The position numbers and the translations under genes were made by a program. A stretch of 11,840 nt of DNA from an uncultured Clostridia bacterium. GTDB taxonomy: Bacteria; Bacillota; Clostridia; Lachnospirales; Anaerotignaceae. Under the pieces are notes generated by a model that was not told the origin of the DNA, made no database searches, and saw only the letters and a program-made list of their open reading frames with translations. This document shows positions 1-11,840 of this stretch, piece by piece. The DNA lies in assembly GCA_958420075.1 (NCBI GenBank), contig CATZIM010000030.1:1-11840 (forward strand), read 5' to 3'. Numbering within the stretch: the first letter of the stretch is position 1; the number at the start of each line of letters is the position of its first letter.

Positions 1-100
1 TACCTGTTTCCCAGGCCAATGCAGCTGCATCGGTTTCACCGTTTTTTTCTGTCAATTCCACAATTTTTTCCATCAACAGCAAATATGTTGCTTCCATCAT
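1..100 (-). CDS. Unrecognised protein, N-terminal 33 residues only
   Basis: The minus strand opens a reading frame that runs off the left edge. It begins MMEATYLLLMEKIVEL and continues with a polar stretch, then ETDAAALAWETG. Two adjacent ATG codons (100-98 and 97-95) could start it. A GGAGAT ribosome binding site at 105-110 lies 6 or 9 bases upstream, so either is possible. The visible part looks like an amphipathic helix, with no signal peptide or known motif. It is transcribed divergently from the citrate synthase operon. I do not recognise the family, and too little is present to propose a function. That it is a real gene rests on the good ribosome binding site and the promoter-like sequence just upstream. 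Confidence 0.6.
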   Translation of the reverse strand, partial: MMEATYLLLMEKIVELTEKNGETDAAALAWETG

Positions 101-121
101 TCTCATCTCCTTTTTGTATTG

Positions 122-150
122 AGTATACCATGTATGTCCATGGGGAACAA
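122..150 (-). promoter_or_regulatory. Candidate sigma-A promoter for the left-edge gene
   Basis: Read on the minus strand, TTGTTC (150-145), a 17-base spacer and TATACT (127-122) form a plausible -35/-10 pair. The expected start is near 115, leaving a leader of about 15 bases before the ATG. The -10 is good and the -35 is weak (3 of 6). The sequence ATACCATGTAT (125-135) overlaps the -10 and resembles the perfect palindrome ATACATGTAT at 184-193. Confidence 0.35.
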
Positions 151-311
151 TCACCAGTTTTCTGACTATTTTGCAAACTAGATATACATGTATTTATATT
201 CATCCAAAGCATTCAAATTCTCTGCTTATTTCCTATAAAAATAATTGAGCGCCCAAAAAATCATTTATAAAAATGAACGTTATCATTTCATTTCTCTTGC
301 CAAATCATTAA

Positions 312-344
312 TAAATTCTATGTTTTATTTTTAAATTCTGTGTT
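312..344. repeat. Imperfect 13-bp direct repeat, 20-bp period
   Basis: TAAATTCTATGTT (312-324) recurs as TAAATTCTGTGTT (332-344), identical at 12 of 13 positions. The 20-bp period is close to two helical turns, so both copies face the same side of the DNA. A paired binding site for a regulator is possible. Chance is also possible in such AT-rich DNA. Confidence 0.5.
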
Positions 345-393
345 CAAAAATTAAATTTATATATTTTTTTAATTATTATATTTCTATCCGCAA

Positions 394-425
394 AATAAAA
401 ATATTGAAATATCAACATTTTTATT
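394..425. repeat. 14-bp inverted repeat upstream of the citrate synthase promoter
   Basis: AATAAAAATATTGA (394-407) faces TCAACATTTTTATT (412-425) across a 4-base centre, with one mismatch (A403 against C416). It is too AT-rich to be a convincing terminator. It lies about 44 bases upstream of the -35 at 469, a usual place for an activator or repressor dyad. Confidence 0.5.
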
Positions 426-445
426 GTTTTATTGAAAAATAAGTC

Positions 446-469
446 ATAAATCTATTCAATAAATCTATT
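446..469 (+). repeat. Perfect 11-bp direct repeat abutting the -35 box
   Basis: ATAAATCTATT occurs at 446-456 and again at 459-469, a 13-bp period. The second copy shares its last base with the TTGACT -35 element. A protein bound here would touch or block RNA polymerase. No known operator is recognised. Confidence 0.5.
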
Positions 470-497
470 TGACTTTTCTATAATTCATTGATATATT
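469..497 (+). promoter_or_regulatory. Sigma-A promoter of the Re-citrate synthase operon
   Basis: TTGACT (469-474) and TATATT (492-497) are separated by exactly 17 bases, and each matches consensus at 5 of 6 positions. Transcription should begin near 504, giving a leader of about 80 bases. A separate TATAAT at 479-484 has only a weak -35 (TTCAAT, 455-460, 18-base spacer) and is the less likely alternative. Confidence 0.65.
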
Positions 498-525
498 TAA
501 TAAATAAAAATACACAAGGAATTTT

Positions 526-552
526 CAAAGACATACAAAGACAAATGTCTTT
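526..552 (+). promoter_or_regulatory. Phased CAAAGACA repeats and hairpin in the operon leader
   Basis: CAAAGACA occurs at 526-533 and 536-543, exactly 10 bp apart. The inverse TGTCTTT follows at 546-552. The second copy and the inverse can form a 7-bp hairpin with a two-base loop, or six pairs with a four-base loop. The array lies about 20 bases downstream of the predicted transcription start and 35 bases upstream of the start codon. It could be a DNA operator that blocks elongation or initiation, or an RNA structure. No known regulator motif is recognised. Confidence 0.5.
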
Positions 553-572
553 ATAAATTCATTTTTCAGACG

Positions 573-582
573 AAAGGGTGAT
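573..582 (+). promoter_or_regulatory. Ribosome binding site that fixes the citrate synthase start
   Basis: AAAGGGTGAT closely matches the anti-Shine-Dalgarno complement AGGAGGTGAT. It ends four bases before TTG 587, with the GGG core eight bases away. The in-frame GTG at 578 lies inside this site and is therefore unlikely to be the start. Confidence 0.7.
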
Positions 583-586
583 TCTA

Positions 587-1969
587 TTGCTTACTTACAA
601 CAAGAAGAAAAATCTGCTGGAACTGTATAAGTATCAGTACAGCCTGCAGGATGTTCAAGAACCAAACCTGTACCGTGACAACTTCAATTATGACGAAGTA
701 CCAAAAGTTACATTCAACTATCGACTGGTTCCTATGAACTGTCCTGACGAAATCTGGATCACTGATACAACTTTCCGTGACGGCCAGCAGGCACGTGCAC
801 CCTATACCGTTGATCAGATTGTAACATTATATAAAATGTTAAGCCGTCTGGGCGGCCCCAAAGGCAAAATCAGAACCTGCGAATTTTTCCTTTACAGCGA
901 AAATGACCGCAAAGCCATTCGCGCCTGTCAGGAACAGGGATTGAAATTCCCCGAAATCACTGGTTGGATTCGTGCCACCAAAGAGGACTTTAAACTGGTA
1001 AAAGATATGGATCTGGAAGAATGCGGCATTCTGGTAAGCTGCTCTGACTACCATATTTTCAATAAATTACATAAAACAAGAAAACAGGCAATGGACGGTT
1101 ATCTGGAAGTGGTAAAAGCCGCTTTAGACATGGGCATTCGTCCCCGCTGCCATTTTGAAGACGTTACCAGAGCCGATTTCTACGGCTTTGTAGTTCCCTT
1201 TGCTCAGGAACTGCGTCACCTTATGGAGCAGTATCAGATTCCCGTAAAAATCCGTTTCTGCGACACCATGGGCTATGGCGTTCCCTATCCTGGCGCTACA
1301 CTGCCCCGCAGCGTTCCCGGTATCATTTATGGTATCAACCACTTCGGTCAGTTCCCCAGCGAACTTATTGAATGGCACGGACACAACGACTTCTACAAAG
1401 CTGTTGTAAACGCTACTACCGCATGGCTCTACGGCGCATCTTCCGTAAACTGCTCTCTGCTGGGCATTGGCGAACGTACCGGCAACACACCACTGGAAGC
1501 TATGGTTATGGAATATGCACAGATCCGCGGCACACTGGATGGTATGGACCCTACCGTTATCACAGAAATTGCCGAATATTACGAAAAAGAACTTGGATAC
1601 AAGATTCCCGAAAGAACACCTTTTGTCGGCGCTGACTTCAACGTGACCCGCGCAGGCATCCACGCTGACGGCGTTGCAAAGGACGAAGAAATTTACAACA
1701 TCTTCAACACAGCAAAAATCCTGAACCGCCCTCTGGGTGTAGAAATCAACAAAAACTCCGGTTCTGCCGGCATCGCTTACTGGCTGAACCACAATCTGCA
1801 ATTAGAAGGTAATACAAAAATTGATAAAAACGCACCTGAAGTCGCACTGCTGAAAGATTGGGTAGATAAGCAGTACGAAGACGGCCGCGTTGCCTATATC
1901 AGTAAAGAAGAATTGATTGATGCCATCCAGGAACTGACACCACACCTTATGGCATACATCAAAGAATGA
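587..1969 (+). CDS. Re-citrate synthase (isopropylmalate/homocitrate synthase family)
   Basis: A DRE-TIM metallolyase-type Claisen condensing enzyme, probably joining acetyl-CoA and oxaloacetate to citrate in the cytoplasm. At about 460 residues it fits the clostridial Re-face citrate synthases, the type characterised in Clostridium kluyveri. Numbered from TTG 587, the conserved D-T-T-F-R-D-G-Q-Q begins at D60, with the catalytic R64-D65 pair. The metal-binding H-G-H-N-D begins at H264, and G-I-G-E-R-T-G-N-T-P-L-E follows. The TTG start is chosen from the ribosome binding site at 573-582. Aconitase follows after 23 bases and isocitrate dehydrogenase after that, which argues for citrate rather than isopropylmalate or homocitrate as product. 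Automated annotation often calls this clade isopropylmalate or homocitrate synthase. The family is certain; the Re-citrate assignment rests on context and remembered sequence similarity. Confidence 0.85.
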   Translation: MLTYNKKKNLLELYKYQYSLQDVQEPNLYRDNFNYDEVPKVTFNYRLVPMNCPDEIWITDTTFRDGQQARAPYTVDQIVTLYKMLSRLGGPKGKIRTCEFFLYSENDRKAIRACQEQGLKFPEITGWIRATKEDFKLVKDMDLEECGILVSCSDYHIFNKLHKTRKQAMDGYLEVVKAALDMGIRPRCHFEDVTRADFYGFVVPFAQELRHLMEQYQIPVKIRFCDTMGYGVPYPGATLPRSVPGIIYGINHFGQFPSELIEWHGHNDFYKAVVNATTAWLYGASSVNCSLLGIGERTGNTPLEAMVMEYAQIRGTLDGMDPTVITEIAEYYEKELGYKIPERTPFVGADFNVTRAGIHADGVAKDEEIYNIFNTAKILNRPLGVEINKNSGSAGIAYWLNHNLQLEGNTKIDKNAPEVALLKDWVDKQYEDGRVAYISKEELIDAIQELTPHLMAYIKE

Positions 1970-1992
1970 AAGAAAATTGAGGAGGCTTTCAC

Positions 1993-3921
1993 ATGAATAT
2001 CACTGAAAAACTGATTAAATCTCATCTGGTCAGCGGAGAAATGATTCCCGGCAAGGAAATCGCCATCAAAATTGACCAGACCCTGACACAGGATTCCACA
2101 GGCACAATGGCTTATCTGCAGTTTGAAGCCATTGGCATCCCCAGAGTCAAAACAGAAAAATCTGTTGCATACATCGACCACAACACATTACAGACAGGCT
2201 TTGAAAACGCCGATGACCACAAATATATCCAGACAGTTGCCAAAAAACACGGCATTTATTTCTCCAAACCTGGCAACGGCATCTGCCATCAGGTACATCT
2301 GGAACGTTTCGGCAAACCCGGCAAAACACTGCTGGGCTCTGACAGCCATACTCCTACTGGCGGCGGCATCGGTATGCTGGCCATCGGTGCAGGCGGTCTG
2401 GATGTAGCAGTTGCCATGGGCGGCGGCGCTTACTATCTGGCAATGCCCCGTGTTTGCCGTGTAGTACTGACTGGTAAACTGAGCCCTTGGGTAACTGCAA
2501 AAGACGTGATTCTGGAAGTACTGCGCAGACTGTCCGTAAAAGGCGGCGTCGGCAAAGTTATGGAATACGCTGGCGAAGGTGTAAAAACACTGAGCGTTCC
2601 CCAGAGAGCAACCATCACAAACATGGGCGCAGAACTGGGCGCAACTACATCCGTATTCCCCAGTGACGAAGTGACAAAAGCATTCCTGAAAGCACAGGGT
2701 CGTGAAGAAGACTGGATTGAACTGAAAGCAGACGATGACGCTATCTATGATGAAGAAATCACCATCGCTTTGGATGAAATCGAACCTTTGGTAGCATGTC
2801 CTCACAGCCCTGACAACATCAAAAAAGTAAGTGAAATCAAAGATCTGGCAGTGGATCAGGTTGCCATCGGCAGTTGCACAAACTCCTCTTACACAGATAT
2901 GATGACAGTTGCTGCTCTGCTGAAAGGCAAAACCGTTGACCCGAACGTAAGCCTTGTTATTGCTCCCGGCTCCAAACAGGTTATGAACATGCTGGCTGCC
3001 AACGGCGCACTGGCTGACATCATTTCCGCCGGCGCACGTATTCTGGAATGCGGCTGCGGCCCTTGTATCGGTATGGGTCAGGCGCCTGCAACCAATGCGG
3101 TATCCCTGCGTACCATCAACAGAAACTTTGAAGGCAGAAGCGGCACAAAATCCGCTCAGGTATACATCGTCAGCCCCGAAACAGCTGTTGCCAGCGCATT
3201 GACTGGGAAACTGACAGACCCTCATACATTGGGTGAAGCACCTGTCATCCCTATGCCTGAAGAATTCATGGTAAATGATAACCTGATCATCCCTCCCGCT
3301 CCCGAAGGCGAATGTGTGAAAGTAGTAAGAGGCCCCAATATCCAGCCTTTCCCCAAAAACACAAAAGTGCCTAAAGAAATCAAAGGCGGTGCGCTGATCA
3401 AAGTGGATGACAACATCACCACAGACCACATCATGCCCTCCAACGCAAAACTCCTGCCCTTCCGCTCCAACGTGCCTTATCTGGCAGATTACTGCCTGAC
3501 ACCTTGTGATCCGGAATTTCCTGCAAGAGCGAAAAAAGCTGGCGGCGGTTTCATCATTGCCGGTCAAAACTATGGTCAGGGCAGCAGCCGTGAACATGCG
3601 GCACTGGCACCTCTGCAGTTGGGCGTAAAAGCAGTTATCGCAAAATCCTTCGCACGTATCCACATGGCAAACCTGATCAACAATAGTATCCTGCCTCTGG
3701 TATTCGTCAACGAATGGGATTACGACAACATCAAACTCGGCGATGAATTTGTCATCAAATACGCTGCCGACCAGATTAAGGGCGCTGCACAGGGTCAGAT
3801 CGTCAATGTAACCTGTGTAAAAACCGGGGAAGAAATCCCTACTCGCCTGAACATCTCCGAACGTCAGAGAGATATTCTGCTGGCAGGCGGTCTGCTGAAC
3901 TATACAAAAGAATCCAACTAA
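1993..3921 (+). CDS. acn: Aconitate hydratase, compact single-chain type
   Basis: Converts citrate to isocitrate through cis-aconitate in the cytoplasm, using a [4Fe-4S] cluster. The three cluster ligands are visible as C295 in G-S-C-T-N-S-S and C355 and C358 in C-G-C-G-P-C-I-G. The C-terminal swivel domain is fused in the same chain and carries G530-S-S-R-E-H, the substrate-binding loop. At 642 residues it is shorter than the roughly 900-residue AcnA or AcnB and matches the small aconitase type known from Aquifex and many clostridia. Isopropylmalate isomerase and homoaconitase are usually two subunits, and the neighbours favour aconitase. The start has a GAGGAGG site at 1979-1985, seven bases upstream. 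It lies 23 bases after citrate synthase and 24 before isocitrate dehydrogenase, so the three are one transcript. Confidence 0.92.
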   Translation: MNITEKLIKSHLVSGEMIPGKEIAIKIDQTLTQDSTGTMAYLQFEAIGIPRVKTEKSVAYIDHNTLQTGFENADDHKYIQTVAKKHGIYFSKPGNGICHQVHLERFGKPGKTLLGSDSHTPTGGGIGMLAIGAGGLDVAVAMGGGAYYLAMPRVCRVVLTGKLSPWVTAKDVILEVLRRLSVKGGVGKVMEYAGEGVKTLSVPQRATITNMGAELGATTSVFPSDEVTKAFLKAQGREEDWIELKADDDAIYDEEITIALDEIEPLVACPHSPDNIKKVSEIKDLAVDQVAIGSCTNSSYTDMMTVAALLKGKTVDPNVSLVIAPGSKQVMNMLAANGALADIISAGARILECGCGPCIGMGQAPATNAVSLRTINRNFEGRSGTKSAQVYIVSPETAVASALTGKLTDPHTLGEAPVIPMPEEFMVNDNLIIPPAPEGECVKVVRGPNIQPFPKNTKVPKEIKGGALIKVDDNITTDHIMPSNAKLLPFRSNVPYLADYCLTPCDPEFPARAKKAGGGFIIAGQNYGQGSSREHAALAPLQLGVKAVIAKSFARIHMANLINNSILPLVFVNEWDYDNIKLGDEFVIKYAADQIKGAAQGQIVNVTCVKTGEEIPTRLNISERQRDILLAGGLLNYTKESN

Positions 3922-3945
3922 TGCAATTTAAGGAGGAAAAATTCC

Positions 3946-4944
3946 ATGTCATATAAAGTTACTTTGATCCCCGGTGACGGCAGCGGCCCGGAAGTCATTG
4001 CTGCCGCAAAAAGAGTTGTAGAAGCAACAGGCGTTGCCATCGAATGGGAACAGGCAGAAGCCGGTGCAGCCATGATTGAAAAATATGGCACTCCCCTGCC
4101 CGATGAAACCATCGAATCTATCCGCAGAAACGGCGTTGCGTTGAAAGGCCCTGTTACCACCCCTGTCGGTACCGGTTTCCGCAGTGTCAACGTAGCGATG
4201 CGTAAAATTTTCGACCTGTATGCAAACGTACGCCCTGCCAAAACTTATCCCGGTGTCATCAGCCGCTATGATAACATTGATCTGGTAGTCGTTCGTGAAA
4301 ACACTGAAGACCTGTACGCAGGCATTGAACATATGGTTGGCGAAGATGCGGCAGAAAGCATCAAACTCATCACCAGAAAAGGCTGCGAAAGAATCATCCG
4401 TTATGCTTTCGATTTTGCCGTCAGAGAAGGCAGAAAGAAAGTAACCGCTGTGCATAAAGCAAACATCATGAAATGCACAGACGGCATGTTCCTGGACATT
4501 GCAAGACAGATTGCAAAAGAATATCCTCAGATCGAATTCAACGACAGTATCGTAGACGCAATGTGCATGCGTCTGGTAATGCATCCCGAGGACTATGATG
4601 TACTGGTATGCCCCAACCTGTATGGTGACATCGTTTCCGACCTGTGCGCAGGTCTGGTAGGCGGTCTGGGCCTGACTCCCAGTGCAAACATCGGTGTCAG
4701 CGGCGCTATTTTCGAACCCATCCACGGTTCCGCTCCTGACATTGCCGGACAGCACAAAATCAATCCCACAGCGGCGATCCTCTCCGCTTCTCTGATGCTG
4801 GCGCATCTGGGCGAAGCAAAAGCTGCTGCGGACATTGAACAGGCTGTGACAAAAGTCATTTCTGAAGGCAAAACACTGACCCAGGATATGGGTGGTACTG
4901 CTTCCACAGAAGAATTTGCTGACGCAGTCATCGCAGCACTGTAA
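3946..4944 (+). CDS. icd: Isocitrate dehydrogenase, predicted NAD-dependent
   Basis: Oxidatively decarboxylates isocitrate to 2-oxoglutarate, completing the oxidative TCA branch. At 332 residues it is a short member of the isocitrate/isopropylmalate dehydrogenase family. S80 and N82 in F-R-S-V-N-V-A correspond to the isocitrate-contacting Ser and Asn of E. coli Icd (S113, N115). The catalytic Tyr is Y124 (E-D-L-Y-A-G) and the Lys is K171 (H-K-A-N-I-M). Metal-binding Asp residues are D228 and D232 in G-D-I-V-S-D. The cofactor loop reads S-A-P-D-I-A-G-Q, with D265-I266 where NADP enzymes such as E. coli Icd have Lys-Tyr. An acidic residue here marks NAD use. An AGGAGG site (3931-3936) lies nine bases from the ATG. 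It is the last gene before the terminator. Confidence 0.9.
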
Positions 4945-4960
4945 TATTCACAGAAAACAC

Positions 4961-5001
4961 AAAAGCTGGAAATTCAAGAATTTGAACTTCCAGCTTTTTT
5001 T
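4961..5001. terminator. Bidirectional intrinsic terminator between convergent operons
   Basis: AAAAGCTGGAA (4961-4971) pairs with TTCCAGCTTTT (4988-4998). Inside it, TTCAA (4973-4977) pairs with TTGAA (4982-4986) across one A·C mismatch and a GAAT loop. Seven T residues (4995-5001) follow on the plus strand. Read from the other side, the stem follows the stop codon of the minus-strand Fe-S gene almost at once and runs into CTTTTGTGTTTTC, so it can serve both operons. Confidence 0.85.
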
Positions 5002-5887
5002 ATGTTTCTTTTTCTTTTTTGCATGTTTTACAGCTTCCGCCGCATCCCAGTACAAAACCGGCGGAAATGGCGTCTGTATGGCATACGCTTTTACATTGCC
5101 CACAGCGGATACATTCGGGGCTGTTGATATTCTTCGTAACTTCTACACCCATTGGACAGATTTTCTCACAGGCACCGCAATGGTCGCAGCGGGAAGCGTC
5201 TACTTCCATGTGATAAAAGCTGAATCTTTGGAACAATCCATAGAAAGCACCCAAGGGGCAGATATATTTGCAGAAGGGTCTGCAAATCAATATGGAAGAA
5301 AGAATGGTCAATATCAGCAGAATCATTTTCCAGTTGAACAGCCAGCCAATCATTTCCCGCAAGCTTTCATTTGTCAGCATCAGGGGAATACCGCCTTCCA
5401 GTGTCCCTGCCGGACAAATATACTGGCAGAAGTACGGCGGCGCAATGCCAAAGGGATTGGCAAGAAACATAGGCAGCAATATAACCGGTACAGCCAACAT
5501 CACATATTTCAGATACCGCAATCCCTTATCCAACTTTGCAGGAACTTTTATCTTTGGACTTTTGATTTTATAGAGCAAGTCCTGCAAAAAACCGAAGGGA
5601 CAAAGGAAGCCGCAGACCACTCTGCCCAATAATACGCTGACAAAGAGCAAAAAACCGAATACATAATAACTGAATTGGAATTTTCGGTCACCCAGAACCG
5701 ACTGCAAAGCGCCAATGGGACATGCCCCTACGGCACCAGGGCAGGAATAGCAGTTCAAACCTGGTACACAGACGAATTTTTGCCCGCCTGTCTGTATCCT
5801 CCCCTGCGTAAAGCCAATCAGATAGCCATTGGACACAACTGTGGCAATCAGCTGTATGATATGACGTCTCTTTTCTGTTTTTTTCAT
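5000..5887 (-). CDS. Polytopic membrane [4Fe-4S] protein, NapH/Fer4_5-like
   Basis: A 295-residue integral membrane electron carrier with 22 cysteines. Predicted membrane segments lie near residues 11-27, 71-95, 126-146 and 183-204. Two NapH-type membrane-edge motifs are C92-G-F-L-C96-P-F-G and C202-R-P-F-C-K-Y-I-C210-P-L-G. An N-terminal C46-Y-S-C49-P...C56-P motif is also present. Two ferredoxin motifs follow at C234-x2-C-x2-C-x3-C244-P and C259-x2-C-x2-C-x3-C269. The tail adds C282-x3-C286-x2-C289. The ATG at 5887 is chosen because AGGAG lies seven bases upstream and the codon overlaps the preceding gene's stop (TGATG). A longer in-frame extension to 6022 lies over that other gene and is rejected. 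It probably moves electrons from a cytoplasmic donor to the thioredoxin-like lipoprotein; that role is inferred from context. Confidence 0.85.
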   Translation of the reverse strand: MKKTEKRRHIIQLIATVVSNGYLIGFTQGRIQTGGQKFVCVPGLNCYSCPGAVGACPIGALQSVLGDRKFQFSYYVFGFLLFVSVLLGRVVCGFLCPFGFLQDLLYKIKSPKIKVPAKLDKGLRYLKYVMLAVPVILLPMFLANPFGIAPPYFCQYICPAGTLEGGIPLMLTNESLREMIGWLFNWKMILLILTILSSILICRPFCKYICPLGAFYGLFQRFSFYHMEVDASRCDHCGACEKICPMGVEVTKNINSPECIRCGQCKSVCHTDAISAGFVLGCGGSCKTCKKEKET

Positions 5888-6045
5888 CAGCCTACTCCTA
5901 TACATTCCAGGCAAATGGTGATTGCCTTTTTTAATACCGTCAGATGTTCCTGACGGAGGAAGCCATAAGCCATCATGCCCATGGAAAAAAGAAGGAGCGG
6001 ATATTTGATCCATCCGCCCCAAACAGTATTCTGCTTACAATTCAT
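5887..6045 (-). CDS. 52-residue membrane miniprotein with CxxC motif (CD1871A-like)
   Basis: A small gene between the thioredoxin-like lipoprotein and the Fe-S protein. The product begins MNCKQNTVWGGWIKYPLLLF, has one hydrophobic segment (about residues 14-30), and ends K-A-I-T-I-C45-L-E-C48-I-G-V-G. The K-A-x-x-I-C-L-E-C-I-G tail matches, from memory, the CD1871A family of small CxxC proteins found beside such genes in clostridia. Its ATG overlaps the upstream stop (ATGA, 6045-6042) with a GGAG site eight bases before it. Its TGA overlaps the next ATG (TGATG, 5889-5885). All three genes are therefore translationally coupled. The function is unknown; the conserved Cys pair next to the membrane suggests a thiol/disulfide relay between the other two products. 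Confidence 0.82.
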   Translation of the reverse strand: MNCKQNTVWGGWIKYPLLLFSMGMMAYGFLRQEHLTVLKKAITICLECIGVG

Positions 6046-7169
6046 TGAATCAACTCCAGACGTGCATTGATTTCTTCCAGATAAGCCGCCTTGATTTCTC
6101 CTGATTTTCCAGGTACGCCTACAACAGGATTGCCAATGACATTCCCTTCTTTATCAATAAAGAATGTGGTAGGAGCGCTGGAAATATACTGGATTACATT
6201 TTCCTGCAGGCTATCACTGGGCAACAGCACCGGATATTTTACACCGCAGTAATCCAAAATTTCCTGTGTGAAAGCGGTATCATCACTGCCGTCAACACAA
6301 ATGGAAATCAGATTTACATTTTCCGGCAAAGCTTCATCCAGCTCTGCCAGTTCCGGCATTTCGGAAATGCAGGGATTACACCATGTTGCCCACACATTGA
6401 CAACCGTCATATCATAGTCTGCGAAGATATCCTGTGTGACGGTTTCCCCAGTCAACAGTGTGGTTTCAAAGTTGGTAAAACTACCGGAGAAATTGCTTTC
6501 CGGCACTGCAGATGCAGGGAAAATGAAGATCTTGTTTTTGAAATTTGGTCGATCTTCAATGATTGCATTCAAATTGCTTTTTTCCTCATCTGTCAGCACC
6601 AGAGCGCTGTAATCATCATTATATCCCAGATAATAATCGCTGTCAAAAGCTGTTGCGATCTTTTCCACGTTACTGTAGATGTTTGTAAATTCTGTATAAA
6701 CTTCTTGTGCTTTTTGATCATTCTTCGGCAAACGGCATACACCGGTGAAGAAGAAAATTTCATTGCTCAGCTTTGCAGAAAGTGCTTCCTGTTCTTCCGC
6801 AGAGAGATTTTCCGAGCCCAGCATCTGATCGGAAACATCCTGCGGAATATAGAATAACGTTACCGCATAAGGAGAAATGACACTTCCGCCCACTTTTCCT
6901 TTATTTAATCCCACTGCAACAGGTTCTGTATTGGTGATACCGAATCCCATTTCAGACTGGGCAAACCAGTTTTCATGATCACCCAAAAGAAATGTGGTGC
7001 CATCCAAGGTCGTCATAACCTCTGTGTTAAAGGCATCATTGACCTGTGCGCCATCATCTAAAGTAGAAACTGTGTGTTCTGACGTACTCTGCACCTCATC
7101 CGAAGCACACCCACTGAAGGCTGCCGTGCAAAGTGACAATGTCAAAAATACGCAAAGTAATTTTTTCAT
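6042..7169 (-). CDS. TlpA/thioredoxin-fold disulfide reductase lipoprotein
   Basis: A 375-residue exported lipoprotein. The N-terminus has a positively charged start, a hydrophobic core and a lipobox F18-S-G-C21, so it should be anchored to the outer face of the membrane. Residues about 22-235 form a domain I do not recognise. A TlpA/ResA-like thioredoxin domain occupies the C-terminal ~140 residues, with the redox site W260-A-T-W-C264-N-P-C267 and a later cis-proline loop (S-A-P-T-T-F-F-I-D). It probably reduces disulfides in extracytoplasmic proteins. A GGAGGA site lies eight bases before the ATG. It is the first gene of the three-gene operon, and its partners supply a route for electrons across the membrane. 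The natural substrate cannot be told from sequence. Confidence 0.88.
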   Translation of the reverse strand: MKKLLCVFLTLSLCTAAFSGCASDEVQSTSEHTVSTLDDGAQVNDAFNTEVMTTLDGTTFLLGDHENWFAQSEMGFGITNTEPVAVGLNKGKVGGSVISPYAVTLFYIPQDVSDQMLGSENLSAEEQEALSAKLSNEIFFFTGVCRLPKNDQKAQEVYTEFTNIYSNVEKIATAFDSDYYLGYNDDYSALVLTDEEKSNLNAIIEDRPNFKNKIFIFPASAVPESNFSGSFTNFETTLLTGETVTQDIFADYDMTVVNVWATWCNPCISEMPELAELDEALPENVNLISICVDGSDDTAFTQEILDYCGVKYPVLLPSDSLQENVIQYISSAPTTFFIDKEGNVIGNPVVGVPGKSGEIKAAYLEEINARLELIQ

Positions 7170-7214
7170 GATGGTGTTCCTCCGTATTCTCTTGAAGTTT
7201 CCGTGTCTTTATGA

Positions 7215-7243
7215 ATACTACAGGGAATCCCTGTGGATGTCAA
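7215..7243 (-). promoter_or_regulatory. Promoter of the thioredoxin-like operon
   Basis: Read on the minus strand, a perfect TTGACA (7243-7238), a 17-base spacer and TAGTAT (7220-7215, 4 of 6 to consensus) precede the lipoprotein gene. The expected start is near 7208, about 40 bases before the ATG. The spacer is almost filled by the palindrome described separately. Confidence 0.7.
7220..7234. promoter_or_regulatory. Candidate operator: perfect 15-bp palindrome in the promoter spacer
   Basis: ACAGGGAATCCCTGT has perfect 7-bp arms around one central base. It sits between the -35 and -10, touching the last base of the -10. A repressor bound here would occlude polymerase. The GGGA/TCCC core is much more GC-rich than its surroundings. 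No encoded regulator is adjacent, and I do not recognise the site as that of a named family. Confidence 0.55.
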
Positions 7244-7280
7244 GAGAAAGAATGGCGAAAAGTAGTAAGATTTTGTTAAG

Positions 7281-7330
7281 AAAAAATGATAGAAACATAG
7301 ATGTTCTAAAAGGATGAATACAACATCTAT
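7281..7330 (-). terminator. Weak terminator candidate after the activase gene
   Basis: On the minus strand ATAGATGTT (7330-7322) can pair with AACATCTAT (7305-7297) around a 16-base loop, followed by a T-rich run ending in six T residues (7286-7281). The stem is AT-rich and the loop is large, so it may be leaky. It overlaps the activase stop codon and lies just before the promoter of the next operon. Confidence 0.4.
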
Positions 7331-8226
7331 TACCTGTAATCCGCCAGACAAATGCCGGAATCCGTTATGATTTTTCGGAATTCATCCATTTCTTCTTCTG
7401 TGGGTGTGGCAAAGGTATCGTCTGGTGTTTCCATGCCCAATGCCTCATATTTTCCAAATCCGAATTTATGATAAGGCAGCAGTTCCATTTTTGCCTGCGG
7501 CAAATGGGTATGGACAAATGCCGCACTTGCTTTGATATTTTCCGCATCCGCATTGACGCCTTTGATGACAGGAATGCGGATAACGATTTCCGCCGGCAAT
7601 TCCTTCAGACGTTTGATGTTTTCCAGTATCTTTTCATTGCCAACACCTGTAAAATAGGCATGTTTTGCGGAATCCATATGTTTCAGATCCATGAAGATCA
7701 GATCCATCCGCTGCAAAACAGGCTTCAGCGCATCAAAATCAAAATAGCCGCAGCTTTCCATGGCTAAATGAAACCCCATGTCATATAATGTTTCGGAAAG
7801 TTCATTCAAAAATTCCCGCTGCATGGTGGTTTCTCCGCCGGAAAAAGTAATGCCGCCACCGGACTGCATATAAAACAGGCGGTGTTTTTTCACTTCTTCC
7901 ACAATTTCAGAAACCTCTTTTTCCACAACCATGCGTTTCTTGGCATTCTTCGGACAAACATCGGCGCACTTGCCGCATCCATCACATTTTTCCCGCTGTT
8001 TAGGGTCATTGAGATTAATTCCGTTGTGGACATGACAAACGGTGGTACAAAGTCCACAACCGATACAAAGCTTTTCATAAAATGCCGTTTTCGGCTTTTG
8101 GTCGAACCCTTCCGGATTGGAACACCATTTGCACCGCAGGGGACAGCCTGCCATAAAAATGGTGGTTCGAATACCCTCCCCGTCATTGACGGAAAAAGGC
8201 TGTAACTGCATCACATATCCCTTCAT
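7330..8226 (-). CDS. Glycyl-radical enzyme activating protein (radical SAM)
   Basis: Installs the glycyl radical on the enzyme encoded just upstream, by reductive cleavage of S-adenosylmethionine. The radical-SAM cluster motif is C28-P-L-R-C32-K-W-C35. A ferredoxin-like insert follows, with C54-x2-C-x2-C-x3-C64 and C81-x2-C-x2-C-x3-C91, typical of activases for glycyl-radical enzymes other than pyruvate formate-lyase. The SAM-binding S129-G-G-E follows. At 298 residues it has the usual size for this type; PflA is shorter and lacks the insert. The start at 8226 is chosen because AAAGGA (8241-8236) lies nine bases upstream; the earlier ATG at 8235 directly abuts it. It lies 60 bases after its partner, past a strong hairpin, which may lower its expression relative to the enzyme. 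Confidence 0.92.
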   Translation of the reverse strand: MKGYVMQLQPFSVNDGEGIRTTIFMAGCPLRCKWCSNPEGFDQKPKTAFYEKLCIGCGLCTTVCHVHNGINLNDPKQREKCDGCGKCADVCPKNAKKRMVVEKEVSEIVEEVKKHRLFYMQSGGGITFSGGETTMQREFLNELSETLYDMGFHLAMESCGYFDFDALKPVLQRMDLIFMDLKHMDSAKHAYFTGVGNEKILENIKRLKELPAEIVIRIPVIKGVNADAENIKASAAFVHTHLPQAKMELLPYHKFGFGKYEALGMETPDDTFATPTEEEMDEFRKIITDSGICLADYR

Positions 8227-8255
8227 TGATTCCATTCCTTTCTGCTATGAGAAGA

Positions 8256-8278
8256 ACAGACCGGCAATGCCGGTCTGT
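8256..8278 (-). other. GC-rich intercistronic hairpin between enzyme and activase
   Basis: ACAGACCGGC (8256-8265) and GCCGGTCTGT (8269-8278) form a perfect 10-bp stem with a three-base loop. It lies eight bases past the glycyl-radical enzyme stop codon and 30 bases before the activase start. No T-run follows on the minus strand, so it is not a standard terminator. It may protect the enzyme mRNA from 3' decay or set the ratio of the two products. Confidence 0.7.
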
Positions 8279-8286
8279 CAGATTTC

Positions 8287-10659
8287 TTAGAATGTTTCGT
8301 GTGCGTTTCTTGCAATGATAGAATCCTGCATGGACTTGGACAGGTTGACAAACTGTGTGCTGTAACCTGCTACACGCACCAGCAGATCTTTATAGTCTTC
8401 TGGATGTGCCTGTGCCTTGCGGAGGGTTTCTGTAGAAACCGTATTGAACTGCACATGGAATGCACCCAGCGCAAAGTAAGACTGAATCATAGCCCCCAGA
8501 TTTGCCTGACCACGCTTGGTTGCCACCAGATCCTGATTCAGACGGAGGTTCAGCAGTGTACCGCCGCTGTGGATATCCTGATTCAGTTTTGCAGCGGAAC
8601 GCATTGCAGCCAAAGGTGTGGAAGTATCTGTGCCTACATAAGGAGATACGCCTTCGGAAATGGGTTCTGTTGCCTTTCTGCCGTCCGGTGTAGCCCCCAG
8701 CACCTTACCTGTAGGCAGGTAGTTGGAAATGCCCATGAATGCGGACAGGAAGTGATTGCCATTGATATCTTTATATTTATGAACTTCCTGATAGAAGAAG
8801 TTGCCGATTTCTCTTGCAATATCATCTACATAATCATCGTCATTGCCGTATTTGGGAGCAGCCTGCACTTTTGCACGGAGTTCATCATAGCCTTCCCAGT
8901 TATTGTTGATGGCATCGATGATTTCTGCCATGGTAACAGATTTTTCTTCAAATACCAGCTTTTTGATGGCTGCCAGAGAGTTTGCCACAACGGCAATACC
9001 GATACCTGTGATAACGGGACCGATATTATATTTTGCGCCGCCTTTTGTCAGGTCTTTGCCGTTCTTCATGCAGTCCTCAATACATGCGGACATGAAAGGT
9101 CTGGGAACCATTTCCACATGGAGGCGCTGGGCTGTAATCAAGCTGATAACAGCCTGTTTGATGAGATAAGCAAACTGTTTGTAGAAAGCTTCTTCCACTT
9201 CTTCATATGTAGAGAATGTTTTAGGGTCTTTTTCATCCAAGGCGATTTTCTTGCCGCTGAGACGGCTTTTGCCTTCGTTTGTGGCAAATTCCAGAGCTGC
9301 CGCAAAGTTCAGGTTCGCTGCGGAAGTCCATTCCCCTGTTTTACGGAAATGAGGTACCACACAGCCACAGTTAGACCAGTCGCGAGCGTCTTCCGGTTCA
9401 TAACCTGCGTTTACCAGCATCTGATAGCCTGCGTTATCGCTGTGGATTGCAGGGAAGCCAGTGCCTTTGCTTACCAGATGTGTCACAGCCGCCATAAAAT
9501 CATCAGGGGTATCCGGATGGATACGTACGCTCAAGCCAGGCTGATGTGCCAGTGTATCTTCTGTTGCTTTCAAGCACATGTAAGACAGCTCATTGGTAGC
9601 GTCTTTCCCATCTCTGGTTCTGCCGCCTACTGTCAGGTTCTGGAACTGGTTATAACCAGCGAAGAAATCAGCTGTATTGGCGGAAATTGTCCAAACCCAT
9701 TCAGAAAGTTTCAGCCACAGGCATTCGATCAGTTCCTGTGCTTCATCAGGTGTGATGATACCAGCTTCTTTATCTGCTTTATAATAAGGATACATATACT
9801 GGTCGAAACGTCCGGGGTTCCATGCCAGAGGGTTTTCGGACAGAATGCCGCCCAGCTGTGTGAACCACATGAACTGCATCGCTTCACGGAAAGATTTGGG
9901 CGGATTTTCAGGAACTACATCACAGATTTCCGCAATCTGCAGCAGTTCTGCTTTTCTGGTTTCGTCAGCTTCTTCTGCTGCCATTTCTCTTGCTTTTTCC
10001 GCATAACGGTTTGCCAGACGGATGATACCATCACATACCAGCACGATGGAACGATAGAATTCCATCTTTTCCGCACCTTCCAGAGATGTAGCATCTAACT
10101 CTGCCAGATAAGCTTCCGCTTCTTTTTTGATGCCGCCAAAGCCTTTTTTGAACAGCACATCCTGATAGTCTGCGGTGATTTCCCCTACTGCCTGGCGCCA
10201 TTTGGAGTCTGTATCTACAAAACCTGTATCCACAGCCACCCGTTTGGTTTCCTCAGAAATCTGCGCCAAAAATGCTTCTTCCAGAGATTTATGTTCCCAA
10301 TAAGGGAAAATTTCTTTTCTGACAAATGCACGCTGTTCGTCTGTCATTTCATAAGGGTCCTGTGCACGGGTTGCAAAGGTATCCATTTCACGATCCACCC
10401 ATGTCCAGGAAAATTCAGGCGTCAGGATGCCGCATTTGCGAAATTCACCGGTGCAACCAACGATCAGTTCATCGGAGAAAATATTGACACATAATTCATT
10501 ACATGTGTCATAAAATGCCTGTGCACGGCGAATGGCAACAGGCTGCCCTTCCGTTCTTTTATGAGATTCTGTCCAGATGCGTGCTCTCTCGTAAGAAATG
10601 GCAGGCTTACTGTTTACATAGTTTAAACGGATTCGTTCTACTCTGTCGGTAATGCTCAT
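8287..10659 (-). CDS. Glycyl-radical enzyme of unassigned substrate (PFL-like domain)
   Basis: A 790-residue member of the pyruvate formate-lyase/glycerol dehydratase superfamily. The C-terminal radical motif is R-V-A-G765-Y-S, followed by Q-D-S-I-I-A-R. The thiyl cysteine is probably C433 in W-S-N-C431-G-C433-V-V-P-H. Length, cysteine and glycine positions resemble hydroxyproline dehydratase HypD (about 789 residues, C434, G765) and glycerol dehydratase. However, the Glu two residues after the cysteine, which those enzymes use as a base, is Val here. From a remembered alignment, HypD substrate residues D278 and H160 are also absent. Pyruvate formate-lyase has adjacent Cys-Cys, not C-G-C. The start at 10659 is chosen because GAGAGG lies nine bases upstream; the ATG at 10668 is too close to it. 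The gene lies between an XRE/cupin regulator and the activase. The reaction cannot be assigned. Confidence 0.9.
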   Translation of the reverse strand: MSITDRVERIRLNYVNSKPAISYERARIWTESHKRTEGQPVAIRRAQAFYDTCNELCVNIFSDELIVGCTGEFRKCGILTPEFSWTWVDREMDTFATRAQDPYEMTDEQRAFVRKEIFPYWEHKSLEEAFLAQISEETKRVAVDTGFVDTDSKWRQAVGEITADYQDVLFKKGFGGIKKEAEAYLAELDATSLEGAEKMEFYRSIVLVCDGIIRLANRYAEKAREMAAEEADETRKAELLQIAEICDVVPENPPKSFREAMQFMWFTQLGGILSENPLAWNPGRFDQYMYPYYKADKEAGIITPDEAQELIECLWLKLSEWVWTISANTADFFAGYNQFQNLTVGGRTRDGKDATNELSYMCLKATEDTLAHQPGLSVRIHPDTPDDFMAAVTHLVSKGTGFPAIHSDNAGYQMLVNAGYEPEDARDWSNCGCVVPHFRKTGEWTSAANLNFAAALEFATNEGKSRLSGKKIALDEKDPKTFSTYEEVEEAFYKQFAYLIKQAVISLITAQRLHVEMVPRPFMSACIEDCMKNGKDLTKGGAKYNIGPVITGIGIAVVANSLAAIKKLVFEEKSVTMAEIIDAINNNWEGYDELRAKVQAAPKYGNDDDYVDDIAREIGNFFYQEVHKYKDINGNHFLSAFMGISNYLPTGKVLGATPDGRKATEPISEGVSPYVGTDTSTPLAAMRSAAKLNQDIHSGGTLLNLRLNQDLVATKRGQANLGAMIQSYFALGAFHVQFNTVSTETLRKAQAHPEDYKDLLVRVAGYSTQFVNLSKSMQDSIIARNAHETF

Positions 10660-10684
10660 TGCGTTCATCCTCTCTTTTTATGTA

Positions 10685-11242
10685 CTATTTCTGATAATAA
10701 ATCAACATGCAGATGCGTGTAGTACTGTCCTTGCAGCCATTTTCATAAACATGTGGTCTGTCTGCTTGAAAATGAATGGCATTGCCCGCTTCCACTTGAT
10801 GGCGTTTTCCGTCTGTTTCCAATACAAAACACCCCTCATAGACCATTACAAATTCTTCTGTTCCTGGGTCATGGGCTTCGGAAATGGATCTGGAACCCGG
10901 ATCCAATTCAATATGCAGCATTTCAAATTTCCGTTCATGATGATACGGAAAAAATGGATACAGACGAAAATGTCCGCCATCACTGAGAAGCGGGTTTACC
11001 TCATCTTTAAAAATAATTTCCGCTTCTTTCTCGGACTGCTCCAAAAGACCTGTAAAAGAGATATGAAGCCCTGTGGCAATTTTCCATAAAGTAGCTATTG
11101 TCGGACTGGATTCCCCCCGTTCGATCTGCCCCAACATGCTTTTGCTGACGCCCGTCATTTCCGAAACAGCGTCCAGACTCCATTTATTCTCTTTTCGTAT
11201 CCTTTTTAGGTTTTCAGCAATAATACCGCTCATTGTATCCAT
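10685..11242 (-). CDS. XRE-family regulator with C-terminal cupin sensor
   Basis: A 185-residue cytoplasmic DNA-binding regulator. A helix-turn-helix of the Cro/C1 type spans about residues 9-65 (S-L-D-A-V-S-E-M-T-G-V-S-K-S-M-L-G-Q-I-E then R-G). A single cupin domain spans about 105-182, with likely metal or ligand positions H124, E129/E130 and H164. Such proteins usually sense a small molecule through the cupin and control neighbouring catabolic genes, as PuuR does for putrescine. The start is set by AGGAGGA, with AGGAGG seven bases before ATG 11242; an open extension to 11383 has no support and overlaps the promoters. It is 25 bases upstream of the glycyl-radical enzyme, so it probably autoregulates and controls that enzyme. 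The ligand is unknown. Confidence 0.88.
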   Translation of the reverse strand: MDTMSGIIAENLKRIRKENKWSLDAVSEMTGVSKSMLGQIERGESSPTIATLWKIATGLHISFTGLLEQSEKEAEIIFKDEVNPLLSDGGHFRLYPFFPYHHERKFEMLHIELDPGSRSISEAHDPGTEEFVMVYEGCFVLETDGKRHQVEAGNAIHFQADRPHVYENGCKDSTTRICMLIYYQK

Positions 11243-11276
11243 GCATATTCCTCCTGTAAACAAACGTCTTTTTAAT

Positions 11277-11305
11277 AGCATAGCATTTGAAAAGGAACAC
11301 GTCAA
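11277..11305 (-). promoter_or_regulatory. Proximal promoter P2 of the regulator/glycyl-radical operon
   Basis: On the minus strand, TTGACG (11305-11300), a 17-base spacer and TATGCT (11282-11277) with an extended-10 TG one base upstream. Transcription would begin near 11270, about 28 bases before the ATG. Confidence 0.6.
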
Positions 11306-11350
11306 TGAATTGGTATTGCGGCACTTTTCATAGACAGCGTCTAAAATGTA

Positions 11351-11360
11351 CGTTATAACG
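11351..11360. promoter_or_regulatory. Perfect 10-bp palindrome between the two promoters
   Basis: CGTTATAACG lies just downstream of the predicted P1 start (near 11367) and upstream of P2. It could be an operator for the downstream regulator, but it is short and may be chance. Confidence 0.35.
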
Positions 11361-11373
11361 CATCTATATTGGA

Positions 11374-11402
11374 AGCGTATCACACTGCACGGAATTTGTC
11401 AA
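11374..11402 (-). promoter_or_regulatory. Distal promoter P1 of the regulator/glycyl-radical operon
   Basis: On the minus strand, a perfect TTGACA (11402-11397), a 17-base spacer and TACGCT (11379-11374) preceded by TGA, giving an extended-10 TGnTAnnnT. The -10 is weak by itself (3 of 6). It has the same layout as P2, 97 bp further downstream. Confidence 0.55.
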
Positions 11403-11405
11403 CAG

Positions 11406-11439
11406 ATTTGAACGTTTTTTAGGAATATTTGAGCGTTTT
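11406..11439. promoter_or_regulatory. 13-bp direct repeat upstream of P1, 21-bp period
   Basis: ATTTGAACGTTTT (11406-11418) recurs as ATTTGAGCGTTTT (11427-11439), with 12 of 13 bases identical. The period is two helical turns. The nearer copy ends four bases upstream of the P1 -35, the place for an activator site. The XRE/cupin protein is the obvious candidate to bind it. Confidence 0.5.
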
Positions 11440-11481
11440 ATCGTACAAATTAAAAGAGGTTCTCATACAACATAACGGACA

Positions 11482-11530
11482 AAAAAGAAAAGAGCCAAAA
11501 ATTTAGTAAATTTACCAAATTTTTGGCTCT
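11482..11530 (-). terminator. Strong intrinsic terminator after coaBC
   Basis: AGAGCCAAAAATTT (11491-11504) pairs perfectly with AAATTTTTGGCTCT (11517-11530) around a 12-base loop. On the minus strand the stem is followed by TTTTCTTTTTT (to about 11480). It lies 20 bases past the coaBC stop codon and separates that gene from the regulator operon. Confidence 0.88.
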
Positions 11531-11550
11531 AATTTTGACATTTAAAAAGC

Positions 11551-11840
11551 TCAGCCTTTCAGCTTCAGAATTTCATCCAGAATCTTATGGGCAACTTCTT
11601 CTTTTGTCAGAAGTTCCAGCTGGATTTCTTCCTGTTTGGAAATCATGGTAACCACATTGGTGTCTGTGCCAAAGCCGCTGCCTGCTACTTTCAGGTTATT
11701 GGCAATAACCAGATCAATGTTTTTCTTATCCAGTTTCACGCGGGAGTTTTCCAGCATATTCTGGGTTTCCATGGAAAATCCGCAATAGAACTGACCTTCT
11801 CTGCGATGTTCACCCATATATTTCAGAATATCATGGGTAC
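11551..11840 (-). CDS. coaBC: CoaBC, C-terminal end of the phosphopantothenoylcysteine synthetase domain
   Basis: The last 96 codons of a gene that enters from the right edge in an open frame; the internal Met at 11817 is not the start. Recognisable features are H-D-I-L-K-Y near the edge, F-Y-C-G-F-S-M-E-T-Q (the usual form is V-G-F-A-A-E-T), K-L-D-K-K-N-I-D-L-V-I-A-N-N and F-G-T-D-T-N-V-V. The end reads K-E-E-V-A-H-K-I-L-D. These match the C-terminal CoaB part of the bifunctional Dfp/CoaBC protein. That part ligates cysteine to 4'-phosphopantothenate using a nucleotide triphosphate, on the way to coenzyme A. The N-terminal CoaC decarboxylase is outside the window, so a separate CoaB is possible. 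It has its own terminator and seems unrelated to the neighbouring operon. Confidence 0.87.
   Translation of the reverse strand, partial: THDILKYMGEHRREGQFYCGFSMETQNMLENSRVKLDKKNIDLVIANNLKVAGSGFGTDTNVVTMISKQEEIQLELLTKEEVAHKILDEILKLKG

What the first reader, a model, noticed from the sequence alone, without database searches (positions are those of the whole stretch)
8287..10659. Glycyl-radical enzyme with a C-G-C-V-V-P active-site loop in place of C-V-E
The sequence shows N-C431-G-C433-V-V435-P-H at the thiyl-radical loop and the radical glycine at G765. Known dehydratases and C-N/C-S lyases of this superfamily (glycerol dehydratase, CutC, HypD, isethionate lyase) have Glu two residues after the cysteine. 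The decarboxylase HPAD also has Glu there. Pyruvate formate-lyase has Cys-Cys. Val at this site with a second Cys two residues earlier fits none of these. Yet the overall length and scaffold look HypD-like. It may be a glycyl-radical clade with an undescribed reaction.
Basis: partly seen in the sequence, partly recalled or inferred. Interest (0 to 1): 0.72.

Follow-up and report, generated by a model that had tools for sequence, protein, structure and literature searches.

The report
Radical enzyme lacking its usual glutamate
A gut anaerobe carries an oxygen-sensitive radical enzyme, found in many fermenting bacteria, in which the glutamate that related enzymes use to split molecules is replaced by valine throughout the group, so it probably carries out a reaction that has not been described yet.

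Summary
The gene at 8287-10668 (-; start more likely 10659) encodes a complete glycyl-radical enzyme (GRE) with loop N-C-G-C-V-V-P-H and radical Gly in RVAGY, with its activase directly downstream. The loop marks one orthologous clade: 51 of 51 full-length members aligned have Val where 73 of 76 other GREs have Glu, and the clade is one branch with 100% support. It branches with choline lyase CutC and N-methyl-cis-4-hydroxy-L-proline dehydratase, both C-x-E, so Glu was lost inside the eliminase branch. No NCBIfam equivalog reaches its cut-off. New here: a cupin-XRE regulator and a conserved palindrome TRYGTTATAACRYA at the operon. In one genome (Sedimentibacter hydroxybenzoicus) the same tandem operator precedes an AGCS amino-acid carrier gene. 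In some lineages M20 amino-acyl hydrolases join the operon. Best reading: a GRE acting on a small amino acid or amine without hydroxyl-dependent 1,2-elimination. Substrate and reaction are inferred, not shown.

The parts
8287..10668 (-). Glycyl-radical enzyme, 793 aa from 10668, 790 aa from the likelier start at 10659
   Evidence: Pfam PF02901 754 bits and PF01228 110.8 bits; predicted structure pLDDT 93.0 and GRE fold
9349..9372 (-). Cys loop N433-C434-G435-C436-V437-V438-P439-H440; C436 is the thiyl-radical cysteine, V438 stands where other GREs have Glu
   Evidence: alignment with 76 other GREs
8365..8367 (-). Codon of the radical glycine G768 in RVAGYS
   Evidence: PF01228 match
10180..10200 (-). 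Codons of W157-R-Q-A-V-G-E163, first barrel strand; E163 aligns with the CutC Asp216 site, W157 is clade-specific
   Evidence: site names from PMC8473560 passages
7330..8235 (-). Radical-SAM GRE activase with CX3CX2C (CPLRCKWC) and ferredoxin-like cysteine motifs
   Evidence: TIGR02494 329 bits over cut-off 174.35; sequence
10685..11242 (-). Cupin-XRE regulator gene; true start probably ATG 11242 (MDTMSG), not the GTG at 11383
   Evidence: Pfam HTH_3 and Cupin_2; operator lies inside the GTG-started extension; same gene family in 28 of 55 clade loci
11349..11362 (-). Operator-like palindrome TGCGTTATAACGTA (consensus TRYGTTATAACRYA)
11374..11402 (-). Promoter-like TTGACA (11402-11397), 17 nt, TACGCT (11379-11374), just upstream of the operator; weak second hexamer, not listed by the promoter scan
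   Evidence: letters checked; not in the list
8256..8278 (.). 10-pair hairpin between the GRE and activase genes, possibly for unequal expression
   Evidence: terminator-like on the + strand

Best explanation
A previously undescribed functional group of glycyl-radical enzymes. The activase puts a radical on G768, which makes a thiyl radical on C436, as in other GREs. The substrate is most likely a small amino acid or amine: E163 with F336 and F342 occupies the sites with which CutC holds its ammonium group, and V438 removes the negative charge of the missing Glu, so that an uncharged part or the carboxylate of the substrate can sit on the Cys loop. Because the Glu that deprotonates the substrate hydroxyl is absent, the reaction is probably not the classical hydroxyl-dependent 1,2-elimination but another hydrogen-abstraction reaction (epimerisation, decarboxylation, C-C cleavage or rearrangement) on a non-hydroxylated substrate. 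A cupin-XRE regulator, presumably sensing substrate or product, controls the operon through TRYGTTATAACRYA. Shown: sequence, clade, conserved loop, activase, conservation of regulator and palindrome. Inferred: radical transfer in this protein, substrate class, loss of elimination chemistry, pairing of regulator and operator.
For: Val in 51 of 51 clade rows against Glu in 73 of 76 others; one branch with 100% SH-aLRT next to CutC and the 8id1 family, both binders of cationic amines; acid and Phe at the CutC ammonium sites (sites named). The loop Glu deprotonates the hydroxyl in the IslA mechanism and E470Q is inactive. In 15 of 36 genomes or records searched a strict palindrome lies at the GRE operon. 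The only 19-bp tandem pair away from a GRE operon precedes an AGCS amino-acid carrier gene (TIGR00835, 534 bits over 272.65). M20 hydrolases sit in the operon in L015, L016, L035, L036, L039 and L041, and a methylaspartate-pathway operon follows in L029.
Against: No assay and no ligand. Pocket residues are placed by alignment, not by coordinates. The carrier site is present in one genome only; its four nearest orthologues lack a strict site (best 2 to 4 mismatches). The 6 strict sites away from the GRE operon are no more than chance (25 in the reversed-pattern control). 27 of 55 loci lack the cupin-XRE cluster. M20 genes are common in such genomes, and most operons have other neighbours, several with no amino-acid link. 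Another acid, such as E163, could replace the lost Glu.
Confidence: 0.5

Rival explanations
1. A modified eliminase: still a 1,2-elimination of an amine or hydroxyl group, with E163, H440 or a backbone group doing the work of the lost Glu, or a substrate that needs no base.
For: The clade lies inside the eliminase branch, next to CutC and N-methyl-cis-4-hydroxy-L-proline dehydratase, and shares their acid at position 163; H440 is invariant and unique to the clade.
Against: The 8id1 family has both the acid at 163 and the loop Glu, so E163 is not by itself a replacement. Loss of the loop Glu abolishes activity in IslA.
Confidence: 0.27
2. A decarboxylase of hydrophobic acids (arylacetate or branched-chain type) fed by M20 hydrolases that free such acids from amino-acid conjugates.
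For: GRE decarboxylases tolerate other residues at this site: a Glu-to-Gln change in indoleacetate decarboxylase was made to mimic phenylacetate decarboxylase (passages). The pocket gains Trp, Leu and Val. The L016 hydrolase is nearest to IAA-amino-acid hydrolase and N-acyl-glutamine aminoacylase.
Against: That same Glu-to-Gln variant made no skatole. The clade is far from HPAD in the tree, and arylacetate decarboxylase 7e7l ranks low in score and Z (45.6). The window's neighbours include no M20 gene.
Confidence: 0.1
3. A biosynthetic or housekeeping role in branched-chain, aspartate-family or CoA metabolism, suggested by the neighbours.
For: GRE and activase are the last genes of an ilvD-leuACDB-DUF815-ilvA-ilvE run in L024, L025, L026 and L051 and follow an aspartokinase in L022 and L027 (models run on L024 and L022, the rest by clustering); coaBC lies upstream in the window.
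Against: Related rumen Clostridiales loci have murB-rapZ-whiA (L038) or nicotinate phosphoribosyltransferase (L045) upstream instead, so the pair looks inserted behind various operons. In the window a terminator-like hairpin (11530-11491) and the operator separate coaBC from the GRE operon.
Confidence: 0.08

Closest known systems
Choline trimethylamine-lyase CutC
   Same: Nearest by sequence score (717.5 bits for a two-domain chain) and by Z (56.9, rmsd 1.4, 790 residues, 37% identity); shares the fork in the tree, the Phe pair and an acid at the ammonium site
   Different: Loop C-V-E in CutC, C-V-V here; Tyr506, Thr334 and Asp216 sites are Asn/Ser/Thr, Leu and Glu; below the CutC cut-off (726.5 of 1050 bits); no microcompartment genes recognised in the window
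N-methyl-cis-4-hydroxy-L-proline dehydratase (PDB 8id1; title)
   Same: Highest identity in the structural comparison (40%), same fork in the tree, Glu at 163, C-G-C loop
   Different: Keeps the loop Glu and has Arg at 159, which the clade lacks
trans-4-hydroxy-L-proline dehydratase HypD
   Different: C-V-E loop, His at 163, Arg at 159; separate branch; 622 of 1100 bits
4-hydroxyphenylacetate and indoleacetate decarboxylases
   Same: GRE fold; some act on products of amino-acid fermentation
   Different: C-x-E loop in the HPAD rows bar one; HPAD Glu at 554 is Thr here; 351.8 of 1150 and 439.9 of 1100 bits
Pyruvate formate-lyase
   Same: No Glu after the radical Cys; two cysteines close together
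   Different: C-C-V-S loop; 148.9 bits against a cut-off of 994.2; distant branch

Membership tests
Glycyl-radical enzyme superfamily | Gly-radical domain with RVxGY-type loop, barrel with a catalytic Cys, and a radical-SAM activase gene beside it | tested here: met
   Pfam and NCBIfam matches, structure, activase 329 of 174.35 bits
Glycyl-radical enzyme superfamily | Radical detected on the glycine | not testable with these tools
   needs EPR on activated protein
Formate C-acetyltransferase/glycerol dehydratase subfamily (TIGR01774) | Score over the curated cut-off | tested here: met
   691.9 against 678.2 bits
GRE eliminases | C-x-E motif in the Cys loop | tested here: not met
   C-V-V in 51 of 51 clade rows; motif named as conserved in eliminases in PMC8473560
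CutC | NCBIfam equivalog cut-off | tested here: not met
   726.5 of 1050 bits
HypD | NCBIfam equivalog cut-off; His160, Arg156 and loop Glu | tested here: not met
   622 of 1100 bits; Glu, Gln/Asn/Ser and Val at these sites
HPAD and IAD | NCBIfam equivalog cut-offs; C-x-E | tested here: not met
   351.8 of 1150 and 439.9 of 1100 bits
HpsG | NCBIfam equivalog cut-off; C-x-E | tested here: not met
   671.8 of 1000 bits
Pyruvate formate-lyase | Adjacent Cys-Cys pair; TIGR01255 cut-off | tested here: not met
   C-G-C, 148.9 of 994.2 bits
X-succinate synthases (BSS, MASS) | Accessory small subunits and a fumarate-binding Arg after the Cys loop | tested here: inconclusive
   No accessory-subunit gene recognised in the window; no BSS sequence was in my alignment, so the Arg site was not aligned; BSS and MASS rank low
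N-methyl-cis-4-hydroxy-L-proline dehydratase (8id1 family) | Loop C-V-E and Arg at 159 | tested here: not met
   (5 rows taken as that family by their likeness to 8id1)

The most novel reading that the evidence does not exclude
A GRE that abstracts a hydrogen next to the carboxylate of a free, non-hydroxylated small amino acid (alanine-like) and uses the stabilised radical for chemistry new to the superfamily, for instance epimerisation with the invariant second cysteine C434 returning hydrogen from the other face, or decarboxylation. It would be a regulated radical step of amino-acid metabolism shared by Clostridia, Negativicutes and some other anaerobes.
Probability: 0.15. Interest if true: 0.88.

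Novelty: new variant of a known kind. Interest (0 to 1): 0.62.

Why it matters
The loop glutamate is a catalytic base in GRE eliminase mechanisms. A widespread family that has lost it while keeping the radical machinery marks a likely new reaction in fermenting anaerobes, gut species among them. It is also a natural test of what the Glu does: V438E in this clade and Glu-to-Val in CutC would be paired experiments. The regulator and palindrome described here give a direct route to the ligand and so to the pathway.

Tried and rejected
Branched-chain amino-acid biosynthesis as the pathway: dropped as the main reading because related loci have unrelated genes upstream. CoA or beta-alanine role from coaBC: put aside because a terminator-like hairpin and a separate operator lie between. 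Alanine-racemase promoter site in G001 (L159): it matches the relaxed pattern without mismatch, but reads as an ordinary -10 box (TATAAT) and is not counted. Relaxed operator pattern with one mismatch: as frequent as its control, useless. YbaK-like gene site in Clostridium sp. OS1-26 (L151): perfect single site, no tandem partner, and the protein is below the YbaK cut-off (69.6 of 153.25 bits), left as unproven. Second Cys as a unique mark: rejected, since C-G-C also occurs in the 8id1 family. Viral fold library: nothing useful. Paper searches (CC-licensed PMC papers; listings with abstract starts, with no hit): I recognised no paper on this clade among the listed rows, which were often a part of the hits; no paper behind 8id1 or 8iof was recognised, so their names come from the entry titles. 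Papers of which I saw passages: PMC8473560, PMC9248008, PMC12358834, PMC11528403 (and section 8 in full). Rows dropped before the alignment counts: of 142 GRE reading frames (59 clade, 83 others) short clade rows and near-identical rows were left out, giving 51 (with the window's) and 76; the tree then took 26 and 49 of these.

Full report
1. The observation. The window encodes on the minus strand a 793-aa ORF (10668-8287) with full PFL-like and Gly-radical domains. In the 793-aa numbering used below these are C434, C436, V438, H440 and G768. The radical-SAM activase follows at 8235-7330 with a CX3CX2C motif and scores over its NCBIfam cut-off. The predicted structure is confident (pLDDT 93.0, pTM 0.92), and CutC, glycerol and propanediol dehydratases and HypD match over more than 780 residues. 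So it is a complete, probably functional GRE.

2. A discrete clade. A scan of genome contigs (80 best of 589 relatives kept) gave close orthologues in Anaerotignum, Clostridium magnum, Sedimentibacter, Metaclostridioides, two genomes titled Clostridioides difficile, Dethiosulfatibacter, Mogibacterium, Megasphaera, Anaeroglobus, Sporomusa, Pectinatus, Desulforamulus, Oleispirillum, a Synergistaceae and a deltaproteobacterial MAG and others, at 59-99% identity; the next relatives fall to about 41%. In a sample of 398 genomes of the phylum 5 hold a member, with the same gap between 62% and 42%. Of the 55 clade loci 54 encode NCGCVVPH; L058 ends before it. On one alignment of 51 full-length members and 76 other GREs, position 438 is Val in 51 of 51 against Glu 73, Ser 2, Ala 1 of 76; the Ser rows are PFL, the Ala row an HPAD-family protein. 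In all, 41 positions are conserved in at least 95% of the clade and found in under 15% of the others, among them W157, E163, L281, W324, W326, N433, C434, V438, H440, V552, T554, the run A643-F-M-G646, and Q772. A maximum-likelihood tree (quick method, 26 members and 49 others) makes the clade one branch with 100% SH-aLRT, in a fork with CutC and the family of PDB 8id1, with HpsG next outside. 8id1 is titled N-methyl-cis-4-hydroxy-L-proline dehydratase. As these neighbours keep C-x-E, the Glu was most simply lost once, at the base of this clade.

4. The pocket, by alignment only. Using substrate sites named for CutC, HypD and IslA in PMC8473560 (passages), the clade has an acid at the CutC Asp216 site (E163) and Phe at the Phe389 and Phe395 sites (F336, F342); Phe395 is the residue given there as the cation-pi partner of choline. 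It lacks the Arg of HypD and of the 8id1 family (Gln, Asn or Ser at 159). The Tyr506 and Thr334 sites are Asn/Ser/Thr and Leu. This fits a cationic, otherwise mostly apolar or differently held substrate. In the mechanism proposed for IslA the loop Glu deprotonates the substrate hydroxyl, and E470Q loses all activity. In X-succinate synthases a substrate carboxylate sits in the Cys-loop oxyanion hole (PMC12358834 passages). Val instead of Glu would remove charge repulsion against such a carboxylate. This is inference; no coordinates were at hand.

5. Context. Among 55 clade loci the activase cluster is present in 52, the cupin-XRE cluster in 28 and a GntR-FCD cluster in 6. Beyond that the operons vary. 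M20 hydrolases stand in the operon in L015, L016, L035, L036, L039 and L041: five are nearest to the glutamate-carboxypeptidase model PRK06133, all below its cut-off, and L039 to carboxypeptidase G2 among solved structures; L016 is of the amidohydrolase type, nearest to YxeP, IAA-amino-acid hydrolase and N-acyl-glutamine aminoacylase. In four of these loci (L015, L016, L039, L041) a pair of small proteins, DUF5058 plus an unassigned partner or two Gate-domain proteins, accompanies them; that they transport is my inference. L035 (Dethiosulfatibacter) has a DcuC/YfcC-type carrier, two enolase-superfamily genes, an M20 and a CaiB-type CoA-transferase directly before the GRE; NCBIfam names the two o-succinylbenzoate synthase, and that such proteins can be N-acyl-amino-acid racemases is recalled. 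L029 has glutamate mutase S, L and E and methylaspartase genes after it, all over cut-off. In rumen Clostridiales (Mogibacterium MAGs and kin) the pair follows at least four unrelated kinds of gene, which weakens any single-neighbour argument.

6. The operator. Upstream sequences of regulator and GRE share the palindrome TRYGTTATAACRYA. In the window it lies at 11349-11362, inside the GTG-started extension of the regulator ORF, which moves the regulator's likely start to 11242. In 36 genomes or records (10, 26; G152 and G409 are probably the same genome) there are 21 strict sites; 15, in 15 genomes, lie at the GRE operon, and 18 genomes have none. The other 6 are no more than the reversed-pattern control would give (25 sites). 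Many GRE operons carry two sites 19 bp apart: 9 of 11 distinct pairs in the 219 loci held have exactly this spacing (pairs repeated in overlapping loci counted once by me), and one mononucleotide shuffle of all 219 loci gave no pair. The only such pair away from a GRE operon lies about 44 bp upstream of an AGCS amino-acid carrier gene in Sedimentibacter hydroxybenzoicus (TIGR00835, 534.3 bits over 272.65). Its four nearest orthologues in related genomes lack a strict site, so this is one genome's evidence. AGCS carriers are known for alanine and glycine (recalled). That the cupin-XRE protein binds the palindrome is inferred from co-occurrence.

7. Verdict. The most likely picture is a regulated GRE for a small amino acid or amine, with radical chemistry that does not need the loop Glu. 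I put 0.5 on this, 0.27 on a modified eliminase, 0.1 on a decarboxylase of hydrophobic acids and 0.08 on a biosynthetic role. The reaction itself is unknown. I recognised no paper on the clade in the listings; subscription papers are mostly missing from that library.

Noticed in passing
L130 (genome G247), HPAD-family GRE: A protein over the HPAD NCBIfam cut-off (1314.2 of 1150 bits) has C-L-A instead of C-L-E in its Cys loop.
   Followed up: no
window 578-4944 (+): Three genes in a row: an HMGL-family acyltransferase (homocitrate/isopropylmalate-synthase-like, perhaps a Re-citrate synthase, recalled), an aconitase and an isocitrate-dehydrogenase-like gene, convergent to the GRE operon.
   Followed up: partly
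window 5000-7169 (-): A TlpA/ResA-like thioredoxin-fold protein and a NapH-like ferredoxin-type membrane protein follow the activase in a few Anaerotignum loci only (4 of 55); a promoter-like site at 7243-7215 suggests a unit of their own.
   Followed up: partly
window 8256-8278: A 10-pair hairpin lies between the GRE and activase genes.
   Followed up: no
L119, record NZ_CP154629.1: The record is titled plasmid pTPELB2 but is 2.63 Mb long, so probably the chromosome of Acetoanaerobium noterae; it carries the GRE, activase and regulator.
   Followed up: partly
L061, 7520 and 9940: Two different GRE genes stand next to each other in a Synergistes MAG, one of the 8id1 family and one a long, isolated branch.
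   Followed up: no
L018, L048, L052: The GRE reading frame is split in these three contigs, either assembly errors or decaying genes.
   Followed up: no
L151 (Clostridium sp. OS1-26): A perfect operator palindrome lies just upstream of a YbaK-like aminoacyl-tRNA deacylase gene.
   Followed up: partly
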